This document shows, piece after piece, positions 1-64,000 of a stretch of DNA of 64,000 bases (position 1 is its first letter; each line of letters begins with the position of its first letter). The stretch lies in the NCBI GenBank assembly GCA_012970285.1, contig JIBW01000006.1, forward strand, positions 62,001 through 126,000. Direction: 5' to 3'. This stretch comes from Bacillaceae bacterium JMAK1 (GTDB lineage Bacteria > Bacillota > Bacilli > Bacillales > Marinococcaceae). The notes under the pieces are model-generated. The model was given only the letters and a program-made list of their open reading frames with translations. It made no database searches and had not been told where the DNA came from. The position numbers and the translations under genes were made by a program.

Positions 1-419
1 GCTGGCATAATGTCATGAAACGGCATGACGACAATTTCTTTTATGTTAGCATCGATTTTCTGACGTGCCCATAATCTGAACAACATATATGCCGTTGAAC
101 GATCACTTGGCACTGCTACACGCTTCTCGGATAGTGTTTGTGGACTTGTTGCTTCTTTCGTAAGCAGAAGTGGACCACAACCACGCCCAAGTGCTCCTCC
201 ACTGGACAACAGTTGATACTCGTCTAGGACGTATGGAAGTGCCGCAAAAGAAATTTTCATCACATCATGATCATGAGGATCTCCATCAATCGCCCACGTG
301 TTCGTCACGTCAATGTCTGCATAGGAGACGTCAAATGTTGGTGTATCTTCTATAAGCTGATGTGTGAGTGCATGAAACACAAACGTATCGTTTGGACATG
401 GTGAATAGGCAATTTTCAT
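1..419 (-). CDS. mqnD: 1,4-dihydroxy-6-naphthoate synthase MqnD, 3' part beyond window
   Basis: Periplasmic-binding-protein-fold enzyme of the futalosine route to menaquinone; it converts cyclic dehypoxanthine futalosine to 1,4-dihydroxy-6-naphthoate in the cytoplasm. I translated the visible 139 codons by hand: the protein starts MKIAYSPCPNDTFVFHAL, which is the characteristic N-terminus of MqnD (SPCPNDTF), and later reads VPSDRSTAYMLFRLW and MPFHDIMP, also family-typical. The ATG at 419-417 overlaps the TGA of mqnB (ATGA), so the two are translationally coupled. The gene runs off the left edge, so its C-terminal half is not seen. Family call is firm because the neighbour is the preceding pathway enzyme. 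Confidence 0.88.
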   Translation of the reverse strand, partial: MKIAYSPCPNDTFVFHALTHQLIEDTPTFDVSYADIDVTNTWAIDGDPHDHDVMKISFAALPYVLDEYQLLSSGGALGRGCGPLLLTKEATSPQTLSEKRVAVPSDRSTAYMLFRLWARQKIDANIKEIVVMPFHDIMP

Positions 420-1033
420 CGTACAACCTCCATCACTTGTTTCAATGAAGCTAATGCTTCTTTGATTTTCCATTTATCTCGCTCGCGTTTTCCTATGTAA
501 TTCGATATTGCACGAATTTCAAGGACAGGTACGCCAAATTCTTTCGCTGCAGTGGCAACTCCAAAGCCTTCCATTCCTTCTGCTACTGCATCGTCATACC
601 TTACTTGCAATCGCTTTGCTTCTTCATCCGTACCTGTCACCGTCGATTTCGTAATGATCATACCTAAATGTACATTTTCCAATTGCTGAAAACGATTCAC
701 TTCTTCTTCTAAGCAACTAACCGTTGATGAACCAAACCCAAGCTCTTCAACAGGAATAAACCGCTCTCCTGTATCGGCCCCTAGATCACCAGCCTGTATG
801 GTCGTTGAAACGACAATGTCTTCCAATTGTACTTTCTCTCTAAATCCACCTGCAATACCTGCATTAATTACGAGGTCGTAGTTTTGTTTTGCTAGTTGAA
901 TGGCGGTACGAGTAGCTGCTTGAGCGGGACCTACACCTGCAAGTTCAACGGTCACATCTGCTTCCTCACCAATCCCTGCCTTTACCGCTTCTCGTTCAGC
1001 TTCTACTGCAGTCATAATTAAGATTTTACGCAT
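416..1033 (-). CDS. mqnB: Futalosine hydrolase MqnB
   Basis: Cleaves futalosine to dehypoxanthine futalosine plus hypoxanthine (or acts on the adenine form) in the alternative menaquinone pathway. The 205-residue protein has the nucleoside phosphorylase/MTA-SAH nucleosidase fold: INAGIAGGF near residues 57-65, GMEGFGVATA near 153-162 (the ME pair contacts the ribose) and SNYIGKR near 177. These fit MqnB better than MTA/SAH nucleosidase, which usually has SDKAD at the last position. The start is ATG with GGAGAG five bases upstream. It follows the DinB-type gene by 10 bases and overlaps mqnD by 4, so it sits inside one operon. Confidence 0.88.
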   Translation of the reverse strand: MRKILIMTAVEAEREAVKAGIGEEADVTVELAGVGPAQAATRTAIQLAKQNYDLVINAGIAGGFREKVQLEDIVVSTTIQAGDLGADTGERFIPVEELGFGSSTVSCLEEEVNRFQQLENVHLGMIITKSTVTGTDEEAKRLQVRYDDAVAEGMEGFGVATAAKEFGVPVLEIRAISNYIGKRERDKWKIKEALASLKQVMEVVR

Positions 1034-1043
1034 ATGTTCTCTC

Positions 1044-1481
1044 CTAACTCATTGCCCAATCCTGTTGCCAGCGCTTTGGCACATCAAGCCCGGCATGCTT
1101 TAATGCGACATAATATTGTCCTGTATGAATTCCTTCATGTTGAATAGCGGTCGATATCAACTCAGAGACTGCCATCGTTTCATTTCCAAACTTCACTGAC
1201 ATCCGCTCTGAATACATAAACGCTTCCGCTAAACGCTCACTACTTGCTTTAAGCATTGTCGATACGTCAATGTCATCTGGAATCGGCTTACCAGGAAACA
1301 CGACTTCACCAGTAAACAAAGACCTTCGGTACACTTCCCGAACTCGAATTAAGTGGTGAAACCACTGCCTTGGCGTACCTAAACTTTCAATTAAAATTGT
1401 ATCATACCAATCGGTTGGAATAACGTGTGCGAGCTCATCGTTAAGTGAAGCTGCATACGCATACCCCTCTTCGGTCATCAC
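1044..1481 (-). CDS. DinB-family four-helix protein
   Basis: A 145-residue member of the DinB/YfiT-like putative metalloenzyme superfamily, whose members are metal-binding four-helix bundles; many act as thiol transferases but the role of this one is unknown. Histidines typical of the metal site are seen in WFHHL (residues 40-44) and QHEGIHTGQY (about 113-122). The start is probably GTG at 1481 with GGAGGG seven bases upstream; an ATG follows immediately. It begins 2 bases after the threonine aldolase stop and ends 10 bases before mqnB, so it is co-transcribed with both. Nothing ties it biochemically to menaquinone. Confidence 0.75.
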   Translation of the reverse strand: MMTEEGYAYAASLNDELAHVIPTDWYDTILIESLGTPRQWFHHLIRVREVYRRSLFTGEVVFPGKPIPDDIDVSTMLKASSERLAEAFMYSERMSVKFGNETMAVSELISTAIQHEGIHTGQYYVALKHAGLDVPKRWQQDWAMS

Positions 1482-1483
1482 GT

Positions 1484-2524
1484 TTATCCCTCCATTTCAA
1501 AATAGCTTGAGACTTGACGTAACGTATCGGTTGCTTGCTCGATCTCCTCTTGAGAAAGATCTTTATGAGTGATCAGACGAACCATTTGAGGACCAAACGT
1601 ATTGGCCTGCACGCCTTCTGTATATAAACGATTTACAAACTCTTGTGCAGTACATGATAACTGAGTTGTTTCGAGTAACACAATGTTCGTATCCACCTGG
1701 TTGCTCACTGTAAGTCCTCTTATTCCTTCCACCGCTTTTGTGATTAATTGTGCATGGTTGTGATCATCTTTCAACCGCTCGACCATACTCGTTAACGCAA
1801 TCTTACCTGGTGCTGCGATTACTCCAGCCTGTCTCATTCCACCACCAAGGCGTTTACGCCATTTTCTTGCTTTCTTAATAAAATCTTTGTCTCCTGCGAT
1901 GATAGAACCGATCGGCGCACCTAGTCCTTTGGACAAACAAACTTGAACACTCGTAAACGGCGCCGATAATTCTTTTATATCGATACCTAAAGCAACACTT
2001 GCATTAAACAGTCTTGCCCCGTCTAAATGTGTCGGTATGCCATAACGCTTTGCAACGTCAGTCATTTCTTTCGTTTGCTCAGGCGTAATGATTGCTCCCC
2101 CGTGGCGATTGTGCGTGTTCTCAATACAAATAAGTCCGGTCTCCGGTGCGTGGACATCTTCTGAGCGAATTGCAGCTTCCAAATCTGCTTCGGCGATGAA
2201 CCCTCGATCACCTAAAATCGTTCGCGGTTGCACACCGGCAAACGCTGAGATGGCTGCTCCTTCATAATGAAACAAATGACTTTCTTGTTCCATTATTACT
2301 TCGTTACCTGGAACGCAGTGAGTGAGCACTGCAATTTGGTTGCCTTGTGTCCCACTCGTAACGAGCAACGCGGCTTCTTTACCTAATAGTTCTGCTGTAT
2401 ATTCTTCAAGATCATTCACGGTCGGGTCTTCCTCGTACACATCATCACCAACAACTGCATCGACCATCGCTACTCTCATCGATTCTGTCGGCTTTGTTAC
2501 GGTGTCACTTCTTAAATCAATCAT
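1484..2524 (-). CDS. ltaE: Low-specificity L-threonine aldolase
   Basis: PLP-dependent fold-type I enzyme that cleaves L-threonine/L-allo-threonine to glycine and acetaldehyde. The 346-residue protein starts MIDLRSDTVTKPT, the family's signature N-terminus. DGARLFNA (168-175) supplies the aspartate that binds the pyridine nitrogen and LSKGLGAP (197-204) carries the PLP lysine, K199. An upstream in-frame start at 2566 exists, but ATG 2524 has AGGAGGG seven bases upstream and matches family length. It is the first gene of a minus-strand run with the DinB-type gene, mqnB and mqnD. Confidence 0.9.
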   Translation of the reverse strand: MIDLRSDTVTKPTESMRVAMVDAVVGDDVYEEDPTVNDLEEYTAELLGKEAALLVTSGTQGNQIAVLTHCVPGNEVIMEQESHLFHYEGAAISAFAGVQPRTILGDRGFIAEADLEAAIRSEDVHAPETGLICIENTHNRHGGAIITPEQTKEMTDVAKRYGIPTHLDGARLFNASVALGIDIKELSAPFTSVQVCLSKGLGAPIGSIIAGDKDFIKKARKWRKRLGGGMRQAGVIAAPGKIALTSMVERLKDDHNHAQLITKAVEGIRGLTVSNQVDTNIVLLETTQLSCTAQEFVNRLYTEGVQANTFGPQMVRLITHKDLSQEEIEQATDTLRQVSSYFEMEG

Positions 2525-2683
2525 CGTAACCCTCCTCACTTTTGTACTCATTATACTCAAAATCATCAGTAAAATCTGCGTTTAACAGGAAGGTTCTGCT
2601 ATCCATCAAGATTGTCGTGCATCTTGGGTCGTTGTCGTTTATAATGCACTAATGGACAAAAATGATAGTTAGGAGTCACGCGT

Positions 2684-4231
2684 ATGGAGTTTGGTATTCT
2701 TGCACTCTTGCCACCAGTTGTGGCTATTATTCTTGCGATCCTTACACGTAACGTCGTACCTGCATTGTTTGCTGGTGTATTTGTCGGGGCGACGATGATA
2801 AATGGTTGGAACCCTCTGCTCGGGTTATATGCTAGCTTTGAGCAGTTCATTATTCCAGCACTTGGCGATGAATGGAACGCAAATGTATTAATTTATTGTG
2901 GACTATTCGGTGTTTTAATTGTCGTGTTTCAAACGACAGGGGGCGCACAAGCGCTTGCCAATGCATTTGCAAATCGGATTCGTTCACGTAAAGGGGCTCA
3001 AGCCTCGACGGGATTGTTAGGAATTTCTCTTTTTATTGATGATTATTTTAATGCTCTTACAGTAGGTAGTGTGATGCGCTCAATCACAGATAAGCTGCGC
3101 ATTTCTCGTGAGAAATTAGCGTATATTGTTGATTCCACGTCTGCACCGACTTGCCTACTTGTGCCTGTATCAACATGGGTCGTCTACGTAATGGGACTGA
3201 TCGGAACCGAGTTTGTTCGCATGGACATCGATCAAAGCGAATACCTCATGTACCTTGCAACAATTCCATTTAATTATTATGCGATTCTTGCTATTTTCAC
3301 AGTCTTTATCGTTATTTTCTTACGCTTTGATTACGGCCCGATGGCAAAAGCTGAACTACGTGCTGTCAAAACGGGTAAGCTCATTCGTGATGGTGGACAG
3401 CCTCCTGCAGCAGATGAGATTACAGCCGCACAACCGGCTACAGATACGCCAAAAATTCGCAACCTTGTCGTGCCAATGCTCGTATTACTCGCACTCATTC
3501 CACCACTTTTCTTATGGACAGGAAACTATCCAGAGAACAGCTTTGTTGTTGCCATTGGTGAAGCAGACGGTGGAATGTCAATTCTAATGGCTGCATTTGC
3601 AGCAATTATCGTTGCATTGCTCATGGGTGTATCTCAGAAGATGTTCACATTTATAGAAGCAATTCACCTTGTGATGAAAGGGATTAAAGGCATGATGCTC
3701 GTCTTTGTTATCCTAATTCTCGCTTGGTCTATCGGTTCAGTATCTGCTGAAGTTGGAACCGACCAATTTCTCGTACAGCTCGCTGAACAATCCAGTCTAA
3801 CACCGGCGTTATTCCCTGTTCTTATCTTTATTGCAGGAGCAATTATCGCATTCACGACCGGAACTTCTTATGGAACATTTGCGATTATGATTCCTATTGC
3901 CATTCCACTTGCTGTTTCAATGGATATTGCCTTGCCATTAGCTATTGCTGCTGTTCTTAGTGGAGGGATCTTCGGTGACCACTGTTCACCGATATCGGAT
4001 ACGTCAGTATTGTCATCTGCAGGTTCTGCCAGTGACCATATGGACCACGTTAACACACAGCTTCCATATGCGATTACAGTTGGAATTACCGGGATCATCT
4101 CATTCTTTATTGCTGGTGTTACCGGTACATGGTGGATTGCCCTACTCACAGGTCTTGTCTTAACGACACTTGCCGCCTATACGTTAACCAAACTTTGGGG
4201 ACAAAATATCCCAAGCTATACACCAGAATAA
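2684..4231 (+). CDS. NhaC-family Na+/H+ antiporter
   Basis: Integral membrane antiporter expected to expel Na+ (or exchange organic acids) in return for protons. The 515-residue protein has about 12 hydrophobic segments. Family motifs are seen: FIDDYFNALTVGSVMR near residues 110-125, an STSAP turn, TGTSYGTFAIMIP near 391-403 and GGIFGDHCSPISDTS near 427-441, the last being the hallmark of the NhaC superfamily. The start has TAGGAG ten bases upstream. It is a single-gene unit closed by a strong terminator. The exact ion cannot be read from sequence; a malate/lactate exchanger in the same superfamily is an alternative. Confidence 0.85.
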   Translation: MEFGILALLPPVVAIILAILTRNVVPALFAGVFVGATMINGWNPLLGLYASFEQFIIPALGDEWNANVLIYCGLFGVLIVVFQTTGGAQALANAFANRIRSRKGAQASTGLLGISLFIDDYFNALTVGSVMRSITDKLRISREKLAYIVDSTSAPTCLLVPVSTWVVYVMGLIGTEFVRMDIDQSEYLMYLATIPFNYYAILAIFTVFIVIFLRFDYGPMAKAELRAVKTGKLIRDGGQPPAADEITAAQPATDTPKIRNLVVPMLVLLALIPPLFLWTGNYPENSFVVAIGEADGGMSILMAAFAAIIVALLMGVSQKMFTFIEAIHLVMKGIKGMMLVFVILILAWSIGSVSAEVGTDQFLVQLAEQSSLTPALFPVLIFIAGAIIAFTTGTSYGTFAIMIPIAIPLAVSMDIALPLAIAAVLSGGIFGDHCSPISDTSVLSSAGSASDHMDHVNTQLPYAITVGITGIISFFIAGVTGTWWIALLTGLVLTTLAAYTLTKLWGQNIPSYTPE

Positions 4232-4235
4232 TAAA

Positions 4236-4269
4236 AAACCCCGAAAGACTTAACTGTCCTTCGGGGTTT
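4236..4269. terminator. Bidirectional terminator between nhaC-like gene and alarmone synthetase
   Basis: Stem AAACCCCGAAAGAC / GTCCTTCGGGGTTT with a six-base loop and one wobble pair. A-rich on the left and T-rich on the right, so it can work for both convergent genes. It overlaps the last codons of the minus-strand gene. Confidence 0.85.
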
Positions 4270-5020
4270 CGTCTATGTTTGAGAGTGCTTGTAGCAACCG
4301 TTCAGGTAAAGCGAACTGTTTTTGATCGACTTGAAGTGACTTCATCGATTCACGCGCATAGTATTGTTCCTTATGCTGTTCAGATCTTCTATGAAGACCT
4401 TCCATACGCGTATCTAATTGCGCTGCAATATCTGCCACTTCTTTTAATTCATGGCGCATGTCGTTCGGTACGACTTCTCCAAATTTGTAAAAGATCTTAT
4501 GCTCAAGGCTCGCCCAGAAATCCATCGCTACGGTACGGATCTGAATCTCGACTGCGACATGCTCAACCCGATCTGACATATAGACGGGTAATTCAGCAAT
4601 CAAATGCAAACTACGATAACCGTTCTCCTTTGGTTCTTGAATGTAGTCTTTCACTTCAACGACACGCAAGTCTTGGTGCGCACTTAACATGTCTTTAATT
4701 TTATAAATGTCTTTTTGAAACGAACAATTGATTCGAATGCCTGCAATATCATTTAATTCATTACGAATCGTCGCCAAGTTTAATGGCAGCTTTTTTCGTT
4801 GTGCTTTTTCTAGAATACTTTCTGGTGACTTTAATCGCGTTGAAATGTGCTCAATTGGATTATAGTCATGAACATATTGGAATTCCTCTTGCAGTATGTT
4901 GATCTTCGTGTCCATCTCGTCCAATGCGAATTTGTACGTCATCATAAACCGAGTAAGTTCGGTTTTCATTTTCTTTAAAACAGCTGGATCGACTGGAAAT
5001 GTCTGTTGTGAATGTTCCAT
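4250..5020 (-). CDS. Small alarmone synthetase, YwaC/RelP type
   Basis: Single-domain (p)ppGpp synthetase that transfers pyrophosphate from ATP to GDP/GTP. The 256-residue protein has the RelA/SpoT synthetase motifs DIAGIR (91-96), KENGYRSLHL (131-140) and EIQIRT (158-163), and lacks a hydrolase domain. Sequence blocks such as YKFALDEMDTKI, NPIEH and AMDFWASLEHKI resemble B. subtilis YwaC rather than YjbM. It is about 45 residues longer than YwaC; the extra length is a C-terminal tail after the synthetase domain. Single gene, convergent with the antiporter. In B. subtilis ywaC is induced by cell-wall and alkaline stress; regulation here is not visible. Confidence 0.88.
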   Translation of the reverse strand: MEHSQQTFPVDPAVLKKMKTELTRFMMTYKFALDEMDTKINILQEEFQYVHDYNPIEHISTRLKSPESILEKAQRKKLPLNLATIRNELNDIAGIRINCSFQKDIYKIKDMLSAHQDLRVVEVKDYIQEPKENGYRSLHLIAELPVYMSDRVEHVAVEIQIRTVAMDFWASLEHKIFYKFGEVVPNDMRHELKEVADIAAQLDTRMEGLHRRSEQHKEQYYARESMKSLQVDQKQFALPERLLQALSNIDETPKDS

Positions 5021-5139
5021 TTAGCTCGTCCTCCTGTTACTAGAATAATGTTCTCCCCTCGAAAGTTCAACTTCCTTATTGACGCATGCTTTATCGAGCA
5101 CTACACTTAGAGTGCTTTACGAGCGATGAGGGGGACAAT

Positions 5140-6312
5140 ATGGGACAGCTTTTTACTAAGATTATGGCGGTCATTGGCATTCTATTTCTTGCATTTCTCT
5201 TTACTGTTGTAGGGAGCATTACGCTTCTAATTACGGGTCAACCGCTTTTCTATTGGTATGTATTTCTAGGAACAATGGTCATACTTTTCGCACTAATGAT
5301 CAGTACATATTTTGACATGTTTACATCAAAAATTCGATGGATTGGACTTGGAACATCACTAGTACTCGCGCTATTAATCGTCGGAATTTTCGAATTCGAC
5401 GCATACCAAACCGCACAACTTGAGACCATTACAGACAGTGAAGTGGACGTCTCAATTTACCAACCGTTTACTAATAACGACCGCCTTGCAACATTACATG
5501 AAGAAGCATCATTGTCACTTGAGCAAAACCTTCCAATTCTAGATGGTTCAACAGCTCTTTATCCGGTTTACGCCGCGTTCGCTGAAGCTGTTTATCCAGA
5601 AGCAACATATGATCCGTACTCAAGCGCTGTACGCATGACTAATACTCCGACCGCGTTTGATGACCTTATTTACGGTGACGTTGATATCATTTTCACTCCA
5701 GCACCTTCAGAGCAACAACTACAAACAGCAAAAGAGCAAAGCGTAGAATTTAAATTAACACCGATTGGAAGAGAAGCGTTTGTCTTTTTCGTAAATCGGG
5801 AGCAAAACGTACATTCCCTAACACTTGAACAAATTCAAGATATTTACGCAGGAGAGATAACCAATTGGAATGAAGTAAGTGATGAGAGCGGAACGATACA
5901 AGCCTTTCAACGTCCAGAAGGTAGCGGCTCTCAAACCGCCTTGCAACGACTAATGGGCGATCGAGCGCTTATGGAGCCACCATCAGAACAATTAATCAGC
6001 GGCATGGGAGGCATCTTACAAGAAACATCGGATTACCGAAATCATCAACATGCGATCGGCTTCTCATTTCGCTATTACGTGACAGAAATGAACAAAACAG
6101 ACGGCATTCGCTTACTTGAAGTGAACGACGTTGAACCATCAAAAGAAAACATTGCAGCTGGGACGTATCCGATTACAGCTGACTTTTATGCAATTACTCG
6201 TCAAGGAGAAGAAACAGACGAAGTACACCAACTAATTGAATGGATGACAGGGCCCGAGGGACAAGAACTAATTGAAAAAACAGGTTATGTGCCACTCGTT
6301 GAAGGAGAATAA
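5140..6312 (+). CDS. Membrane-anchored PstS-like substrate-binding protein
   Basis: A 390-residue protein made of three N-terminal hydrophobic segments (about residues 6-29, 35-57 and 64-83) followed by a periplasmic-binding-protein domain resembling phosphate-binding PstS. In that domain PILDGSTALYPV matches the PstS GxSTxxP loop, TNTPTAFDDLIYG and LEQIQDIYAGEITNW are typical, and RPEGSGSQTAL is the anion-binding loop. The ATG at 5140 has GAGGGGGA five bases upstream, better than an in-frame start at 5086. Normal PstS is a lipoprotein, so a three-pass anchor is unusual. No Pst permease or ATPase follows; the next gene is an unknown membrane protein 5 bases on. It may be a sensor rather than a transporter component. 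Confidence 0.75.
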   Translation: MGQLFTKIMAVIGILFLAFLFTVVGSITLLITGQPLFYWYVFLGTMVILFALMISTYFDMFTSKIRWIGLGTSLVLALLIVGIFEFDAYQTAQLETITDSEVDVSIYQPFTNNDRLATLHEEASLSLEQNLPILDGSTALYPVYAAFAEAVYPEATYDPYSSAVRMTNTPTAFDDLIYGDVDIIFTPAPSEQQLQTAKEQSVEFKLTPIGREAFVFFVNREQNVHSLTLEQIQDIYAGEITNWNEVSDESGTIQAFQRPEGSGSQTALQRLMGDRALMEPPSEQLISGMGGILQETSDYRNHQHAIGFSFRYYVTEMNKTDGIRLLEVNDVEPSKENIAAGTYPITADFYAITRQGEETDEVHQLIEWMTGPEGQELIEKTGYVPLVEGE

Positions 6313-6317
6313 GTAGA

Positions 6318-7214
6318 ATGAATCGGATGCAAACACCGATAATCGGATCCCTAAGCTTGTTTGTTGCAAATGCTTTACTTTTTGTCATCGTATCGTTAAC
6401 TTCAATCCTATTGGCGACCTTCTTGTTTCCGATTATGTTGCTGATTGGTGCCGTTGTTGGAATCATAGCAAGCGTTCGCGTTTGGTTACGATTCCGCCGT
6501 CAATGGCAGCCTTTACCGACAGCTAGGCGTCTCGTGATGGCGGTGGCAGGAAGTAGTTCGTATCTAATGATGGTGGGGATTGGCGTGTACGTCTATTCAA
6601 TGATTGCTTATGACCCTTACTTTTCCATCGATTTATTATTGTTAAGTAGTTTGTTTACAATTCCGATCGTTGCTTTCTTTTGTTCCATTTATTTTACGAC
6701 GTTTAGACGATTTCAAATGATTCCAGTAGTCCTCGGAAGTATCGCAATGATTGCAACTTCAATTATGATAACAAGTTACGTCACAAATCCAGTATTACAC
6801 ATTCAACGTACAGGGCTTACATTAGGATCGTATACCTTATATGAAGAGATCTCAGAATACGATCACTTAGTTGAAATTCCAGATGAAGAATGGTCACAAG
6901 GAACACGCATTTATGCGGATACGATGGATGAAGCAATGGATCGACAGCTAACGATTGTGACGAATAACAACGATGTGACGAGTATTTATAGTTCAGTAAA
7001 CAGTGCCCAAACAGAACGTGGCATTGGTGTTTACAACTACTTTGATGAGGTTTTTAAAACGTACGGACCTGTACGTCTCTCGTATGATCATGAAATGCTC
7101 GTTCATTCAGCCACCTATGAAGACGACCAGCATCGACTTACGTTTTATGCAGGAAATAGCTCTGTGCCTGACATCATTACGAATGTTCAACTCGAAAAAA
7201 AGCAAAGACCATAA
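6318..7214 (+). CDS. Unknown membrane protein paired with PstS-like protein
   Basis: I do not recognise this 298-residue protein. It has about five hydrophobic segments in the first 165 residues (around 10-30, 32-53, 70-95, 103-125 and 133-155) and then a soluble C-terminal region of about 130 residues, rich in Asp, Glu and Thr and probably extracytoplasmic. It starts 5 bases after the PstS-like gene and shares its terminator, so the two likely work together. No catalytic motif was seen. Confidence 0.7.
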   Translation: MNRMQTPIIGSLSLFVANALLFVIVSLTSILLATFLFPIMLLIGAVVGIIASVRVWLRFRRQWQPLPTARRLVMAVAGSSSYLMMVGIGVYVYSMIAYDPYFSIDLLLLSSLFTIPIVAFFCSIYFTTFRRFQMIPVVLGSIAMIATSIMITSYVTNPVLHIQRTGLTLGSYTLYEEISEYDHLVEIPDEEWSQGTRIYADTMDEAMDRQLTIVTNNNDVTSIYSSVNSAQTERGIGVYNYFDEVFKTYGPVRLSYDHEMLVHSATYEDDQHRLTFYAGNSSVPDIITNVQLEKKQRP

Positions 7215-7228
7215 TGGTCTTTGCTTTT
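7198..7228. terminator. Terminator after membrane-protein pair
   Basis: Perfect stem AAAAGCAAAGACC / GGTCTTTGCTTTT with a five-base loop; the plus-strand stop codon lies in the loop. Symmetric A/T tails make it usable by both convergent genes. Confidence 0.88.
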
Positions 7229-7229
7229 A

Positions 7230-8330
7230 CTATTCTTGCTCATAATCAAGTTCAAAGTCTTTCACATACGCTTGCGGTGTCATAATTGCTTTGCCGTTAA
7301 ATTCATCAAGCGGCTGTTCGTTTTGTACACGCTTTGGTGTATCTGGGTTCGCGAGTGCTTGTCTAGCAACTCCGATAAAATCAGCTTGGTCTTGCTCAAG
7401 AACACGTGATGCTTTCTTTGGATCACCAAGCTCACCACACGTAATAATTGGCTTATTGCTATACGCCTTCGCAGCTTCAGCCATCGTTTTTGTACCTTCT
7501 CCAAATCCAGGTGTGGAAGCATCATCATCAGAAATGTGGATATAGTCGACACTCGTTTTCCCGAGTTCGTTAAAAATGATCTTTGCATCATCTTCGCCGC
7601 CTGGCCACTTGTATGAACCGTTTGTCGCTTTGAGTTGAGAGATACGAATACCGAGCATCATCGTATCACCAACCGCTTTGCGAACGTCGGCAATGATTTC
7701 TTTTAAGAAACGAACACGGTTTAACACACTACCTCCATATTCGTCTTCTCGGTCATTACTCACTTCCGACAAGAATTCATCCAGCAAATAACCATTTGCG
7801 CCGTGAAGTTCTACGCCACTAAAGTCTGCTTGCTGTGCGAAAAGAGCCGACTGCACAAATCCCTCTCGCACTTGCTTCATTTCTTCTACAGTTAACGCTT
7901 TTGCTGTAGGGAATGGCCCACTTCCGTAGTAAACTTCGACCTTATCTGATGGTGGCGAGAATTCCGAAGGAGCGACCGTTTCGTCTGTATAATAGTTTCC
8001 TTGTGTTTGTGCACCACCGTGCATAAGCTGTGCAATCATTAAAGCACCATGATCTTTGACGCTTTTAACGATCGGTGCCCATGCAGTTGCATGCTTTTCA
8101 GTCGCTAGACCACCTTGGTAACGATACGCTTGACTATGCATTGTATCAGGGTAGACCCCTTCAGTAATGACCGCAGCAAAGCCTCCCTTTGCGAAGCGCT
8201 CATAATACTTGTGCATTCGTTCATTTGGTGTTCCGTCTTCTTCTGCGCTTACACGCGTCATCGGCGCAACAATATATCGATTGCTTAAAATATGATTTCC
8301 TATTGTTCCTTGCTCAAATAACTTGGACAC
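7230..8330 (-). CDS. Old yellow enzyme-type NADH:flavin oxidoreductase
   Basis: FMN-dependent ene-reductase of the OYE family, 366 residues in a TIM barrel. VAPMTR (21-26) is the N-terminal FMN-contact loop, AQLMHGGAQ (100-108) follows, and ELHGANGYLLDEFLS (174-188) carries the His176/Asn179 pair that binds the substrate carbonyl. ISQLKA and GVARQALANPD are later barrel strands. Similar in length to B. subtilis YqiG. It converges on the 6318 gene and is a single-gene unit. The physiological substrate is unknown. Confidence 0.85.
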   Translation of the reverse strand: MSKLFEQGTIGNHILSNRYIVAPMTRVSAEEDGTPNERMHKYYERFAKGGFAAVITEGVYPDTMHSQAYRYQGGLATEKHATAWAPIVKSVKDHGALMIAQLMHGGAQTQGNYYTDETVAPSEFSPPSDKVEVYYGSGPFPTAKALTVEEMKQVREGFVQSALFAQQADFSGVELHGANGYLLDEFLSEVSNDREDEYGGSVLNRVRFLKEIIADVRKAVGDTMMLGIRISQLKATNGSYKWPGGEDDAKIIFNELGKTSVDYIHISDDDASTPGFGEGTKTMAEAAKAYSNKPIITCGELGDPKKASRVLEQDQADFIGVARQALANPDTPKRVQNEQPLDEFNGKAIMTPQAYVKDFELDYEQE

Positions 8331-8390
8331 TACTCATCACCTATGCTTTCATTAAGGTTCTACTACACCCTTACCTGATTCTATATTCTT

Positions 8391-9605
8391 TTAAACCTCT
8401 CTAAACTGCTTTGCACGTAGGAACACGATGAACCAAATGAGTAATCCTGCGACACCAAGACCAAATAAGACGAGTTGAACAGATACGCCTGTTGCAACGA
8501 GTCCCGTCACAAGACCGTATGAAACTGGGTCAAACCCATTCATAGCTAGAAAAATAATACTCATCACTCGACCCATAATATGGCCATCTGTATTCTCCTG
8601 AGCAACTGTAAAGAACGGAATATAGACGAACACCATTGAGAAACCGATGAAGAAGATAAAAATCGTCAACCACGTTAAGCTAGGCACGAGCGCAAAGATG
8701 ATAAACAAGATGAGGGAAGCGAGCAAACCATATAAGGTCATCGCACCACGACGTCGTTTAATCGTATACGCACCAAGAATAATACTTCCTAGAAGCATCC
8801 CGACCCCAAGACTTGCTTCCATAAAGCTCAAGTTCAATGGTGAACCACCATGTGTATCAACAAGAAGAGGAATCGCTACGTGAAGCGCACCGAACACAAA
8901 GAAATTCAAGGTAATTAAGACGACAAGTCCGATTAGTAAAAAGTTCGAACTACGGACATAATGAAAACCATCTTTCAAATCTTGTAACGGACTTTGAGAA
9001 ATCCTCTCTCCCACTGCTGCTTCTTTAATTAGCGGTGGAAAAATAAAGATCGCTGAGAAGAACACAAGAATTGTCGCAACGAGAAAACTTCCTGCAATAC
9101 TTACCGTTTCCATCATTAAGCCTGCAACAATCGGACCGATAATAAATGAAATTTGGTCTGCACCTTGGAAAACGGCATTTGCTCGTTGCAATTGCTTTTT
9201 CGCAACGATCTTTGGAATAAGTGACGTACTTGCTGGACCAAAAAAGGCATCGAGCATGCCAAATAGGCCGGCTAAAATTAATAGAATAGTTAACGTCAAA
9301 TTGTCATTTGCCACAAACAAGTACAAAACAAATAAAAGAACCCCTTGAGTTAGGTTCGTAATAAACATAATCGTCGTTTTTTTATATTTATCAGCAACAA
9401 CTCCACCAAAAACCATCATAACTAAACGGGGAATGGTCGCTGCCATTAATACTAAACCGACTGCCATTGCCGAATCCATCTCTGTCACTGCGAACCACGA
9501 TACAGTGGTCAAAAACATACTAAAACCAACAACAGCAAAAATACCCGCGATGAACATTAATACAAACGTACGATTGCGCATTAAAGGCATTTCTTCAGGC
9601 ATCAT
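8391..9605 (-). CDS. MFS transporter (MFS_3/EntS-like)
   Basis: A 404-residue major facilitator with 12 hydrophobic segments and the loop 2-3 motif GGVVADKYKKTTIM (about residues 64-77), typical of drug or siderophore exporters of the EntS/MFS_3 group. ATG at 9605 lies five bases after AAGGAG; a GTG at 9611 is in frame but overlaps the ribosome site. It is divergent from a TetR gene and the shared intergenic region holds a palindromic operator, so TetR control is likely. Substrate unknown. Confidence 0.85.
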   Translation of the reverse strand: MMPEEMPLMRNRTFVLMFIAGIFAVVGFSMFLTTVSWFAVTEMDSAMAVGLVLMAATIPRLVMMVFGGVVADKYKKTTIMFITNLTQGVLLFVLYLFVANDNLTLTILLILAGLFGMLDAFFGPASTSLIPKIVAKKQLQRANAVFQGADQISFIIGPIVAGLMMETVSIAGSFLVATILVFFSAIFIFPPLIKEAAVGERISQSPLQDLKDGFHYVRSSNFLLIGLVVLITLNFFVFGALHVAIPLLVDTHGGSPLNLSFMEASLGVGMLLGSIILGAYTIKRRRGAMTLYGLLASLILFIIFALVPSLTWLTIFIFFIGFSMVFVYIPFFTVAQENTDGHIMGRVMSIIFLAMNGFDPVSYGLVTGLVATGVSVQLVLFGLGVAGLLIWFIVFLRAKQFREV

Positions 9606-9627
9606 TTTCACTCCTTACTCTTTACAC

Positions 9628-9645
9628 AGACCGAACGGTCGGTCT
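9628..9645. promoter_or_regulatory. TetR-family operator between MFS and tetR
   Basis: Inverted repeat AGACCGA-N4-TCGGTCT with a nested shorter palindrome GACCG-AA-CGGTC at 9629-9640. It lies in the 83-base gap between divergent start codons. ACCGA/TCGGT half-sites are common in TetR-family operators. Confidence 0.72.
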
Positions 9646-9688
9646 ATACTATATGACAGAAATCGATTACCGTCAAGGAGTAGATTTT

Positions 9689-10246
9689 ATGAAAGAACAA
9701 AGTATTATTCAATCAGCTAAACAACTCTTTATCGAAAAAGGCTTCAAAGAAACATCGATGAACGACATCGTTAAAGCTTCGAACAGTAGTAAAGGCAATC
9801 TCTATCATCATTTCAAAAACAAAGACGCTTTATTCCTTAGAATCCTAAAAGAAGACAATCAGTTGTGGTCCGAAGAATGGCACAAAGAAGAACAAACTTA
9901 CACGACGGCGGAAGAGAAGCTTTTTGCGTTTGCGGATTATAACGCCAAAAAAGATGCTTATGATCCTCTCCGCGTTGCTGCTGGGGAATTCTATGCACGA
10001 ATGGCTGTGTCCAAAGAGATTTATGATCAGGTTATAGAAATTAATGATCAATACAACCGTTGTTTTGAAGATCTACTTCGACTCGGTCATGAGCAAGGTG
10101 AATGGACAATTGAAGATCCTGCTGAAATTAGCTTTTTAGCTGGAGCATTTTTTACCGGGGTTGAAATTTATATGAGTGAAGAATCCATCGAAGACCGTAT
10201 AAAAACGTACCGAAAAGCAGCTTCGCTTATATTGCGAAGTTTATAA
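9689..10246 (+). CDS. TetR/AcrR-family transcriptional repressor
   Basis: A 185-residue one-component regulator. The N-terminal helix-turn-helix is clear: IIQSAKQLFIEKGFKETSM, then DIVKASNSSKGNLYHHFKNK (residues 26-45), the canonical TetR recognition helix region. The rest is the ligand-binding dimerisation domain. ATG 9689 has CAAGGAG eight bases upstream; an in-frame ATG at 9653 has none. Divergent from the MFS gene with a palindrome between them, so it probably represses both. Confidence 0.88.
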   Translation: MKEQSIIQSAKQLFIEKGFKETSMNDIVKASNSSKGNLYHHFKNKDALFLRILKEDNQLWSEEWHKEEQTYTTAEEKLFAFADYNAKKDAYDPLRVAAGEFYARMAVSKEIYDQVIEINDQYNRCFEDLLRLGHEQGEWTIEDPAEISFLAGAFFTGVEIYMSEESIEDRIKTYRKAASLILRSL

Positions 10247-10262
10247 TTCGCTGATCACAAAA

Positions 10263-10291
10263 AACTCATAGGCCTGCTCGACCTATGAGTT
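10263..10291. terminator. Terminator after cyclophilin lipoprotein gene
   Basis: Stem AACTCATAGG / CCTATGAGTT with a nine-base loop. On the minus strand it is followed by six T residues, so it mainly serves the gene ending at 10300; it also follows tetR. Confidence 0.75.
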
Positions 10292-10299
10292 CATGTTCG

Positions 10300-10968
10300 T
10301 CACGATTCAATTGTAATCGTTTCAATGATCGGTACTTCACCTTCAACAGGTGTCTCTCCAGAAACCTCAGTGGCTGCAATGTCATCGACGACATCCATCC
10401 CACTAATCACTTCTCCAAATGCAGCGTACTCACCATCTAGGGATGGATGATCACCGACCATAATGAAGAATTGTGAACTCGCTGAGTTTGGATCTGGTGT
10501 TCTTGCCATTGAAATGACACCTTCTGTATGATCCAACGGGTTATCAAAGTCATTGGCAGCAAATTCTCCAGCGATCGTGTCTGGTGAACCTCCTTGTCCT
10601 GAACCTTCAGGATCTCCACCTTGGACCATAAAACCAGGTATGATGCGATGAAACGTTAAGCCATCATAAAAACCATCTTCTGCGAGTGTCACGAAGTTCT
10701 CAACCGTTTCAGGTGCGTTATTCGGATATAACTCAAGAACAACTTCTCCGCCGTCTTCCATAACCATAATTGCCTCAATTGCATCGCTACGATCCACTTC
10801 GGTGTCCGTTTCAGCTGAAGACTCTTCAGGTTCTTCTTGATCAACTTCATCTTGGGCAACGTCTTCGTCACCTGAAGATTCATCAAGACCTTCTTCCTCT
10901 GCAGTACCACAAGCCGCAAGCACTAATAATGGTGCGATCCCCATTACTTGCATCCATTTTTTCCGCAC
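10300..10968 (-). CDS. Cyclophilin-type peptidyl-prolyl isomerase, lipoprotein
   Basis: Extracytoplasmic protein-folding catalyst. From the GTG at 10968 the protein is 222 residues: a lipoprotein signal with lipobox LAAC (Cys20), an acidic Asp/Glu/Ser linker to about residue 60, then a cyclophilin domain with ENFVTLAEDGFYDGLTFHR, PGFMVQGGDPEGSGQGG and QFFIMVGDHPSLD. GTG 10968 is preceded by GAGGGTGAG; an ATG five codons earlier has no ribosome site. Single-gene unit, divergent from a VTT-domain gene across a perfect palindrome. Many Bacillaceae rely on PrsA for this role; a secreted cyclophilin is common in halophilic relatives. Confidence 0.88.
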   Translation of the reverse strand: MRKKWMQVMGIAPLLVLAACGTAEEEGLDESSGDEDVAQDEVDQEEPEESSAETDTEVDRSDAIEAIMVMEDGGEVVLELYPNNAPETVENFVTLAEDGFYDGLTFHRIIPGFMVQGGDPEGSGQGGSPDTIAGEFAANDFDNPLDHTEGVISMARTPDPNSASSQFFIMVGDHPSLDGEYAAFGEVISGMDVVDDIAATEVSGETPVEGEVPIIETITIES

Positions 10969-11006
10969 ATTACTCACCCTCATTTGTCATTAGATCGTAC
11001 GCATCT

Positions 11007-11030
11007 ATTCTATCAAAAATTTGATAGAAT
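11007..11030. promoter_or_regulatory. Perfect 24-base palindrome between divergent genes
   Basis: Arms ATTCTATCAAA and TTTGATAGAAT separated by AA. It lies between the divergent starts at 10968 and 11048, and each arm contains TAGAAT, which could be a -10 element in either direction. It looks like an operator or a symmetric promoter, not a terminator, since it precedes both genes. Confidence 0.55.
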
Positions 11031-11047
11031 AAACGTGAGGTGACCGC

Positions 11048-11674
11048 ATGTTACGAAAAATTTTAGTTTTTGTAGTACTTTTAACGCTATTCTTAATCGC
11101 TCTTCTTTACGGAGAATCATTCGCTGTTTGGCTGGATGCCGGTGGTACAGAATCTATTCTACTCACCGCATTAATTGCGACATTACTTTCCCTATTCCCA
11201 GTCATTCCTTACCCAATTATCGGTGGAATACTAGGTGCTATATATGGACCTTACCTTGGAAGTCTCGTAACTTGGGTCGGATCATCACTTGCTTCGATCG
11301 TCATGTTTGTATTTATTCGTTATGGTTATCAAGACCTCGGCCAGCGAATTCTAAATCGCTATACGACACTTTCTAAGCTCAATTTGTTATTTGAGCGTAA
11401 CGCCTTTATGACGATCTTCTTAACACGACTTATTCCGATCGTCCCTTCCATTATCGTGAACGTCTATAGTGCATTAAGTCGCGTCGGTTTTCTTACGTAT
11501 ACAATTGCCTCATCGATTGGAAAAATCCCTTCTATGATTCTATTTGCAACAGTAGGAAGTACGATCGTAACGAACCCCCTCGGTCTTATTTATGTTGCAA
11601 TTTTCTATGGATTGTTCCTTTTGCTCGTCTATGCAGGCTACCGTTTTTTCGTCCGCTACACTTTGAAAACATGA
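11048..11674 (+). CDS. TVP38/TMEM64 (VTT-domain) membrane protein
   Basis: A 208-residue polytopic protein of the DedA/VTT superfamily. The central region GGILGAIYGPYLGSLVTW (about residues 59-76) and the segment LTRLIPIVPSIIVNVYSA match the two re-entrant-loop motifs. Members act in lipid scrambling or half-transport; the role here is unproven. The start has GAGGTGA six bases upstream. Its last 19 bases overlap the convergent vanZ-like gene. About six hydrophobic segments are seen. Confidence 0.82.
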   Translation: MLRKILVFVVLLTLFLIALLYGESFAVWLDAGGTESILLTALIATLLSLFPVIPYPIIGGILGAIYGPYLGSLVTWVGSSLASIVMFVFIRYGYQDLGQRILNRYTTLSKLNLLFERNAFMTIFLTRLIPIVPSIIVNVYSALSRVGFLTYTIASSIGKIPSMILFATVGSTIVTNPLGLIYVAIFYGLFLLLVYAGYRFFVRYTLKT

Positions 11675-12108
11675 ACACGCTTTTGAATAAACGTGAAGAT
11701 TTGATAACAACCATATCCAATGATCGCTCCTGCAGTATTTAAGATTAAGTCATCCACATCCGCTACTCGAAACGTAAACGAGAACTGATACAATTCAATA
11801 CTTAATGAGAACAAAATGCTAATTACGATCACTCTCCAAAGGGATCGTAATTTCTTAAAAAGATAAGGTACAAAAAAACCAAACGGAACGAACAGAAGAA
11901 CATTTCCAATTAGAATTTTGATCGGATCTATGACATCAGGGCTAAACACTCCAATTCGATAGATACTTCGAATTGGAATGAGGTTGTAATGCCTCCCACC
12001 CGGACCATCTGGACCTAATGAAGCCCCGTAGTTCCATGCAAACATCGTAATATACACAACAAACAATATATATAGGCTAAACACGATCCATACAAAACTC
12101 CGATTCAT
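11656..12108 (-). CDS. VanZ-family membrane protein
   Basis: A 150-residue protein with about four hydrophobic segments. FNLIPI-type motif is present as YNLIPIRSIYR, followed by GNVLLFVPFGFFVPYLF and a conserved SLSIELYQF segment, all typical of VanZ-like proteins. VanZ gives low-level teicoplanin resistance, but most family members, like this one, are not near resistance genes. ATG 12108 has GGAG upstream; a GTG at 12123 is also in frame. Convergent with and overlapping the VTT gene by 19 bases. Confidence 0.8.
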   Translation of the reverse strand: MNRSFVWIVFSLYILFVVYITMFAWNYGASLGPDGPGGRHYNLIPIRSIYRIGVFSPDVIDPIKILIGNVLLFVPFGFFVPYLFKKLRSLWRVIVISILFSLSIELYQFSFTFRVADVDDLILNTAGAIIGYGCYQIFTFIQKRVHVFKV

Positions 12109-12184
12109 ACTTACCCACTCCACGAATGAGATTGTACACTAGCCTATGCTTGGCAACCTCAACTCATGTGCATGGACAAAAGAC

Positions 12185-12219
12185 AAACCGACCTCTCTAG
12201 ATGATAGAGAGGTCGGTTT
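12185..12219. terminator. Terminator after 12225 gene
   Basis: Perfect 14-base stem AAACCGACCTCTCT / AGAGAGGTCGGTTT with a seven-base loop. The minus strand continues with a T-rich tract, so it ends the minus-strand pair 12225-12865. Confidence 0.85.
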
Positions 12220-12224
12220 CATTT

Positions 12225-12416
12225 CTACAAATTATCATTTTTATCGAGCGTTTCACGCCAACGAATTAAATCGTCAATCACTTCTTCAAATGGCTTGTCA
12301 AACGGGTAATCCTTCATTGCCATCGCCTTCTCTTGCTCAGACATACGAGTCCACGTATTCTTAAGCTCCATACCTTCTCGCGTAAAGTTCACAAGTTCAT
12401 ATTTAAAACTACTCAT
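12225..12416 (-). CDS. Small uncharacterised protein, 63 residues
   Basis: I do not recognise it. The protein starts MSSFKYELVNFTREG and is a soluble, charged, probably helical polypeptide with several Trp (TWTRM, IRWRE). ATG 12416 has GCAGGTGA five to eight bases upstream; a GTG at 12425 overlaps this ribosome site. It comes right after the stop of the 12422 gene, so the two are coupled. No signal peptide or membrane segment. Confidence 0.6.
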   Translation of the reverse strand: MSSFKYELVNFTREGMELKNTWTRMSEQEKAMAMKDYPFDKPFEEVIDDLIRWRETLDKNDNL

Positions 12417-12421
12417 TGTAC

Positions 12422-12865
12422 TCACCTGCTTTCACTTTGATCTTGTCTTTTAGCATTCATGTACTCTTCTGTATTACGGGTTTGACGGCGGATCAGCATA
12501 AAAGCAAAAATCCATAACAGAACGAGTAGACTCGTTACCGCAATACCAAACCCTGTCACCTGAAACGTCATCGCATGATACACAAATAATACAATCGTAA
12601 GAACGAGACCAAACGCATTCACAATGTTGAGCGCACGTAACTCCTTTTGCTCTGGAGCAGATAATGGCTCAACAATCAAAAAGAAGATTGAACCCATCAC
12701 CAGAAAATAACTACCTAGTAAAAACAAGAGTGCATCCGTTTGTACATACACTGGATTAAGTAACGTCAACAAAACGAATACGAGCCCGAGCAACATGAGA
12801 TAAAACCCACCACGCAACGTTAATGTGCGCTCGTGTGTAGTCTGCTCTCTTGGTGTCTCTGTCAT
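12422..12865 (-). CDS. Uncharacterised four-helix membrane protein
   Basis: A 147-residue protein with four hydrophobic segments (about residues 20-42, 44-66, 80-100 and 105-128) flanked by polar termini. The N-terminus MTETPREQTTHERTLTLR is cytoplasmic-looking and the C-terminus is basic and polar. I do not recognise the family. It is the first gene of a two-gene unit with the 63-residue protein and lies downstream of the RND pump's terminator. No catalytic motif was seen. Confidence 0.65.
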   Translation of the reverse strand: MTETPREQTTHERTLTLRGGFYLMLLGLVFVLLTLLNPVYVQTDALLFLLGSYFLVMGSIFFLIVEPLSAPEQKELRALNIVNAFGLVLTIVLFVYHAMTFQVTGFGIAVTSLLVLLWIFAFMLIRRQTRNTEEYMNAKRQDQSESR

Positions 12866-12902
12866 CGAATCACCCCGATAACTATTACATACCCAGAAAC
12901 AA

Positions 12903-12940
12903 AAAACGTTAAAACGCCTATTCTGACGTTTTAACGTTTT
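12903..12940. terminator. Terminator after RND transporter
   Basis: Perfect 14-base stem AAAACGTTAAAACG / CGTTTTAACGTTTT with a ten-base loop. On the minus strand the right arm runs into six T residues, so it ends the RND gene. It also separates the RND gene from 12865. Confidence 0.88.
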
Positions 12941-12968
12941 CGTTCACTTTATTCTCCTGTTAGAACCA

Positions 12969-15900
12969 TTAAGAAATGCTTCCTTTTTTCAATCGTTCAC
13001 GCACGAGATAAAGTGCTGGAACGACGAGTAATGTCAGAACTGCTGAGAACAGCGCACCTGATACGATCGTAATTCCAAGCGGTTGGAAGAGTGTACTATT
13101 TCCTAAAGCGACTGGCAATAAGCCAGCAATCGTCGTTAATGACGTGAGAACTACAGGTCGGAATCGTTGTTCAGCAGCAAGAATGACTGCATCCCGAGCA
13201 CCTAGCCCTTCTCTTCTTCTCTGTTCAATAAACTCAATTAAGACAATCCCATTTCTTACAACAATCCCTGCTAAACTTACGCCACCCATGAGCGACATAA
13301 AGCCAAGACCTGTCTGAGTTATAAATAGTCCAATCATCGCACCTGAAAAGGCGAGATAGACACCACTTAAAATGATAAATGGAATACTGATGGAATAAAA
13401 TTGAATGAGCATGACGATAAAGATCAGAAACACAACGACGATAAAGATTTGACCGATTTGAATGAACACGTCAGTCCGCTCTGCCGTTTCGCCTCCGATG
13501 TTAATCGCAACAGCGTCATCTTCTAAGGTAGCAATCTCCTCTTCTACTTGAGCAATAATGTCATCAGCGCTTGCATCCCCTGGAAAGGCCCGTACAGTAA
13601 TCATACGTTCTCCATCTTTTCGTGGAATTCTCGGCTGAATTGACTCTTCATCAATCGTTACGAATTCACTTAACGCGACTTCATCCGTCATTCCTTCAAG
13701 CGTCATCGTCTCAAGTAGTTCAAGTTCGTCTCCTTCAATATACACTTGCCAATCGAGTAGTTCACCATCAACGTCAAAGTCACCTAGTGGGACCCCTTCG
13801 CCGATCGCGGCGAGCATTTCGCTCACTTCACTCGCAGTGATGTTGTTGTCTTCTAATTCGTCTCGGTCCAGTTCAACTTGATAAGAATTAACAGCTGTTC
13901 CAACGTCATCATCAACATTGACGACCCCTTCTGTGTTTAGAAGAATTGATTGTACTTCACTGCTCGTATCCATTAAATCTGCAATCGAGTCACCTGAGAT
14001 TTCAACAGCAATTGGTGCTCCTACTGGTGGTCCTGATTCAATAATGGATACTTCATAGGATTCTAGTTCTGGAAACTCGTCAGGCAGCTGTTCGCTCCAA
14101 TAATTCATTGCTTCACGTGCTTCAATATCTTCTTTATTTATATAAATAAGGAAATTGACGAGGTTCTCACTTTCCTCTCCTCCTCCTTCGCTACCAAAAA
14201 GTCGAGGAATGTTCGTACCCGTAAAGCTTGAGACCGAGTCAACGAAGCTTTCGTCAGCGAGCCATGCTTCAACCGACTCCGAGTACTCTTCACTTTCTTC
14301 TAATGGCGTACCGTTTGCAAGTGTGGCTTCAATAAAGACTTCCTCACGGTCCGAATCTGGAAAGAACTCAATCGGAATGAATGGAATCAATAGGAAAGCA
14401 GCTGTACCGATTGCCAATCCACCAAACGCGACAAAAAATGGTCGCCTTACGACTCTTTCCATAATTTTAGTTCGATAGCCCGCTGATGCTTTTTCAAACC
14501 ATGATCCAAGAAGTCCTGCAGGTTTACGTTCTTTATCTTCAGGTCGTTTCTTCTCTCTCCACAGTCGATAGATCGGTATAATTAACAAGCTTACGAGCGT
14601 TGAAGCAATAATTGCTCCGATGAGCACGAGTGGTAATGGTCGAATAAATTCCCCAGCGCCACCAGGTAAGAACAAGATTGGGAAAAACGTGAACACAACC
14701 ACAATGGTTGATGTGACAACCGACCAGAACACTTCTTTCGTTCCTTTATACGCGGCCTCTTTCGGACTTTTCCCTTCACGTAATTGACGCTCGATGTTGT
14801 CGTTTACGACAATACCATCATCAACTAGAATAGCTAGTACGATAATATAGCCAATTAAAGAAATCTGGTTTAGACCAACACCTAAAAACGGCAAGATGAT
14901 CGAACCGATACTTAATGAAATTGGTATAGCGATTGCGACGCTCAGTGCAGACCCAGGACGTAAGCCGAGTGAACAGACGAACAGTACTGCAGCAACTGCA
15001 ATAAGGAAAGAAATCGCTAAGTCTAAAAAGAGTTCAGAAACTAAGTCCGCTTGTGTGTACAACAAATTCGCTTCTGTGCCAGATGGCAAGGCCTCATTTA
15101 TTTGATCGACAAAAGTGTCGAGTTGAGCCTGTGCTTCTGGCACACTGCTACCGGAAGCAAGTGTGAACGTTAAGGCTATTGAGGATTCGCCTTCATAATG
15201 AACGGACTCCTCTTGTTCCATCCATTGAACTGTCATTTCGCCGACATCTTGTAAGCGTAACAGTTCACCTTCATCGTCAACGCCAATCGGAACCTCGTTC
15301 ATTTCCTCAATGGTCGTGTAATTGTTCAAATCAACAGGAAAGACTTGGTTATCATCTTGCCATTCACCGATTGGTGTTAATTCAACTTCACCGTTTAATG
15401 CGCCGATTACTTGTCCAAAAGTTAGACCGTTTTCTTCTAACAAGTCTGCATCTAAGTTCACAGCAACTTCTTGCTCTACTGAACCTTGGACATCAAGGCC
15501 GACAAGATCTGGATAGCTCCGGATGTCATCAGCAGCACGATCCAACACATCTTCAATCGCAGCGCGCTCTTCTTCATCAGAGTATAGGATATGATATGTA
15601 GCTAACCCTTGGTCGCCTACACTCGTATTGAAACTTGGACTCATACTCGCATCAGGAAACTGCCCTGACACACTCTGAATACCTTGACTGAGCTCATTCC
15701 AAACGACCGAAGTGTTCTCGACACTTTCGTCGAGTTCAATCGTAAGTAAAGAAAGCCCCGGTGCAGACACCGATTCAAACGATTCAATCTCATCGTATTG
15801 TTGCAATTCGCTCTCGATTGGAACGGTAATCTGTTGCTCAATTTCTTCCGCTGTACTTCCAGGATAAACCGTCGTCACCTGACCAATAGGAGGTGAGAAT

Positions 15901-16007
15901 TCTGGAATCTCCCGCTGCGGCAATTGAGAGAAACTGATCGCACCGATGATTGTAAGCATTAGAAAGAATAATAGCGTGATCTTCGGTCGATTAATTAACC
16001 ATTTCAT
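12969..16007 (-). CDS. RND-family efflux permease (AcrB/SwrC type)
   Basis: Proton-driven multidrug or surfactant exporter of the HAE/AcrB superfamily. The 1012-residue protein begins MKWLINRPKITLLFF with TM1, has two large extracytoplasmic loops (about residues 30-330 and 550-835), and shows YPGSTAEEIEQQI, GYIIVLAILVDDGIVVND (TM4 proton-relay aspartates) and a second-half GGVSLAGIVVRNGIVLIEF. Length fits SwrC (YerP) of B. subtilis. No HlyD-type adaptor gene is adjacent, as usual for Gram-positive SwrC homologues. Extracytoplasmic loops are very acidic, which suits a salt-adapted host. Single-gene unit. Confidence 0.9.
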   Translation of the reverse strand: MKWLINRPKITLLFFLMLTIIGAISFSQLPQREIPEFSPPIGQVTTVYPGSTAEEIEQQITVPIESELQQYDEIESFESVSAPGLSLLTIELDESVENTSVVWNELSQGIQSVSGQFPDASMSPSFNTSVGDQGLATYHILYSDEEERAAIEDVLDRAADDIRSYPDLVGLDVQGSVEQEVAVNLDADLLEENGLTFGQVIGALNGEVELTPIGEWQDDNQVFPVDLNNYTTIEEMNEVPIGVDDEGELLRLQDVGEMTVQWMEQEESVHYEGESSIALTFTLASGSSVPEAQAQLDTFVDQINEALPSGTEANLLYTQADLVSELFLDLAISFLIAVAAVLFVCSLGLRPGSALSVAIAIPISLSIGSIILPFLGVGLNQISLIGYIIVLAILVDDGIVVNDNIERQLREGKSPKEAAYKGTKEVFWSVVTSTIVVVFTFFPILFLPGGAGEFIRPLPLVLIGAIIASTLVSLLIIPIYRLWREKKRPEDKERKPAGLLGSWFEKASAGYRTKIMERVVRRPFFVAFGGLAIGTAAFLLIPFIPIEFFPDSDREEVFIEATLANGTPLEESEEYSESVEAWLADESFVDSVSSFTGTNIPRLFGSEGGGEESENLVNFLIYINKEDIEAREAMNYWSEQLPDEFPELESYEVSIIESGPPVGAPIAVEISGDSIADLMDTSSEVQSILLNTEGVVNVDDDVGTAVNSYQVELDRDELEDNNITASEVSEMLAAIGEGVPLGDFDVDGELLDWQVYIEGDELELLETMTLEGMTDEVALSEFVTIDEESIQPRIPRKDGERMITVRAFPGDASADDIIAQVEEEIATLEDDAVAINIGGETAERTDVFIQIGQIFIVVVFLIFIVMLIQFYSISIPFIILSGVYLAFSGAMIGLFITQTGLGFMSLMGGVSLAGIVVRNGIVLIEFIEQRRREGLGARDAVILAAEQRFRPVVLTSLTTIAGLLPVALGNSTLFQPLGITIVSGALFSAVLTLLVVPALYLVRERLKKGSIS

Positions 16008-16111
16008 AAACTTCCCCTTTTCTTTTTCACTTATCGCAAAAGTATACCCGCATTTTGTCCATAACTAAACCTTTTTCTAGTAAGCCTAGAGTATATGACG
16101 AATTCATTCGT

Positions 16112-17011
16112 TTATTGATCATCTTCTACGACTCGGTAAATGTACCCGTCATTTTTCGTTAAAAGTTGTTCCGCTTCATTCTTGGAAACTTGTAACAACC
16201 CCATCACAATCGCTACCTTTGGTTTTTTTCCAGACGATAAAAAGAGTAGATCTGCCTGTTGTTCATCACAGTCTGTTGCATATTGAATCATCGCTTTACT
16301 TCTATCAATAAGTTTCTTGTTTAACGGTTGTACGTCCACCATTAAGTTCTCATACACTTTACCTAATTGAATCATCGTAGCCGTCGTAATCATATTCAAC
16401 ACGAGCTTTTGTGAAGTACCTGCTTTCATTCGTGTGGAACCCATCACCACTTCTGGTCCTACATCAATTGCAAGCACATGATCACCAAACTGATGTAGTG
16501 GCGCATTTTGATTATTCGTAAAGGCGATCGTTTTAGCACCTAATTCTTGAGCTTTTTTTAAAGCGCCAATAACGTAAGGCGCACCACCACTTGCTGTAAT
16601 CCCCATCACCACATCTGCTTTCGTTATGTTACGGCTAGCAATTTCTTCGTAGCCGAGCGCTTCATTGTCTTCTACGTTTTCTACGGCACGAAAAACCGCC
16701 TCATCACCACCTGCAATAATAGCTTGAACAAGTTCTGAATTTGTCCCATACGTTGGTGGAATCTCAGAAGCATCCAACACACCAATTCTCCCGCTCGTTC
16801 CCGCTCCTATATAAACTAAACGTCCACCCTTGTTCATTTGGTTAACGACCGTTTTAACAATCTCAGCAATCGTTTGGAGATGATTTGCAATTGAGAGGGG
16901 GACTTGTTGATCTTCAACATTAATCGTTTCTAGTATTTCTTCGACCGATTGTCGATCAATGTTTTCTGACCGTGGGTTACGTCCTTCAGTACCGAGCTTA
17001 GACTTCTTCAT
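16112..17011 (-). CDS. murQ: N-acetylmuramic acid 6-phosphate etherase MurQ
   Basis: Cleaves the lactyl ether of MurNAc-6-phosphate to GlcNAc-6-phosphate and lactate in cell-wall recycling. The 299-residue protein holds a SIS sugar-isomerase domain; VYIGAGTSGRIGVLDASE spans 67-83 and puts Glu83 at the position of the catalytic acid of E. coli MurQ, and Glu114 (ENVEDN) matches the second one. ATG 17011 has AAGGAAGTG five bases upstream; the in-frame codon at 17041 is not supported. No murP or murR neighbour is seen, unlike the B. subtilis cluster, so it stands alone here. Confidence 0.92.
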   Translation of the reverse strand: MKKSKLGTEGRNPRSENIDRQSVEEILETINVEDQQVPLSIANHLQTIAEIVKTVVNQMNKGGRLVYIGAGTSGRIGVLDASEIPPTYGTNSELVQAIIAGGDEAVFRAVENVEDNEALGYEEIASRNITKADVVMGITASGGAPYVIGALKKAQELGAKTIAFTNNQNAPLHQFGDHVLAIDVGPEVVMGSTRMKAGTSQKLVLNMITTATMIQLGKVYENLMVDVQPLNKKLIDRSKAMIQYATDCDEQQADLLFLSSGKKPKVAIVMGLLQVSKNEAEQLLTKNDGYIYRVVEDDQ

Positions 17012-17107
17012 TTGTACACTTCCTTTACAATTAATTTCCATTACTTGTACACATGTATCTATACCGAGTGTTATCCAAGTTCATAAGCTAAACAGAGGTG
17101 ATGAACG

Positions 17108-17653
17108 GTGATCCATGAATTACGACTTAGACCAGACCTTTCAGGGTACAACATCGGAAAAGGAACGTACGCTGCAACGAACTTCCAAGTTTTTTCTTGG
17201 GGAGAGGGGACGAAACTTTCCATTGGGAATTATTGCTCGATCTCAAGCGATGTAAAAATACTGCTTGGAGGGGAGCACCGAAGTGATTGGGTAACTACGT
17301 ATCCTTTCCCTGTCCTTTATCCACCTGGACAGTATAGTGGCCATCCACAATCAAAAGGAAACGTAACGATTGGACATGACGTATGGATTGCAATGGGAGC
17401 TTCCATTTTGTCAGGGGTTACCATTGGCAATGGTGCAGTTATTGCAGCCTTTAGCAACGTAACGAAGGACGTTCCTCCTTATGCCGTTGTCGGTGGCAAT
17501 CCAGCTAAACTCATTCGTAAACGTTTTGATGATAAAGTCATTCAAGAGTTAGAACAAATCTCATGGTGGTCATGGGATGATGCCAAAATCTCTGAAGCCA
17601 TGCCTTATTTATTAAATCAAGATATTGAGCGTTTTATTGAATTGTATAAATAA
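17108..17653 (+). CDS. CatB/Vat-type hexapeptide O-acetyltransferase
   Basis: Left-handed beta-helix acyltransferase of the xenobiotic acetyltransferase group, 181 residues. Hexapeptide-repeat turns are seen in LSIGNYCSISSDVKILLGG, NVTIGHDVWIAMGASILSG and VTIGNGAVIAAFS; the GGEHRSDW segment carries the catalytic His typical of the group, and VVGGNPAKLIRKRF is the standard C-terminal signature. Start is GTG at 17108 with GAGGTGA upstream; an ATG at 17101 is out of frame. Substrate is unknown: drug acetylation (chloramphenicol, streptogramin) or sugar acetylation are both possible. Confidence 0.82.
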   Translation: MIHELRLRPDLSGYNIGKGTYAATNFQVFSWGEGTKLSIGNYCSISSDVKILLGGEHRSDWVTTYPFPVLYPPGQYSGHPQSKGNVTIGHDVWIAMGASILSGVTIGNGAVIAAFSNVTKDVPPYAVVGGNPAKLIRKRFDDKVIQELEQISWWSWDDAKISEAMPYLLNQDIERFIELYK

Positions 17654-17664
17654 CACACGAAACA

Positions 17665-17706
17665 AAAATCTGCTCAGAACGATGTGCTCTAAGCAGATTT
17701 TTTTTA
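17665..17706 (+). terminator. Terminator after acetyltransferase
   Basis: Stem AAAATCTGCT / AGCAGATTTT extended inward by weak pairs, followed by a run of T residues on the plus strand. Confidence 0.82.
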
Positions 17707-17738
17707 CTCTATGTTCCACGCCCCGTCACTAGAACATC

Positions 17739-18479
17739 TTATGCTGAGAATAGAATTAAGTTAAGCGCAGCAACGAGAACGAGAATCATCGCAAATCGGC
17801 GCACCCACAATTGATTGGCGACTGCAAACAACTTCAAACCAAGAATCGTTCCAATCACAACTGCAACCGTTCCGATTAAAAAGTATCCGATAAAATCAAC
17901 ACTAAAATCGCCATTGATCGCATGTAAACTAATTGAAAATGTACTGACAAGTAACGTCACAAACTGAACGTTAGCAAGGTACTTATATTTATTTGATGCA
18001 AATACCATCAGAAAATAAAAGACGAAAAACGGTCCACCTACACCAAACAATCCTCCAATAAACCCACCGAAAAAACCAAGCGTTACAGTCTGCACCATTG
18101 TCACGTCTTGATATTTTGGACCCGCTGATCTTTCTCGAATAAACATAAAAACGACCATTCCAATTAAAAACAAGCCTAAGTATAGCTGTAAAATATCTAG
18201 ATCTCCGTAGTTTGTGAGAACAAAAAAGGCTACGACACGCCCTAAAAGCGCAAAAATAAAAAGCTTTCGCACACTTTTCCATTCAATATATTGGTAGTTT
18301 TTTATAATGACTGTGACCGCTGCAATAATAAGTAAAGAAATAACGAGTAACGTACTTTCTTTTACCGTAAGAAACAGCGGCAAAAAAGCCATCATAACAA
18401 GCCCAATTCCAAATCCACTAATCCCTTGAACAATAGCTCCGACGAGTACAATGAGAAATATGATCAAAAACTCAATCAT
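17739..18479 (-). CDS. TSUP (TauE/SafE) family membrane exporter
   Basis: A 246-residue polytopic protein with about eight hydrophobic segments and the duplicated family motif: GAIVQGISGFGIGLVMM (about residues 14-30) and GFFGGFIGGLFGVGGPFFVFY (about 135-155). TSUP proteins export sulfite, sulfoacetate or related organic anions, or take them up. No sulfur genes are adjacent. A second member of the family is at 59547-60314; the two are clearly different proteins. Ribosome site is weak. Confidence 0.82.
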   Translation of the reverse strand: MIEFLIIFLIVLVGAIVQGISGFGIGLVMMAFLPLFLTVKESTLLVISLLIIAAVTVIIKNYQYIEWKSVRKLFIFALLGRVVAFFVLTNYGDLDILQLYLGLFLIGMVVFMFIRERSAGPKYQDVTMVQTVTLGFFGGFIGGLFGVGGPFFVFYFLMVFASNKYKYLANVQFVTLLVSTFSISLHAINGDFSVDFIGYFLIGTVAVVIGTILGLKLFAVANQLWVRRFAMILVLVAALNLILFSA

Positions 18480-18524
18480 GCATATCAGCTCAAATCTGTG
18501 ATGTTTTCTTTATTTTAGCATAGA

Positions 18525-18557
18525 AAAGATTCCTAACCTTTCACGTTAGGAATCTTT
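18525..18557. terminator. Terminator after 3-hydroxyacyl-CoA dehydrogenase
   Basis: Perfect 13-base stem AAAGATTCCTAAC / GTTAGGAATCTTT with a seven-base loop; a short T tract follows on the minus strand. Confidence 0.85.
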
Positions 18558-18564
18558 CATAAAG

Positions 18565-19407
18565 TTATTCGTATGTGTAAAATCCTTGCCCGGACTTTTT
18601 ACCGAGTCGTCCTGCCTTTACGTATTTCTCTAAAATCGGGCACGGTCGATACTTTTCACCAAGTGCTCGGTGTAAGGCATTCATATTTCGAAGTCGGCTA
18701 TCTAGACCAACAAGGTCTGCTAGTTCAAGCGGTCCCATCGGATGATTAAGACCTAGTTTGATCGCCTTGTCAATATCTTCAGCTGACGCCACACCTTCCA
18801 TAAGCATATTCATCGCTTCGTTTCCGATGAGACAGTTCATTCGACTCGTAACAAACCCAGGGAACTCATTGACGATTACCGTTTCTTTGCCTAGTTCACG
18901 ACCAATCGATTCAATCGTATTCACGGTTTCATCTGACGTATCTAAGCCACGGATAATCTCAATTAACTTCATGCGATGAACCGGATTAAAGAAATGCATC
19001 GCAATTACTTTATGTGGCCGACTCGTATTCGCACCAATTTCCGTTGGACTTAACGTTGATGTATTCGTTGCTAGAATCGCATGGTCCGGCGCATGTTCAT
19101 CCAACTCTTTGAAAACAGAGAGCTTCAGACTCATTTCTTCTAACACTGCTTCAATCACCACGTCGGCTGACTCGACTGCATGTTGCAACGAACCGTTGTA
19201 CGTTATCGTCTGCAAACGATCTCGTTCCTCTTCATTCAGATAACCACGTTCAAAGCTCTTCGCGCCTAAACGTTCAATTTCCACTTTGGCGCGTTCAAGA
19301 GCCTCTTCATACACATCATATAATTGAACAGCAAACCCTTGAATGGCTGCGGTATAGGCAATGCCTCGCCCCATCGTTCCTGCTCCAATGACCGCAATTG
19401 TACTCAT
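18565..19407 (-). CDS. 3-hydroxybutyryl-CoA (3-hydroxyacyl-CoA) dehydrogenase
   Basis: NAD-dependent oxidation of (S)-3-hydroxyacyl-CoA to the 3-ketoacyl-CoA. The 280-residue protein opens with the Rossmann motif VIGAGTMGRGIAY (5-17). LATNTSTLSPTEIG, MHFFNPVHRMKLIEI (catalytic His with its Asn-Pro) and VNEFPGFVTSRM are all hallmarks of the HAD family. It starts 1 base after the thiolase stop, with AAGGAAGTG upstream inside the thiolase end, so the pair is translationally coupled. Together they do the last two steps of beta-oxidation or the first steps of a C4 pathway. The closest B. subtilis analogue is MmgB. Confidence 0.92.
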   Translation of the reverse strand: MSTIAVIGAGTMGRGIAYTAAIQGFAVQLYDVYEEALERAKVEIERLGAKSFERGYLNEEERDRLQTITYNGSLQHAVESADVVIEAVLEEMSLKLSVFKELDEHAPDHAILATNTSTLSPTEIGANTSRPHKVIAMHFFNPVHRMKLIEIIRGLDTSDETVNTIESIGRELGKETVIVNEFPGFVTSRMNCLIGNEAMNMLMEGVASAEDIDKAIKLGLNHPMGPLELADLVGLDSRLRNMNALHRALGEKYRPCPILEKYVKAGRLGKKSGQGFYTYE

Positions 19408-19408
19408 G

Positions 19409-20599
19409 TTAGTACACTTCCTTTTTCAGTAACATTGCCATTCCTTGACCACCACCGACGCAAAGCGTAGACACACCGTACGCTTCATCAGAACGAATCA
19501 TTTCATGCAACAATGAAATCGTAATTCTAGCACCTGTTGCACCGAGTGGATGCCCTAGTGCAATTCCTCCACCGTTACGATTCACATCCTTTTCCGGCAA
19601 TCCAAGTTCGCGAATGACCGCCAGTGCTTGAGAAGCAAACGCCTCGTTTAATTCCCACACACCGATATCTTCTTTTTGAAGTTTCGTACGAGCGAGCAGT
19701 TTCTGGACAGCAGGTACAGGAGCAATTCCCATCACGTTTGGTGATACACCAGCTGTCGCCCAGTCAACGACCGTCGCTAGTGGCTTTAATCCGAGCTCTT
19801 CTGCTTTTCCTCTCGGCATGAGCATCACTGCAGCGGCGCCGTCGTTTCGTCCACAGGCATTTCCAGCTGTTACACTACCGTCCTTTTTAAACGCAGGACG
19901 CAAGCTAGCTAACTTCTCAAGTGTCGTTTCTCTCGGATGTTCATCGACGTCGAACGTAAAGCTTTTCTTTCGTTCTTTCACTTCGATTGGAATGATTTCG
20001 TCTTTAAACCGACCAGATTCTATCGCCTCTTTGGCACGTCGTTGGCTTTCTAACGCAAATGCATCTTGGTCTTCACGGCTAACATTGTACTGCTCAGCAA
20101 CGTTCTCAGCCGTCATCCCCATCCCTAAATCTTTGCCGTACATTTCTTGTGGTTGTTGTCCCGCTTCTAAATTCGAGTCAACGAGGTGAGGGTTGCCTTC
20201 TCCATATCTCGAATTACGCAAGTAAATCGGAGCCTGACTTAAGTTCTCTGTCCCTCCAGCTAGGATGACTTCAGCATGACCAAACGCAATCTGTTGAACT
20301 GCCGAACCAATCGCTTGCATACCTGAAGCACAAAGACGATTGACAGTAAACGCAGTTGCTTCTTCCGGCACCCCTGCTCGAAGGGCTGCAACTCGGGCGA
20401 CATTGGATGATTCTGTCATTGGTCGTACTTCACCCATAATCACTTCATCAACGTGTTGATGTTCAATTCCACTCTTCATAATAGCGCTTTCAATAACAGC
20501 AGAGGCTAAATGACCACTGTTTACCCCTTTAAGACTTCCACCTGCACGACCAATCGCAGTACGAACTGCTTGTACAATGACGACATCTTCTCGTATCAT
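19409..20599 (-). CDS. Acetyl-CoA C-acetyltransferase (thiolase)
   Basis: Thiolytic cleavage of 3-ketoacyl-CoA, or the reverse condensation of two acetyl-CoA. The 396-residue protein has [14 protein letters not shown] with the acyl-binding Cys90, [17 protein letters not shown] with the catalytic His, and CVGGGQGMA with the second Cys near the C-terminus. ATG 20599 has AAGGAGTGG upstream; an in-frame ATG at 20641 would add 14 residues not found in the family. First gene of the two-gene operon. A TATAAT promoter with a palindrome just downstream lies at 20781-20835. Confidence 0.93.
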
Positions 20600-20780
20600 C
20601 TGATCCACTCCTTCATCTACTTTTATCGTTACTACTTTCATATCTACGTATTATGTAAATGGATAGTGTGAAGTGACTTCCAGCTAATCAGTTAGTGTGA
20701 TTTATACGTATCTCATCATCACGTACCCTCCGCTTTTGAAGTTACTCTACACCCTTCTATCCTTAGCTCATTCGTTCATC

Positions 20781-20800
20781 ACCGTAATAATGATTACGGT
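20781..20800. promoter_or_regulatory. Palindromic operator at thiolase promoter
   Basis: Inverted repeat ACCGTAAT-N4-ATTACGGT, lying 8-27 bases downstream of the predicted -10 box, that is, over the transcription start. The half-site GTAAT resembles Fur/Zur half-sites, but the 4-base spacer does not match the 7-1-7 Zur box. The cognate regulator is unknown. Confidence 0.55.
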
Positions 20801-20807
20801 TACATTG

Positions 20808-20835
20808 ATTATAACAAAAAAATGAAAGTTCTGAA
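20808..20835 (-). promoter_or_regulatory. SigA-type promoter of thiolase operon
   Basis: On the minus strand: TTCAGA (20835-20830), a 16-base spacer, and a perfect TATAAT (20813-20808). It overlaps the second sortase terminator. Confidence 0.6.
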
Positions 20836-20849
20836 TTGATAACTTTCAT
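20822..20849 (-). terminator. Second terminator downstream of sortase operon
   Basis: Stem ATGAAAGTT / AACTTTCAT with a ten-base loop followed on the minus strand by seven T residues. It acts in tandem with the 20879-20912 hairpin. Confidence 0.7.
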
Positions 20850-20878
20850 CTCAACGCAAAATACTATGATTTAATACA

Positions 20879-20912
20879 AAAAGCGACTGCTCATTTATGA
20901 ACAGTCGCTTTT
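20879..20912. terminator. First terminator downstream of sortase gene
   Basis: Stem AAAAGCGACTG / CAGTCGCTTTT, extended inward by TCAT/ATGA. T-rich on the minus strand directly after the sortase stop. Confidence 0.85.
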
Positions 20913-20913
20913 A

Positions 20914-21483
20914 TTAATTGTTTTCAACCGGTTGAGCATAAATCACATAACGTTCTGGTGCAGCACCTAATAAATGAAAGGGATAACATGTGGATAAGGT
21001 TAACACTTCCTCACCCATTTCTCGAATAATCGACGTGTCATCTTTGTCTACGATCGTATGCGAACGCATTTCATATTCAAATGTACCATATGAAAGTTCA
21101 ACGATAAATACGTCGCCAACTTCAAGCTCTCCAAAGTTCTTAAACACGGTATCCCGATGACCTGACAGAAGAATTTGTTCCCCCTCAGATGGCCAAGCTG
21201 TAGACGTAAAATGCCCTACACCTTTCGCGAGCATTTCTTCTTCTGTCCCTTCAATGATCGGTAATGATACGTCGAGCTTCGGAATGGTTAGTACACCTAC
21301 AGGCTCCCCAAGTTCAGGTTGGAATGCTTCCACCTTTTCAATCTCTTTTGACTCTTCTACCACTTCAGCAGCACGACTAATCGCTTGGTCCGTGCTCACT
21401 TTCGTTGTCATATAGTCGTACGTTGCAACACTCAGCAATACAACCCCAACGATGATGAACACAATACTGACTACTCGCCTCAC
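20914..21483 (-). CDS. Class D sortase
   Basis: Cysteine transpeptidase that cleaves an LPXTG-type motif and links the protein to the cell wall. The 189-residue protein has an N-terminal membrane anchor (about residues 4-22) and the catalytic set His109 (LLSGHRDTVF), Cys166 (LTLSTCYPF) and Arg178 (PERYVIY). The motif order and short length fit class D. The start is GTG at 21483, overlapping the TGA of the LPXTG gene by four bases with no separate ribosome site, so translation is coupled to its likely substrate. Expected to act at the outer face of the membrane. Confidence 0.9.
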   Translation of the reverse strand: MRRVVSIVFIIVGVVLLSVATYDYMTTKVSTDQAISRAAEVVEESKEIEKVEAFQPELGEPVGVLTIPKLDVSLPIIEGTEEEMLAKGVGHFTSTAWPSEGEQILLSGHRDTVFKNFGELEVGDVFIVELSYGTFEYEMRSHTIVDKDDTSIIREMGEEVLTLSTCYPFHLLGAAPERYVIYAQPVENN

Positions 21484-22553
21484 GATTCTGGCGTTGATTT
21501 ACGACGGAATCTCATCGCCACTCCTGCAAGTAATGCGAGTAATCCAGCAAAACCAACATTGTACATGCTAGTAGAAGTATCTGGAAGCTTCTCGCCCGAT
21601 GTGCTCGCTTTAGACGTATCACTTGATTTCTTCAGCACCGGTCCAGCCTCTTTTTCAACATGCTTTACTTGTGTTACTTCTTTCACAGGTGATTTTTCAA
21701 CTGGCGTAGTTGGTGTCGGTGGTGTCACTGCACCACCTTCATTGCATTCTTCTTCAGGTATTTCGATCCACCATTCATCGTCCAGGTACCACCAAATCAA
21801 ATCAACAATGTAATTGAGCCATTCGTCACTAATGTGGTCGAGCCACATCCAAATCTCTTCTTCAGATAATGAATCAAGGTAAGCGATCCACTTCTCTGCG
21901 TCCGCTTCTGTAAATTCAGTTGGAACTGGTCCTGTCGGAATCCAAAATCCATATTCCACTTCAACAAATTCCCACTCACCATCAAACGGCGGCTTTGGTT
22001 TTGTTTGATCTTGATCTATTGGTGTTCCCGCTTCTACTTCGTCGTCTACGACTGGCGCTTCCTCAACGGGTTGTTCTTCATCAACATGTGGCACTTCCTC
22101 AACCGGTTGTTCTTCATCAACATGTGGCACTTCTTCAACTGGTTGCTCTTCATCTTCAGTTGGTACTTCTTCAGTTGAATCTTCCGTGTCGCTCTCTTCT
22201 TCATCTACAACAGGAAAGTCAACTTCCGCTTCCTCGTCTAAGACAAGTTGCTCATCTTGATCTGACTCTAGAACAAGTTCTGTACCTTCACCTTCTTCAA
22301 CTTCATGAACAAGTTCAACGTCAATGACTTCTAATGCAAATTCGACGTCGTTTTCTAAAACCGTTTCTTCAATGACGTTTACCTCTTGCTCTACAGTTTT
22401 AGACTCTGCTTGTGCCAATCCATCTGTGACAGCAAATGATGTTGCTGCAAGTGCCGACAACGCAATAACGTTGCGTAAATGACGACCCTTACGCATCCTC
22501 CCCGTATGTAACCTACGTTTGTAATCCACACCGCGAAGACTGCTTCTTCTCAT
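21480..22553 (-). CDS. LPXTG-anchored, Trp-rich acidic surface protein
   Basis: A 357-residue cell-wall protein. From ATG 22553: a long basic N-region, a signal peptide ending LAQA about residue 49, a very acidic repeat region (about residues 60-175) with a 12-residue period around VEEVPHVDEEQP, then a Trp-rich block (IWMWLDHISDEW, LIWWYLDDEWW, about 240-270), a Pro/Thr linker and the sorting signal LPDTS at about 323 with a hydrophobic segment and RFRRK tail. ATG 22553 has AGAAGG upstream; an ATG at 22574 lacks a ribosome site. It precedes and overlaps the sortase gene, its probable enzyme. I do not recognise the Trp-rich block. Confidence 0.85.
   Translation of the reverse strand: MRRSSLRGVDYKRRLHTGRMRKGRHLRNVIALSALAATSFAVTDGLAQAESKTVEQEVNVIEETVLENDVEFALEVIDVELVHEVEEGEGTELVLESDQDEQLVLDEEAEVDFPVVDEEESDTEDSTEEVPTEDEEQPVEEVPHVDEEQPVEEVPHVDEEQPVEEAPVVDDEVEAGTPIDQDQTKPKPPFDGEWEFVEVEYGFWIPTGPVPTEFTEADAEKWIAYLDSLSEEEIWMWLDHISDEWLNYIVDLIWWYLDDEWWIEIPEEECNEGGAVTPPTPTTPVEKSPVKEVTQVKHVEKEAGPVLKKSSDTSKASTSGEKLPDTSTSMYNVGFAGLLALLAGVAMRFRRKSTPES
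22058..22165 (-). repeat. 36-base tandem repeat inside LPXTG gene
   Basis: Three consecutive 36-base units starting at 22058, 22094 and 22130; the first two differ by about one base, the third is diverged. Each encodes 12 residues ending in the acidic motif DEEQP. Such repeats are prone to copy-number change. Confidence 0.75.
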
Positions 22554-22607
22554 CTTCTTTTTCCTTCTTCCCATGAGTTAGTGGTACAGAAATGTAAAGC
22601 TGATCTT

Positions 22608-22635
22608 AGTATAATGATTTTCCAAAAAAAGTCAT
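22608..22635 (-). promoter_or_regulatory. Candidate SigA promoter of LPXTG-sortase operon
   Basis: On the minus strand: ATGACT (22635-22630), 16-base spacer, TATACT (22613-22608), giving a leader of about 50 bases to ATG 22553. The -35 box is only a partial match. Confidence 0.4.
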
Positions 22636-22679
22636 CCTTTTTTAGAAAAATAAAAAAATACATTTTTATTAAGATGCCG

Positions 22680-22783
22680 GACGCTTCGCAACAGGATTTG
22701 GACGCTTTACGACATCCATCATGTTACGAAGCGTCTTTTTCGGACGTTTCATACGTACTGAGACGCTTTATGACACAAAGCGT
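22680..22783. repeat. Array of AAAGCGTC boxes in both orientations
   Basis: Nine-base boxes related to [TC][AG]AAGCGTC occur at 22680-22688, 22701-22709 and 22762-22770 (minus orientation) and 22727-22735 and 22775-22783 (plus orientation), with a degenerate copy at 22742-22750. The 22680 and 22727 boxes form the ends of a stem (13 of 14 paired) followed by five T residues on the plus strand; the 22762 and 22775 boxes form a smaller stem. The array lies upstream of the LPXTG operon promoter and of the 22875 gene. Confidence 0.6.
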
Positions 22784-22874
22784 ACCTTCTTAAACGAAAC
22801 ATACTGATAATCGACATAGCCCTCGTATACTAAACGTAATCAAGATACTTCATCACTTAAGGAGCGAATTTACA

Positions 22875-23357
22875 ATGGAACTTTTACAAGACTTTATTAT
22901 AAATCTCATGGAAATGAATCCTTTATTGCAACACCTTGGGATTGCTCTCATCGGAGTCATTCCATTTCTAGAAGGTTTTTTCGGATCATTTGTTGGGTCG
23001 TTTATCGGTGTGTCGGCTGTAACTTCTGCAATTGCGAGTTTCGTCGGGAACTGGATCTCGGTTATGCTCGTCATCATCCCGTTCAACGCACTGTTCACTT
23101 GGTTACGAAAACGGAATTCTGGTAAAAGTGGCGGATTTATTCAAGGACGTGCTAAAAAGGCACAAGAGACGTACGAAAAGTACGGTGTTCCAGGTCTTGC
23201 AATTATTGCCCCTGCGATCGCATCGGGTCATATTGCAGCATTTATCTCCCTTGCTGCAGGCGCTGATAAGAAACGTGTGATCTTCTGGCATACAATCAGT
23301 ATTCTTCTCTGGGTAACCGTCGGTGCTGCATTTGGTGGGTTTGTTGGAATCAACTAA
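22875..23357 (+). CDS. Small multidrug-export family membrane protein (COG2426 type)
   Basis: A 160-residue protein with four hydrophobic segments. IALIGVIPFLEGFFGSFVGS (about residues 22-41), with its conserved PxxEG, and a central basic loop (RKRNSGKSGGFIQGRAKKAQ) are typical of the small multidrug export group; KYGVPGLAIIAPAIASGH follows, as in DedA-like folds. The start has AAGGAG about nine bases upstream. Single gene with its own terminator, divergent from the LPXTG operon. Transport substrate is not established for this group. Confidence 0.75.
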   Translation: MELLQDFIINLMEMNPLLQHLGIALIGVIPFLEGFFGSFVGSFIGVSAVTSAIASFVGNWISVMLVIIPFNALFTWLRKRNSGKSGGFIQGRAKKAQETYEKYGVPGLAIIAPAIASGHIAAFISLAAGADKKRVIFWHTISILLWVTVGAAFGGFVGIN

Positions 23358-23364
23358 ACACGGT

Positions 23365-23401
23365 AAAAAACCACAAAGGGTCGTTCCCTTTGTGGTTTTT
23401 T
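23365..23401 (+). terminator. Terminator after 22875 gene
   Basis: Perfect 16-base stem AAAAAACCACAAAGGG / CCCTTTGTGGTTTTTT with a five-base loop. Confidence 0.92.
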
Positions 23402-23460
23402 AGTTTAAAACGTTGGTCATAGACGATATACTGAACGAGATATAGATTGGAGGCCTTAGC

Positions 23461-24411
23461 ATGTATACGATGACAGACTTAGAAATCGTTCAACATGGTC
23501 ACGTTGTGGTTCCTTCTTTTGATTTAACCGTGAACGAAGGGGATTTCACAATCATTCATTGTAGTGCAAAACAAGGGAATGTCCTTCTTAACTTTTTACA
23601 TACTCAACGTCAAAACACCGATCACATAACATTCAGTCAACAAAAGAAGATCGGTTACTTTATGTTAGAAGACACCCTTTATGAACGACTTTCAGTGTTT
23701 GACAATCTCGCATTCTTTCATAACATGTACAATTCAAAGACTGATTTAAATGAAATCTTATCTACTTGGGGGCTTACGTCATTCCAATCAATGCGCTACC
23801 TAGATCTAGATGATTCTATTAAACGACGTGTATTAATTGCCCGGGCAATCGTTCATGAACCTTTAATTGTCATTTTAGAAAATCCATACATCGGTGTAGA
23901 TCACGAGACGAAACAATTAATCTCAAACAATTTAATCCTTTATTCCAATCGAGCGAAAGCTGTTCTTCTCACATTATCTGATTATGACGTTGAACCATTC
24001 AGCATCGGTCGACAATATAAAATGACGAATACGACGCTTGTGGAACTCTCAAGTGAGGATGCTCTTCCAACTCCGTTTAAGAAGATTGCAGCGAAGCAAG
24101 CAGAAAAGACATTGCTGTTTAATCCTGAGGAAATCGATTATATCGAAGCGATTGATGGGGAGTGTTTGCTATATGTGAACGAACAGTCTTACGTTTCTCC
24201 TTTTACACTCCAAGCACTTGAGCAGCAACTAGTACCGTTCGGCTTCTTTCGAACACACCGTTCATATCTCGTCAACTTACAGCGTGTTCGAGAAGTCATG
24301 CAATGGACGAGAAATAGTTACACCGTCGTTATTGCAAAATACCCGGACGGCGTTCCACTTGCTAAAAGCAAATTGCCTTTACTTTATGAAACGCTCGGGA
24401 TCGCCCTGTAA
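23461..24411 (+). CDS. Degenerate ABC ATPase fused to LytTR DNA-binding domain
   Basis: A 316-residue two-domain protein. Residues 1-200 keep the layout of an ABC ATPase but have lost every catalytic motif: the Walker A position reads HCSAKQGNVLLNF, the signature region LDLDDSIKRRVLIARAI, Walker B VILENP (no DE pair) and the switch region LLTLSDYD (no His). The LYERLSVFDNLAFFHN block shows that the fold is ABC. Residues 215-316 are a LytTR domain: EEIDYIEAIDGECLLYV, FFRTHRSYLVNLQRVREV and PLAKSKLPLL. It cannot hydrolyse ATP by normal means and probably regulates the ABC exporter encoded next, 108 bases downstream. Confidence 0.82.
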   Translation: MYTMTDLEIVQHGHVVVPSFDLTVNEGDFTIIHCSAKQGNVLLNFLHTQRQNTDHITFSQQKKIGYFMLEDTLYERLSVFDNLAFFHNMYNSKTDLNEILSTWGLTSFQSMRYLDLDDSIKRRVLIARAIVHEPLIVILENPYIGVDHETKQLISNNLILYSNRAKAVLLTLSDYDVEPFSIGRQYKMTNTTLVELSSEDALPTPFKKIAAKQAEKTLLFNPEEIDYIEAIDGECLLYVNEQSYVSPFTLQALEQQLVPFGFFRTHRSYLVNLQRVREVMQWTRNSYTVVIAKYPDGVPLAKSKLPLLYETLGIAL

Positions 24412-24426
24412 TTTCACGTCCGATTG

Positions 24427-24454
24427 TGCACCATTCGCATTGCTCTATGCACCA
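24427..24454. promoter_or_regulatory. Direct repeat spaced 21 bases, candidate LytTR site
   Basis: TGCACCA at 24427-24433 and again at 24448-24454; with flanks TGTGCACCATTC and TATGCACCACTC agree at 10 of 12 positions. The spacing is two helical turns, as for known LytTR regulators such as AgrA and ComE. It lies in the gap between the LytTR fusion gene and the ABC ATPase gene. Confidence 0.5.
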
Positions 24455-24519
24455 CTCACCGTAAACTTAATGCTAGTCAAATCATCTTCCCCCAAACTGA
24501 ACGTGAAAGGGATGATGGT

Positions 24520-25365
24520 ATGAATTCAATTATTGAATTTGAAGATGTACACAAACAATTCAAAGAGAAAAAGGCACTCACAGACGTAAACTTCTCTATT
24601 AAAAAAGGAGAAATATTTGGCCTTGTCGGTCCTAGTGGTGTAGGTAAAACAACGACGATTAAGTTACTCACCGACCAATTAAAGCCAAGCGAAGGTGCCA
24701 TCCGTGTATTTGGTGAAAGCGTAACGGGCAATCATACTCGATTGCTTAGCAAAATGGGCATTCTCAGTGATCGGAGTGTGCTCTATGAACGATTGAGTTT
24801 GTACGACAACTTACGTTTTCTAGCTTCTCTATATGACCGACCCGTGAGTACCATTGAAGACATCTTGGAACACGTCGGATTAGCCTCATCGAGAAAGGCC
24901 GCCTACAAAAATTTATCAAAAGGGATGAAGCAACGAGCGAATTTAGCTGCAGCGCTCATTCATGCTCCCGAAATCTTAATTCTCGATGAACCGACTGCTT
25001 CACTTGACCCGAGTGCAAAAGCAAATGTGCACGCGTTTTTACGTCAACTCAATGAACAAGGTTCAACCATTTTTCTAACGTCCCACGATATGAACGAAAT
25101 CGAATCACTCTGTCACCGTGTGGCATTTATGATCGACGGTACGATTTATCTTTGTGACGAACCTGCTCAAATCCGTAGCATGTACGCTGCACCGACGGTT
25201 ACGGTGACATTTGCTGACGGGAACGTTGAAACATTCAACAATAGTTATACGGGAATGACGTCACTTCGAAACGCTATTGAAAGTCGTAAAGTACAATCCC
25301 TCCACAGTGACGAACCTTCATTAACCGATATCTTTTTAGACGTAACCGGGAGGAAATTTGCATGA
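24520..25365 (+). CDS. ABC transporter ATP-binding protein
   Basis: Functional-looking ABC-2 exporter ATPase of 281 residues. Walker A GPSGVGKTTTIKL (about residues 40-52), Q-loop region GILSDRSVLYERLSLYDNL, signature LSKGMKQRANLAAALI (SKGM in place of SGGM), Walker B ILILDEPTASLDP and switch His in TSHDMNEIE are all present. ATG 24520 follows AAAGGGATG; in-frame codons back to 24424 lack support. ATGA overlap with the permease gene. The YERLSxxDNL block is shared with the degenerate upstream protein, hinting that the latter arose from such an ATPase. Confidence 0.9.
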   Translation: MNSIIEFEDVHKQFKEKKALTDVNFSIKKGEIFGLVGPSGVGKTTTIKLLTDQLKPSEGAIRVFGESVTGNHTRLLSKMGILSDRSVLYERLSLYDNLRFLASLYDRPVSTIEDILEHVGLASSRKAAYKNLSKGMKQRANLAAALIHAPEILILDEPTASLDPSAKANVHAFLRQLNEQGSTIFLTSHDMNEIESLCHRVAFMIDGTIYLCDEPAQIRSMYAAPTVTVTFADGNVETFNNSYTGMTSLRNAIESRKVQSLHSDEPSLTDIFLDVTGRKFA

Positions 25366-26072
25366 GCCTATCGATGAGAAGAATTTTTGCAATTGTACGT
25401 AAAGATCGTAAAGACTCGATGAAAAGCGCGAATATCGTCCCTGTGTTGCTAATCCCCGTCGGAATGGCACTGATGTTTGCTTACGTGATGCCAAGTGATC
25501 TAGACATGATGTTTGAGATGTACGTTGGTGTAATCTTGCTAAACCTTTTATTTATCTCTGGGGTTGTCCCCGCCAACTCGCTTGCGGAAGAAAAAGAGAA
25601 AGGGACACTCCGAATGTTACTTTATACCCCAACAAGCATCGCAGAACTATTAATCGGTAAAAACATTCACTATTTCTGTTTATCACTCATTGGGGTACTT
25701 CTGAGCTTACTCATTCTACAAGTTCCAATATCGTGGGGTTATTTCCTCGTTGCTGTGATTCCTGTCGCATTTTTTTGCATTGTATTATCTTCAACGGTAG
25801 GACTTCTCGCGAACAATAATGGACAGATCATGATCACACTCTTTCCAGTTATCATGGGTATGTATTTTATTTCTTCGATGGCTGATCTGTACAATGTAGC
25901 CTTTATTTATACAATCAAACGCTTTCTACCGATCGAGATCTTTTACGATGCCTTTTACGTTAGTTATTACGGTGGTTCATTCCCGTGGTTTAGCTTAGTG
26001 GTGACGCTCTGTTGGATTACCGTTATTAGTATTATTTTCGCAGTCGTATATCGAAAACAACGATACACGTAA
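25362..26072 (+). CDS. ABC-2 type transporter permease
   Basis: A 236-residue membrane subunit with six hydrophobic segments. The cytoplasmic loop SLAEEKEKGTLRMLLYTP (about residues 70-87) is the conserved ABC-2 permease motif. Start codon overlaps the ATPase stop (ATGA). With the 24520 ATPase it should form an exporter, of the type used for bacteriocin or peptide-antibiotic export or immunity, but there is no peptide gene nearby. Ends with its own terminator. Confidence 0.85.
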   Translation: MSLSMRRIFAIVRKDRKDSMKSANIVPVLLIPVGMALMFAYVMPSDLDMMFEMYVGVILLNLLFISGVVPANSLAEEKEKGTLRMLLYTPTSIAELLIGKNIHYFCLSLIGVLLSLLILQVPISWGYFLVAVIPVAFFCIVLSSTVGLLANNNGQIMITLFPVIMGMYFISSMADLYNVAFIYTIKRFLPIEIFYDAFYVSYYGGSFPWFSLVVTLCWITVISIIFAVVYRKQRYT

Positions 26073-26130
26073 TCATCTACTATTTCCTAGGAAATAATTT
26101 AGCGTTGTAGGTTAGATTTGATATTTAAAC

Positions 26131-26168
26131 GTATAAAAGCAAAGGGGAAATTCCCTTTGCTTTTATAC
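26131..26168. terminator. Terminator between ABC permease and MerR gene
   Basis: Perfect 16-base stem GTATAAAAGCAAAGGG / CCCTTTGCTTTTATAC with a six-base loop; serves both convergent genes. Confidence 0.9.
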
Positions 26169-26170
26169 AC

Positions 26171-26896
26171 TTAATTTCCTGCGTATACCTTCATCGCATC
26201 ACGCATCCACTCAGCTAAGCCTGGTCGAAATTGATCAATGTTTTGTTGAAAACGCTCATCACTAACGTACATTTCACCAAGACCTGCGAATGCTTCTTTC
26301 GAATACGTGCCAATTCGATTCAAGTAGTTGTACCACTTCTCAATCGCCACTTGTGCCTCTTTCGACGCTGGGTTGTGTTCCATCGTCTGTGCTAACTCAC
26401 GGTAAATGTCATTCATTTCTTCTTGAAGCGCTTGTTCTTTTCCTTTGATCTTCGCGTTGCCTTCATCTACAGCCTGATCACCGTACAATTCTCTGGCTTC
26501 AGCTTCATACGGATCACTTTCGCTAAATTTAAACCCTTTAAAATGACGTTCCTCGGTCATATCAAGATCTCCTTCTCGCTCCCCGAGTGTCTCATCGATC
26601 ATCTCAATCATTCCTTGAATGTGCGTGACACGGTCGCCCAACAATTGCTTTTGCATACGTAACGCGTCACTACGTGAGTACGATGGATCACTCATGAGGG
26701 ATTTAATTTGTTTCAGAGGGAAGCCCAGCTCTCGAAAGAAAAGAATTTCTTGTAAGTGCATTAAGTCTTTTTGTGAGTACAGTCGATATCCCGATTCTGT
26801 TGAACTCTCCGGTGTTAACAAACCGATGTGATCATAATGATGAAGTGTGCGCACACTAACACCAGTTAGCTTTGAAACTTCTTTCACTTGCAGCAT
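26171..26896 (-). CDS. MerR-family regulator with TipAS domain (Mta-like)
   Basis: A 241-residue activator. MerR HTH: VKEVSKLTGVSVRTLHHYDH (4-23), IGLLTPESSTESGYRLYS (24-41), then LQEILFFRELGFPLKQIKSL. A coiled dimerisation helix and a TipAS ligand-binding domain fill the C-terminus (AFAGLGEMYVSDERF). The order and length match B. subtilis Mta, which activates multidrug-export genes by untwisting a 19-base spacer promoter. The start has GGAGGG upstream. It is a single gene downstream of the serpin gene; no efflux gene is directly adjacent. Confidence 0.9.
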   Translation of the reverse strand: MLQVKEVSKLTGVSVRTLHHYDHIGLLTPESSTESGYRLYSQKDLMHLQEILFFRELGFPLKQIKSLMSDPSYSRSDALRMQKQLLGDRVTHIQGMIEMIDETLGEREGDLDMTEERHFKGFKFSESDPYEAEARELYGDQAVDEGNAKIKGKEQALQEEMNDIYRELAQTMEHNPASKEAQVAIEKWYNYLNRIGTYSKEAFAGLGEMYVSDERFQQNIDQFRPGLAEWMRDAMKVYAGN

Positions 26897-26966
26897 TGCA
26901 TTCCCTCCTTCACATTTGACGATAAGGGCTGACGTAACGTTAGAGTCAACACTTCATTTTTAAAAC

Positions 26967-28160
26967 TTAGTTTGCCTCTGCATAGGAGCCGAAGAACAAC
27001 GTTGCTCCTGTTGGCTCATGTTCAATTAGAAAATAAAACGGTCGATCTGCGGTGAAAAGGACCGGAGGCGTTATCGATGTACTTGTTTCCATAACAGATA
27101 CAGCAGTCACCGCAGCTGCTTCTGTGCCTTTTTCATCGATTTCAATGATTGCTCTATGGATAACATCATCTATCGAATAATTACTTCCACTACCTTCAAA
27201 CATGTTATTTTCCATATAATTAAAGATTGTTTCCATACCTAAATGTTTCAATGTATCGTTTAAATTATATTCATTGTCTAGTTCAATCGTTGGGATTTGC
27301 ACATCCACTTCTTTCGTTGACCAATCGCTACTGCTCATAATGTTAGGGATTTCGTGTAAAACATCTGTAAACACTCCCTCCCCTGGCAACACAATGGTCA
27401 TCGACGTCTCTTCATCAGCATATGGAAGTCGGACCGCTTGATATTGTTCACCCTCCACATAGCTAAAAGCATCAACTCGGTTCATCCATTCAACAACGGC
27501 TTTTGATCCATCAAGATTTGTAAACTTCTCATTAGATCCTTCTAGTAACGTGAACGGATCTTGCCAATTCCCATAAAAATACGTCGCATTAACGAGCAGT
27601 GCCACGATTTCCTCAGATAATTCATCTTCAAATAGGCGATTGATTTTACCGCTGGTTTTATCCTTCACCCAATCGTTAATTTCTTTAACCCCTGTTAATT
27701 CCCTCGCCTCTCCATAGAATGCGTCCTCAATCGTAGTGACGTAAGGTTCAAAGAATGTTACATGTTCTTTTGCCCAGATTGAATTTGCAATGCCAATCTC
27801 AACGTCTCGATCTATTGACAAGTAGGTTAACCAGTCATGAATTTTTCTATTTTCTTCTTCACGATCAACATCCTTTAACTGGAGTGCTTGATAGATTTCT
27901 TGTTCACTGTTCCCACTCGTCCCGTTTGCGACCATCATTAAGCTTAAATAAATGCTGAACGGGGACAGAATGTGATTGCCTTCATCTTCGTGTTCTAATA
28001 GTTGCACCGCAAAATCAAGTTGGTGCTCTTGCTCTAGCGATTCTTCCAATTTCGCATTGGCTTGTTCGCTTGATTGTACGCCACACCCAGTCAATCCGGC
28101 CATTAAAGCAACTCCTCCAATACTTGTCCACCACTTTATAAGACGACACCCCTTTATCAT
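26967..28160 (-). CDS. Serpin lipoprotein, predicted inhibitory
   Basis: Serine/cysteine protease inhibitor of the serpin fold, 397 residues. The N-terminus is a lipoprotein signal with lipobox LTGC, so it should be anchored on the outer face of the membrane. HILSPFSIYLSLMMVANGTSG is the serpin helix region. Near the C-terminus the reactive loop reads DEKGTEAAAVTAVSVMETS: Gly at P15, Thr at P14 and small residues P12-P9 mark an inhibitory serpin; by the usual count P1-P1' is Thr-Ser. FTADRPFYFLIEH is the serpin signature. ATG 28160 is chosen because it yields the signal peptide; its ribosome site is poor. Bacterial serpins are sporadic. Confidence 0.88.
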   Translation of the reverse strand: MIKGCRLIKWWTSIGGVALMAGLTGCGVQSSEQANAKLEESLEQEHQLDFAVQLLEHEDEGNHILSPFSIYLSLMMVANGTSGNSEQEIYQALQLKDVDREEENRKIHDWLTYLSIDRDVEIGIANSIWAKEHVTFFEPYVTTIEDAFYGEARELTGVKEINDWVKDKTSGKINRLFEDELSEEIVALLVNATYFYGNWQDPFTLLEGSNEKFTNLDGSKAVVEWMNRVDAFSYVEGEQYQAVRLPYADEETSMTIVLPGEGVFTDVLHEIPNIMSSSDWSTKEVDVQIPTIELDNEYNLNDTLKHLGMETIFNYMENNMFEGSGSNYSIDDVIHRAIIEIDEKGTEAAAVTAVSVMETSTSITPPVLFTADRPFYFLIEHEPTGATLFFGSYAEAN

Positions 28161-28175
28161 ACTATTCGTTCTTTT

Positions 28176-28184
28176 TGGTATAAT
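28176..28184 (+). promoter_or_regulatory. Extended -10 promoter of methyltransferase gene
   Basis: TGGTATAAT (TG, one base, TATAAT) 31 bases before the ATG at 28215. No clear -35 box, which an extended -10 element can do without. Confidence 0.5.
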
Positions 28185-28214
28185 CGTTACAATGAACGTA
28201 TTTAGGGGGACCAC

Positions 28215-28967
28215 ATGTACAAATCCTATGGAGAATTATCAACAGCTGTTTACGAAAAAACAAAACCGATTGGCAGTTCCATTAATGGTGACATTCCATA
28301 TTACATCTCACGCTTACAACATATTACTTCACCGATTCTAGAACCCGCTTCTGGTACTGGACGCATGTTATTTCCACTGATCGATGCTGGATTTCAAGTC
28401 GTCGGTGTTGACACATCTAAAGAAATGCTAGATCTTTGCAAGTCGTATGCAACGAAAAACGGATACGATCCTACATTAATTCAAGATGATGTTACGACTG
28501 TTCAGTTGCATCAACAATTCGGTGCTATCGTCTTACCAACTGGCTCCTTTTCGCTACTCACTTCTCGTGAGCAAGCAAAAAAAGCATTGATTAACTTTTA
28601 TCATCACCTTGAAGCAGGTGGTAAACTCATTATAGACATTATTTCACCTGGTCCGATTGAGGATGATCATACGGTTTCTCACATCCATCTAACTAAAGAA
28701 ATCGGAATCCGGATGACAAGTACACTACTTTCGAACAATTGGATTGAACAGACATTTACGAAAGAAATTGTTTATGAGAAGTGGACAAACGGTGAAAAAA
28801 CCGACACGGAATTACAAACGCTCGCGATTCGTTGGTATGGTGTAGAAGAATTTCGTAGCTTTTTGAGCGAAGTGGGCTTTATGGACATCGTTGTTTCAAG
28901 CGACTATACTTATCAACAACCTGCGCATTGTGACGCGACTACCATTACATTTGAAGCGAAAAAATGA
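28215..28967 (+). CDS. Class I SAM-dependent methyltransferase
   Basis: A 250-residue Rossmann-fold methyltransferase. Motif I is LEPASGTGRMLFPL (about residues 39-52), followed by VVGVDTSKEML (acidic residue for the SAM ribose) and IVLPTGSFSLL (motif III-like). These are close to the SAM-binding core of the methyltransferase-25/11 group. The start has AGGGGGA upstream. Divergent from the serpin gene. Substrate unknown. Confidence 0.82.
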   Translation: MYKSYGELSTAVYEKTKPIGSSINGDIPYYISRLQHITSPILEPASGTGRMLFPLIDAGFQVVGVDTSKEMLDLCKSYATKNGYDPTLIQDDVTTVQLHQQFGAIVLPTGSFSLLTSREQAKKALINFYHHLEAGGKLIIDIISPGPIEDDHTVSHIHLTKEIGIRMTSTLLSNNWIEQTFTKEIVYEKWTNGEKTDTELQTLAIRWYGVEEFRSFLSEVGFMDIVVSSDYTYQQPAHCDATTITFEAKK

Positions 28968-28977
28968 TCACTTCCAC

Positions 28978-29074
28978 TGTGAATAAGTGTATAACCGTTG
29001 GGACTTATGCACATATTCACGTTGTTGTTAACATTCCCACAACTAGAATGTTCTGTTAACACTGGTTATCCACA
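28978..29074. promoter_or_regulatory. Cluster of three DnaA boxes
   Basis: Perfect TTATNCACA boxes at 28978-28986 (minus, TTATTCACA), 29005-29013 (plus, TTATGCACA) and 29066-29074 (plus, TTATCCACA, the strongest consensus). A further inverted pair AACATTC/GAATGTT lies between the last two. The cluster fills the gap between two convergent genes, so it is not a promoter. DnaA-box clusters away from oriC are known in B. subtilis, where they titrate DnaA or regulate genes. Confidence 0.65.
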
Positions 29075-29106
29075 ATAAATCCCCCATGTCGGGGGATTTA
29101 TTTTTT
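29074..29106 (+). terminator. Terminator of methyltransferase gene
   Basis: Perfect 12-base stem AATAAATCCCCC / GGGGGATTTATT with a five-base loop and a T run on the plus strand. The left arm touches the last DnaA box. Confidence 0.9.
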
Positions 29107-29821
29107 ATGGATTTGTTGCCCAGAGACCTGCTGTTTTAACAAATACACGAGGATGTAACTTAAGCTGCGCTACGATCAGCTCCGCTAAGTCTTCAGGTTG
29201 CATTGCTTTTTCAGGATTACCATCTGTTAGGCCATTATCGACCGCTAGATCCGTGGCTACTGTACTTGGAGTTAATGCAGAAACACGAACGTTGTGTTTA
29301 CGCACTTCAAGCATAAGTGATTCCGTTAAGCCCATCACAGCATACTTCGATGCACTATATGCACTCGTTACAGGCGCACCTTTTGTACCTGCTGTGGATG
29401 AAATGTTAATAATGTCACCTGCTTTTTGCTCAATCATCGCTGGTAGTGCAAGTCTCGTTGCGTTATACACACCGTTCAGGTTGACGTTAATAATTTCTTG
29501 GAACTCTTCTGGTGAAAGCTCTAAGAAACCACCAAATTTTCCAATACCCGCATTGTTAATTAGAATATCGATTGTTCCTAAATCATTCGTAATATGATTG
29601 AACGCTTCTTCCATCTCGCTCAGATTGCTCACGTTTGCAGTAGCTGCACTTACGTTCACATCATACTGCTCAAGTTCTTTTGCGACGTTTTCAAGGTTTT
29701 CCATCGAGCGTCCAATCAGCCCAACATGAATGCCTTCTTTTGCAAAAGCAATCGCCGTTGAACGACCGATTCCACGACCAGCTCCTGTAATGACAGCTGT
29801 TTTACCTGTTAATTGTTGCAT
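29105..29821 (-). CDS. yoxD: YoxD-type short-chain dehydrogenase (3-ketoacyl reductase-like)
   Basis: NAD(P)-dependent reductase of the classical SDR family, 238 residues. TGAGRGIGR (about 14-22) binds the cofactor, [10 protein letters not shown] follows, and SST..YSASK (about 140-157) gives the Ser-Tyr-Lys catalytic set. The C-terminus [12 protein letters not shown] and [12 protein letters not shown] closely resemble B. subtilis YoxD. ATG 29821 has GGGAGTG six bases upstream; the GTG at 29830 is in frame but less likely. A paralogue lies just upstream. Substrate unknown. Confidence 0.85.
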
Positions 29822-29893
29822 TAATCTCACTCCCTATGTCTTTAATCAAACACTTATTATACGATGCACAGATGAAAATGTCTCGTCCTACGC

Positions 29894-30616
29894 TTATTGA
29901 GGATCCGTTGCCCAAAGCTCTGAATGTTTCACGAACATACGCGGATGTAGCTTTAACTTCGATACAATCACATCGGCTACGTCTTCTGCTTGCATAAAGT
30001 GCTCCGCTTCCTCATCGGTTAAACGATTTTTCCCGCCACCAAAATCTGTAATAACACGGCTAGGACTTAGACTTTGTACACGAATTTTATGCTTCCGCAT
30101 TTCTTTCATTAACGATTCTGTAAGCCCATGCAGCGCAAACTTCGTTGCACTGTAAGCACTTGATCCTTCCGTACCGCGTAAACCTGATGTGGACGAGATG
30201 TTAATAATGTCCCCGGTACGTCGTTCAATCATGTGTGGCAATACTGCCTGCGTTACCCGAAGCACTCCTTTAACGTTTACCTCATAGACTTTGTCCCAAT
30301 CGTCTTCTGTTAACTCCATGAACTTGCCGTAAGCGCCAATACCCGCATTGTTAATTAAAATATCAACCGTACCAAATGTTTGTAACACTTCTTGGATTGC
30401 TGACTGAACAGTTGACGCATCTTTTACATCCATTTGAATGGCAAGCGACTGAACACCGTAAGAATCGATCTCCTTTTGCACACTTTGAAGGTTCTCAATC
30501 GTTTTCCCTAACAGCGCAACGTTGACACCTTCACGCGCGAGCGCAATAGTAGTCGACCTGCCAATCCCACGACCTGCACCTGTAATCACTGCGTACTTTC
30601 CATTAATCGTTTGCAT
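29894..30616 (-). CDS. YoxD-like short-chain dehydrogenase, paralogue
   Basis: A 240-residue classical SDR with [43 protein letters not shown] and the C-terminus FVKHSELWATDPQ. It shares the body plan and end of the neighbouring YoxD homologue, so the two arose by a tandem duplication followed by divergence. The start ATG 30616 has GGAGG about ten bases upstream. The two are 72 bases apart and may share transcripts. Upstream lies a long GC-rich tandem repeat. Confidence 0.85.
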   Translation of the reverse strand: MQTINGKYAVITGAGRGIGRSTTIALAREGVNVALLGKTIENLQSVQKEIDSYGVQSLAIQMDVKDASTVQSAIQEVLQTFGTVDILINNAGIGAYGKFMELTEDDWDKVYEVNVKGVLRVTQAVLPHMIERRTGDIINISSTSGLRGTEGSSAYSATKFALHGLTESLMKEMRKHKIRVQSLSPSRVITDFGGGKNRLTDEEAEHFMQAEDVADVIVSKLKLHPRMFVKHSELWATDPQ

Positions 30617-30986
30617 AAAACAGCAACCTCCTTCTCTTTGTGACCATGGTAAGTTAACTTGCTGTACATGTCCATTGATTGAAACTACAAGCTTCGCTCT
30701 TGCACCCGTTGCCCCCGCTTGCTACACCATCGCCTCCGCTTGCTACACCATCGCCGCCGCTTGCTACACCACCGCCTCCGCTTGCTACACCATCGCCCCC
30801 GCTTGCTACACCACCGCCCTCGCTTGCTACACCACCGCCCTCGCTTGCTACACCCTCGCTTCCGCTTGCTACACCCTCACCCCCGCTTGCTACACCATCA
30901 GCCCCGCTTGCTACACCATCGCCTCCGCTTGCTACACCACCGCCGCTGCACCATAAAAAAAAGACTTGCAACGACAGTTGCAAGTC
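30617..30986. other. Intergenic region with minisatellite, upstream of SDR paralogue
   Basis: 370 bases. Contents from left: about 100 bases of leader/promoter region for the minus-strand SDR gene, the 21-base tandem repeat (30716-30946) and a terminator (30961-30988). Open frames through the repeat exist in several frames only because the period is a multiple of three and the unit lacks stops; they start with TTG and have no ribosome site. Confidence 0.65.
30716..30946. repeat. 11 tandem copies of a 21-base GC-rich unit
   Basis: Eleven head-to-tail units of exactly 21 bases, each beginning CGCTTGCTACACC and ending with a variable CGCC-rich tail. The first 13 bases are invariant in all copies; variation is confined to the last eight. 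The unit is clearly richer in G+C than the flanks. On the minus strand it is rich in GG doublets. Confidence 0.92.
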
Positions 30987-30988
30987 TT
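30961..30988 (-). terminator. Terminator of 59-residue membrane protein gene
   Basis: Perfect 12-base stem AAGACTTGCAAC / GTTGCAAGTCTT with a four-base loop, followed on the minus strand by eight T residues. The stop codon of the 30987 gene lies at its base. Confidence 0.9.
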
Positions 30989-31166
30989 AGGAACGTGAAT
31001 GTTGTAGTGCTCTATAGATTCCGATGAATAGGTTAATTTGAGCTAGACTAAAGAATATAATCCAGAGCAAACTGCCAACGTACATGATGAATGCGGAAAC
31101 TGCGGTTAAGAGTAGTGCTGAAATCATCGGAAATAGTACGGTTTTGTCTTTAAGAATCTCTTTCAT
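30987..31166 (-). CDS. Small two-helix membrane protein, 59 residues
   Basis: Short gene translated by hand. The protein begins MKEILKDKTVLFPMISALL and has two hydrophobic segments (about residues 10-31 and 33-51) and a short basic tail ending HSRS. ATG 31166 has AAGGGG six bases upstream. It starts 15 bases after the YkwC-type gene and is closed by a strong terminator, so it is a genuine last gene of that unit. I do not recognise the family. Confidence 0.7.
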   Translation of the reverse strand: MKEILKDKTVLFPMISALLLTAVSAFIMYVGSLLWIIFFSLAQINLFIGIYRALQHSRS

Positions 31167-31181
31167 GCCAAACCCCTTATC

Positions 31182-32039
31182 TTATTGCCAAAGCTTGTAG
31201 ATCGATTGCGTTCCACTGTCTGTTTCGCCCTTTTCAGCGAGTTCATCGTAGAGCGATTTCACAAGTGCGAGCCCGGGTAAGTCTTTGTCCATCGCTTCCA
31301 CTTCTTCTAACGCAATGTCCATATCTTTAATAAAATGTTTTACATAAAATCCTGGTTCAAAATCACCATTAAGCATGCGAGGTGCGAGGTTGTTTAATGT
31401 CCAACTGCCACCTGCTCCTTTTGAAATGGTGTCTAACACTTTCTGTTGGTCGAGGCCTGCTTGTTTGGCATAACCGAGCGCTTCTCCTGCACCAATCATG
31501 CTTGCAGCAACAGCGATTTGGTTGCACATTTTTGCGTGCTGTCCGCTGCCTGCAGGTCCGTGTAATTGGATGTTCGTTCCCATTAATTCAAAAACCGGCA
31601 ACATCTTCTCAAACGTCTGCTCCGAACCACCAACCATTATTGTTAGTGTACCATTCTTTGCGCCAACATCGCCACCTGAAACGGGCGCATCAAGTGCTGA
31701 ACAACCCCGTTCTTCAGAAGCCTTGGCAATCCGCTCAGCTAGAGATGGTTTTGATGTAGTCATGTCAATTAACGTTGTTCCTGATTTTGCTGATTGCAAT
31801 AATCCATTCTCTTTGAAATAGACGTCTTCAACATCTTTTGGATAGCCAATCATCGTAATGATCACTTCGGAGCTTTCCGCAAGTTCTTTGAGTGAAGATT
31901 TCCACTGTGCACCATTTGACAGTAGCTCATCTGCTTTTGCTTTCGTTCGTGTAAACACATTTATCTCATGACCTGCTTTTAGAAGATGATGTGCCATACT
32001 TCTTCCCATTACACCAATTCCAACAAAACCTATATTCAT
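31182..32039 (-). CDS. YkwC-like beta-hydroxyacid dehydrogenase
   Basis: NAD(P)-dependent 3-hydroxyisobutyrate dehydrogenase family, 285 residues. MNIGFVGIGVMGRSMAHHL (1-19) is the Rossmann motif, DAPVSGGDVGAKNGTLTIMV is the substrate-binding signature, and GPAGSGQHAKMCNQ carries the catalytic Lys. Similar to B. subtilis YkwC. Substrates in this family include 3-hydroxyisobutyrate, tartronate semialdehyde and succinic semialdehyde; none is indicated by context. The start has GGAGGGG seven bases upstream. Confidence 0.88.
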   Translation of the reverse strand: MNIGFVGIGVMGRSMAHHLLKAGHEINVFTRTKAKADELLSNGAQWKSSLKELAESSEVIITMIGYPKDVEDVYFKENGLLQSAKSGTTLIDMTTSKPSLAERIAKASEERGCSALDAPVSGGDVGAKNGTLTIMVGGSEQTFEKMLPVFELMGTNIQLHGPAGSGQHAKMCNQIAVAASMIGAGEALGYAKQAGLDQQKVLDTISKGAGGSWTLNNLAPRMLNGDFEPGFYVKHFIKDMDIALEEVEAMDKDLPGLALVKSLYDELAEKGETDSGTQSIYKLWQ

Positions 32040-32098
32040 AATACCCCTCCGATTCTTTTTATTCGGACTTCTTTATGTAAAGAGGCAAAGCCTCTTCA

Positions 32099-32842
32099 TC
32101 ATGTAACAATGATTGGTTCGTCTTTTGTGACGATAATCGTATGCTCTTTTTGAGCTACAAATCCTTGTTCTTTCGTTAATAATGTCCAACCGTCATCTTT
32201 TTCATAGATCTCTTCTGCTTTTGTCGATACGAATGGTTCGTATGCAATTACGGAACCTTCCGTAAAGAGTGAGCGATCCCAAGGGATATAGTAGTTGTAA
32301 ATATGGTCTGGTTCATCTCGTAGTGAAGAGCCTACACCGTGGCCAGTTAAGTTCTTAATCACCGTGTACCCGAGTTGCTTAGCGGTACGATTCACCGCTC
32401 GACCGACACCGTTCATCTTCGATCCAGCTTTAAACTTCTTTAATCCTTCATCAAAAACAACATCGGTCGCTTTTAACAGTTTCTCGAGCTCTGGATTTGA
32501 AGTAGTCCCAGCAACGAATGACTTACCTGTATCTACCCAGTAATCGTTATACGCCCCTGAAACATCAATGTTAACGAGATCACCGTCTTGAATTTCACGA
32601 CTCCCTGGAATACCGTGAGCAACTTCTTCGTTGACACAGATGCATGTGTATCCTGGGAAATTGTACGTACTAATCGGTGCAGAAATCGCTCCGTATTTCT
32701 TAAACATTCGCTCTGCAATTTCATCGAGCTCTTTTGTTGTAATACCAGGCTTTGTTTGAGCAATCATTTCATCACGTATTTCAGAAATGACCTTCCCTGC
32801 ATCCTTTAAGCCTTGGATGTCTTTTTCGCTTGTTGCTATCAT
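32099..32842 (-). CDS. Type I methionine aminopeptidase (YflG/MapB-like)
   Basis: Removes the initiator methionine from nascent proteins. The 247-residue protein has the pita-bread metal-site residues: NIDVSGAYNDYWVDTGKSF (two Asp), TGHGVGSSLRDEP (His) and YEPF..VAQKEHTI (two Glu). The housekeeping map gene normally lies in the ribosomal protein cluster, so this is the second copy, like B. subtilis YflG. The start has AAAGGAG upstream. Single-gene unit with its own promoter region. Confidence 0.9.
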   Translation of the reverse strand: MIATSEKDIQGLKDAGKVISEIRDEMIAQTKPGITTKELDEIAERMFKKYGAISAPISTYNFPGYTCICVNEEVAHGIPGSREIQDGDLVNIDVSGAYNDYWVDTGKSFVAGTTSNPELEKLLKATDVVFDEGLKKFKAGSKMNGVGRAVNRTAKQLGYTVIKNLTGHGVGSSLRDEPDHIYNYYIPWDRSLFTEGSVIAYEPFVSTKAEEIYEKDDGWTLLTKEQGFVAQKEHTIIVTKDEPIIVT

Positions 32843-32921
32843 CGTCTAGACTCCTTTAAACTTTGTACTCTCATTGTATCCCCTATGAATTAAATCAACA
32901 ACTGAAGCAAACAGAGAAAGA

Positions 32922-32948
32922 GCATCCATTTCATAAAAAAATGGATGC
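32922..32948. terminator. Hairpin downstream of aldo/keto reductase gene
   Basis: Stem GCATCCATTT / AAATGGATGC with a seven-base A-rich loop; the minus strand has only a weak T-rich tail, so termination may be partial. Confidence 0.6.
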
Positions 32949-32955
32949 GCCATCA

Positions 32956-33795
32956 TTAAATCTGTTCGTAGACAACGTCTGGGTCGGGTCCTCTGCGCTC
33001 ATCGCGATTTAATTGATCGATGAGCATCATGTCTTCTTCAGTTAAAACAAAATCGTAAATATCCGCATTTTCTTCAATACGTGCGGGTGTTTTCGACTTA
33101 GGGATAATGACCGACTCTTGTTGCAAATGCCAACGCAACACAACTTGCGCCGGACTTTTATGATAGCGATTTGCTATTTTTTCAATAACGGGGTCACTTA
33201 AGACATTCCCACGCCCTAACGGACTCCACGCCTCAAAAACAATATCTTCTTCCTCCATATAATCCTTGAGTGCATATTGTGTCAAATATGGATGGCATTC
33301 GACTTGATTAATTACAGGCTTTACATTCGCCTTCGTTTCGAGTTTTTTGAGGTGGTCGATTTGATAGTTACATACACCAATTCCCCGGACCAATCCTTCG
33401 CCCTCGAGTCGTTCGAATGCGCGCCACGTATCATGAAAATGACGTTTACTCGGCCAATGTACGAGTAACAAATCAACATAATCAAGCTTCATCTCTTCAA
33501 GTGAATCATGAAATGCACGTAATGCTTGATCGTATCCTTGGTCGTCATTATGCGTTTTTGTCGTAATAAACAGATCTTCTCTATTCACCGAGCTATTCCT
33601 TAATTGATCTGCCATTAAGCCTTCATTCTCATACAACTTCGCTGTATCGAATGAACGATAACCTACATCTAGTGCCTTTTGAATGGCAGTCTCGGCATCT
33701 GAAGGTTCGTTAATGAGATACACGCCAAAACCGTGCTGAGGCATCATCAACCCATTGTGAAAGCGAACAACGTCTTTGATTGAATTACTTGTCAT
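32956..33795 (-). CDS. Aldo/keto reductase
   Basis: NADPH-dependent carbonyl reductase of the AKR superfamily, 279 residues in a TIM barrel. The catalytic tetrad is complete: Asp50, Tyr55 (FDTAKLYENE), Lys80 (FITTKTH) and His113 (LLLVHWPS). The C-terminal IIPKSKTPARIEEN segment binds the NADPH phosphate. Resembles the B. subtilis YtbE/YvgN group, which detoxify methylglyoxal and other aldehydes. ATG 33795 has AGGAGGG upstream. Single gene. Confidence 0.9.
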   Translation of the reverse strand: MTSNSIKDVVRFHNGLMMPQHGFGVYLINEPSDAETAIQKALDVGYRSFDTAKLYENEGLMADQLRNSSVNREDLFITTKTHNDDQGYDQALRAFHDSLEEMKLDYVDLLLVHWPSKRHFHDTWRAFERLEGEGLVRGIGVCNYQIDHLKKLETKANVKPVINQVECHPYLTQYALKDYMEEEDIVFEAWSPLGRGNVLSDPVIEKIANRYHKSPAQVVLRWHLQQESVIIPKSKTPARIEENADIYDFVLTEEDMMLIDQLNRDERRGPDPDVVYEQI

Positions 33796-33865
33796 TAACT
33801 AACCCTCCTAGTGAGTATGATCACACGTTTATTATATCCTGAACGAGCGTGACATTCAAAGAAAG

Positions 33866-34420
33866 TCATGAGACATCAATCATCTCAATTTCGACTAGGG
33901 TTTTCGAAAACGTTAACTTGTAAACCGCTGGCATTGGCATGCTTTTCCATGATTCAAACGTAAACGTCGAATCAAACGCTGAAAGGATTAACGTAAGGAG
34001 GTTTCCGTGTGTAGCAATTGCGATCGATTTATTTTTGAAAGATTGAACAAGTCGTTCCGTTGCAATTCGACCTCTTTGTTGTGCTTGTTCATTGGATTCT
34101 CCGTTTCCATAGTACAAATCCGGACTCTTCCATAAAGCCTCAATTTTCTCTTCGAAGTCTCGTTCAAAACCAAGTCCACTTTCTCTTTCACGAAATTCTC
34201 CTTCTAGTTGAACAGACAGTCCTTTCTGCTCTGCTAACAGTTCAATCGTTTGAATAGCTCGACGGTACGGACTTGAGACGATCACGTCTACTCGGATTGA
34301 TGCAAAACGTTTTGCTACCGCTTCGCTCTGAATAAGCCCAATGGATGACAACGTTCGGTTTTGTTCATCTTCCGAATAAGTCGCATGCGCATGCCGAATA
34401 AAGTAACAACTTGTACTCAT
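33866..34420 (-). CDS. Histidine phosphatase (phosphoglycerate-mutase-like)
   Basis: A 184-residue branch-1 histidine phosphatase. The catalytic motif is RHAHAT at residues 9-14 (usual form RHGxT), with phospho-accepting His10; SSPYRRAIQT gives the second Arg, EFRERESG the acid, and AIATHGNLL the second His. Family members dephosphorylate small metabolites or proteins. The start has GGAGGTG upstream. Single gene, divergent from an MBL-fold gene. Confidence 0.85.
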   Translation of the reverse strand: MSTSCYFIRHAHATYSEDEQNRTLSSIGLIQSEAVAKRFASIRVDVIVSSPYRRAIQTIELLAEQKGLSVQLEGEFRERESGLGFERDFEEKIEALWKSPDLYYGNGESNEQAQQRGRIATERLVQSFKNKSIAIATHGNLLTLILSAFDSTFTFESWKSMPMPAVYKLTFSKTLVEIEMIDVS

Positions 34421-34521
34421 CGTCCCACCTCCGATTTGTCTTTCATTGCACGTCTTAGCTATAAGTATGATAAACTATTCAAAAAAAAGATAGTTCATCG
34501 CTCATTAGGGAGTGGCTAACG

Positions 34522-35481
34522 ATGAAGATCATACCCATCCAAGTAAAGACCGAGCGAGCGCTTAAAAGTTTTAACTTTTACCTCGTTCAAAATAATAACG
34601 ATCTCGTTTTAATTGATGCCGGATATGATACAGAAGAATGTTGGAATGGGCTGCTACAAGCTCTACAAAATCATCAACTACATTTAACTGACATTACTGC
34701 AATTGTGCTAACACATCACCACCCAGATCACGTCGGGCTCGTCAATCGCATCCGTAAACAAATTGACGTGCCATTGTATGTTCACCCTGAATCTGTAAAA
34801 CGCCTAACTCGGGAGCCTAAATTCATGGAGATGCGGATTAACTTTTACAAAAGGTTATATCAACAAGCGGGCTGTGGAGCATTCGGGGAGAAACAAATCG
34901 ATCGCTTACAACGTTCTAAAGAGACGAATATCGGCCATCGGATTGAAGGCGAACTGACACTGATCGATGTGGCGAAACCGTTATTCGACTTTGACTTAGT
35001 TGAAACACCGGGGCATGCTCCAGACCAGATTGCACTCCAGCATGACAACATGCTTATTTCTGGCGACTTATTAATTCAACACATTTCGAGTAACGCGTTA
35101 ATTGAGCCAGACACAAATGGTAACCGTTTGTTTACGATGCAACAACATATTCATTCCTTACAAACTGTCCAACAACTAGACGTTCAAACTGTTTACCCAG
35201 GACATGGTTCTGTCATTACGAATCATCAAACGCTCATACACGAACGACTCCAAGGAATTCAACAAAAAGCAGAGCATCTACGAGAGCTAATGCTCCAAAA
35301 ACCGATGTCAGCGAATGAGTTGGCAATTACTATGTACCAAAAGCGATATGAATCTCAGTTTCCTCTCGTTATGTCTGAGATCATCGGACATCTCGATTAT
35401 ATGGAAAGTAAAAGTATGACTATGAAAACAGAAAAAGACGGTATATTTGAATTTGAACCGGTTTTTGATCACGTTAAATGA
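34522..35481 (+). CDS. Metallo-beta-lactamase-fold hydrolase
   Basis: A 319-residue metal-dependent hydrolase. The zinc motif is LTHHHPDHVG (about residues 63-72), then ETPGHAPDQIAL, SGDLLI and YPGHG give the remaining metal ligands. The C-terminal 90 residues form a helical cap typical of the glyoxalase-II-like/YqjP-type group. The start has GGGAGTGG upstream. Lactonase, thioesterase or glyoxalase activity are all possible. Divergent from the histidine phosphatase and closed by a terminator. Confidence 0.85.
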   Translation: MKIIPIQVKTERALKSFNFYLVQNNNDLVLIDAGYDTEECWNGLLQALQNHQLHLTDITAIVLTHHHPDHVGLVNRIRKQIDVPLYVHPESVKRLTREPKFMEMRINFYKRLYQQAGCGAFGEKQIDRLQRSKETNIGHRIEGELTLIDVAKPLFDFDLVETPGHAPDQIALQHDNMLISGDLLIQHISSNALIEPDTNGNRLFTMQQHIHSLQTVQQLDVQTVYPGHGSVITNHQTLIHERLQGIQQKAEHLRELMLQKPMSANELAITMYQKRYESQFPLVMSEIIGHLDYMESKSMTMKTEKDGIFEFEPVFDHVK

Positions 35482-35511
35482 ATGAGCATTCAGTCAAAAC
35501 CACTATTTAAA

Positions 35512-35543
35512 AAAAGCATCCCTTTTCATAAAGGGATGCTTTT
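35512..35543. terminator. Terminator between MBL gene and YfkM homologue
   Basis: Perfect 14-base stem AAAAGCATCCCTTT / AAAGGGATGCTTTT with a four-base loop, shared by the convergent genes. Confidence 0.9.
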
Positions 35544-35545
35544 CA

Positions 35546-36064
35546 TTAACCTTCTAGTACTTTTAATGATTCGCGGTTGAACGCTGGTAAGTCATCTGGT
35601 GTACGACTTGTTACGAGATTTCCTTGGCATACGATAACTTCTTCATCTTTGAAGATTGCACCTGCGTTCTTTAAATCAGGAACGATCGGTTTTACGCCAG
35701 TGACGGTTCTACCTTTTAATACGTCTGCATTAATGAGCAGTTGTGGACCGTGGCAAATCGCCATGATTGGCTTACCTGCGTCAGCAAAGGCTTTCGTAAA
35801 TTCTACGAAACGATCGTCACCACGAAGGATGTCTGGTGAAAAGCCACCTGGCAACAATAGAGCATCGAATTGTTCCGGTTTTACCTGATCAATTCCTTTG
35901 TCGATGGTAACCGTCGTATCATTTTGCTTACCCGTTACTTTATTGCCTGCCTCTTTCTCAATCGTAATGAGCTCATGACCGGCATCCTGAAGATTCTTCG
36001 CTGGATCTGTGTATTCAATATCCTCAAATAAATCTGTAATGAGTACAGCTACTTTCTTACTCAT
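35546..36064 (-). CDS. yfkM: DJ-1/PfpI-family stress protein (YfkM homologue)
   Basis: A 172-residue class I glutamine-amidotransferase-like protein. The nucleophile elbow is AICHGPQLL with Cys104-His105; FEDIEYTDP near residue 13 gives the acidic partner. The C-terminus VTSRTPDDLPAFNRESL is almost the same as in B. subtilis YfkM (general stress protein 18). Members are described as protein/nucleotide deglycases or intracellular proteases. The start has AAAGGATG upstream. Single gene. Confidence 0.9.
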   Translation of the reverse strand: MSKKVAVLITDLFEDIEYTDPAKNLQDAGHELITIEKEAGNKVTGKQNDTTVTIDKGIDQVKPEQFDALLLPGGFSPDILRGDDRFVEFTKAFADAGKPIMAICHGPQLLINADVLKGRTVTGVKPIVPDLKNAGAIFKDEEVIVCQGNLVTSRTPDDLPAFNRESLKVLEG

Positions 36065-36212
36065 GAGAGAAACATCCTTTCAAATCTAATTGTGTTCTAG
36101 TAAATTGTTTCCCATTTCTATGGCTCCGTAAACATCTCACTAAGCATTCCGTAAATTGCTATACTGATATATTAATCACTTTTCATCATTTTACAAATTG
36201 TCTATCATTTTA

Positions 36213-36241
36213 TTGACGGATGTTGTCGTTTACATTATTGT
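36213..36241 (+). promoter_or_regulatory. Candidate promoter of oligopeptide ABC operon
   Basis: TTGACG (36213-36218), 17-base spacer, TATTGT (36236-36241), about 88 bases before the TTG start at 36329. The -10 box is a partial match. Confidence 0.45.
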
Positions 36242-36328
36242 TAAACTATACCTAATGAGTATTAATTGGTTTCACTGTAATACTTGTCGGATTACTTTAC
36301 AATGATACGAAAGGAGGAGCCCTTTCAC

Positions 36329-37261
36329 TTGCTGAAATTTATAGGAAAACGCTTTTTGTGGATGCTTGTAACGCTTTGGGTCATTATCACAGTTACTTTT
36401 GTTCTTATGCGATTTGCTCCAGGTAGTCCACTAGACGTAGATGATGTCGGTATGAGCGAGCAAGCACGAGCAAACATGATGGCCCATTATAATCTAGACC
36501 AACCGGTTATCATGCAATATTTTAATTATTTAAAAAACGCAGTAACCTTCGATTTCGGTCCTTCAATGGTTACACGTTCAAGAGAAGTCAGTGATATGCT
36601 AGCGAGCGGATTCCCAGCTTCATTACAACTTGGTTTAGTAACGCTAGTACTGGCAGTTATTTCAGGAATCATTTTAGGAGTATTGGCTGCACTTCGTCAC
36701 AATAAAATGATCGACTACGTGACGATGTTCATTGCAATTATTGGGATTTCCATCCCCAACTTTATACAAGCCATGTTATTCATTCAATACATAAGCACTC
36801 AATTTGACTTTTTCCCTACAGCACAATGGGGGACTTGGCGACATGCGATTTTACCAGCTTTAGCACTTGCATCTGGACCGATTGCAATTATAGCGAGGAT
36901 GACTCGTTCTAACATGCTTGAAGTATTAACAGAAGATTACATCAAAACTGCAAAAGCTAAAGGTCTCTCTAATTTTCAAATTGTTGTAAAACATGCATTG
37001 CGCAATGCACTACTCCCCGTCGTCACCATTCTCGGTGTACTCGTAGCAAGTATTTTTACGGGAAGTTTTGTCGTGGAACGGATTTTCGCTATACCAGGCG
37101 TTGGTCAATATTTTGTCGAGAGTATTACAAACCGTGATTATCCGATGATTATGGCAACAACGATTATTTATAGCACAATCTTCATTATTATGATGTTCAT
37201 TGTTGACGTTGTGTATGGAATTATTGATCCCAGAATTCAATTGCATAAAAAGGAGGAATAA
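36329..37261 (+). CDS. Peptide ABC transporter permease (AppB/DppB type)
   Basis: First membrane subunit of an oligopeptide importer, 310 residues with six hydrophobic segments. The family N-terminus LKFIGKRFLWMLVTLW is followed by the loop APGSPLDVD. EYIKTAKAKGL-type EAA loop is seen as DYIKTAKAKGLSNFQIVVKH. I choose TTG at 36329: it has AAAGGAGGAG nine bases upstream and yields the usual first residues, whereas ATG 36302 has no ribosome site because that site lies inside its reading frame. It leads a six-gene operon. Confidence 0.9.
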   Translation: MLKFIGKRFLWMLVTLWVIITVTFVLMRFAPGSPLDVDDVGMSEQARANMMAHYNLDQPVIMQYFNYLKNAVTFDFGPSMVTRSREVSDMLASGFPASLQLGLVTLVLAVISGIILGVLAALRHNKMIDYVTMFIAIIGISIPNFIQAMLFIQYISTQFDFFPTAQWGTWRHAILPALALASGPIAIIARMTRSNMLEVLTEDYIKTAKAKGLSNFQIVVKHALRNALLPVVTILGVLVASIFTGSFVVERIFAIPGVGQYFVESITNRDYPMIMATTIIYSTIFIIMMFIVDVVYGIIDPRIQLHKKEE

Positions 37262-37264
37262 ACA

Positions 37265-38209
37265 ATGGAAGATAGAAGCCAGAAAAAATCGGCCTCTAAC
37301 GTTCCTGATGAATGGTTTGTTCCTCTGCCTAAAGAAGAGCAACGTGAAACGGTTCATCATAAAGGAGATAGTTATTGGCGTGATGTCATGCAACGCTTGT
37401 TTGCAAACAAGCTTGCGACTACAGGCTTGATTTTGATCTTTTTACTTACAATCATGGCCATTATCGGTCCTATGCTCACTGAACATACGTATCGGTCACA
37501 ATCTATTCTTAATAGTAATACAGCACCTAATGGAACCTATTGGTTTGGAACAGATGAACTTGGTCGTGATGTGTTTACCCGTGTTTGGTATGGCGCTCGG
37601 GTGTCACTCTTTATTGGTCTTGCTGCTGCTTTGATTGAATTTATCATTGGGGTCGCTTATGGCGGAATCTCTGGATACCGTGGAGGTAAAATTGACAATG
37701 TCATGATGCGTATTGTCGATGTTCTTTACGGACTACCATACCTTCTCGTCGTTGTCTTACTCATGGTAGTTATGGGTCCAGGCCTATTCACCATAATTAT
37801 TGCCCTATCAATCACAGGTTGGATAGGAATGGCACGTCTCGTACGAGGACAAGTTCTTCAATTAAAGAATGCTGAATATGTACTTGCTTCACGTGTACTG
37901 GGAGGCAGCAACAATCGGATCATTCGTAAGCACCTTCTCCCAAACACTTCAGGTCCAATTATCGTATCAATGACGCTAACCGTTCCAACTGCAATATTTG
38001 CTGAGGCATTCCTAAGCTTCTTAGGACTTGGTGTACAAGCACCAGTTGCAAGTTGGGGAACGATGGCAAATGATGCATTAGGTGTTATTCAAACGGGTTA
38101 TTGGTGGCGATTGTTTTTCCCTGCATTTTTCATCTCATTAACGATGTTTGCCTTTAACGTCTTTGGAGACGGTTTACGTGATGCACTAGACCCTAAAATG
38201 AGGAAGTGA
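37265..38209 (+). CDS. Peptide ABC transporter permease (AppC/DppC type)
   Basis: Second membrane subunit, 314 residues. A polar N-terminal extension of about 55 residues precedes six hydrophobic segments. APNGTYWFGTDELGRDVFTRV is the DppC signature and EYVLASRVLGGSNNRIIRKH is the EAA loop that contacts the ATPases. Starts 3 bases after the first permease with AAAGGAGG upstream. Works as a heterodimer with the 36329 product. Confidence 0.92.
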   Translation: MEDRSQKKSASNVPDEWFVPLPKEEQRETVHHKGDSYWRDVMQRLFANKLATTGLILIFLLTIMAIIGPMLTEHTYRSQSILNSNTAPNGTYWFGTDELGRDVFTRVWYGARVSLFIGLAAALIEFIIGVAYGGISGYRGGKIDNVMMRIVDVLYGLPYLLVVVLLMVVMGPGLFTIIIALSITGWIGMARLVRGQVLQLKNAEYVLASRVLGGSNNRIIRKHLLPNTSGPIIVSMTLTVPTAIFAEAFLSFLGLGVQAPVASWGTMANDALGVIQTGYWWRLFFPAFFISLTMFAFNVFGDGLRDALDPKMRK

Positions 38210-38213
38210 GCAA

Positions 38214-39224
38214 ATGGCTGAAGCAACAACAAAAGAATTACTGTTAGAGGTTGATGACCTTCATGTCTCATTTCCCACTAAACGAGGTGAAGTGCAGGCC
38301 GTTCGAGGGGTAAGTTTTTCCTTATCTAAAGGTGAAACATTAGCCATTGTTGGTGAATCGGGATGTGGAAAGAGCGTAACTGCTCAAAGTCTCATACGTC
38401 TCGTATCCACACCTCCCAAGTCTGGAAGTATTCGCTACAAAGGTGAAGAATTAACGACCAAAACAGAAAAACAAATGCAAAAACTACGAGGACTTGAAAT
38501 GGGTATGATCTTTCAAGATCCGATGACTTCCTTAAACCCCGTCATTACAGTCGGGGAGCAAATCCGTGAAGGCTTACTAAGACATCACAAGATGCCTAAA
38601 GAAGAAGCAACGAAAGAATCCATAGAAATGCTTCGTCTTGTGGGTATCGCTGATCCTGATAAACGAATGAAACAATATCCACACCAATTTAGCGGTGGGA
38701 TGAGGCAGCGTCTAATGATTGCGATGGCACTCGTTTGTAAACCTGACATTCTGATTGCCGATGAGCCAACAACCGCATTAGACGTTACTATCCAAGCTCA
38801 AATCATCGAATTGTTCCAAGAGATTCAAAGAAAAACAGGTGTCGCAATTATCATTATCACGCATGACCTAGGCGTAGTCGCTCAAATTGCTGATCGAATC
38901 TGTGTCATGTATGCCGGTAAAATCGCTGAAACAGGTACGAGCTACGAGGTTTTCAAAGAGCACCGTCACCCATACACCGAAGGCATTTTGAAATCTGTTC
39001 CTAGAATGGATGGTAATCGTGATGTTCCACTTATACCTGTACCGGGTACGCCACCTAACTTGATGAATCCTCCAGTAGGTTGTCCCTTTTACATGCGGTG
39101 TGATTATGCGATGAAAGTGTGTAAAGAGGTCGCTCCACCTAGAACTGATTGCAATGAATCACATTATGTTCATTGTTGGTTACAAGATGAGCGAGCTCCA
39201 TCTATACAACAGCTACACTCATAA
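38214..39224 (+). CDS. Peptide ABC transporter ATPase (OppD/DppD type)
   Basis: ATP-binding subunit, 336 residues. Walker A GESGCGKS (about 45-52), Q-loop IFQDPMTSLNP, signature FSGGMRQRLMIAMAL, Walker B ILIADEPTTALD and switch His ITHDLGVVAQ are all intact. The C-terminal oligopeptide-transporter domain carries four Cys (GCPFYMRCDYAMKVC...VHCW), which fits the Fe-S or metal-binding tail of this family. Four bases after the permease gene, in the same operon. Confidence 0.93.
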   Translation: MAEATTKELLLEVDDLHVSFPTKRGEVQAVRGVSFSLSKGETLAIVGESGCGKSVTAQSLIRLVSTPPKSGSIRYKGEELTTKTEKQMQKLRGLEMGMIFQDPMTSLNPVITVGEQIREGLLRHHKMPKEEATKESIEMLRLVGIADPDKRMKQYPHQFSGGMRQRLMIAMALVCKPDILIADEPTTALDVTIQAQIIELFQEIQRKTGVAIIIITHDLGVVAQIADRICVMYAGKIAETGTSYEVFKEHRHPYTEGILKSVPRMDGNRDVPLIPVPGTPPNLMNPPVGCPFYMRCDYAMKVCKEVAPPRTDCNESHYVHCWLQDERAPSIQQLHS

Positions 39225-39247
39225 ACTATTATTTAGGGGGAAAGCAC

Positions 39248-40909
39248 ATGAAGAAGAAATGGTTCATGCTCATGTTTACGCTTATGCTAAGCATGGTACT
39301 CGTACTCGCTGCGTGTTCTGACGAAGGAAGCGACAGTGAAGAAGCAGATGATGAAACACCTGACACAGAAGACGAAGCAACAGGCGATTCTGAGGCATCT
39401 GACAATGTAATTGTATTGAATAATGAATCTGAACCAACGTCTCTTGATCCACCAATCGGTAACGATCAGTATTCGTATGATGTCCTAAACAACATGGGTG
39501 AAGGCTTGACGCGTCTTGCTCAAGATGAGGCTGTCCCAGAGCCAGCAATGGCAGAAGATTGGGATGTATCTGAAGACGGACTTACGTACACATTTAACCT
39601 ACGTGACGGCATTACGTGGTCAAATGGCGAACCAGTTACAGCTCAAGACTTCGAATTTTCTTGGAAAAGATTAGCTGATCCTGATACAGCTTCTCCTGCT
39701 GCACAGCATTCATATTGGATTGCAGGTGCTGAAGCATTCAACTCAGGTGAAGGTGATGAAGAAGATGTTCTCGTTACAGCAATCGATGACCAGACACTTG
39801 AAGTAGTCATGGAGAACCCAACAGAATTCTTCCCATCAATTACAGCAATGCCACAACTTTTCCCTACTCATCAAGAAACCGTTGAGAATGATGAAAACTG
39901 GGCAGGTAGCATTGACACGATCGTATCCAACGGACCGTTCAAAATGGTTGAATGGGATCATGATGTACGCATTGTTTTGGAACGTAACGAAGATTATTGG
40001 GATGCTGAGAACATTTCATTAGATGGTGTTCAATATGAAATGGTTGATGATCCCTCAACTGCATATCAGTTATATGAAGACGGCACACTTGATATTGTCA
40101 ACATGCCTGCCGATATGAAAGAAACGTTAGTCGAAAGCGATGAAGCATTCGTTGCACCTCGTGCTGGAATTGAGTTCCAACGTTTTAATGTGAACGAAGA
40201 ACCATTCCAAAACCAAAAGATTCGCCAAGCGTTTAACTATGCAATTGATAGTCAGATCATCGTAGATCGCATTATTCAAGGTAACGAAAACATTGCTGAT
40301 GGCTTCGTTGCTTATGGGTTCCTAACACCAGGCGGAGATGATTTCCGCGATGTGGCTGAAAGTCACTATCCTTATGATCCAGAAACAGCCCTTCAGCTTC
40401 TTGAAGAAGGTATGGCTGAGGAAGGTTACGATGAACTTCCAACTGTCACGTTGTCTTACAACACATCAGATGAGCATAGCATCGTTGCACAAGCAATCCA
40501 AGAAATGCTCGTTGAGAACTTAGCTGTCGACGTCGCGCTTGAGAACAGTGAGTGGGCGGTGTTTATGGAAGCACAACAAGGTCTTGAACTTCAATATTCC
40601 CGTTCATCTTTCTTAGGTGGATATAACGATCCAATTAACTTCCTAACGAACTTTACGACGGATAATCCGATGAACCGTACTGATTTTAGCAACGAGGAGT
40701 TCGATGCGTTAATTGACGCGAGTTACGAAGAAGAAGATGCCGATACGCGTTTTGATCTACTTCTTGAAGCTGAAGCATTATTAATGGAAGAAGCACCATT
40801 TGTACCTTTATACTTCTACAACCATACATTCTTGTACAAACCAGAAGTGAATAATGTCGTTCGTCATCCAGTAGGTTTCGTTGAACTTAAATATGCAAGC
40901 TTAGACTAA
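39248..40909 (+). CDS. Oligopeptide-binding lipoprotein (OppA/SBP_bac_5)
   Basis: Extracellular substrate-binding protein, 553 residues. Lipoprotein signal with lipobox LAAC, an acidic Asp/Glu linker to about residue 50, then the family-5 binding domain: LNNESEPTSLDPP, PAMAEDWDVSEDGLTYTF, LRDGITWSNGEPVTAQDF and NGPFKMVEWDHD. It lies between the two ATPase genes, an unusual but known order, and a stem-loop follows it. It should determine substrate range, but the specificity cannot be read. The start has AGGGGG upstream. Confidence 0.92.
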   Translation: MKKKWFMLMFTLMLSMVLVLAACSDEGSDSEEADDETPDTEDEATGDSEASDNVIVLNNESEPTSLDPPIGNDQYSYDVLNNMGEGLTRLAQDEAVPEPAMAEDWDVSEDGLTYTFNLRDGITWSNGEPVTAQDFEFSWKRLADPDTASPAAQHSYWIAGAEAFNSGEGDEEDVLVTAIDDQTLEVVMENPTEFFPSITAMPQLFPTHQETVENDENWAGSIDTIVSNGPFKMVEWDHDVRIVLERNEDYWDAENISLDGVQYEMVDDPSTAYQLYEDGTLDIVNMPADMKETLVESDEAFVAPRAGIEFQRFNVNEEPFQNQKIRQAFNYAIDSQIIVDRIIQGNENIADGFVAYGFLTPGGDDFRDVAESHYPYDPETALQLLEEGMAEEGYDELPTVTLSYNTSDEHSIVAQAIQEMLVENLAVDVALENSEWAVFMEAQQGLELQYSRSSFLGGYNDPINFLTNFTTDNPMNRTDFSNEEFDALIDASYEEEDADTRFDLLLEAEALLMEEAPFVPLYFYNHTFLYKPEVNNVVRHPVGFVELKYASLD

Positions 40910-40916
40910 AGCGAAT

Positions 40917-40938
40917 AGGTGCCCAAATGTGGGCACCT
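40917..40938 (+). terminator. Intra-operon stem-loop after binding-protein gene
   Basis: Stem AGGTGCCC / GGGCACCT with a six-base loop and only a weak T tail. It probably acts as a partial terminator or 3' stabiliser that raises binding-protein mRNA relative to the downstream genes. Confidence 0.55.
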
Positions 40939-40964
40939 TCTTCGTTCACAGGTAGGTGAATGCA

Positions 40965-41936
40965 GTGGCACAAGAAAAATTACTAGAAGTATCGAATTTA
41001 AAGAAACATTTCACCCTTGATAAAACTCAAGTTGTCAAAGCTGTTGACGGCGTTTCTTTTGACATTTATAAAGGTGAGACACTCGGTCTTGTCGGTGAAT
41101 CTGGTTGTGGAAAGTCTACTACGGGTCGCACGATCATTAATCTCTACAAAACGAGTGACGGTACAATTCGGTATAAAGGCAATGATGTTGAATTGTTACG
41201 CGGGAAAAATCGTAGGGCTTTTTATCGACGTGTACAGATGATCTTTCAAGATCCTTATGCATCATTAAACCCTCGTATGAACGTAGCCATGTGTATTGCT
41301 GAAGGAATGGACATTCATAAGGTACACAGTAAAAAAGATCGTCTAGAGCGTGTTTATCAGCTACTCGAAACTGTTGGTCTCCAACGAGAGCATGCCACTC
41401 GTTATCCCCATGAATTTAGTGGTGGTCAACGGCAACGAATTGGGATCGCACGTGCGTTAGCTCTCGATCCAGAATTCATCATTGCTGATGAGCCTATTTC
41501 TGCACTTGATGTATCCGTTCAAGCGCAAGTCGTTAACTTGATGAAAGATTTGCAACGGGAGCGCAACCTCACGTATTTGTTTATCGCGCATGACCTTGCG
41601 ATGGTTAAACACATTAGTGACCGAATCGGCGTGATGTATTTAGGCAACATCGTTGAGCTAACAACGAGTGAAAAGCTTTATTCAGATCCACTTCACCCTT
41701 ATACGAACGTACTTCTTTCAGCGATTCCAGTACCAGATCCGGTTGTAGAACAACAACGCGAGCGCATCATCGTTGAAGGCGAAGTTCCGAGCCCGGTGAA
41801 TCCACCGAGCGGTTGTGTCTTTCGCACTCGCTGTCCTGAGGCGATGGATATTTGTGCGACCGTAAAGCCTACTTGGCAAGAAGCGAAACCTGGTCACTTC
41901 GTTTCATGTCACTTGTATGAAGGTAAAAACCAATGA
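40965..41936 (+). CDS. Peptide ABC transporter ATPase (OppF/DppF type)
   Basis: Second ATP-binding subunit, 323 residues. Walker A GESGCGKSTTGRT, Q-loop IFQDPYASLNPRM, signature FSGGQRQRIGIARAL, Walker B FIIADEPISALDVS and switch His IAHDLAMVKH are present; C-terminal Cys motif is CVFRTRCPEAMDIC...SCH. I choose GTG 40965 (MAQEKLLEV) because AGGTAGGTGA precedes it; GTG 40956 is in frame but overlaps that ribosome site. It overlaps the amidase gene by four bases. Confidence 0.92.
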   Translation: MAQEKLLEVSNLKKHFTLDKTQVVKAVDGVSFDIYKGETLGLVGESGCGKSTTGRTIINLYKTSDGTIRYKGNDVELLRGKNRRAFYRRVQMIFQDPYASLNPRMNVAMCIAEGMDIHKVHSKKDRLERVYQLLETVGLQREHATRYPHEFSGGQRQRIGIARALALDPEFIIADEPISALDVSVQAQVVNLMKDLQRERNLTYLFIAHDLAMVKHISDRIGVMYLGNIVELTTSEKLYSDPLHPYTNVLLSAIPVPDPVVEQQRERIIVEGEVPSPVNPPSGCVFRTRCPEAMDICATVKPTWQEAKPGHFVSCHLYEGKNQ

Positions 41937-43384
41937 TTGCTCCGTACTGGCACGAAGAGACGACCATTCAAGAAATTCATACTGCCTTTCGGCATGGACA
42001 ATTAACGTCACAGAAGCTTGTGATGTATTACCTTGAGCGAATCGCTCTTTATGACCAAGATGGTCCTAACATTAACGCCGTACTCGATGTAAATCCGGAT
42101 GCAATCGCGATCGCTAAAGGACTCGACATTCAATACGCTCAGTCTGGTTTAGTTGGACCTTTACATGGCATCCCAGTTCTTCTAAAAGACAACATCCAAA
42201 CCGGCGATGCCCTTTCAACGAGTGCTGGGGCTTATGCTTTAAAGGACTGGAAAGCAGATGAAGATGCCGCGCTCGTTAAAAAGCTCCGTGCAGCGGGAGC
42301 CGTCATTCTAGGAAAAGCAAACATGACAGAACTTGCTCATCGCATCGGTCGCGAAGGTATGCCGAATAGCTTTAGCAGTCGAGGTGGTCTCGTACTGAAC
42401 CCGTATGGTCCACATGAGTTCGATGTTGGAGGAAGTAGCTCTGGGTCTGCAGCTGCAATTGCAAGCAACTTTGCTGTTGTGAGTATCGGTACTGAGACGT
42501 CAGGGTCACTAGTCAACCCTGCAACACGTAATTCGCTCGTTACGATTAAGCCGACGTTCGGACTCGTAAGTCGTGAGGGCGTGATTCCACTATCTTATTC
42601 ACAAGATGTTGCTGGTCCGTTGACACGTACAGTTGAAGATGCGGCTATTCTTCTAGATGTCATTGCCGGTCGTTGTGAACAAGATCATGCGACACACGGC
42701 ATCCCTACTGACGTGTCCAATTATAATGACCATCTTTTAATCGACGGTTTATCACGCAAACGAATTGGGGTGTATCGCGGGAAGGTTCCTGATGATCTTG
42801 CTATACACGTCGACGAACATCGCTTCGAAGCCGCCATTGACGTGTTGAGAAAACAAGAAGTTGAAGTCATAGAAGGCATTACAATTCCAGACGTTGAAAA
42901 AGAAATTCCTAGTTTATTACGTTATGAAATTAAGCATTCCCTAAACACCTTCTTTAAGAAAGCAAAACCATCGACAGGTTACAACAATTTCGATGAGTTT
43001 CTTACTACATACTTCCAACACGCTCGGTTACAACCTTACGGTTTCGATAGTTTTATTAGTGGAACTGACCGTAAAGAAGAACTAGCAAACTCCGAATGGA
43101 TTATGCAAAAACTACTAAACCAAGGGTTGCACGACGAACACGCCATCGAAAATGTGATGAAGAACCACGCACTTGATGCGATTGTCTTCCCTAGCGCCGC
43201 TGGTTTTGCAGCCGCCGCTCGCGCAGGCTTACCTTCCATTTCAGTACCTGCGGGTTATAAAGCGAATGGACAACCGTTTGGCATTACATTCACAGGGCCT
43301 ATGTTCCAAGAACGAGCATTAATTGAACTTGCCTTTGGCTATGAACAAGCCACACAGCATCGCAAGAAACCATACTTAGAGTAG
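41933..43384 (+). CDS. Amidase (amidase-signature family)
   Basis: A 483-residue serine amidohydrolase. The Ser-cisSer-Lys triad is visible: Lys85 in GIPVLLKDNI, the GGSSSGSAAA loop at 165-174 and the nucleophile Ser191 in TSGSLVNPA. The family includes peptide amidases, glutamyl-tRNA amidotransferase subunit A and fatty amide hydrolases; no gatB/gatC is nearby, so it is not GatA. The ATG overlaps the OppF stop (ATGA), making it the last gene of the importer operon. It may hydrolyse amide bonds of the imported substrate. Confidence 0.88.
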   Translation: MIAPYWHEETTIQEIHTAFRHGQLTSQKLVMYYLERIALYDQDGPNINAVLDVNPDAIAIAKGLDIQYAQSGLVGPLHGIPVLLKDNIQTGDALSTSAGAYALKDWKADEDAALVKKLRAAGAVILGKANMTELAHRIGREGMPNSFSSRGGLVLNPYGPHEFDVGGSSSGSAAAIASNFAVVSIGTETSGSLVNPATRNSLVTIKPTFGLVSREGVIPLSYSQDVAGPLTRTVEDAAILLDVIAGRCEQDHATHGIPTDVSNYNDHLLIDGLSRKRIGVYRGKVPDDLAIHVDEHRFEAAIDVLRKQEVEVIEGITIPDVEKEIPSLLRYEIKHSLNTFFKKAKPSTGYNNFDEFLTTYFQHARLQPYGFDSFISGTDRKEELANSEWIMQKLLNQGLHDEHAIENVMKNHALDAIVFPSAAGFAAAARAGLPSISVPAGYKANGQPFGITFTGPMFQERALIELAFGYEQATQHRKKPYLE

Positions 43385-43392
43385 GCAGTACG

Positions 43393-43428
43393 AAAAGCCG
43401 ACCGGGGAATTTTCCTCGGTCGGCTTTT
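43393..43428. terminator. Terminator between amidase and LysR genes
   Basis: 15-base stem AAAAGCCGACCGGGG / CCTCGGTCGGCTTTT with one wobble and a six-base loop; followed by T residues on the plus strand, usable by both convergent genes. Confidence 0.9.
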
Positions 43429-44309
43429 TAATGTTCCATATTCTCAATCCCGCCTTTAACCTTACCTTCGTTCAGAAATTGATTCATCGTTTGATAGACC
43501 ATTGTTTGTGGATGATTCTTCAAACAAATTGCATAATAATCTTGATAAGCCCACTCAACACCAAGAGACACTTCGACTAAACTCGGTTCATTTACTACAC
43601 TTTCTTGAGGTAGAAAGCCCATCCCTTTTTGTTCAATAATGATTTGCTTTGCTAGATTTCCATGAGAGACTTCGACCGGTGACTTCTGATGCTGAATGCC
43701 GTGTTTTTCTAGCCACTTTTGAAAAGGAATGCCCCAACTAACTTTGATGTAACGTTCATCTTGAAGTTTCGTTAAATCAAAGTCTGCACCAATGTCAACT
43801 TCAGTGTGACGATATAACGCATAATGGTGACGTCCCAGATGCCAAGCACGAATGGCTTTCGCTCTTGGCAGATTAAAGACGATCCCATAATCAATGCGTC
43901 CATCTAACACGTGTTGAATAATAGCAGGTGAATGATCCGTCGTAATCTGCACGTGTAGATTCGGAATCTTTTCATGCAAAGACAGCACTCGACGTACTGG
44001 GAATGAATTCCAAGTAGATTGCGTTACTGCGATTTTTAGTTCTTGGCTATGCGTGTGTTGCGTTGCGATTTGTTTCGTTTTTTCATAGAGGTTTAATTGT
44101 TGTTGCATGAATGGCAGTAGTTCTAGCCCTTTCGATGAAAGCCGGAGATCACGGTTGTTTCGGTCAAATAGACGAACACCATAGAATTCCTCTAACTTTG
44201 CAATCCGAGAGGTTACGGTTGATTGCGTAATATGTAAGAACGCAGCTGCCTTTGTAAAACTATTCAATTCCGTAACGACGAGAAACGTTTTTAATTGGTC
44301 ATAATCCAT
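43428..44309 (-). CDS. LysR-family transcriptional regulator
   Basis: A 293-residue regulator. Winged HTH at the N-terminus: YDQLKTFLVVTELNSFTKAA, AAFLHITQSTVTSRIAKLEE (residues 22-41) and YGVRLFDRNNRDLRLSSKG, all standard LysR. The remainder is the two-lobed effector-binding domain. It is divergent from an MFS transporter across 112 bases, the classical LysR target layout, and convergent with the oligopeptide/amidase operon. Ligand unknown. Confidence 0.9.
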   Translation of the reverse strand: MDYDQLKTFLVVTELNSFTKAAAFLHITQSTVTSRIAKLEEFYGVRLFDRNNRDLRLSSKGLELLPFMQQQLNLYEKTKQIATQHTHSQELKIAVTQSTWNSFPVRRVLSLHEKIPNLHVQITTDHSPAIIQHVLDGRIDYGIVFNLPRAKAIRAWHLGRHHYALYRHTEVDIGADFDLTKLQDERYIKVSWGIPFQKWLEKHGIQHQKSPVEVSHGNLAKQIIIEQKGMGFLPQESVVNEPSLVEVSLGVEWAYQDYYAICLKNHPQTMVYQTMNQFLNEGKVKGGIENMEH

Positions 44310-44421
44310 CCCATTTCACCTCATTGAAATCATCGATCATATGGATTCAATTATTCATGTTGTGAATAACTAAAGCAAGGCGTACGATTGAGGTAACGAA
44401 CGAGAAAGAAGTGACCATCGT

Positions 44422-45603
44422 ATGCCGTGGACGATTTGGAAAAACTATGGACCTTTTGTTTTTGCCCTTTTAGCGATTGAATTTTTTGTAACATTTACGT
44501 TTTTTATGTTCGTCCCGTTCATTTCACTCTACTTAACTGGAGAACTTGGTTACTCCTTGCTTTTTGCCGGTGTTATTCTTGCTGTTCGATTGGTAAGTCA
44601 ACAAGGAGTTATGCTCATCGGTGGATACTTTGGGGATAAGTACGGACATAAAAAAATGATGATGATCGGGTTTTTATGTCGAGGTGTAGGATTTGCAGGT
44701 TTAGGTCTCGTTGAGACACCCCTTGCCCTCATTGTAATGGCGATAATTGGAGGTATCGGGGGAACGTTCTTTAGTCCTTCATTAAAAGCCGTTCTCGTCT
44801 CGAACCAACCGAAATCTGAACATAAGACATTGTTTGCTTATTCCAACATTAGTGCAAATGCTGGAACGATTATCGGTCCTTTGTTTGGCACCTTGTTTTC
44901 AGTAACTCAATTTCCGCTGTTGAGTGTTATTACCGGTCTCTCATTTGCGTTGATGAGCTTCTGGATCTTTTTAGTACCGATTCGGTCTATTCAATCCAAA
45001 ACCAAGCCTTCTCTTATGCTTGGTTTAACTGAAATTATCCACAATCGTTCCTTTCTCCTCGTTGTGGTTGCTTTAATCCCTTTTCACTTTATTTATCAAC
45101 AACTTTTCCTCGTCTACCCTTTGATTGGGTTCACGTTAACCGGTTCAGGGGGATGGATTTTTACCGTTCTAACGTTGCTTGTCGTTGCCTGTCAAATGAC
45201 GGTCACCCGTCTGTCTGAGCGCTTAAGCATGGTTCGTTCTATTCAATGGGGCTACTTAGCCATGGCATTAGGCTTTATACCGCTATTCTTTCATTTACAT
45301 GTGATTACCGTCATCGCCTCATTAATCGGAATCGCACTCGGTGTCATGCTCATTCAACCAACGTTCTACTCCTATACCGTTAGCCAAGCTCCTACAGAAC
45401 GATTTGCTTTGTATATTGGTTTTTCAAATTTAGCCATGGCCATTGGTGGCGCACTTGGAAATATTATCGGTGGTAGCCTCTACGAATGGTTAAATTCGCT
45501 TCAGTTACTATCAATTTATTGGGTAATTTTTGCGATATTCGCCTTCCTTCCGATCTTTCTCTTACAGCGAATACTACGAACAAGTAAATCGCCAGCAAAC
45601 TAA
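44422..45603 (+). CDS. MFS transporter
   Basis: A 393-residue major facilitator with 12 hydrophobic segments. The loop 2-3 motif is GGYFGDKYGHKKMMMIGF (about residues 72-89) and FSPSLKAVLV lies in TM4-5; these fit the drug:H+ antiporter group (MdtH/YttB-like). Divergent from a LysR gene that probably controls it. Ribosome site AGAAGTGA lies about eight bases upstream. Substrate unknown. Confidence 0.85.
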   Translation: MPWTIWKNYGPFVFALLAIEFFVTFTFFMFVPFISLYLTGELGYSLLFAGVILAVRLVSQQGVMLIGGYFGDKYGHKKMMMIGFLCRGVGFAGLGLVETPLALIVMAIIGGIGGTFFSPSLKAVLVSNQPKSEHKTLFAYSNISANAGTIIGPLFGTLFSVTQFPLLSVITGLSFALMSFWIFLVPIRSIQSKTKPSLMLGLTEIIHNRSFLLVVVALIPFHFIYQQLFLVYPLIGFTLTGSGGWIFTVLTLLVVACQMTVTRLSERLSMVRSIQWGYLAMALGFIPLFFHLHVITVIASLIGIALGVMLIQPTFYSYTVSQAPTERFALYIGFSNLAMAIGGALGNIIGGSLYEWLNSLQLLSIYWVIFAIFAFLPIFLLQRILRTSKSPAN

Positions 45604-45650
45604 CGAAAAAAAGAAGAGCTGATATGAATATCGGCTCTTCTTCCACGTAC

Positions 45651-46352
45651 TTAAATACTCAAGTACCCTCTCATATTCTCCTCTGTTAACTCTTCTCTTT
45701 CACCTTCATAAACAATGCGCCCACGGTCCATCACATAAAAGTAATCCGCTACTTCACTCGCAAAATCAAAGCTCTGTTCAACGAGTAGCATCGTCTTTTC
45801 ATTGTTTTGCTTTAAATCTTTAATGACATCTTGAATATCTTGGACAATGTTCGGTTGAATTCCTTCTGTCGGTTCATCAAGTAAAATCATGTCTGGATCT
45901 GCAACTAACGTGCGAGCAATCGCTAATTGTTGCTGCTGACCCCCACTTAAATCGCCACCTTTTCGATTATGCATATCTTTTAGAATTGGAAAGTAATCAT
46001 AAATCTGGTGATCGTGTTCAATGTTTTTCTTCTGGTCTTGCCGTGCCTCCAAGCCGAGCTGCAAATTTTCATGAACCGTTAGTGCAGAAAAGATTTCTCT
46101 GCCTTGAGGGATATAACCAATCCCGTTACGCGAACGCCAAGTTGGGGATTTGTCATTAATGTTGTCGCTCTGGTAAGCAATTTGACCATGATTTGCTTTA
46201 ATTAGCCCCATTAGCGTTTTAAGTAAGGTTGACTTCCCCACTCCGTTTCTTCCTAGCAAACAGACGAGCTTTCCTTTCGGAATCGTCAAACTTACGTCTC
46301 GAAGAACGGCACTTTCACCATACCCTGATTCAATACGATTCAGTTCAAGCAT
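45651..46352 (-). CDS. urtE: Urea ABC transporter ATPase UrtE
   Basis: LivF-like ATP-binding subunit, 233 residues. Walker A GRNGVGKSTLLKTL, signature LSGGQQQQLAIARTL, Walker B MILLDEPTEGIQP and a Gln replacing nothing else unusual; EGIQPNIVQDI and VEQSFDFASEVAD are typical of UrtE. ATG 46352 has GGAGGTGA five bases upstream; GTG 46361 overlaps that site. Last gene of the urtABCDE operon. No urease or urea-amidolyase gene lies downstream in this window. Confidence 0.92.
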   Translation of the reverse strand: MLELNRIESGYGESAVLRDVSLTIPKGKLVCLLGRNGVGKSTLLKTLMGLIKANHGQIAYQSDNINDKSPTWRSRNGIGYIPQGREIFSALTVHENLQLGLEARQDQKKNIEHDHQIYDYFPILKDMHNRKGGDLSGGQQQQLAIARTLVADPDMILLDEPTEGIQPNIVQDIQDVIKDLKQNNEKTMLLVEQSFDFASEVADYFYVMDRGRIVYEGEREELTEENMRGYLSI

Positions 46353-46357
46353 CGAGA

Positions 46358-47128
46358 TCACCTCCGCCCTAGATACACTTCTAAAACCCGTTCATTCTGT
46401 TGTACTTCTTCCATCGAACCATCGCATAACCACGTACCTTCATGCATAACCGTAACTTTATCTGCAAACTTTCTAACAAAGTCCATGTCGTGCTCAACGA
46501 CAATTACTGCCCGATCTTTTGCAATTGTTTTTAAAAGTTCCCCTGTCTTCTCTTCCTCTTCTTCCGTCATCCCTGCGATCGGTTCGTCGAGCAAGACTAA
46601 CTCAGGTTCTTGCATCAATACCATCGCAATTTCAAGCCACTGCTTTTGACCGTGGGCAAGCGTTCCTGCAGTACGGTTACTTTCTTGTTCCAATCCAATT
46701 AATAAGAGCATTTCATGAATACGATCTTTGTCCTTCTCTGACAACTTGGCGCGAAGGGTATGCCAAAAGCCTTTTTGCTGTTTCATCGCAATTTCTAGGT
46801 TAGACATGACTGACAATGATGGAAAAATTGACGGGGCCTGGAACTTACGCCCGACTCCTTTACGAACAATTTGATATTCATACAACTTGCCTAACTCAAT
46901 GGTCTGTTTGAACAACACATTGCCAGACGATGGTTTCGTTTTTCCACACAACACGTCTAGAAAGGTCGTTTTCCCTGCCCCATTCGGTCCGATAATAAAG
47001 TGCAACTCACGATCGCTTAATTGAAAGCTAAATTCATTGATGGCTTTTAGCCCTCCAAACTGTACGATTAACTTCTCAGATTGAAGAACTGTTGTAGAGC
47101 TTCGTTTCTTCTTTTCGATCTTTTCCAT
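46358..47128 (-). CDS. urtD: Urea ABC transporter ATPase UrtD
   Basis: LivG-like ATP-binding subunit, 256 residues. Walker A GPNGAGKTTFLDVL, signature LAHGQKQWLEIAMVL (the AHGQKQWLEI form is the UrtD hallmark), Walker B LVLLDEPIAGM. ATG 47128 has AGGAGGG nine bases upstream; the longer frame to 47200 lacks support. Even with this start the gene overlaps the end of urtC by 53 bases, so the UrtC tail is encoded in another frame over the UrtD N-terminus. Confidence 0.92.
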   Translation of the reverse strand: MEKIEKKKRSSTTVLQSEKLIVQFGGLKAINEFSFQLSDRELHFIIGPNGAGKTTFLDVLCGKTKPSSGNVLFKQTIELGKLYEYQIVRKGVGRKFQAPSIFPSLSVMSNLEIAMKQQKGFWHTLRAKLSEKDKDRIHEMLLLIGLEQESNRTAGTLAHGQKQWLEIAMVLMQEPELVLLDEPIAGMTEEEEEKTGELLKTIAKDRAVIVVEHDMDFVRKFADKVTVMHEGTWLCDGSMEEVQQNERVLEVYLGRR

Positions 47129-48155
47129 ATTTCTTTGCCCTCCTGCGAGCTTGGATTGTTGCAATGATTCCCATAATCCCTTTAGGCATAAAGACGACAA
47201 CTAATACAAATACAAGACCGATGAAAAACAGCCATGCGTCCGGATAGGTTTGACTGAACCATGTACTCGCACCGTTTGTAATCAATGCACCTATGACAGG
47301 TCCAATTAACGTTCCTCGTCCACCAATGGCCACCCAAAGCACCATCTCAATCGAAGGAACGATTCCCATCATTGACGGTGTAATAATCCCTACTTGTAAT
47401 ACGAAAAGCATTCCCGCAAGACCTGCAACGCCAGCCGAAAAGCTATACACAATTACTTGATAAACCGATGTATTATAGCCGAGAAAACGCGTACGATTCT
47501 CTCCGTCGCGAATCGCAATTAATACCTTTCCAAACCGGCTGTTCACAAGCTTATAGCAAATCAGAAAAACTAGGCCAAGAAAAATCACTGTCGTCCAATA
47601 AATCATTTGTTGTGTTGTAACCGAGTTCAATGAATACCCAAAAATTGTATCAAACCCGGTAATCCCATTCGTACCGCCAGTGTATTGCTGTTGACTAATA
47701 ATGAGCGTCGTGACGACGATGACAAGTGCTTGAGTCAAGATCGTAAAGTAAACACCGGTGATTCGATTTCTAAATGTGAAATAACCGAGAATGCCTGCAA
47801 ACAACATCGGAACCGCAATAGCTAAAACAATGGCTACGATGGGATTTGAGAAGATCGCCCAAAACCAAGGCAATTCTGTGATCCCATTCCACCCCATGAA
47901 ATCTGGAATTCCACCACTTTGAAGGGTCAAATACATCGCCATTGCATAAGCACCAAAGCCGAAGAAAATGCCGTGACCTAGACTTAAAATACCAGCATAG
48001 CCCCAAAGAACACCAATGCCTAACGCCAAAATCGCATAAGCCAAAAAGCGTCCGAGTAAATTCAAATTAAATGGGGCCAGCACAAATGGCATGACGAGCA
48101 AAATGACAAATCCTAAAATGACTAACGTCTTTTTGGAATATAAATACGACATCAT
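47076..48155 (-). CDS. urtC: Urea ABC transporter permease UrtC
   Basis: LivM-like membrane subunit, 359 residues with about ten hydrophobic segments. GILSLGHGIFFGFGAYAMAMYL is the family motif near residues 53-74, and GGTNGITGFD and VAIGGRGTLIGPVIGA follow. The basic polar C-terminal tail (RRRAKKYGKDRKEE) is encoded in the stretch shared with urtD. The start has AAAGGAAA upstream. Sixteen bases after urtB. Confidence 0.92.
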   Translation of the reverse strand: MMSYLYSKKTLVILGFVILLVMPFVLAPFNLNLLGRFLAYAILALGIGVLWGYAGILSLGHGIFFGFGAYAMAMYLTLQSGGIPDFMGWNGITELPWFWAIFSNPIVAIVLAIAVPMLFAGILGYFTFRNRITGVYFTILTQALVIVVTTLIISQQQYTGGTNGITGFDTIFGYSLNSVTTQQMIYWTTVIFLGLVFLICYKLVNSRFGKVLIAIRDGENRTRFLGYNTSVYQVIVYSFSAGVAGLAGMLFVLQVGIITPSMMGIVPSIEMVLWVAIGGRGTLIGPVIGALITNGASTWFSQTYPDAWLFFIGLVFVLVVVFMPKGIMGIIATIQARRRAKKYGKDRKEETKLYNSSSI

Positions 48156-48170
48156 ATTTTCCTTTCCGCT

Positions 48171-49073
48171 CTAATCCAAAGATCTTGTTTTCATAGAAAA
48201 GAGTCCAGATGGTCGCCATTGCAAAAATGCAATAATCAGCGCGAAGATTAACACTTTCCCCATTGATGCATTCGTCCAGTATTCAAAAAACGTATTAAAG
48301 ACGCCGATGCCTAGCGCACCAATTACCGTACCTGTTAATGCCCCTACACCGCCTACAACAACAACCATGAACGCATCGACAATGTAATTTAAGCCAATTG
48401 TAGGGCCAATCGGACCAATTAACGTCAACGTGCAACCAGCAACCCCAGCAAACCCTGCTCCCATTGCGAACGTTAAAGAATCGACTTTTCTTGAAGAGAT
48501 GCCCATACACGTTGCCATTTCACGATTTTGCATAACTGCACGAACCCGACGCCCTTGCCTCGTTCGATATAAGTAAATGAATAGACCACCAAGACAAACG
48601 ATGACAAGGCCAATCATAAACAAACGACTAAACGGCAAGTACAGACCAAAAATCTCTAAACTGCCTTGTAAAAAGCTCGGACTTTGAACACCAACATTTG
48701 GTGCACCAAAAATCGTACGAATCAATTGTTGCAAAATGAGACCTGCACCAAACGTTGCCAACAAACTATCAAGTGGTCTTCCGTATAAATGACGAATCAC
48801 GGTAAATTCAAGTAACATTCCAATTCCAGCAACGATAATAAACGCAACTGGGATCGCGAGTATGAAATACCAATCAAAGAACTGCTCTGGTATGTACTGC
48901 ACAAAAATGACTTGCATCAAATACGTCACATAAGCTCCGATCATAATTAAATCACCATGAGCCATGTTAATGACACGCATGAGACCAAACGTGATTGCAA
49001 GCCCCATCGCAACGAGTAACAGTACAGAGCCAAGGCTTATTCCATTAAAAATTTGCATCGCAACGCTACTCAT
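48171..49073 (-). CDS. urtB: Urea ABC transporter permease UrtB
   Basis: LivH-like membrane subunit, 300 residues with about eight hydrophobic segments. GLAITFGLMRVINMAHGDLIMIGAY (split here: GLMRVINMAHGDL) near residues 24-45 is the family motif, with GISLGSVLLLVAMG before it and VVVVGGVGALTGTVIGA near the end. ATG 49073 lies after AAAGG; GTG 49082 is also in frame. Pairs with UrtC to make the urea channel. Confidence 0.92.
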   Translation of the reverse strand: MSSVAMQIFNGISLGSVLLLVAMGLAITFGLMRVINMAHGDLIMIGAYVTYLMQVIFVQYIPEQFFDWYFILAIPVAFIIVAGIGMLLEFTVIRHLYGRPLDSLLATFGAGLILQQLIRTIFGAPNVGVQSPSFLQGSLEIFGLYLPFSRLFMIGLVIVCLGGLFIYLYRTRQGRRVRAVMQNREMATCMGISSRKVDSLTFAMGAGFAGVAGCTLTLIGPIGPTIGLNYIVDAFMVVVVGGVGALTGTVIGALGIGVFNTFFEYWTNASMGKVLIFALIIAFLQWRPSGLFSMKTRSLD

Positions 49074-49130
49074 AACATGCACGCCTTTCTGTCGATTAAA
49101 AGAGACGAAGGGAAATCTTTCCCTTCGTAC

Positions 49131-50408
49131 TTATTGAATGGCTTCTGCCCAGTCATAATTCTCCAAAAATGGATCTGGCTTTACCGGTTCTCCAGAATTC
49201 CAAACCTCTTCAAACTGTCCATCACTTTGAACTTCACCAATTCTTACCGTTTTATAAACATGCTGATTATCTCCATCAATCTCAACTGGGCCGTTCGGTG
49301 CATCAAACGTAATGCCCGCTGCCGCTTCTCTAACTGCATCTGTCTCCGTCGAGCCTGCTTCCTCGACAGCTTGTGCCCACAAATACACCATAAAGTAAGC
49401 AGCTTCAATTGGATCTCCCGTTACACGATCCTCACCGTAAGCTTCTTTGAAGTTCGAAACAAATGTTTCATTCTCAGGCGTATCGGTTGTCTGATAATAA
49501 TTCCAACTAGCCAAGTGACCTTCTAACACTTCTGCGCCGATTCCTCGAATCTCTTCTTCGGCTACGCTCACTGATAGTACAGTCACGTCGTCGGAAGTAA
49601 TCCCTGCATCAGCAAGCTGATTGAAAAATGCTACGTTGCTGTCTCCATTCAATGTGTTAAAAATAACGTCCGGATCTGTGTCTCTAATGTGTGAAATAAT
49701 CGTGTTGTAATCGGTATGACCCATCGGCGTGTATTCTTCTCTTACGACTTCGCCACCTAGATCATCTAATTGTGCTTGGATAATTTGATTTGCAGTTCTC
49801 GGGAACACATAATCTGAACCTAATAAAAAGAAAGAATCACCAACGTTATCAAACAACCACTCTACAGCCGGAACAATTTGTTGATTCGGCGCGGCACCGT
49901 TATAGAAGATATTCGGTGAAGACTCCATTCCTTCATATTGCACTGGATAGAACAACAGTCCGTTGTGTTCTTCTACGACTGGCAATACCGCTTGTCGACT
50001 TGCAGATGTCCACGTACCGAAAATTGCTGCGACATCATCTTGTTGCAATAGCTTAGACGCTCGCTCAGAGAAGACCGGTTCGTCGGAGGCACCATCTTCA
50101 ACAATAGGGACAATTTCTTTCCCTAAAACGCCACCATCTTCATTAATCTCATCAATCGCTAACATGACCGCATCTCTGACAGATGTCTCGCTTATTGCCA
50201 TCGTTCCACTTAATGAATGAAGCAATCCAACTGGAATTGAATCCTCATCAACGACAACCTCTTCATTATCCTCTGCTGATTCAGACTGCTCGTCCTCACC
50301 TGCACTCGCTTCTCCAAAGCCTGTATCCGCTGCCTCTTCTCCAGTGGCACATGCACTAAGAATGAATGCAGCCGAGAATAAAGCGATCCCCCATTTATAT
50401 TTCTTCAT
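49131..50408 (-). CDS. urtA: Urea-binding lipoprotein UrtA
   Basis: Extracellular urea receptor of the ABC importer, 425 residues. The signal [20 protein letters not shown] ends in lipobox LSAC; an acidic linker (about 25-50) precedes the type I periplasmic-binding fold: [57 protein letters not shown] and [11 protein letters not shown]. The YPVQYEG and SGTMAISE motifs identify UrtA rather than a branched-chain amino acid receptor. ATG 50408 has AAGGAGG upstream. First gene of urtABCDE; a TnrA-type box lies 73 bases upstream. Confidence 0.93.
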
Positions 50409-50449
50409 TATTTCCTCCTTCAAAGCGTTAATCTAGTACGGTTAACAAT

Positions 50450-50460
50450 ACTATAGTATT
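50450..50460 (-). promoter_or_regulatory. Candidate -10 region of urt operon
   Basis: Palindromic AATACTATAGTATT at 50447-50460 offers TATAGT or TACTAT as -10. With TATAGT, the start would be near 50443, placing the TnrA-type box centre at about -46. No good -35 box is present, as expected for an activated promoter. Confidence 0.45.
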
Positions 50461-50480
50461 CTAAATAGTTTCTATATTTA

Positions 50481-50497
50481 TGTTATATTAGCTTACA
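50481..50497. promoter_or_regulatory. TnrA/GlnR-type box upstream of urtA
   Basis: Perfect match to TGTNA-N7-TNACA: TGTTA, TATTAGC, TTACA. It is the consensus bound by TnrA and GlnR, the nitrogen regulators of Bacillus. Position fits activation by TnrA under nitrogen limitation. Confidence 0.75.
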
Positions 50498-50514
50498 TAG
50501 TATCAATATAAAAA

Positions 50515-50550
50515 AAACAAGCCTCGCTTCGGATAAGCAAGACTTGTTTT
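50515..50550 (-). terminator. Terminator of mscL
   Basis: Interrupted stem: AAAACAAG pairs with CTTGTTTT and GCTT with AAGC inside, with a run of eight T residues on the minus strand. Confidence 0.75.
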
Positions 50551-50568
50551 CTTCTCTTGAGTACAGTA

Positions 50569-50985
50569 CTACTCTTTATCGTTATTTGGTTGTGATTCTT
50601 GTTGCTTCGACAATAGATCGCGAATTTCTTTTAGATAGACTTCACTTGCTGGTGGTTCTTCTTCCACCTCTTCCTCAGCTTCTTCCGCCTCAACTCTTCG
50701 TTTAATAAGCTTGTTCGCAACTTTTACGAAGATGAAAATGGCTACAGCGATAATGAGAAAGTCAACGATCGCTTGTATAAACATGCCGTATTCTACTTGG
50801 GCATCGCCAAATTGGAAGACGAGAGTTGAAAAGTCAACACCACCGAGCAACACTCCGACGAATGGCATAATAATGTGATCAACAAGCGAACTTACAATCT
50901 GTTGAAAAGCAGCACCAATAACGACTGCAACTGCGAGATCTAGTACATTTCCTTGTGCAATGAATGCTTTAAAATCTTTCCACAT
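50569..50985 (-). CDS. mscL: Large-conductance mechanosensitive channel MscL
   Basis: Pressure-release valve opened by membrane tension at hypo-osmotic shock. The 138-residue protein begins MWKDFKAFIAQGNVLDLAVA, with pore helix TM1 GNVLDLAVAVVIGAAFQQIV, a short loop and TM2 near 70-95, then an acidic cytoplasmic tail (EAEEAEEEVEEEPP) and closing helix EIRDLLSKQ. The start has GGAGG upstream. Single gene. Fits a host exposed to salinity changes. Confidence 0.95.
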   Translation of the reverse strand: MWKDFKAFIAQGNVLDLAVAVVIGAAFQQIVSSLVDHIIMPFVGVLLGGVDFSTLVFQFGDAQVEYGMFIQAIVDFLIIAVAIFIFVKVANKLIKRRVEAEEAEEEVEEEPPASEVYLKEIRDLLSKQQESQPNNDKE

Positions 50986-51081
50986 ATTGTTCCTCCAAGA
51001 TGCATATCCAGAGCTCCCTACTTATGACGGTCACCATAAGAGAAAACTCAAAGTTGTTCAATTGCCTTAGTGTACACCACT

Positions 51082-51498
51082 TTACTGTTGACTATCAATA
51101 ATGGCCATCGTACAACGAGATGTACAAATTAACTTGTCCTCTTCATCAACGATCTTAATCTCCCAAATCATCGTCGTTCTTCCTTTATGTACGGGCACTG
51201 CAACCGCAAAGACGTGACCGTCTCGCTTACTTCGAACGTGGTTCGCATTAATCTCCAGGCCTACAGCCACTTTCTTTGTTAAGTCGATGTTAATGGCAGT
51301 TCCAACCGAAGCTGCTGTTTCTGCGAGTACGACTGAAACACCACCGTGTAAAATCCCGGCAGGTTGATGCGTTTTCGGAGTAATCGGCATTTTCAAGACG
51401 AGTCGATCAGGATCCGTCTCAATAAACTCAATATTTAATTCGTCAATAATTGTACCGGCAATTCTTTTATCGATATTTTCAAAAAAATCCACAGTCAC
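51082..51498 (-). CDS. PaaI/YuxO-like hotdog thioesterase
   Basis: Acyl-CoA thioesterase of the hotdog fold, 138 residues. THQPAGILHGGVSVVLAETAAS (HGG loop with the catalytic acid in LAETAAS; split here as ILHGGVSVVLAETAAS) and GLEINANHVRSKRDG are the family signature. Related proteins in menaquinone-making bacteria act on DHNA-CoA, but this host carries the futalosine pathway, which lacks that intermediate, so a PaaI-like detoxifying role is more likely. GTG start at 51498 with AAGGTGGTG upstream. Confidence 0.85.
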   Translation of the reverse strand: MTVDFFENIDKRIAGTIIDELNIEFIETDPDRLVLKMPITPKTHQPAGILHGGVSVVLAETAASVGTAINIDLTKKVAVGLEINANHVRSKRDGHVFAVAVPVHKGRTTMIWEIKIVDEEDKLICTSRCTMAIIDSQQ

Positions 51499-51559
51499 TT
51501 GCCTGCACCACCTTAATGTTTTCTTTAGTCTACCATAGTTCGACTCTAATCAACGTAAA

Positions 51560-51581
51560 ATGACCGGCAGATGCCGGTCAT
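51560..51581 (-). terminator. Hairpin at end of 51578 gene
   Basis: Perfect nine-base stem ATGACCGGC / GCCGGTCAT with a four-base loop, then four T residues on the minus strand. It overlaps the stop codon. Confidence 0.7.
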
Positions 51582-51787
51582 AATAACAATGAATCTAAAT
51601 TAACACGTTGAACCGTATCGGATACTTCTTTCGAGTCGATCACCTTACCTGACTCATCGATTGTTTCAACAATTCCTTCGGGAGCATTTGATTCTGTTGC
51701 CGTATGTGTTCCCTCTTCATATTGATTCGGCGTTACCGAACTCAATGCTAAATAAGAGGTTAGAAAGCTAACAGTTACGATCTTCAC
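51578..51787 (-). CDS. Small probable exported protein, 69 residues
   Basis: I do not recognise it. The protein begins MKIVTVSFLTSYLALSSV, a short hydrophobic N-terminus resembling a signal peptide or anchor, and continues as an acidic, Thr/Glu-rich polar tail ending VNLDSLLL. GTG 51787 has AAGGAGTGG five to eight bases upstream; an in-frame extension to 51889 has no ribosome site and no sense as a protein. Its own terminator follows. It sits between a hydrolase and a thioesterase gene, with no evident partner. Confidence 0.55.
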   Translation of the reverse strand: MKIVTVSFLTSYLALSSVTPNQYEEGTHTATESNAPEGIVETIDESGKVIDSKEVSDTVQRVNLDSLLL

Positions 51788-51895
51788 ATGAACCACTCCT
51801 TCAAAGCGATTACTTATAGTGTACACGAAGAATATGGAGAACATCTGTAGATCATCTGAACAATTCATGAACCTTCTGTATGTTTCCAACTTGCC

Positions 51896-52612
51896 TCATT
51901 GACTGAGGAAGCTTTGGACGGTTTCATTGAATAAAGAAGCGTGTGAATACGGCAAACTATGTCCTGCCCCATCGATCATCATCGTCTTTACGTGCTCGTT
52001 TTCATTCGAAATCTGCGCCATTGTTTTCTTTATCAATCTGTTTTCTTTCGCCCCTGCCATCACGAGGATCGGAAACGGAAGTTCGTGCACGTTCGCCGGA
52101 AGCTTAAATCGACTATTCTCATAGATGATGTTTTCCAGTAGCGATTTAGTAATTGAATGAGTATCGTTGAAATAACGCTCAAAATCCGAAGTTGGGACTT
52201 CCAGTTGCTTTGCTTGGATTTTTGCAAAGGTTCGATTTCTACTTAATGGATGCATCATAGCAGTCGCTTTTGCTATGAACGTCGGAAAAGGAAGCGGGGA
52301 TGCTAACATACTGACTAATACGACTTGCTCAAACCGTTCAGGTTGTCTGCTTACTAATGATAATGCCACTTGTGCACCGAGTGAAAAGCCAATCACACTA
52401 ATCTGTTCAAAAGAAACTGTGTCTAGCTCCCTTAACAATTGATCGACAGTCTCATCAATCGAAAAATACTTCTCCTCGTTCTCGCCGTGTCCAGGAAGCT
52501 TTGGTGTCCACACCGTATAGTCTTGTTCAAAAAACTTCACTTGTTCGTTCCACATCCACGAGCTCATACCGCCACCATGTAAAAATAAAAGCAAATGACG
52601 TTTATTTTCCAT
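51896..52612 (-). CDS. Alpha/beta hydrolase
   Basis: A 238-residue serine hydrolase. LLLFLHGGGMSSWMW gives the oxyanion loop (HGG), ISVIGFSLGAQVALSL carries the nucleophile in GFSLG, and a late GAGHSLPYS supplies the catalytic His. Size and motifs resemble MenH/BioH-type carboxylesterases, but the futalosine pathway in this host makes a MenH role unlikely. ATG 52612 has AAAGGAAGGGG upstream. Divergent from the cardiolipin synthase gene. Confidence 0.85.
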   Translation of the reverse strand: MENKRHLLLFLHGGGMSSWMWNEQVKFFEQDYTVWTPKLPGHGENEEKYFSIDETVDQLLRELDTVSFEQISVIGFSLGAQVALSLVSRQPERFEQVVLVSMLASPLPFPTFIAKATAMMHPLSRNRTFAKIQAKQLEVPTSDFERYFNDTHSITKSLLENIIYENSRFKLPANVHELPFPILVMAGAKENRLIKKTMAQISNENEHVKTMMIDGAGHSLPYSHASLFNETVQSFLSQ

Positions 52613-52699
52613 TATTCCCCTTCCTTTCAACTAGATTGAGGGTTAACACATACAAATGAAGGGAATGACAGTACTACTAGTCACTAGGGGGACGTAGAC

Positions 52700-54142
52700 A
52701 TGTCATGGCCCGCAACGATTTTTTTGGGGATTTTAATCGTAAACATCTTCTTCGGTCTCATAATCATATTTCGTGAACAAAAGAGTGCACAAGCAACGTG
52801 GGCCTGGTTAATGGTCCTTTTTTTCGTGCCAGTGATCGGGCTAATCATTTATTTTGTTTTCGGTCGTGAACTTCGGAACAGTTCATGGAACGAAGACTCA
52901 CTTTTCAAAACGAATGCACTTCTTCTCCATCAACGTGAAGAGATTCAAGAAGAGACACTGTACCGGAATTCACCAAGCATGGATGGATTAGAAAGTCTCA
53001 TTTATATGCACATTCACCACAGCCATGCACCACTTACGTATGCACAATCCGTGGACTTATTAACTGATGGTGACCAGAAGTTCGAATCACTGTTCAATGA
53101 CATCCGTGAAGCAACCGATTATGTCCATGTGCAATACTTTTCCATTAATACCGATGAACTTGGATCAGCCTTTGTTCAGCTGCTCACCGAAAAAGCAAAA
53201 GAAGGCGTGCAAGTGATGTTGTTGTATGATGGACTTGGCTCGTGGAAAATGACGAATCGGTTCTTGAAAGATTACTTAAACGCTGGTGGCAAATCCCGAG
53301 TGTTTTTCCCACCACGTTCAATGTTCACGTACGGCAGTTTAAATCATCGTAACCACCGAAAGCTTGCAATTATTGATGGCTCTGTTGCTTATATCGGAGG
53401 ATTTAATATTGGTGACAAGTATAACACTGACGATCGCGGGCTCGGCTTCTGGCGCGACTCGCATTTAAGACTTACAGGAAGTGCTGTGCATCATTTGCAT
53501 GACCAATTTATTTCTGACTGGAACAAAGGTCAAAAAGAACCCGCCCCTGAATTTGAGAATTATGAAGTTCCAGTCTCTTCATCCTTAAAGGGCGGCGTGC
53601 CAATGCAAATCGTCGCAAGCGGGCCGGGCTTTGAGACGGACCAAGTAAAAAACGGCTTTATTCAAATGATCCAACGGGCGAAACGTTACATTTACATTCA
53701 GACTCCATACTTTATTCCTGACTTTGGATTACTGGATAACCTACGAGTTGCCATTATGAGTGGCATCGACGTTCGAATCATGATTCCAAACAAACCTGAT
53801 CATCCGTTTATCTACTGGGCAACGTATTTTTATATCGGTGAGCTTCTCCGCCTTGGTGCGACGATTTATATTTACGATAAAGGGTTTCTTCATGCAAAAA
53901 CGATGGTCGTTGATGACCGGATTAGCACACTCGGCACAACGAACATGGACGTTCGAAGTGTTAGCCTGAACTTTGAAGTGAATACGTTCATGTATGATGA
54001 GGAGACGGCAGAGAAAATGCGAGAGACGTTTCAAAATGACCTCGTAGATTGTCATGAATTAACTCTTGAAGAATATGAACAACGTTCCAACTGGATTCGA
54101 ATTAAAGAAAACGTCGCACGGTTAATCTCGCCACTATTATAA
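52700..54142 (+). CDS. cls: Cardiolipin synthase
   Basis: Joins two phosphatidylglycerols to cardiolipin and glycerol at the membrane. The 480-residue protein has two N-terminal membrane segments (about 5-24 and 34-54) and two phospholipase-D HKD motifs: HRKLAIIDGSVAYIGGFN near residue 220 and HAKTMVVDDRISTLGTTN near 397. Length is standard for bacterial Cls. The start has AGGGGGACG upstream. Cardiolipin content rises with salinity in many bacilli, which suits the host. Single gene. Confidence 0.95.
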   Translation: MSWPATIFLGILIVNIFFGLIIIFREQKSAQATWAWLMVLFFVPVIGLIIYFVFGRELRNSSWNEDSLFKTNALLLHQREEIQEETLYRNSPSMDGLESLIYMHIHHSHAPLTYAQSVDLLTDGDQKFESLFNDIREATDYVHVQYFSINTDELGSAFVQLLTEKAKEGVQVMLLYDGLGSWKMTNRFLKDYLNAGGKSRVFFPPRSMFTYGSLNHRNHRKLAIIDGSVAYIGGFNIGDKYNTDDRGLGFWRDSHLRLTGSAVHHLHDQFISDWNKGQKEPAPEFENYEVPVSSSLKGGVPMQIVASGPGFETDQVKNGFIQMIQRAKRYIYIQTPYFIPDFGLLDNLRVAIMSGIDVRIMIPNKPDHPFIYWATYFYIGELLRLGATIYIYDKGFLHAKTMVVDDRISTLGTTNMDVRSVSLNFEVNTFMYDEETAEKMRETFQNDLVDCHELTLEEYEQRSNWIRIKENVARLISPLL

Positions 54143-54145
54143 AAG

Positions 54146-54180
54146 AAGCCGGTTTTGCATAAAGCAAAACCGGCTTTTTA
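54146..54180. terminator. Terminator between cls and threonine synthase
   Basis: Perfect 13-base stem AAGCCGGTTTTGC / GCAAAACCGGCTT with a five-base loop, then a T run on the plus strand. Confidence 0.92.
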
Positions 54181-54181
54181 A

Positions 54182-55438
54182 TTACAATTGTTTCTGGATG
54201 TTAGTAAAAGCTAATTCTGTATTGATGATCTGATTACTAAATTGATAATCCCCAGTGTGATACTGTTGCAACGCTGAAGTATCCTTTAGAATATTACCCG
54301 TTAATACACAAAGTGCCGTTTCATCACGATCGATGATTTGTCGGTCTACGAGTTGCTTTAACCCCGCAACGGTAGCAGCAGATGCAGGTTCACATCCGAC
54401 CCCACTTTGATCAATCACAGCTTTTGCATCGAGAATCTCTTCATCGGTAACTGCAACGGTAACTCCGTCAGTTGCATGCAAGACGTTCTTCGCCTTCTTC
54501 CAACTCGGTGGATTTCCGATATTTAATGCACTCGCGACTGTGTTCGGATCGCTTTCAGGAATAAACTGTTCAGCTTTTTGGTCCATCATCTTATGAAACG
54601 GACTTGCTCCTTCTGCTTGTACGATTGCAACACGTGGTAATCGATCAATAAATCCTAGGTCATACAAATCCTTTAATCCTTTTCCAAGTGCAGTACTGTT
54701 GCTAAGTGCGCCACCAGGAACGACAATCCATTCCGGCAATTGCCAATTTAAATACTGTGCGATTTCAAAAATAATGCTCTTCTGGCCTTCGATTCTAAAA
54801 GGATTAATCGAGTTACATACATACAACCCTAACTCTTCACTATGTGCTTGTAAAAAGTTGATGCCTTCATCGTACTTTCCTTCTGTACTAAATACCTTCG
54901 CGCCATACGCAAGTGTCTGCATCACTTTATTCATTGAAATATTCTTATTAGGAACAAACACGTATGACTTGGAACTTGCCATTGAACTATACATCGCGAG
55001 TGACGATGACGTGTTCCCTGTTGATGTACATGTAAATTTGTCATAGCCCAGTGACTTCCCGTGGGAAACCGCAACGGCCATCCCATTATCTTTAAACGAG
55101 CCACTCGGGTTCTCACTTTGAGCCTTTAAGTAAACAGGTTGGTTTAAACCGACATAGTCTTTTACCGAGTGAACGTTATAAAGTCCTGTATTACCTTCGT
55201 ACTTCGTTACCATATGTTCTTCGGCTAACTCAGGAAAGATCAATTCTTTATATCGCCAAACCCCACTTGCGTAAGGTGTCATTCGCTCTGATAATCGCTC
55301 ATTGAACGTTTGCTTTAATTGCTCCGTATCAACTTGTTTAAAATCGTGCACAATGTCAAACAACCCACCACATTCACACTGGTATTGGAACTGTTCCATT
55401 GCATACTCTTTGTGACAATCCACACATTGTAATTTCAT
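54182..55438 (-). CDS. thrC: Threonine synthase with N-terminal zinc ribbon
   Basis: PLP enzyme converting O-phosphohomoserine to threonine. The 418-residue protein starts with a Cys4 zinc ribbon (Cys5, Cys8, Cys21, Cys23 in LQCVDCHKEY and YQCECGG), then the fold-type II domain with SENPSGSFKDNGMA carrying the PLP lysine, Lys116, and STGNTSSSLA for the phosphate. B. subtilis ThrC is about 350 residues and lacks the ribbon, so this is a longer form. ATG 55438 has GGAG upstream; GTG 55453 is in frame. No hom or thrB is adjacent; a related cysteate/phosphoserine-type enzyme cannot be excluded. Confidence 0.85.
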   Translation of the reverse strand: MKLQCVDCHKEYAMEQFQYQCECGGLFDIVHDFKQVDTEQLKQTFNERLSERMTPYASGVWRYKELIFPELAEEHMVTKYEGNTGLYNVHSVKDYVGLNQPVYLKAQSENPSGSFKDNGMAVAVSHGKSLGYDKFTCTSTGNTSSSLAMYSSMASSKSYVFVPNKNISMNKVMQTLAYGAKVFSTEGKYDEGINFLQAHSEELGLYVCNSINPFRIEGQKSIIFEIAQYLNWQLPEWIVVPGGALSNSTALGKGLKDLYDLGFIDRLPRVAIVQAEGASPFHKMMDQKAEQFIPESDPNTVASALNIGNPPSWKKAKNVLHATDGVTVAVTDEEILDAKAVIDQSGVGCEPASAATVAGLKQLVDRQIIDRDETALCVLTGNILKDTSALQQYHTGDYQFSNQIINTELAFTNIQKQL

Positions 55439-55520
55439 GATGATCCGCTCCACCTTTATTTATCCTTTACTCTAGAATAGTGAAGGATAATATAGAAAGC
55501 AATGGATATTTTCTGAAATC

Positions 55521-55655
55521 TTATGACTCAAGGGACTTTTGCAATTCAATCTTTTCTTGTGGTTCATGGAATTGCATACTCGTGTTGTTACTTTCAATAC
55601 TTAAACTAATGACTAGAGCAACAATCAATGAAATAATGGCTAATTTCTTGTTCAT
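55521..55655 (-). CDS. Small exported peptide, 44 residues
   Basis: Short gene translated by hand. It begins MNKKLAIISLIVALVISLSI, a textbook signal peptide (two Lys then a hydrophobic core), followed by a polar tail of about 24 residues rich in Glu and Gln that ends LQKSLES. ATG 55655 has AAGGAG six bases upstream, one of the better ribosome sites in the region. The form resembles Phr-type pre-peptides, but no Rap gene is nearby. Lies between threonine synthase and the BCCT terminator, same strand. Confidence 0.6.
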   Translation of the reverse strand: MNKKLAIISLIVALVISLSIESNNTSMQFHEPQEKIELQKSLES

Positions 55656-55715
55656 GACTTTCTCCTTCATTTCGCTCTCAATCAGTAGTCGTCGTATTCT
55701 GGATAAATGTTACAA

Positions 55716-55745
55716 AAAACCGCTGAGAAAAATCTCAGCGGTTTT
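55716..55745 (-). terminator. Terminator of BCCT transporter gene
   Basis: Perfect 12-base stem AAAACCGCTGAG / CTCAGCGGTTTT with a six-base loop and six T residues on the minus strand. Confidence 0.92.
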
Positions 55746-55747
55746 GT

Positions 55748-57400
55748 TTATTTCGTATCATCTTGATTATTATTGGTTTCTTCATCACTCTCATCAATTA
55801 ATTCTTCTGGCATCGTCTGTTCAAACTCTTCACGTTTCTCTTTAAGTTCTTCTTTAGATTCTTCTAAGAAGGTTGGTTCGTATTCTTTATGCTTGCTTTC
55901 TAGCCTGAGAATATCGTACTCACCACTTAACGCTTTGAGTAAAGAAATTGCCATCAGCAATACGACAAAGGTGAACGGGAACGCGGCGATCAACATGGCC
56001 ATTTCTAAAGCTTGAAGTCCGCCTGATAATAATAGCGCCGCTGCTGTTGCAGAAAGAATAATACCCCAGATAACTTTGATCTTCACTTGTGGGTTCAGTC
56101 GACCACCAGTCGTTAACATCCCTAAAACAAATGTCGCTGCATCCGCTGACGTAATGAAGAATGAAGAAATAAGGAGAATTGCAATACCCATAATAACAGG
56201 ACTCCAAGGATATTGTTCTAAGAAAGCAAACAGTGCTACTTCGTTTCCTTGTTCGCTTACAATGTTATAGAGTCCGCCATTTAATGCATTGTCCATCTCA
56301 ATACCTGCAATACCAAAGATTGAGAACCATACTGCACTAAACAACACTGGAACGGCTGTAACACCAATGACAAATTCGCGAATGGTACGTCCTCTTGAAA
56401 CTCGTGCAATAAATGTACCTACAAAAGGAGACCAACCGATCCACCAAGCCCAATAGAACAATGTCCAGTCATTTAAGAACTCACGCTCACCTTCAAAAGC
56501 GTTCATTCCAAGCGTCATACTTGGGATGCTCTGGATATAGCTTCCGAGCGTTGTTGTGAATGCTTCAATCATTTGTATAGATGATCCTAAGATGAAGACT
56601 AAGATCATCAATGCGATAGCTACAATGATGTTCATCCAACTCAAATAACGGATTCCTCTATCGACCCCTGTTGAGGCTGATAGAATGAAGATAACCGTAA
56701 CGACTGCAATAACGATCATCGTCGTCATCGTACTATTTGTAATTCCATCAAACGTATAGCTTAACCCTGCCGTAATTTGCGTTGCACCAAGTCCAAGTGA
56801 CGTGGCAATACCAAAAATCGTTGCAAACACCGCTAGTACATCAATACTATGACCAAGACCACCTTGTGCACGGTGACCAATTAATGGTGTAAAGGCTGAA
56901 CTAATAAGTGCGGGTGCCTGATGACGAAACTTGAAGTAGGCAAGAGTCAGGGCAACGATTGCATATGTAGCCCACGGATGGAATCCCCAGTGAAAAAGCG
57001 TGTACCTTGTTGACTCTTCAGCAGCTGCTACAGTGCCGGGATCAACGGATGGCGGGTTGTGGAAGTGTGTTAGAGGCTCGGAAATACCAAAGAAAACAAG
57101 TCCTACACCCATTCCTGCAGTAAATAGAAATGCAAACCATGTAAAGTAACTGTATTCCGGCCTTTCATCAGGCCTTCCTAAGCGAATGCGTCCATAAGGT
57201 CCAAAAACGAGAAACAATGCGAGTAACACAAACAACGTTGTCGCAATAATGTATACCCAACCAAAGTTATTCGCGATTAATCCATCAATAAATCCGAGTA
57301 CCGTTTCAACATTGTCTGGTAAGAATACACCCCAAAGGATGAATACACCGGCAAGTGCGAGCGATACCCAAAAAACGATGGATAGCTTACTGTTTTTCAT
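55748..57400 (-). CDS. BCCT-family betaine/carnitine/choline transporter
   Basis: Secondary transporter for osmoprotectants such as glycine betaine, Na+- or H+-coupled. The 550-residue protein has 12 hydrophobic segments and the family signature WTLFYWAWWIGWSPFVGTF (about residues 311-329) with the substrate-binding Trp cluster; FTAGMGVGLVFFGISEPL (about 92-109) contains the Na+-site Gly-Met-Gly-Val-Gly. The acidic C-terminal tail (EELIDESDEETNNN) is long and may sense osmotic conditions. Similar to OpuD of B. subtilis. Single gene. Confidence 0.93.
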   Translation of the reverse strand: MKNSKLSIVFWVSLALAGVFILWGVFLPDNVETVLGFIDGLIANNFGWVYIIATTLFVLLALFLVFGPYGRIRLGRPDERPEYSYFTWFAFLFTAGMGVGLVFFGISEPLTHFHNPPSVDPGTVAAAEESTRYTLFHWGFHPWATYAIVALTLAYFKFRHQAPALISSAFTPLIGHRAQGGLGHSIDVLAVFATIFGIATSLGLGATQITAGLSYTFDGITNSTMTTMIVIAVVTVIFILSASTGVDRGIRYLSWMNIIVAIALMILVFILGSSIQMIEAFTTTLGSYIQSIPSMTLGMNAFEGEREFLNDWTLFYWAWWIGWSPFVGTFIARVSRGRTIREFVIGVTAVPVLFSAVWFSIFGIAGIEMDNALNGGLYNIVSEQGNEVALFAFLEQYPWSPVIMGIAILLISSFFITSADAATFVLGMLTTGGRLNPQVKIKVIWGIILSATAAALLLSGGLQALEMAMLIAAFPFTFVVLLMAISLLKALSGEYDILRLESKHKEYEPTFLEESKEELKEKREEFEQTMPEELIDESDEETNNNQDDTK

Positions 57401-57552
57401 AAAGTTTGCTCACAGTCATATGTAAATCATGACAGCGAGCTTACCACCTTTCCTGTCACTTTGATTTGTAATACGAATGAATTATGTAGTACTTAAATAT
57501 TAATTCCCACACTACGTTCATTCTTAAACTTGTTTTTCACGATTCAGAGGAA

Positions 57553-58512
57553 TCATCTTTGGGAAATTGCTCGCGATACCTCTGTATTCGTTCCGGTGCG
57601 AACCAACCATTCTAGAGGTCCAATTGAAAAAAAGCGTAGCCATACATGTGAACAAATAAAACAAACAATCACGATTATGGCGCTAGTGGTAACAGCTTGT
57701 CCTAACGTGATTAAATCACTTGGGGACAATAACAATAAAAGGATGGATTGGCTGATATAAATCGTAATTGGCATCTTTCCAATCGGAATAAGAAAACGTA
57801 AAACATTTGAAAATCGTACGATCAAAGCAATATACAAACATGTAAAGATTGGCCAAAGCATAAATGAACGCTCAGCAAATGCTACATGTGCTAAAGGTTC
57901 ATAAAGCTGAATTGGAAAGCTCGGTGCGATGGTTTCTAAATAGATGAAAGCAAGTACTGAAAATAGACCGGTAATTACGACCAAACGAGTGACAATCGTT
58001 TTGGAAATCCGTTCAAAGATCCGATACTTTCCAACTGCTAGCCCTAAAATCATGAGAGGCAGTGGTAATAGAAATTTAGCTGTTGTCACCGTTGCCGCAA
58101 CGGTCCCGATTATGCCTACGGTTAGGAGCAACGGTTTTGGTAGCCTTACACACGGTAGTAAAACGATGCCGTACACCCCATAAAGCAACAACACGTCTCC
58201 TGGATAGATCATCATATGCATCATCCCGAGCAATACAAGAATACTTAAGCGCTTGGCATACCTTAGATACAACGCATCACCAAGCACTTTCTTTCGATCA
58301 ACAAATAAGAAAACACTCAACCCAAACAACAACGAAAAGATTGATATGAAACGCCCTTCCATTAAGATGAGTACTGAACGTTCCAACCAAGCATGTAGTG
58401 GTTGGTCCGTGTACATAAATTTTCCCTGGAAGAAAATCATCATATTCACAAAAGGTAAGCCACAAAGCGCAAACCCACGAAGTTGATCGACGACGTCAAG
58501 GCGATAATGCAC
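57553..58512 (-). CDS. DUF418-family membrane protein
   Basis: A 319-residue polytopic protein with about eight hydrophobic segments. The N-terminus VVDQLRGFALCGLPFVNM is the DUF418 start motif (RGxALxGI), FSLLFGLSVFLF follows, and PIGKMPITIYISQSILL plus the end FSIGPLEWLVR are the C-terminal domain signature. Function of the family is unknown; some relatives are acyltransferase-3-like. Fifteen bases downstream of the CDF gene, so the two are probably one operon. Confidence 0.85.
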   Translation of the reverse strand: MHYRLDVVDQLRGFALCGLPFVNMMIFFQGKFMYTDQPLHAWLERSVLILMEGRFISIFSLLFGLSVFLFVDRKKVLGDALYLRYAKRLSILVLLGMMHMMIYPGDVLLLYGVYGIVLLPCVRLPKPLLLTVGIIGTVAATVTTAKFLLPLPLMILGLAVGKYRIFERISKTIVTRLVVITGLFSVLAFIYLETIAPSFPIQLYEPLAHVAFAERSFMLWPIFTCLYIALIVRFSNVLRFLIPIGKMPITIYISQSILLLLLSPSDLITLGQAVTTSAIIVIVCFICSHVWLRFFSIGPLEWLVRTGTNTEVSRAISQR

Positions 58513-58526
58513 GGTGTGACCTCCTT

Positions 58527-59402
58527 CTACTCTTCTTTCTTCGGTTCAATGTGCACGTGGGCATGCTCAATCTCGTGTTCTGTTTTCAAGTTCGTTTCCA
58601 CTCGTTCGGCAATCTCATGACTATCTTCTACCGAAAGATCAGGGTCCACTTCGATGATGACTTCTGCATGAACTGCACTACCAAGTTTCCTTGCACGAAG
58701 CATCCGTAATCCTTGCACATGGTCCAGCTCCTCAATTGTGTCACGATAATCCGATAAATGCTCTTCATCAAATCCATCCGACAACGAATGCGCAGCATCT
58801 TTGAAGATGTGCCAAGCCGTTCGACATATGACTAGACCAATAAGCAATGCCGCTAAAGAATCGACCCACCCTAAATGAAAGTAAGCCCCCAGTATTCCGA
58901 CAAACGCACCAACACTCACATAAGCATCAACACGATTGTCTTTCGCTACTGCCCGTAATGCCTGACTGTCGACACGATTAGCTAGTTTCGTGTTATACAT
59001 TGAGACGAAAAACATAATAAACGCGGCACCAATTGCCACCCAAGCAGCAATTAAGCTCGGTGACTCGGTCCTCGTTTCACCGAGCAATGACGTTCCTGCT
59101 CCCCACAACACCTGAAAGCCGACGAGCATAATGATAAACGCAGCAAGCAAACTTGCAATGTTCTCGGCACGAAAGTGACCGTAAGGATGGTCGTGATCAG
59201 GTGGCTTTTGGGAGATACGAAGTCCGACAAGTACAGCAACTGACACGACAATATCTGCTGCGTTATTAAATCCATCGGCAATTAAGGCTTGTGATAAGAA
59301 GAGATAACCAATCACCAACTTTACAGAGGCTAAACTTAAATATGCGAAAATGCTAACCCAAGCGCCACGCTCACCTTCACGCAAACGTTCATAACGGCCC
59401 AT
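58527..59402 (-). CDS. Cation diffusion facilitator transporter
   Basis: CDF-family metal:H+ antiporter exporting divalent metals (Zn, Fe, Mn or Co), 291 residues with six membrane segments. The metal-site motif is ADGFNNAADIVVS (about residues 42-54), HDHPYGHFRAEN near 70-81 gives the loop, and DAHSLSDGFDEE-type second site is seen as DAAHSLSDGFDEE. The C-terminal cytoplasmic domain VHAEVIIEVDPDLSVEDSHE is the zinc-dependent dimer domain. Most like the FieF/YdfM group. Leads a two-gene unit with the DUF418 gene. Confidence 0.9.
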   Translation of the reverse strand: MGRYERLREGERGAWVSIFAYLSLASVKLVIGYLFLSQALIADGFNNAADIVVSVAVLVGLRISQKPPDHDHPYGHFRAENIASLLAAFIIMLVGFQVLWGAGTSLLGETRTESPSLIAAWVAIGAAFIMFFVSMYNTKLANRVDSQALRAVAKDNRVDAYVSVGAFVGILGAYFHLGWVDSLAALLIGLVICRTAWHIFKDAAHSLSDGFDEEHLSDYRDTIEELDHVQGLRMLRARKLGSAVHAEVIIEVDPDLSVEDSHEIAERVETNLKTEHEIEHAHVHIEPKKEE

Positions 59403-59509
59403 TCGCGCCCTCCTCTCTAAACACTATCTATATGCATACAGATTACATTTAGTTTGAGGTAAACTTTGATTTTTATTCATGAGACGAATGGCGATCTTCT
59501 ACCGCATAA

Positions 59510-59542
59510 AAACAGCGATGACCACTCGGGTCATCGCTGTTT
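59510..59542. terminator. Terminator of TSUP gene
   Basis: Perfect 14-base stem AAACAGCGATGACC / GGTCATCGCTGTTT with a five-base loop, placed just after the minus-strand stop at 59547. Confidence 0.88.
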
Positions 59543-59546
59543 CTTA

Positions 59547-60314
59547 TTACACAAACGCTTCATATATAAGCCGTATAGACATGACAATTACTGTCACGAA
59601 CAATATCCATTTTATCCATTTAGACTGACTTGACATAATAATATTACTTCCGAGCAACGCCCCTGAAGCATTTCCTAATGCGAGGACGAGACCTAACCAC
59701 CAATTTACTTCACCGTTTATACCAAATACGAGTAAGGAAACAAATATGTACAAACCAGTAATCATTACTTTCACACTGTTAGCATGAATAAATGATAACT
59801 GCATAATAAGCATCGCCGTTAATACGATATAAAAACCTGCGCCAACTTGAATAAACCCACCATAAAATCCTATTGCGAAAAACGCAATCATTCCTAACAC
59901 TTTGCGATTGCTCGAAAGCGTGACGTCAGGCGCCTGCCGTTTCGAAGGATCCCAGACAATAAACACAATCGTTACGATCATCGTAATTGCAAGAATAAGT
60001 TGAAACAGTGCATCACTAATTGAAACAGCTGCCATCGCTCCAAAAATTGAACCGATAATTGCAGGCAATGCTACAATTGAGCTAACTTTCGTCTCCAGCT
60101 TCCCTTTACGTTTAAATGCGAGCACTGCACTCAGACTTTGCACAACAATCGCGACTCGATTTGTTCCGTTCGCTTCTGCAGACGGTAGACCTAGAAAAAT
60201 TAACATCGGCAGCGTCAACAATGAGCCACCTGCTGAAACCGTATTAATAACCCCCGCAAAAAAACCGACAACAAAAATAATGATATACGCCCACAACTCT
60301 AATTCCACATGCAT
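59547..60314 (-). CDS. TSUP (TauE/SafE) family membrane protein
   Basis: A 255-residue polytopic protein with about eight hydrophobic segments. VGFFAGVINTVSAGGSLLTLP (about residues 16-36) and GFYGGFIQVGAGFYIVLTAM are the two halves of the family motif. Transports sulfite, sulfonates or other small anions, or is used with unknown substrate. Second TSUP gene of the window after 17739-18479; motif details differ, so they are not recent duplicates. Single gene. Confidence 0.83.
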   Translation of the reverse strand: MHVELELWAYIIIFVVGFFAGVINTVSAGGSLLTLPMLIFLGLPSAEANGTNRVAIVVQSLSAVLAFKRKGKLETKVSSIVALPAIIGSIFGAMAAVSISDALFQLILAITMIVTIVFIVWDPSKRQAPDVTLSSNRKVLGMIAFFAIGFYGGFIQVGAGFYIVLTAMLIMQLSFIHANSVKVMITGLYIFVSLLVFGINGEVNWWLGLVLALGNASGALLGSNIIMSSQSKWIKWILFVTVIVMSIRLIYEAFV

Positions 60315-60365
60315 CCCTCATCACACTCTAGCTGTATCATCACTATACCATATGAACACAGCTTA

Positions 60366-60599
60366 CTAAGAGCGCCTTCTCCTGTTGTACGCATCGATCG
60401 TGCCAAGTTCTTTATTCATTAGAATTTCCATCATCTTCAAATGTTTACGTGTAACGACAAGATCAAGTTCGGACCAAGAAATCATATAAATAAAATAAAA
60501 AGAACCAATTCGGCGAAACGTAACCATTGAGTCTGGAAATAAATCAAACGTTGCACGAATTTGTCCTTTTCGCCAATAGCCGTACGAGAGCAACTTCAC
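60366..60599 (-). CDS. Small uncharacterised protein, 77 residues
   Basis: Not recognised. From GTG 60599 (GAGGTGG five bases upstream) the protein begins MKLLSYGYWRKGQIRATFDL and contains FYFIYMISWSELDLVVTRK, then a basic end YNRRRRS. Longer starts at 60653 and 60671 are in frame, but their ribosome sites are poor. The gene is divergent from yojF, with about 118 bases between starts. No membrane segment of full length or signal peptide is clear. Confidence 0.5.
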   Translation of the reverse strand: MKLLSYGYWRKGQIRATFDLFPDSMVTFRRIGSFYFIYMISWSELDLVVTRKHLKMMEILMNKELGTIDAYNRRRRS

Positions 60600-60716
60600 G
60601 AGGACCACCTCGTCCATCCTTTTCCCGATTACACAGGTGGTTAAGCTCAACATTTTGGATTCCGTAAGCAACTTTGTTTATAATGTAGTGAAAGATGTGG
60701 ATTGGAGGCAATTGCT

Positions 60717-61070
60717 TTGAAAGAAATCGACAAACAAGACGTTCAAACGATCATTGATCGTTATGCAGTGAAGAACGTTTATTTACACTTAGAAACAACA
60801 AATGGCGCCTATGCTTCTCATTTCGACCAATCATTTTTTTCAGCCAGTGCCTATATACGAAATGCTTCTGTTTCGTACAAGCAAGGCAAAATTCAAGGAC
60901 AAGGACCGTACCGCGTTGGTCTAGAACTTGAGATTGGTTGGATTTATGCTGAAGGCTTGACGCATTACGTCATTAATGAAAATGACGAATTCATTTTGAT
61001 GGGACTTAATTACGAAGGCAAGATTGCCGTAACCCTACAACTATCAGAACAACCATTTCAGCATAATTAA
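60717..61070 (+). CDS. yojF: YojF family protein (bacillithiol-associated)
   Basis: A 117-residue member of the YojF/DUF1806 family, found beside bshB2 in Bacillus. YLHLETTNGAYASHFDQSFF, SYKQGKIQGQGPYRVGLELE and WIYAEGLTHYVINE are family-typical. Start chosen at TTG 60717, with GGAGG seven bases upstream; an earlier TTG at 60702 overlaps that ribosome site. Its biochemical role is not established; context suggests a role with bacillithiol. It is 15 bases upstream of bshB2 in the same operon. Confidence 0.85.
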   Translation: MKEIDKQDVQTIIDRYAVKNVYLHLETTNGAYASHFDQSFFSASAYIRNASVSYKQGKIQGQGPYRVGLELEIGWIYAEGLTHYVINENDEFILMGLNYEGKIAVTLQLSEQPFQHN

Positions 61071-61085
61071 AAGGAGCTTAAACCT

Positions 61086-61742
61086 ATGTATGATGAACGA
61101 CACGTTCTAGTCATCTTCCCCCATCCAGATGATGAAGCGTACGGAGTGAGCGGGACCATCGCTGGCCAAATTGCAAAAGGTACGCCTGTTACGTACGCTT
61201 GCTTAACGCTTGGTGAAATGGGGCGGAATGTCGGTAATCCACCAATTGCAACGCGAGAATCACTTCGCGAAATTCGTAAACGAGAGCTCTTTGAAGCGGC
61301 AGAATCGATGGGACTTGAAGACCTTAGAATGCTTGGCTATCGTGATAAAACGTTAGAATTCCTCGATGATGGAGTATTAAAGCAACTCGTCTTAAACCTG
61401 ATCGATGAACTTAATCCAAGTGTTGTTATTTCATTTTACCCAGAACACGGCGTACATCCAGATCACGACGCGACATCAGCGGCCGTTCGCGATGCCCTTG
61501 CAAAGATCGACAGCGATAAGCGTCCTCGTTTTTGGGGGATCGCAATTACAAAAGATAACCCAGAAATTGAGTATTCCGTGAAACCTTTTATCAATCAAAA
61601 AATCAGTACGATTAAAGCGCACGACTCACAGTTTGGTACAATGTTCCGTGAATACGAAAAACGTTATCTCGATGGAGAACAAGAAGTATCTGAACGACTC
61701 GAAAATGAGCGCTTTCATGTCTATTCATTTGATGACGAATAG
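61086..61742 (+). CDS. bshB2: Bacillithiol biosynthesis deacetylase BshB2
   Basis: Zinc-dependent deacetylase that removes acetyl from GlcNAc-malate, the second step of bacillithiol synthesis, and may also cleave bacillithiol conjugates. The 218-residue LmbE-fold protein has the metal/catalytic motif FPHPDDEAYG (His13, Asp15, Asp16) and HGVHPDHDATS (about 118-128) with the third metal ligand. LTLGEMGRN and RESLREIRKREL are standard. Start has AAAAGGAG upstream. B. subtilis carries the same yojF-yojG pair. Confidence 0.92.
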   Translation: MYDERHVLVIFPHPDDEAYGVSGTIAGQIAKGTPVTYACLTLGEMGRNVGNPPIATRESLREIRKRELFEAAESMGLEDLRMLGYRDKTLEFLDDGVLKQLVLNLIDELNPSVVISFYPEHGVHPDHDATSAAVRDALAKIDSDKRPRFWGIAITKDNPEIEYSVKPFINQKISTIKAHDSQFGTMFREYEKRYLDGEQEVSERLENERFHVYSFDDE

Positions 61743-61747
61743 TATCC

Positions 61748-61786
61748 AACCTTTGGACTGTTTTTACAGCCAAAGGTTTTCTTTTT
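61748..61786 (+). terminator. Terminator of yojF-bshB2 operon
   Basis: Stem AACCTTTGG / CCAAAGGTT extended inward by CTGT/ACAG with one bulge, followed by a T-rich run. Confidence 0.85.
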
Positions 61787-61847
61787 GTCGATTAATCATT
61801 ATGTTCAACGCCCGTCATGACGCGATTAACTGTATAACTTTCTCATC

Positions 61848-61877
61848 TTTGTCATGATTTGTCGTAATATGTCATTC
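61848..61877. repeat. Three phased TGTC-containing direct repeats
   Basis: TTTGTCATGA, TTTGTCGTAA and TATGTCATTC follow one another at exactly 10-base steps about 80-110 bases upstream of the 61956 start. The helical phasing suggests a binding site for a regulator that binds along one face. Confidence 0.4.
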
Positions 61878-61955
61878 GATTAGGTCAAGGAAATACAAGA
61901 GATTTGTTGAAACTTGTTAGTAAGACCGCTAACTCGAGTAAGGAAGGTGTGCTTT

Positions 61956-62321
61956 ATGTTTAAATGGGTACCTTTTAAAGAGCAAAAGCATATTGAAAAG
62001 AAATTACTTAAGATCATGAAACGACTTAAAATCAAAGAATTTGATTTTAATTGGGACCGCGCTGGCTGTACAATCGTTTTTACATACGGTGAACATGACT
62101 ATAAAATGGAGCACTCTGTCCAAAAAGCGAGACGCAAAGGCATCATTTTAAATCATGGACTCGATTGTCTTTCAGAACTGACCTCTTCGCTCGAAATGCT
62201 GTCAGAAATTATTGATCGTGGTAATTATGACTTAGAAACGTGGATCCGTGGGATGCAGGAACCAGCAGGAATAACCGAACTCAATGTCATTCGTTCAGAT
62301 CAAACCGCTTATGGTGAGTAA
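61956..62321 (+). CDS. Uncharacterised basic protein, 121 residues
   Basis: Not recognised. ATG 61956 has AAGGAAGG about nine bases upstream. The N-terminal half is Lys-rich and probably helical (FKEQKHIEKKLLKIMKRLKI), the middle has a beta-like stretch (CTIVFTYGEHDYKMEHSV) and the C-terminal half is helical and acidic (CLSELTSSLEMLSEII). No signal or membrane segment. Single gene or first of a loose group with the next two plus-strand genes. Confidence 0.6.
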   Translation: MFKWVPFKEQKHIEKKLLKIMKRLKIKEFDFNWDRAGCTIVFTYGEHDYKMEHSVQKARRKGIILNHGLDCLSELTSSLEMLSEIIDRGNYDLETWIRGMQEPAGITELNVIRSDQTAYGE

Positions 62322-62388
62322 TGAACGCTAACCCTTTTGTTTTAAAAGAAACGAATTCGGAAACAGTAGGACAAAAAGGGGTAGATAC

Positions 62389-62739
62389 ATGCGTTCCATT
62401 ACGATTACCGGTACCATCCTTATTATTACTGGTTGGTTTACACTTGTAGAATTTGATCATCTGTCTGAAGATGAACGAAAACAACTGCTTCACAAAATAA
62501 AAACAAATGTTTGGCTCGTCCTTTTAATTACGCTCATGCCGCTCGGAATTGTCCTTAACGTTATTGGTACATGGCTTTTGTTTCCTCCACTAATTATCAC
62601 TGGCGCCACATTCATTGTGTTGCAAGGTATCATCGTTAGTGTGCTCTTTATGAAACGCAAGCGATGGAAGGGGATTTTGCTCTTATCAGTCATCGGTGTT
62701 CTCGCAATCTTTATGTATCTTCCACTCTTCATCCATTGA
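62389..62739 (+). CDS. Uncharacterised three-helix membrane protein
   Basis: Not recognised. A 116-residue protein with three to four hydrophobic segments (about residues 4-18, 41-62, 67-89 and 96-113). Between the first and second is a polar loop EFDHLSEDERKQLLHKIKT, and LFMKRKRWKG lies between the last two. ATG has AAAGGGG seven bases upstream. Lies 67 bases after the 61956 gene, same strand. Confidence 0.65.
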   Translation: MRSITITGTILIITGWFTLVEFDHLSEDERKQLLHKIKTNVWLVLLITLMPLGIVLNVIGTWLLFPPLIITGATFIVLQGIIVSVLFMKRKRWKGILLLSVIGVLAIFMYLPLFIH

Positions 62740-62790
62740 ATCTTAGTGACGCTGTCAGTATACTAGGTTCAGCAACTAGAGGTGATGAAA

Positions 62791-63852
62791 GTGGAATTTA
62801 CAATAAAGTTTCTATCTTTTTATGTCATTACGGTCGAAGGTAGTGGTGATGACGCCATTAAACGTTTTGAGCATTTTCAAACGTTTGATACCGATGCTTT
62901 TGAAGAAAGTGAACTGAAAGACTTCCTCGATGGTGAGTTAAAGCGAATTGTAAATCGAAAAGCCGAGCACCATCCGAAGTCCGAACAAACCCCAACGAAG
63001 ATCGGTCGTTTTATTACAGAAGCAGACTATCCGCTCGATTCGAACCCGAACTATGCACTCTTCCAAAAAACATTGCGAGCAGAGACGTCTGATGTATTCA
63101 GGCAACATAGTGACGAATTTGTAAAGCTTTATACGGAAGCATCTGCCGTTCGTGGTGGGGTCTTTCTCGTCATGTCAGCCGTCCCAAAGAAATATTACTC
63201 TGATGAGTTTGTGTTCATTCTAAAGTGTGACTTCGAGCAAAAGGTAGCGAGTGTCACCGATTCCTCTTCGCTACTTAAGAAGATTGAGTACGCAATTACG
63301 ACGAAGAACATGAAGTCCATCCAATATCCGTTCATGATTGAAGAAGGAATGGTACAAACCGCCGAGCTGAAAATCCACCAATCGTCGCACGCTCGCTACT
63401 TTCAGGACTTCCTCGCTTTCGTGCAATATGGTGACAGCGTTCCAACCCTTCTAAAATCAACGGTAAAAGATATGATGACAGAACATATTTCCGAAGCGTT
63501 TGATGAAGGCAGTGAAGAAAAAGAACAGTGGGAGCGCTCACTTGACGAATGGCAAACGAGTGATCAGCGCGAAATTACTGAGCAACTATCAACACATCAA
63601 GTCATTGAAGCTTCCGCACAAATTGTTGAACAAAACCCTGATGCGGAAATTCGCATGAAAATCGGTGAGACTGAAATCAAAGGGCCGTTAGCGGAGTTTG
63701 GAGAATCCATTCATTTAGCTAAAGTAAATAATCGCTATATGCTAGTCGTAGAGTCCGATCATTTATCGTTCCAAAAAGGGGCAACGCCCATCGAATTCTA
63801 CAAACCTGAAGATCTTGTATCGCTTATTAAACGAATCCAAGAACGTAGTTAA
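62791..63852 (+). CDS. Large uncharacterised protein, DUF3900/nucleoid-protein-like
   Basis: A 353-residue soluble protein. Length and layout (EFTIKFLSFYVITVEG at the start, LFQKTLRAETSDVFRQHS in the middle, GVFLVMSAVPKKYYSDEFVFILKCDF, YPFMIEEGM) recall the DUF3900 family of Bacillus, distantly like the 37-kDa nucleoid-associated proteins; I assign this from memory and with limited certainty. GTG 62791 has AGAGGTGATG upstream; GTG 62782 and ATG 62785 are in frame but overlap that site. Closed by a terminator. Confidence 0.6.
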   Translation: MEFTIKFLSFYVITVEGSGDDAIKRFEHFQTFDTDAFEESELKDFLDGELKRIVNRKAEHHPKSEQTPTKIGRFITEADYPLDSNPNYALFQKTLRAETSDVFRQHSDEFVKLYTEASAVRGGVFLVMSAVPKKYYSDEFVFILKCDFEQKVASVTDSSSLLKKIEYAITTKNMKSIQYPFMIEEGMVQTAELKIHQSSHARYFQDFLAFVQYGDSVPTLLKSTVKDMMTEHISEAFDEGSEEKEQWERSLDEWQTSDQREITEQLSTHQVIEASAQIVEQNPDAEIRMKIGETEIKGPLAEFGESIHLAKVNNRYMLVVESDHLSFQKGATPIEFYKPEDLVSLIKRIQERS

Positions 63853-63879
63853 GCCACCGTCTATTGCGGTGGCTTTTGC
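63851..63879. terminator. Terminator between 62791 gene and GNAT gene
   Basis: Perfect nine-base stem AAGCCACCG / CGGTGGCTT with a seven-base loop and T residues on the plus strand. Overlaps the stop of the convergent GNAT gene. Confidence 0.85.
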
Positions 63880-64000
63880 CATAACGCTAATCGATGGGTG
63901 AAATCCCCTAATTCTACTTCAACAAAGCCATGTTTTTCATAAATCGGTAACGCGGCACTTTCTTTAAATACATAGAGACAGAGGTTCTTATTGTCTAGTC
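63861..64000 (-). CDS. GNAT-family N-acetyltransferase, C-terminal part
   Basis: Only the last 45 codons are in the window (hand-translated). The sequence CLYVFKESAALPIYEKHGF is the standard GNAT beta-5/helix-4 region, where the CoA-contacting Tyr and the (N/S)xxAxxxYxxxGF pattern are seen as SAALPIYEKHGF. It ends LALWQKPPQ. The start lies beyond the right edge, so substrate and full length are unknown. Confidence 0.75.
   Translation of the reverse strand, partial: LDNKNLCLYVFKESAALPIYEKHGFVEVELGDFTHRLALWQKPPQ

Follow-up and report, generated by a model that had tools for sequence, protein, structure and literature searches.

The window, a stretch of 64,000 nucleotides, contains an open reading frame of 316 codons on the forward strand (23461–24411) that joins a degenerate, apparently dead ABC nucleotide-binding domain (NBD; residues 1 to ~200) to a LytTR DNA-binding domain (residues ~215–316), as assigned by Pfam, fold and alignment. 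It is followed on the same strand by an ABC ATPase gene (24514–25365; Pfam ABC_tran, 7.1e-32), which has its catalytic letters and whose longest open reading frame begins at a TTG at 24424, and by an ABC-2 permease gene (25362–26072; Pfam ABC2_membrane_3, 7.7e-9). An earlier note on this DNA had read these two genes as an intact ABC ATPase and permease, and the Pfam matches agree. Upstream, a forward-strand gene (22875–23357) codes for a membrane protein of family PF06695 (Sm_multidrug_ex; Pfam, 5.4e-10), a family that also supplies most of the predicted operator targets in the ATPase-less class. A hairpin flanked by runs of A and T (23364–23402; −24.4 kcal/mol, z −8.15) is a likely terminator between the PF06695 and fusion genes, and a second hairpin 3’ of the permease gene (26131–26168; z −8.63) is a likely terminator as well. 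The fusion gene is preceded by a weak promoter-like site, a 9/12 pattern match on the forward strand (23404–23432); promoter-like sites number 10 in the fusion region against 7.6 expected, which is not significant alone. Elsewhere in the window, a sortase gene adjoins one whose product bears a cell-wall-anchor motif (20914–22574, reverse strand), a serpin-like open reading frame was recognized by eye (26967–28214, reverse strand), and a repetitive stretch with short-period repeats in several frames separates an SDR-like gene from the one that follows (30654–31027).

Pfam places LytTR (PF04397) at residues 216–312 of the fusion (1.2e-20, 74 bits against a cut-off of 22.6) and ABC_tran at residues 37–142 (5.9e-6, 27.4 bits against a cut-off of 25). 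Even at E-values up to 10 these are the only two Pfam domains returned; the search finds no receiver, and the fusion does not qualify as a response regulator. An AlphaFold2 model (mean pLDDT 87.4, pTM 0.63) was built on a 64-row alignment of the window fusion, L075 and 62 of the 64 other listed loci, with L131 and L136 excluded. Its residues 1–206 superpose on LptB (chain 4p31_B) with a Z of 23.0 and an rmsd of 2.8 over 204 aligned residues, as expected of an NBD fold. When aligned with the intact partner ATPases, the window fusion has Gly at the Walker A Lys, Ser at the signature Gly, Glu at the Walker B Asp, Asn at the catalytic Glu and Ser at the switch His, and so has none of the residues that mark a working ABC ATPase; all five are present in 89/89 partner ATPases. 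The N-terminal half of the window fusion is thus modelled as an ABC NBD fold from which the catalytic motifs are missing. The earlier note had described a degenerate ABC ATPase, deprived of Walker A, signature, Walker B and switch His, joined to an intact LytTR domain. The HMM searches that it recommended recover both domains, and the fold of residues 1–200, which it would have had to find non-ABC to be wrong, is that of an ABC domain.

The window fusion belongs to a family of the Bacillota. Within the best 80 of 269 relatives, the closest named one is that of Geomicrobium sediminis (95% identity over residues 1–230), and a scan of genome contigs places these best 80 in, for example, Oceanobacillus, Halobacillus, Lysinibacillus, Paenibacillus, Clostridium and Anaerocolumna. 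The fusion is carried by at least 26 of 101 related genomes, often as two paralogues, and by 11 genomes in a phylum-wide sample of 398 (matches above 150 bits reaching into both domains, four of which begin only in the first or second quarter of the NBD). The earlier note's description of the combination as rare should be qualified by these counts.

Gene neighborhoods were compared at 109 distinct loci, left from 117 after removal of L039 and of seven repeats of other loci (L075, L076, L087, L116, L129, L133 and L144); L039 and L076 are a frameshifted Geomicrobium copy, and L071, with a broken frame, is retained in the counts. The survey labels ATPase, permease and PF06695 denote blastp clusters, with Pfam run on a few members. 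The order fusion, ATPase, permease (class A) is found at 89 loci, the permease adjoins the fusion directly at 18 (class B), and other genes come next at two. An ABC-2 permease is next or next but one after the fusion in 107/109 loci, and the neighborhood survey proposed by the earlier note thus links the fusion to exporter genes, with an intact ATPase intervening in 89; related species are not independent, so these counts, and those given below for the predicted operator, overstate the evidence. Homologues far from ABC exporters, which would have told against that link, are not the rule: besides the two loci with other genes next, one of 13 further loci has another order. Both of the former are from Chengkuizengella. 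In C. marina (L122, 5178–8508) an arginase and an aminotransferase gene lie between fusion and ATPase, and an operator directly precedes the ATPase gene; in C. axinellae the available stretch contains no ATPase and no operator scoring at least 10. At the removed L039 (4941–6480, Geomicrobium sp. JCM 19038), a class A fusion is read in two frames and its ATPase is in pieces, reflecting draft errors or decay.

Catalytic residues have been lost in a graded manner. A P-loop motif is absent from the 109 aligned fusions: of five GK[ST] strings none, as judged by eye, falls where Walker A would be, and 108 of the 109 rows have one of the seven most frequent letters of the Walker A Lys column, a set without Lys. 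The switch His column has a non-His letter in at least 101/109 fusions and the signature Ser column is Ser or Thr in 86/109; 83/109 retain Glu in the catalytic Glu column. Three distant fusions have a non-His residue at the switch His and changed signatures, as judged by eye; two of them (L201 and L203) retain a P-loop and Walker B, and the third (L202) retains the Lys without the Ser/Thr. ATP binding may be the older state of the family.

The dead NBD appears nonetheless to be maintained. Between two Geomicrobium genomes dN/dS is 0.093 for the dead NBD, 0.014 for LytTR, 0.055 for the ATPase and 0.046 for the permease, and the first of these values indicates purifying selection on the dead NBD rather than chance decay. 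Tyr74 (codon 23680–23682, forward strand) and Leu77 correspond to F90 and L93 of LptB by alignment and phmmer coordinates (query 61 = LptB 77, no gap being assumed before residue 77), and the available text of PMC5082905 lists these two LptB residues in the groove cluster that touches the coupling helices of LptF/G. The residue at position 74 is Tyr in 108/109 fusions (the other has a gap) and in 89/89 partner ATPases, and Arg123 (108/109), Pro142 (106/109), the D-loop Asp147 (104/109) and Leu77 (97/109) are also kept; LptB R91 has no counterpart, the column being Glu in 73/109 fusions. The permease in turn has a conserved EExE motif in 89/89 class A loci and in 16/16 loci of a class B clade. 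In the window it reads EEKE (residues 76–79; 25587–25598, forward strand), and we take this motif of ABC-2 permeases to be the coupling helix. The kept EExE and groove Tyr could instead serve folding.

The 102-nt gap between the fusion and ATPase genes contains a predicted operator. Class A gaps carry two direct copies of a 9-bp repeat separated by 12 bp, and in the window the two LytTR-type copies, recognized by their held-out weight-model score, are ACCATTCGC (24430–24438) and, 12 bp further on the same forward strand, ACCACTCAC (24451–24459). Ten bp past the second copy, where the geometry conserved in the family puts the −35 element, the window has a non-consensus ATGCTA (24470–24475), and after a 17-bp spacer the −10 place of the long model is CAAACT (24493–24498), which misses the family consensus TANNNT. 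In the family the long model finds TANNNT at the exact −10 place in 75/89 class A gaps and a conserved TAATGC at the expected −35 place, again 10 bp from the repeat.

A weight model trained on the same gaps that it scored reached at least 14 in 83/89 class A gaps (6/89 miss the cut-off) and in none of the 89 regions within 400 bp upstream of the fusion. Since training and scoring shared these gaps, the model was cross-validated with the S. mutans LRS consensus as seed. Mean scores were then 23.1 for held-out gaps, −3.9 for upstream regions, −0.7 for the reverse strand and −4.1 for shuffles; a score of at least 12 was reached by 77/89 gaps, against 0 in upstream regions and 0 in a further control, and 84/89 held-out gaps beat all 20 of their own shuffles. 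An alternative seed of our own gave 78 gaps against one upstream region. With both class A Geomicrobium loci kept out of training, the window site (24430–24459) scored 23.0, the best of the 64 kb on either strand (the runners-up scored 19.1, 16.8 and 16.7) and a value reached by 0/2000 shuffles. A match at 32385–32418 (19.9) was judged to be due to chance, lying as it does inside an open reading frame of the opposite strand.

Thirteen loci outside the training set, of which the phylum survey supplied ten and plasmids three, have the ATPase and permease after the fusion in 12 cases and a 21-bp-period repeat in the gap, by eye, in 12. Their gap scores were 16.2, 15.5, 22.4, 15.6, 31.6, 12.7, none (L200), 15.2, 15.4, 4.9, 16.7, 15.4 and 32.7, and the gap site was the top site of the stretch on the fusion’s strand in 11/13. 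The models found no operator site at L135 or at L200, the latter with a weak permease match upstream of the fusion. At L194 the gap site is outscored by a second operator-like repeat (18.9) lying ~3 kb upstream of the fusion. In the window the 102-nt gap shows no more folding than its shuffles do (z 0.63), and an RNA attenuator was rejected there. A regulon in the window’s own genome was sought by pattern search and rejected, since 6 matches were obtained while the reversed pattern, used as a control, gave 4; for this reason the class B site is the only one accepted there as real. A possible operator before a gene for a DUF418 membrane protein (L159, ~1497; own-genome position C7:43784) scored 12.5 with one model and a weak 6.9 with the long one. 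From the arrangement in the gaps we infer that the fusion binds the direct repeat, a predicted LytTR-type operator of the exporter genes.

All but two of the 18 class B fusions group in a single clade of 16 (SH-aLRT 99), which falls within class A when the tree is midpoint-rooted; this was a quick tree with long branches flagged, and the midpoint root may not be the true one. The two outside the clade are L041 (same genus; permease, then ATPase) and L149, from Clostridium, where no ATPase gene adjoins. At L060, L061 and L041 the gene after the permease codes for an ATPase. A second fusion copy in the window’s genome is a member of the clade, in the order fusion, permease, operator, PF06695 gene. 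Within the clade, the best site scoring at least 10 by the long model precedes a PF06695-cluster gene in 11/16 loci (weak in L052, 13.8), another ABC ATPase gene in L060 and L061, both of which also have a site before the fusion, and, in L051 and L057, the small or YfzA-like gene that leads into an ABC pair. L047 has no site of at least 10 by the long model, and the short model gives one of 19.4 ~1.3 kb upstream. PF06695 is described as a distant homologue of DedA in the accessible part of PMC7818093; envelope functions are worth testing on this account, although the homology shows nothing for the present system.

Among Geomicrobium, dN/dS of the class B NBD is 0.11, 0.117 and 0.158 in three pairs and that of the permease is 0.078 in one pair. 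Given these low values and the EExE motif kept throughout the clade, fusion and permease persist together in class B with no ATPase beside them. The class B permease could borrow an ATPase encoded elsewhere.

On balance, we lean toward reading the fusion as a one-component activator, in which the dead NBD docks on the ABC-2 permease and the LytTR domain activates the exporter genes. The dead NBD would take the seat of an NBD on the cytoplasmic coupling motif of the adjoining permease, the LytTR domains would bind the 21-bp-period direct repeat ahead of the exporter genes, and the state or occupancy of the permease would set whether these domains are held or free. Once freed, they would activate a promoter that has no good −35 element. 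In the window this promoter would drive the ATPase and permease genes, and a rise in transporter would in turn act back on the regulator; where the clade lacks the ATPase, fusion and permease would have turned into a sensor for a separate membrane protein. We infer the DNA binding by the fusion, the docking, the signal and the direction of control. The earlier note's suggestion that the fusion is coupled to a transporter and needs no histidine kinase is supported by the near-constant permease, the predicted operator and the interface residues kept on both sides. That suggestion named the transporter or its ATPase as the docking partner. The permease would fit both classes; the ATPase is the less likely seat for the family at large, since the 16-member clade retains fusion and permease with no ATPase between them. 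Counted against the activator reading are the −10 of the window, which departs from the family consensus, the catalytic Glu that most fusions retain, and the two fusions that still have a P-loop.

An alternative that we consider possible but unlikely is a sensor of stoichiometry or ATP state: the fusion would pair with the real ATPase as a mixed NBD dimer, or compete with it for permease sites, and report transporter level or nucleotide state instead of an external signal. The intact ATPase between fusion and permease in class A, the near-invariant D-loop Asp and the P-loops of distant fusions are what such a sensor would lead one to expect, but the class B clade keeps the fusion and permease with no ATPase between them. 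Still less likely is a free soluble regulator whose dead NBD has a small-molecule ligand or serves only for dimerisation, with the transporter as a target that it does not touch. A LytTR operator before a neighboring gene requires no docking; yet in class B the operator precedes a different gene while the permease, its EExE kept, adjoins the fusion in 16/16 loci, and the groove Tyr is invariant wherever it can be read. Repression of the exporter promoter by the fusion, relieved when the exporter is needed, is highly improbable, as the repeat ends 10 bp before a non-consensus −35 with a good family −10, an arrangement of activation according to the accessible text of PMC6193735.

Starting from the activator reading, we tentatively suggest, with some doubt, that in class B an ABC transporter has been turned into a receptor, in which an ATPase-less permease and a dead NBD–LytTR chain would signal with neither a kinase nor ATP hydrolysis, and that this arose stepwise. 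An NBD able to bind ATP would have been fused to the LytTR domain, the switch His and signature would have been lost and then the P-loop, and finally the partner ATPase would have been lost, with the operator coming to lie before another membrane protein gene. A phage origin was rejected: the viral-contig scan confirmed no relative, and of 8 phage records that match none covers more than 80% of the query, those listed matching only in the ATPase half. On plasmid pPmT-2 of Priestia megaterium ATCC 14581 (L162, 929–6849) only a few genes separate a class A set from lantibiotic genes of the mersacidin family, which hints at export of antimicrobial peptides or at self-protection; this neighborhood was seen at one locus, and for that reason no transporter substrate is claimed.

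Among the papers listed in literature searches, judged by title and opening of the abstract and with few subscription papers covered, none deals with the fusion, with its predicted operator or with a class lacking the ATPase. InterPro and PIRSF have entries for the ABC–LytTR pair, whose architecture has been catalogued; the predicted operator is new here. RefSeq plasmid records name the protein ‘LytTR family transcriptional regulator DNA-binding domain-containing protein’, which gives the domain only and no function, operator or ATPase-less class. The family offers a concrete and testable example of a transporter domain reused for signalling, complete with a predicted operator, and may link ABC-2 permeases to membrane proteins of the DedA-related PF06695 family. 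Its ATPase-less clade separates sensing from transport, two activities that are hard to separate in MalK- or BceAB-like systems.

The nearest known relatives in arrangement are the LRS of S. mutans (HdrRM and BrsRM), in which, according to the available text of PMC6193735, a receiver-less LytTR regulator is encoded beside a membrane protein, in some cases with ABC transporter genes adjoining; Table 3 of that source gives direct repeats of 9 bp, separated by 12 bp and in most cases lying 10 bp upstream of the −35. The fusion family likewise has no receiver, has a membrane-protein gene nearby (the permease, next in class B and next but one in class A), and has 9-bp repeats with a spacer of ~12 bp at ~10 bp before the −35, matching the LRS as far as that text describes them. 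It differs in that the regulator carries a dead ABC NBD and has an ABC-2 permease for its membrane partner. The class A repeat, moreover, stands before the exporter genes and not the regulator’s own, an own-gene site being found in L060 and L061. An LRS is further marked by inhibition of the regulator by the membrane protein and by repeats at the regulator’s own operon promoter, which allow autoregulation; as class A has no repeat before its own gene, a defining feature of an LRS, the fusion is not filed as one. LytTR response regulators of the AgrA, ComE and BtsR type act at direct repeats upstream of the −35 through the same DNA-binding domain, but the fusion is without their receiver by Pfam. 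ABC ATPases of the DrrA and LptB kind share with the fusion their fold, groove Tyr and D-loop Asp, and differ in having the catalytic motifs and no added DNA-binding domain. In MalK–MalT and BceAB–BceRS the state of a transporter is thought to govern a transcription regulator; there the functional ATPase or the permease works through a regulator or kinase that is a protein of its own, whereas here a dead NBD and the DNA-binding domain form one chain.
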